DNA from: Deltaproteobacteria bacterium RIFOXYA12_FULL_61_11 | GTDB taxonomy: Bacteria > Bdellovibrionota_F > JAHFAK01 > YA12-FULL-61-11 | Direction: 5' to 3' | Assembly: GCA_001799195.1 (NCBI GenBank) | Contig: MGSU01000256.1 | Span: forward strand, 1-6,604 | Length of the DNA stretch: 6,604 nt | Part shown: positions 1 to 6,604 of the stretch, piece by piece | Layout of the letters: every line of letters starts with the position of its first letter | Numbering within the stretch: the stretch's first letter is position 1 | The notes under the pieces: generated by a model | Seen by the model: only the letters and a program-made list of their open reading frames with translations | The model's database searches: none | What the model was told of the DNA's origin: nothing | Program-made: the position numbers and the translations under genes

Positions 1-2
1 AA

Positions 3-140
3 CAAGAGTCCGACGGCTCGTGGCGCCACCTCACCATCACGCTCGAACCGCTCAATCCGCGCTACCGCTCTCTCGTACTCACCGCCGAGAGCGAAGACCA
101 GGTCGCGGTCATTGCCGAGTTCGTGAGGATGGTCGGCTAG
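3..140 (+). CDS. C-terminal end of an unidentified protein (5' truncated)
   Basis: The frame is open from the window edge to a TAG stop at 138-140 and gives the last 45 residues of a protein that starts outside the window. The visible part reads like a beta strand (WRHLTITLEP), then a short turn, then an acidic, hydrophobic helix (EDQVAVIAEFVRMVG) that ends the protein. Codons favour G or C in the third position, as in the other genes here. No diagnostic motif is present, so the family cannot be named. The stop lies within a 10-bp palindrome (133-142). The gene converges on the DUF4442 gene across about 156 bp, in which I see no clear terminator. Confidence 0.6.
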   Translation, partial: QESDGSWRHLTITLEPLNPRYRSLVLTAESEDQVAVIAEFVRMVG

Positions 141-296
141 CCGGCAAGCATTGCCATCGCCGGACCTGGTGTAGAAACCGAGTCCGGCTTTGGATTCTTG
201 GCGACAACCGGCTCCTCGAGATGATCAAAGATTCCTTCACCCGCTTCGGCGCCGCTCTCCCCTGACTTCCCGGTTCCCCTCAGGCTTCCCGTATCC

Positions 297-800
297 TCAA
301 CCCTTCCCCTTGAGCGACAGTTCGAGGACGAAACGCGCGGTCGGTTCCGGGCCTTTCGAGGGCACGCTGGCGAGGACCTCCACCGGGAGGTTGACCCGTT
401 TGCCGCTCTGCACCAGTTCGTCGATGGCCGCGGCAATGGCCTGCCCTGCCGAGCAGAGGAAGAGGACGTCGCCCTCGGAGCGGCGCAGGAAGTTCGCGGA
501 GAAGGACTTGAAAATGATGGAAGTTCCCGGAGCGCGGGATCTGCAGAGATGCAGGGCGAGCAGGCCGGCGGCGCAATCGGCTCCGGCGGCGAGGGCCGCG
601 AAATACATGCAACCGAGGTGATTGCGCGTTCTCCAGGTCAAGGGAATCATGGCCTCGAGGGAGTGTTCATCGAGGTGGAGGATGCGCGGAGAGGCGAAGG
701 CCAACATGGGGATGTGCAGGCCGGCGAGCAGGCGGAGTTCGAGGGTGGAGCGCAGCGGCAGGGGAAGCCGATCGAGAAAAGGGGAGAGGATTCGGTTCAT
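297..800 (-). CDS. DUF4442 / PaaI-like hotdog-fold thioesterase-family protein
   Basis: This 167-residue protein has the length and pattern of the DUF4442 group of the hotdog-fold thioesterase superfamily. A strand-rich N-terminal part ends in MIPLTWRTRN (51-60). The signature helix follows, NHLGCMYFAALAAGADCAAG (60-79), where the N-H-x-G opening and a following acidic residue match the active-site helix of PaaI/YiiD-type thioesterases. A beta-sheet C-terminal half follows, with FKSFSANFLRR (98-107) and the closing strand ARFVLELSLKG. Proteins of this fold act in the cytoplasm on acyl-CoA or acyl-carrier thioesters, but DUF4442 substrates are generally unknown, so only the fold is proposed. 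The ATG at 798-800 is preceded on the minus strand by AAGGT with a 6-base spacer, which supports this start. It is transcribed divergently from the hydrolase and is probably monocistronic. No signal peptide or membrane segment is visible. Confidence 0.85.
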   Translation of the reverse strand: MNRILSPFLDRLPLPLRSTLELRLLAGLHIPMLAFASPRILHLDEHSLEAMIPLTWRTRNHLGCMYFAALAAGADCAAGLLALHLCRSRAPGTSIIFKSFSANFLRRSEGDVLFLCSAGQAIAAAIDELVQSGKRVNLPVEVLASVPSKGPEPTARFVLELSLKGKG

Positions 801-883
801 GCGAGCACCTTCGCGGTGAGCGGAGCAGGACCATGGCTCAGCGCGCGCGAATTGGCAAGAGGGAAGGGAAGGTGGTAGGTATT

Positions 884-1022
884 CCTTCAGTCTTGGGTGT
901 GGGGTAAGGGGTCCTGTCGCCTCTCACCCCCACCATGCTCATGCTTGCGCGTGGCGGGGGACCCCCGTCGGCGCCACCCCAAGGTGGTACGAACAACCTG
1001 CAATCCACCCCGAGACTGAAGG
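884..1022 (+). other. 139-bp structured element: long terminal inverted repeat enclosing three hairpins
   Basis: The ends are exact 10-bp inverted repeats, CCTTCAGTCT at 884-893 and AGACTGAAGG at 1013-1022. Pairing continues inward: 894 with 1012 (U-G wobble on the plus strand), 895-897 with 1009-1011, a bulged T898, then GTGG 899-902 with CCAC 1005-1008. That makes about 18 pairs. Inside are three candidate hairpins: GGGGT 908-912 with ACCCC 926-930; GTGGC 951-955 with GCCAC 973-977, enclosing GGGG/CCCC; and AGGT 982-985 with ACCT 996-999, enclosing GU/AC around an ACGA loop with one G-A mismatch. The result is a closed three-branch fold. The wobble becomes A-C on the other strand, so a plus-strand RNA is slightly favoured. 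It ends 59 bp before the hydrolase ATG. It could be a 5' leader RNA, a small RNA, or a dispersed REP/MITE-like repeat. No known riboswitch was recognised. Confidence 0.5.
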
Positions 1023-1081
1023 CATTCCGCTGGTAGTGCAGCGAGGTTGACAGGCAGGGGCTCGGATGGAAGGATCCCCGC

Positions 1082-1927
1082 ATGAGAACCACCCTTTTGT
1101 TGTTGCTTATGGCCATGATCGCTTTCAGCTTGTTCGGCCTGCTCGAGGACGCGATGCTCTATCATCCCCCGGCCGACCTGCACACCAACCCGGAAGGGCT
1201 CGGCATGCCCTCCGAGGAACTCCACCTCCCCACCACCGACGGGGAGACCATCTTCGCCTGGTTCATGCCGGCCGAGCAAGCCAAGGCCACGGTGCTCATG
1301 GCCCACGGCAATGCCGAGAACGTGTCTGACACCCTGCCCGCGGCCTGGTGGTTCTGGCGGCACGGGTATTCGGTGCTAACCTTCGATTTCCGCGGCTATG
1401 GGAAGAGCACCGGGAAGCCGAGCGAACAGGGCTTGTACCGGGACATCGAGGCCTGTTGGAGGCATCTTGTCGTCGAGCGTGGGCTCGACCCTGCCTCGAT
1501 CGTGCTGTTCGGATTTTCCCTCGGGTCAGGCCCAGTGGTCGAGCTCGCGGCTCGGGAAAAACCCGGGCTGGTTGTACTCCAGGCAGCCTTCCTCTCGACG
1601 CGCGAGGTCGGCCGGGACTTCTTCGGCTGGTTCGCCGTGTACCGGTTGGTGGGCAACAAGTACGACAACGCTTCGAAGGTCTCCTCGATCCAGGCGCCAG
1701 TGATCGTCGCTCACGGCATCTGCGACGGGGTGGTCGAGTCCCGGCACGGGCTCGAGCTATTCCGGCTGGTGAGAAGTCCTAAACATTTGTTATTGCATAA
1801 AAAAGCAGACCACGGGACCATCTTTGACCTGGAACGCGAGGTCTATATCGAGCTGTTCGAAGCCTGGTTGGCGGGGACCTTCCCTGACAGTTCCTCGGAG
1901 GCCATCCAACCGGGTGGCCGGCAGTGA
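1082..1927 (+). CDS. Membrane-anchored alpha/beta hydrolase (BEM46/ABHD13-like serine hydrolase)
   Basis: The 281-residue protein begins with a hydrophobic stretch (about residues 3-21, TLLLLLMAMIAFSLFGLL) that is likely an uncleaved signal anchor. This would place the catalytic domain on the outer face of the inner membrane. The alpha/beta hydrolase core follows: oxyanion-loop HGNAEN (75-80), FDFRGYGKSTGKPSE (101-115), nucleophile elbow GFSLGSG with Ser146, HGICDGVV with likely catalytic Asp215, and KADHG with catalytic His244. The HGN and RGYGxS signatures fit the BEM46/ABHD13/ABHD17 group, whose members cleave ester or thioester bonds. The substrate cannot be read from sequence. The ATG at 1082 has GGAAGGA seven bases upstream, which decides it over the out-of-frame ATG at 1066. 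Codons 233-242 are strikingly AT-rich compared with the rest of the gene. The short tail after about residue 266 is low-complexity. The gene converges on the methyltransferase with a 40-bp gap. Confidence 0.9.
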   Translation: MRTTLLLLLMAMIAFSLFGLLEDAMLYHPPADLHTNPEGLGMPSEELHLPTTDGETIFAWFMPAEQAKATVLMAHGNAENVSDTLPAAWWFWRHGYSVLTFDFRGYGKSTGKPSEQGLYRDIEACWRHLVVERGLDPASIVLFGFSLGSGPVVELAAREKPGLVVLQAAFLSTREVGRDFFGWFAVYRLVGNKYDNASKVSSIQAPVIVAHGICDGVVESRHGLELFRLVRSPKHLLLHKKADHGTIFDLEREVYIELFEAWLAGTFPDSSSEAIQPGGRQ

Positions 1928-1939
1928 TCCTGCGGACCC

Positions 1940-1967
1940 GAGGCAGTTGGGCGCGAGAGGTTGCCTC
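1940..1967. terminator. Possible bidirectional terminator stem between convergent genes
   Basis: GAGGCA (1940-1945) can pair with TGCCTC (1962-1967) around a 16-base loop, in the 40-bp gap between the hydrolase stop (1925-1927) and the methyltransferase stop (1968-1970). The position suits a shared terminator. The stem is short, the loop is long and no T-tract follows on either strand, so this is a weak call. Confidence 0.25.
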
Positions 1968-2921
1968 CTACACCCGGGGACGCGCCACCATGGTCAGGGC
2001 CGCTCCTGCCCCCGGGAACGAACCGCCCGCGGTGAGCAGCGCTGCCGCGATGGAGGCGGGCAAGAGATACCCGACACTGCGCCGGAGAGCTGCAACATCG
2101 CCTTTGAGGCCACGGTAGAGTTCGTTGGGCCTTCGCTGGAGCAGGTTGAGCAGGCTCTGCAGGCTGCCGGAGCCTTCATACTCGAGCAGAGCGGGGAGTT
2201 CCTCGACTACGGCAAAGCCGGCCTCGACCAGGAGGCCGCGAAGACCGCGCGGCGAGAAATGCCTCCGATGCCGGGGCACGTCCAGGTGGAACCAGCGACT
2301 GCCGAAGAGCACGGCCTGGAGCGACGCGAGGTTGGGAACGCTCACGACGAGGACCCCGTCCGGGGCTAGGTGGGAACGCAAACGGTCGAGGAGGTCCCGA
2401 GGCCGCTCGAGGTGTTCGAGGACATGCCACAAGGAGATCGCCCCGAAGGGACCGTCCCGCTCCAGGTCGACTTCGAGGAGTTGCCTTGCCAGCGCGAGCC
2501 GGCGACCCGCGGTCGAGGGTTCGTGGAAGAGACAACGCCTGTCGGTGCGGCGTTCGACGTAGGCGGCGAAGGCGCCGTTCCCCGCTCCCCAATCGAGCCA
2601 GGGTCCGCTCCCCGCATGCCGGAGCAGCGGTCCGAGCCTATGCCCGTGGAACAATCGGTAGAGGGGGGCCAACAGGGTCTCGGCCCGAGGGCTTAGATAG
2701 AAGGCGTCGCCATAGGATGCTGCAGGGTCACCGGCAGGACGGGTGTAGCCTTGGGCACAAGGCGGGCACCAGTGGACTTGATACCTCGGGCCGTCGGGGG
2801 CGCAGGGGTCTTGAGCTTCCAAGAGGAAGACAGTGGCCTGTCCGCACGTCGGGCAGGGAGGAAGGGAAGGAGAGGTCTGACGTGGGGCAGGCCGCGGGGC
2901 CCTTCGTTCAACCACGTCCAC
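1968..2921 (-). CDS. Zinc-ribbon-containing class I SAM-dependent methyltransferase
   Basis: With the GTG start at 2919-2921 the protein has 317 residues. An N-terminal zinc ribbon is formed by CPTC (Cys23, Cys26) and CPPC (Cys52, Cys55). A Methyltransf_23-type Rossmann domain follows: SAM motif I LDWGAGNG (109-116), SLWHVLEHL (163-171), the strand after LAPDGV (LVVSVPNLAS), then DVPRHRRHFSPRGLRGLLVE and AGF (214-236). The tail is hydrophobic (289-313). This arrangement is common among methyltransferases near envelope-sugar or small-molecule genes, so the substrate is unknown. The frame stays open upstream to an ATG at 3120-3122, but that would overlap the helicase by 215 bp and adds a low-complexity peptide. 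GAGGT lies seven bases before GTG2921, and the 14-bp overlap with the helicase stop suggests translational coupling. A second GTG at 2913-2915 is possible but has worse spacing. Confidence 0.85.
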   Translation of the reverse strand: MDVVERRAPRPAPRQTSPSLPPCPTCGQATVFLLEAQDPCAPDGPRYQVHWCPPCAQGYTRPAGDPAASYGDAFYLSPRAETLLAPLYRLFHGHRLGPLLRHAGSGPWLDWGAGNGAFAAYVERRTDRRCLFHEPSTAGRRLALARQLLEVDLERDGPFGAISLWHVLEHLERPRDLLDRLRSHLAPDGVLVVSVPNLASLQAVLFGSRWFHLDVPRHRRHFSPRGLRGLLVEAGFAVVEELPALLEYEGSGSLQSLLNLLQRRPNELYRGLKGDVAALRRSVGYLLPASIAAALLTAGGSFPGAGAALTMVARPRV

Positions 2922-4269
2922 CGCGAGGACCTCGCCGCTGGGGTCTTGGCTGGCGCGATCCCGGCGCAGTAGCTTTTGGCCGCAGGAAATCCTGCAAAGG
3001 TCGTTGGACTCTGGAAGAGGTCGGGAGGCCCACGGGATGGGACTGTTTTGCCTGTTCGAGGGCAGGCCGTTGCCTGGGCGATCGTTGGCCATAAGGACCT
3101 CGATCGGTCTTGTCGCGGGCATCGACGTCCCGGGCCGCGCCCTCGGGAGACGCTTTGTAGTCGAAGTCGGGGAAGGTCCGCCGGTTCAGTTTCTCGCCGA
3201 GGAGTTGTTCGATCCGTTGGACTAGGGGCAGATCGTCGTCGGTGATCAGGGTATAGGCTTCGCCTTCGGCCTCGGCCCTCCCGGTGCGGCCGATGCGGTG
3301 CGTGTAGTCCTCGACCGTGGCTGGCATGTCGAAGTTGATGACGTGGCTGATGTCCGAGATGTCGAGCCCGCGGGCGGCGATGTCCGTGGCCACCAGGATG
3401 TCGACCTCGTTAGTGCGGAAACCGAGAAGGGATTTCTGCCTGGCGTTCTGGCTCATGTTGCCCTGCAGGGCAGCGGAGCGGTAGCCCGCCCGTTCCAGGA
3501 CCGCTGCCAGACGGCGGGCTCGATACTTGGTCCTGGTGAAGACCAGCACCTGCGCCGTGGGGGTGTGCTGGAGCAGGGTGAGCAGGAACCGGGTCTTGAG
3601 GTGGTGGGGAACCGGGTACAGAGCGTGGGCAACGGTGCAGGCCGGACGGTCGGCGGCCACGGCCACGCGCACCGGTTGATGGAGGATGTCGCGCGAGAGT
3701 TGATTGATCTCTTCGGGCATGGTGGCCGAGAAGAACAGGGTTTGCCGTTGTGCGGGCACCTTGGCCAGGATTCTGCGGATGTCCGGCAGGAAGCCCATGT
3801 CGCACATGCGGTCAGCTTCGTCCAGGACCAGGACCTCGACCCGGGACAGATCGATGGCTCCCTGACCGAGGTGATCCAGCAAGCGTCCTGGGCAGGCCAC
3901 GACCACTTCGACGCCTTGCCGGAGGCGCGTGAGTTGGGGAACTTTGCCCACGCCGCCGAAGATGGTGGTGGTCTTCACCGGGGTGTGACGACCGAGGGAG
4001 CGGAAATCCGCGTCGATCTGCAGGGCCAGTTCTCTGGTCGGCGCAAGGACCAGGGCGCGGATCACCTGCCGCGGCCCCTGCAGGAGGCGTTGCAGAATGG
4101 GGAGAGCGAAGACCGCTGTCTTGCCGGTGCCGGTCTGGGCCAGACCGAGAACGTCTTTACCCTCCAATACCGGGGGGAGTGCCTGCTCCTGAATGGGGGT
4201 CGGGGTGACGTACCCGCAGTCGGCGATGGCTCTGAGGAGCCGCGTATCGAGACCAAAACGTTCAAACAT
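2908..4269 (-). CDS. DEAD-box ATP-dependent RNA helicase, RhlE-like
   Basis: This 453-residue protein carries the full DEAD-box set in order: Q motif (Phe5; PTPIQ 23-27), motif I AQTGTGKT (44-51), Ia PTREL (78-82), GG (105-106), Ib CPGR (126-129), II DEAD (150-153), III SAT (181-183), IV VFTRT (243-247), V ATDIAARGLD (294-303) and VI HRIGRTGR (324-331). It should unwind short RNA duplexes using ATP, in roles such as ribosome assembly, mRNA turnover or cold adaptation. The compact core starting at residue 1 and the Arg/Pro/Gly-rich basic tail (about 371-453) resemble RhlE rather than DeaD or DbpA. Motif Ib has Cys where Thr is usual. The ATG at 4267-4269 has AAGG about nine bases upstream. The tail overlaps the methyltransferase start by 14 bp, so the two genes are probably one transcript, with the helicase first. 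The opposite strand carries long spurious open frames. Confidence 0.95.
   Translation of the reverse strand: MFERFGLDTRLLRAIADCGYVTPTPIQEQALPPVLEGKDVLGLAQTGTGKTAVFALPILQRLLQGPRQVIRALVLAPTRELALQIDADFRSLGRHTPVKTTTIFGGVGKVPQLTRLRQGVEVVVACPGRLLDHLGQGAIDLSRVEVLVLDEADRMCDMGFLPDIRRILAKVPAQRQTLFFSATMPEEINQLSRDILHQPVRVAVAADRPACTVAHALYPVPHHLKTRFLLTLLQHTPTAQVLVFTRTKYRARRLAAVLERAGYRSAALQGNMSQNARQKSLLGFRTNEVDILVATDIAARGLDISDISHVINFDMPATVEDYTHRIGRTGRAEAEGEAYTLITDDDLPLVQRIEQLLGEKLNRRTFPDFDYKASPEGAARDVDARDKTDRGPYGQRSPRQRPALEQAKQSHPVGLPTSSRVQRPLQDFLRPKATAPGSRQPRPQRRGPRGGRG
2929..2933 (-). promoter_or_regulatory. Ribosome binding site that decides the methyltransferase start
   Basis: GAGGT on the minus strand lies inside the last codons of the helicase gene, seven bases before GTG 2921-2919. 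It supports that GTG over the much longer ATG start at 3122 and implies coupling of methyltransferase translation to the helicase. Confidence 0.5.
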
Positions 4270-4497
4270 GGATCGAACCTTGAAAAGAAAAGAGATCTAC
4301 TAGCACGTCCTCGGGACGAAGGACAGGGTAAAGTCCAAAAGGGGGGCCTTGGTTGTTTCGTACTGCGACCTGTAGCTCCACGACGGCGATCTGGTGCATC
4401 GATGGGATAACCTGTGCGATGGCCGTTGCTGCGTAAATCCCCGGGAGATCGCGGCCGGAGAGGCTGTGCGGCGCACTGTTGCCCGGACCTGTTAGTC

Positions 4498-4526
4498 TTG
4501 ACAGGTCGAGGGAATTCCTGTACAGG
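4498..4526 (+). promoter_or_regulatory. Candidate sigma-70 promoter for the M16 peptidase gene
   Basis: A perfect -35 hexamer TTGACA (4498-4503) is followed by a 17-base spacer and a poor -10, TACAGG (4521-4526, three of six matches). The start of transcription would be near 4533, leaving about 26 bases before the GTG. The ideal -35, the spacing and the position favour it. The weak -10 could mean that an activator or an alternative -10 is used. Confidence 0.4.
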
Positions 4527-4528
4527 AA
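4515..4528. promoter_or_regulatory. Perfect 14-bp palindrome over the candidate -10 (possible operator)
   Basis: TTCCTGTACAGGAA reads identically on both strands and overlaps the proposed -10 of the peptidase promoter, a usual place for a repressor operator. A third copy of the half-site, TTCCTG, lies at 4540-4545. I do not recognise the binding protein. The core CTGTACAG lacks the 8-bp spacer of a LexA box. Confidence 0.4.
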
Positions 4529-4545
4529 AGGGCTCGCCCTTCCTG
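4523..4545 (+). promoter_or_regulatory. Hairpin next to the M16 ribosome binding site
   Basis: CAGGAA (4523-4528) pairs with TTCCTG (4540-4545), and GGG (4530-4532) pairs with CCC (4536-4538 region), with one bulged A and a CTCG-type tetraloop, giving about nine base pairs. The stem abuts the presumed SD, GGAG (4545-4548), so it could modulate initiation if the transcript includes it. A start of transcription near 4533 would exclude the 5' arm, so this and the proposed promoter do not fit together easily. No U-tract follows, so it is not a standard terminator. Confidence 0.3.
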
Positions 4546-4558
4546 GAGACCCCCCTTC

Positions 4559-6604
4559 GTGAAGACAACCCTCCCCAATGGCCTCACCGTGGTTCTCAAA
4601 GAGCAACACCATTCCCCGGTGGTGGCCATGCAAATGTGGGTCAACGTCGGCAGCGCGGACGAGACCGAGGCCCAGGCCGGCCTCTCCCATGTCGTCGAGC
4701 ACATGCTCTTCAAGGGCACCGAGACTCGCGGCGTCGGTGACGTGGCCAGGGAAATCGAGGCCTCGGGCGGGGACATCAATGCCTTCACCTCTTTCGACCA
4801 CACCGTCTACCAGGTGGTGGTGGCCAGCCGCTTCGCCGGCAAGGCCATGGAGGTCCTCGCCGATGCCTTGATCAATCCCCGTTTCGCCCCGGAAGAAATC
4901 GACAAGGAGCGAGAGGTCATTCTCGAGGAGATCAAGCGTTCCGAAGATTCTCCCTCCCAGGTTGCGTCCAAGCTGCTCTTCCGCACCGCCTACACTCTGC
5001 ACCCCTATCGCAGGCCGGTGATCGGCTATGAAGAGGTCATCCGCAGTGTCGACGAGGCGGGGTTGCGAGCGTTTTTCAGCACCTGGTATCGCGCCGAGAA
5101 CATGATCCTGGCCGCGGCTGGGGATTTCCGCGCAGAGGATTTCTTGCGGGTCATCGAGGACCGTTTCGCCCTCGTGCCCGGCCCTCTCCAGGCGATTCGC
5201 CGCAGCGTGGTCGAACCTCCGCAGCGCGAGCCGCGGATGGTCACGCGGAGACAGTCGATCAACGAGACTCATCTCGATCTGTGTTGGCACCTGCCCGATG
5301 CCCATCATCCCGACACCTATCCCCTCGATCTGCTCTCTATCATCCTCGGACAAGGGGACAGTTCTTGGTTATACCACTCGCTCAAGACCGAGCGGAACCT
5401 CATCAACGCCATCTTCTCCTGCGCGTTCGTCCCCAAAGACCCCGGCATCTTCATGGTTTCCGCGACCCTTGCCGGGAAGAACCTGTATAAGGTGGTCGAC
5501 GCGGTCCTGGAACAGATCGACCGGCTCAAACACGGTGAGATCAGCGATCAGGAGTTCCAACGCGCCAGGACCATCGTCGAGAAGGATTACACCTACCAAC
5601 GGGAGACCGTGCAGGGCCAAGCCCGGAAAATGGGCTATTTCGAGAGCGTGATGCACGACTATCGGTTCGAGGAACAGTATCTCCAGAAGCTCGCATCCTT
5701 GGGCAGAGAGGATGTCCGCAGCGTTGCGGAGCAGTACTTCACGCCCGATAACCTGACCGTGGTGGTTTTGGGGCCGGAGAGCGAGCCCGAGGTCGACCTG
5801 GCAGTTCTACGGGAACCGATCGAGCGGTACCGGGCACAACCGGCGGCGAAACGGTCGGCCCCCAGCAACGGTCCCCAGATGCTCACCCTGGAGAACGGCC
5901 TCAGGGTCATCGTCAAGCCGAACCGGCATGTCCCGTTGGTCTCGGTCAAGCTGTCCTTCCTCGCCGGGTTGCGCTACGAAACCCCTGCATGCAATGGCAT
6001 CAACAACTTGATCGCTTCGACCTTAACCAAGGGAACCCTCGAGCGCAGCGCCCTGGACATCGCCCAGCAGATCGAGAGCATGGGAGGTTCCATCAAGAGC
6101 GGGGCGGGCAGGAACAGCTTCTTCCTGCACATGGACCTCCTGAGCCGGTATTTCCTCCAAGGGATCGAGGTGTTCACCGATATCCTCTTCAATCCCTCTT
6201 TCCAGCCCGATACTGTGGAGAAGGAGAAGCAATCGATCTACCAGGAGATCTTGGCCCAGGAAGACAATTTACCTGCCCTGGCCTTCAAGCTGTTCAACCG
6301 AACCTTGTTTGCCGAGCATCCCTTCGGGTTGCCCCTCCTGGGGACCCGCGCCAGCCTCGAACCGCTCGACCGAACGGACCTCGAGGAGTATTATCGTCGC
6401 ATCATCCGACCCGAGGGTGCGGTGCTGACCCTGGTAGGCGACCTCGACCCCGAGGCGACGTTGCGCCTGGTCGGTGATCGTTTCTCGGCCCTGACCTCTC
6501 CTTCGCCGCTGATCCTCCCCGAGCAGAGCGACTTAGGGGTCGACGAACCACGCACGGCCGAACTGATCAAGAACAAGAAGCAGGCCCACATCGTCATGGG
6601 TTTC
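4559..6604 (+). CDS. M16 family (insulinase/processing-peptidase-like) zinc metallopeptidase, two-module fusion, 3' truncated by window
   Basis: The frame runs without a stop from GTG 4559 to the last base, giving 682 codons; the C-terminus lies outside. The first module starts TTLPNGLTVVL and carries the inverted zinc motif HVVEH (His44, Glu47, His48), with EREVILEEIKRSED supplying the third ligand, probably Glu124, 76 residues after His48. HPYRRPVIG (from 148) and the M16_C-like half follow. An Ala/Pro-rich linker leads to a second M16 module from about residue 441 (LTLENGLRVIVKP). There the aligned motif is NLIAS (483-487), so both His and the Glu are gone and this module is non-catalytic. 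M16 enzymes close two such halves around a peptide; fused versions contain four homologous domains. GGAG lies ten bases before the GTG, and the frame is closed by TGA at 4499-4501, leaving no upstream ATG. No signal peptide is visible, which suggests a cytoplasmic peptidase. Confidence 0.93.
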   Translation, partial: MKTTLPNGLTVVLKEQHHSPVVAMQMWVNVGSADETEAQAGLSHVVEHMLFKGTETRGVGDVAREIEASGGDINAFTSFDHTVYQVVVASRFAGKAMEVLADALINPRFAPEEIDKEREVILEEIKRSEDSPSQVASKLLFRTAYTLHPYRRPVIGYEEVIRSVDEAGLRAFFSTWYRAENMILAAAGDFRAEDFLRVIEDRFALVPGPLQAIRRSVVEPPQREPRMVTRRQSINETHLDLCWHLPDAHHPDTYPLDLLSIILGQGDSSWLYHSLKTERNLINAIFSCAFVPKDPGIFMVSATLAGKNLYKVVDAVLEQIDRLKHGEISDQEFQRARTIVEKDYTYQRETVQGQARKMGYFESVMHDYRFEEQYLQKLASLGREDVRSVAEQYFTPDNLTVVVLGPESEPEVDLAVLREPIERYRAQPAAKRSAPSNGPQMLTLENGLRVIVKPNRHVPLVSVKLSFLAGLRYETPACNGINNLIASTLTKGTLERSALDIAQQIESMGGSIKSGAGRNSFFLHMDLLSRYFLQGIEVFTDILFNPSFQPDTVEKEKQSIYQEILAQEDNLPALAFKLFNRTLFAEHPFGLPLLGTRASLEPLDRTDLEEYYRRIIRPEGAVLTLVGDLDPEATLRLVGDRFSALTSPSPLILPEQSDLGVDEPRTAELIKNKKQAHIVMGF

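Follow-up and report, generated by a model that had tools for sequence, protein, structure and literature searches.

A promoter-associated, non-autonomous transposable element with a conserved structured core in Deltaproteobacteria bacterium RIFOXYA12_FULL_61_11

We found that the window (the complete 6,604-nt stretch of contig MGSU01000256.1 analysed here) holds a copy of a high-copy non-autonomous transposable element that is placed 19–20 bp upstream of -35 boxes, and that the interior of this element is a conserved structured element, present in multiple copies but without the MITE frame in at least six genomes of other families. Taken together, these data make it very probable that the window carries a copy of a promoter-targeting MITE with a widespread hairpin element nested in it as its core. 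The element can be seen as a variant of known repeat classes (MITE, BOX, ERIC, RPE), while the core itself is absent from Rfam.

The element copy in the window

The element lies in the gap between two divergently oriented genes, and this gap is non-coding, as an earlier note on this DNA had stated. Its features and those of its surroundings are (window positions and strand):

297–800, minus: DUF4442-domain gene, flanking
853–858, minus: TTGCCA, -35-like box of the DUF4442 gene, 20 bp outside the left end of the element
871–878: left target-site duplication GGTGGTAG (8 bp by the rule of the family; 7 of 8 positions match)
879–1027: element copy, member of the family, in the non-coding gap
879–897, plus: left terminal inverted repeat GTATTCCTTCAGTCTTGGG
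908–980, plus: conserved 73-nt core, common to genomes G131, G132, G437, G635, G652 and G732
909–918, plus: invariant 5' motif GGGTCCTGTC, basal helix and internal loop
918–921, plus: 5' strand of helix P2, CGCC, with the covarying G-C/A-U pair 919–972
927–960, plus: apical hairpin P3, CCCCC A CCATGC ... GCGTGG C GGGGG
927/928: site of the first 54-nt double-hairpin module of longer copies
950/951: site of the second 54-nt module of longer copies
970–973, plus: 3' strand of helix P2, GGCG, in register with 918–921
973–979, plus: invariant 3' motif GCCACCC
1009–1027, plus: right terminal inverted repeat CCCGAGACTGAAGGCATTC
1029–1036: right target-site duplication GCTGGTAG, with one extra base on the right side
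1047–1052, plus: TTGACA, -35-like box of the hydrolase promoter, 19 bp past the right end of the element
1082–1927, plus: alpha/beta hydrolase gene, flanking (start at 1082 or 1109)

The exact 10-bp arms at 884–893 and 1013–1022 described earlier are present, within an imperfect inverted repeat of 878–897 with 1009–1028 (85% complementary); the element bounds proposed from them, 884–1022, have to be corrected to 879–1027, with the near-duplication directly flanking. The plus strand is predicted to fold with a minimum free energy of -78.3 kcal/mol (mean of dinucleotide-shuffled sequences -58.6 kcal/mol; z -4.7; 0 of 200 shuffles as low); for the minus strand z is -3.3. Both the inverted repeat and the fold of the window element are thus confirmed.

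The good fold and the position in front of the hydrolase gene would fit a structured 5' leader or riboswitch of that gene, as had been suggested, but this reading is highly improbable, as the element occurs in at least 82 places preceding unrelated genes and a promoter-like box stands between element and gene at the fixed spacing of the family. Because of this -35-like box, the window copy lies upstream of, and not within, the hydrolase transcript. The alternative pairing of GTGGGG with CCCCAC (at 929–934, not 928–933 as reported), from which a switch had been proposed, involves a spacer of low conservation (73% column identity) and finds no comparative support. A stand-alone small RNA is a further possible reading of the window element.

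Copies, termini and target-site duplications in the host genome

The host genome is a draft assembly of 4.64 Mb in 342 contigs and is 87% complete. The BLASTN check for genomic copies, as proposed in the earlier note, was carried out with window positions 870–1040 as query against this genome and returned 123 candidates, among which the 40 that were scored are full or partial copies with 82–96% identity. The apical pattern CCACCATGCTCATNCTTGCGCGTGG was found in 82 places with up to 3 mismatches (0 for the reversed pattern), and these core-bearing places are a lower bound for the genome. Many contigs terminate in or adjoining an element (e.g. C26, C114, C166, C167, C236 and C336); as the assembly breaks at element copies, the true copy number is probably higher than counted.

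The aligned ends of the elements read GTAnnnnTTCAGTCTTGG...CCAAGACTGAAnnnnTAC, in short form GTAAnCnTTCAGTCTTGG, and 98 such termini were found in the genome with up to 2 mismatches (1 for the reversed-pattern control). When the two flanks of each copy were compared at every length from 3 to 14, a single clear signal appeared at 8 bp, where mean identity reaches 0.52 versus 0.26 in permuted pairs. An 8-bp duplication with no more than one mismatch is present in 22 of 73 copies, while 0.33 are expected and at most 2 were seen in 200 permutations. Copies bearing these duplications are the younger ones. Terminal inverted repeats common to the copies and a target-site duplication of fixed length, together with the copy number, bear out the first half of the earlier suggestion of a ‘MITE/REP-like repeat’. 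The second half does not hold: a REP/RAYT repeat is a palindrome of 20–40 bp with a GTAG or CGTC tag at one end (PMC3733652), whereas the core spans approximately 68–117 nt and is bounded by GGGT/ACCC.

Element lengths are modular: most copies have 148 bp, others about 202 and about 255 bp, through the addition of 54-nt double-hairpin modules. These modules are hairpin pairs in which pairing is kept through 5 positions changed on both sides (covariation score 0.264; no more than 0.105 when slid). One copy (L122:2090–2265) is chimeric, with the 5' half of module 1 fused to the 3' half of module 2, as would be expected if modules recombine with each other. In a subfamily (L033, L044, L059, L091, L099) the ends are longer, roughly GTAnnCCTTCAGTnAAGGnGGATTTCAGTTTTGGG, and look like one terminal repeat lying outside a second one. 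Next to partial copies with a lone terminus, the neighbouring open reading frames tested were ordinary genes or had no assignment, with no transposase among them.

Placement at promoters

Genes were called with a hexamer-based model trained on long open reading frames of the element-bearing loci, and by this model none of 67 copies lies inside a predicted gene. The flanking gene pairs (n = 59) are divergent in 29 cases, leftward in 20, rightward in 9 and convergent in only 1. Of 34 occurrences of TTGAC in flanks that run towards a gene start, 12 have their first base exactly 19 nt outside the element (Poisson P ~7e-17); flanks facing a stop show no such TTGAC spacing peak. A -35-like box lies 19 or 20 nt outside the element in 29 of the 64 elements that face a gene start (mean 4.7, maximum 10 at other offsets), and in 16 elements it is accompanied by a -10-like box at normal spacing. 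The two ends of the element face promoters about equally often. Thus, the family keeps a fixed spacing of 19–20 bp to sigma70-type -35 boxes.

Such a placement could also arise by selection after insertion: elements would insert at random and only copies just upstream of promoters would be kept, e.g. as a portable upstream activating sequence. That every examined copy is intergenic, and that the spacing is the same in old and young copies, would fit this explanation. However, the spacing is exact to 1–2 bases, also in copies with intact duplications (-35-like box at 19 or 20 nt in 7 of 20), and transposases are known that target positions 15–17 bp upstream of -35 boxes (PMC3942029). We therefore regard selection as rather unlikely and favour targeted insertion, in which a transposase acting in trans would recognise the terminal repeats and insertion would occur at the upstream edge of sigma70-type promoters, the spacing being set at insertion time.

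Search for a mobilising enzyme

The element is too short to encode a transposase, and neither an autonomous relative nor a transposase with matching termini was found in the 87% complete draft assembly. Similar behaviour is known from ISLre2/TnGBS and ISKra4, which produce 8–9 bp duplications, insert upstream of sigmaA promoters at a constant distance and have promoters facing both ends if their repeats are almost the same (PMC3942029). The element shares with them the duplication size, the fixed promoter spacing and the use of both ends, but their distance to the -35 box is ~13–17 bp compared to 19–20 bp here, and they encode their own Mutator-like transposase (PMC3942029), while none was found for the element of 148–255 bp. 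Models of IS256, ISKra4 and ISLre2 gave nothing above cut-off in the host genome; the element is therefore described as behaving like this promoter-targeting family and is not filed as a member of it.

Mobilisation of the MITE frame by an IS66-type instead of a Mutator-like transposase is a sub-question of our preferred explanation, and we consider it possible, if doubtful. IS66 repeats start with GTAAGCG and come with 8-bp repeats (PMC11946415), with which the GTAA/GTAT tips and 8-bp duplications of the element would be compatible, and the genome contains one clear IS66 transposase. The remainder of the element's repeat, however, was not found around this local IS66 copy. We are also not aware that promoter targeting has been reported for IS66. 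At a contig end (L130:1707–3459, contig C91), an IS66-type transposase gene appears to interrupt another transposase-like reading frame, which possibly ends in GTATCCCGG.

Conservation and covariation of the core

Among the host copies, mean column identity is 96% in the core (908–980) and 0.95–0.96 in the inner terminal repeats, with lower values of 0.73–0.80 in the spacers between them. Over the full alignment, mutual information peaks at the G-C/A-U pair of helix P2 (48 G-C, 28 A-U and 1 A-C among all copies), and on a tree built from non-core columns each partner changed 3 times. As the G-C/A-U switch co-travels with another site in the core, an exchange of whole cores between copies could be an alternative to repeated compensation.

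Across genomes, the invariant part is GGGUCCUG(U/C)C...G(C/U)CACCC; variation is seen in the closing pair, in P2 and P3 and in the apical loop. In a cross-genome alignment (A7), 12 of 20 pairs show double changes, with 95.1% paired and a covariation score of 0.476 (no more than 0.075 when slid); an alignment of mostly new copies (A8) gave double changes in 11 of 20 pairs and a score of 0.417 (no more than 0.097 when slid), although both were aligned to the model's own structure and hence lean towards it. In the internal loop, the positions x and y of CCUG[x]C and G[y]CACCC (window 917 and 974) are U..C or C..U in 115 of 119 copies, i.e. they covary yet would not form a Watson–Crick pair on either strand. 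Both states occur within G437, G635 and G652, and C..U alone in G132. Counts of G-U pairs favour the plus strand as RNA (26 versus 10), which is opposed by a core loop that is purine-rich on the minus strand. A CsrA sponge acting via minus-strand AGGA loops was considered and dropped, because the core loop base varies freely (A, C, G or T).

The core in other genomes

A search of genome contigs with a 20-nt apical pattern gave three single matches, in Alicyclobacillus, Rhizobiales and Bryobacterales, which were followed up by a profile search and taken as chance. A first covariance model of the core (R1) matched only the host genome, G131 and G132 among 145 genomes. With a second model, 2 of 368 genomes of the phylum of G131 were matched (G131 with at least 12 copies, G437 with at least 11), and with a third model 6 of 386 genomes, namely the host, G131, G132 (10 copies), G635 (5), G652 (10) and G732 (2). 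The G+C content of loci holding copies ranges from 0.35 to 0.75. No Rfam family matched above its gathering score; the strongest hit below it in the window had E 2.2. When the literature was searched for the invariant motif, no paper on a bacterial repeat was among the matches listed, and nothing was found in the viral contigs, plasmids and phages searched.

No target duplication was detected around the copies in G131, G437, G132 and G652, so that mobility there rests on interiors that are nearly identical while the flanks are unrelated. In G131, GGGT/ACCC marks the limits of the shared sequence: three copies are the same within these limits and show no relation beyond them. The flanks of individual copies are mutually complementary in G437 (0 of 5000 permutations as low), G132 (P 0.004) and G635 (P 0.01), i.e. 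the copies lie at the tips of unrelated inverted repeats. One copy in G437 (L178:1501–1589, flanks AAAATGATGA and TCATCATTTTTTTT) sits at the tip of an apparent intrinsic terminator hairpin with a T run, and several G132 copies closely follow stop codons. Several copies in G131 and G437 lie in frame within genes, and in each of these two genomes one copy is found in the linker between the domains of mutL, again in frame (L151:1501–1587 and L170:1501–1588, respectively). The GGGT/ACCC edges, the lack of duplications, the inverted-repeat tips and the in-frame copies elsewhere suggest that the core is an independent hairpin element, which the MITE of the host genome captured; in an ancestor, the hairpin element would have landed inside the palindromic MITE and then have been copied along with it.

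Alternatively, the core might be a functional host RNA (a regulatory RNA or ribozyme) that was spread incidentally by transposition. The strong covariation over 7 genomes, the invariant internal loop and its U..C/C..U swap would agree with an RNA function, but the core is multi-copy and very patchy in its distribution, its contexts differ (upstream of promoters in the host, in genes in G131 and G437, beside stop codons in G132), and its orientation relative to neighbouring genes is mixed. We judge this alternative improbable. For a hairpin element captured by the MITE, the core fold would most likely be a recognition structure, as folded single-stranded DNA or RNA, for a mobilising or protecting factor. 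With slightly less than even confidence, we propose that the core belongs to a family of mobile structured elements that spans phyla and of which it is the first to be seen, that it is recognised by an enzyme that inserts hairpins at hairpin tips, and that it has been captured here by a promoter-targeting MITE. The basal internal loop and the non-Watson–Crick covariation may, on the same tentative footing, mark the recognition structure.

Comparison with known repeats

We know of no cross-phylum core in BOX elements, and to our knowledge the RPE, ERIC and bcr1-type families are each confined to one lineage. RPEs lie in frame inside genes, as do some of the core copies in G131 and G437. Like Rickettsia palindromic elements, ERIC and bcr1, the element is a short structured repeat spread within one genome, as reviewed for MITE-like palindromes including ERIC (PMC10969869); unlike them, the core is met again in many families, its internal loop invariant and its stems covarying. 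BOX of Streptococcus pneumoniae resembles the element in being non-autonomous and present in many copies, with a variable number of hairpin modules and a large predicted fold, but differs from it in sequence, as judged by Rfam and the published description (PMC3049150). Furthermore, BOX is overrepresented between convergent genes (PMC3049150), whereas the present element avoids convergent gaps and sits at promoters.

Implications

Dozens of insertions upstream of promoters, positioned with base-level precision, make the MITE frame of the host genome a natural archive of such events. With it, promoter-directed transposition becomes testable in a new lineage, and the insertions provide a promoter map for the phylum of the host. 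The occurrence of a conserved fold outside Rfam in multi-copy repeats of unrelated bacteria points towards an as yet unnamed machinery for mobilisation or binding.
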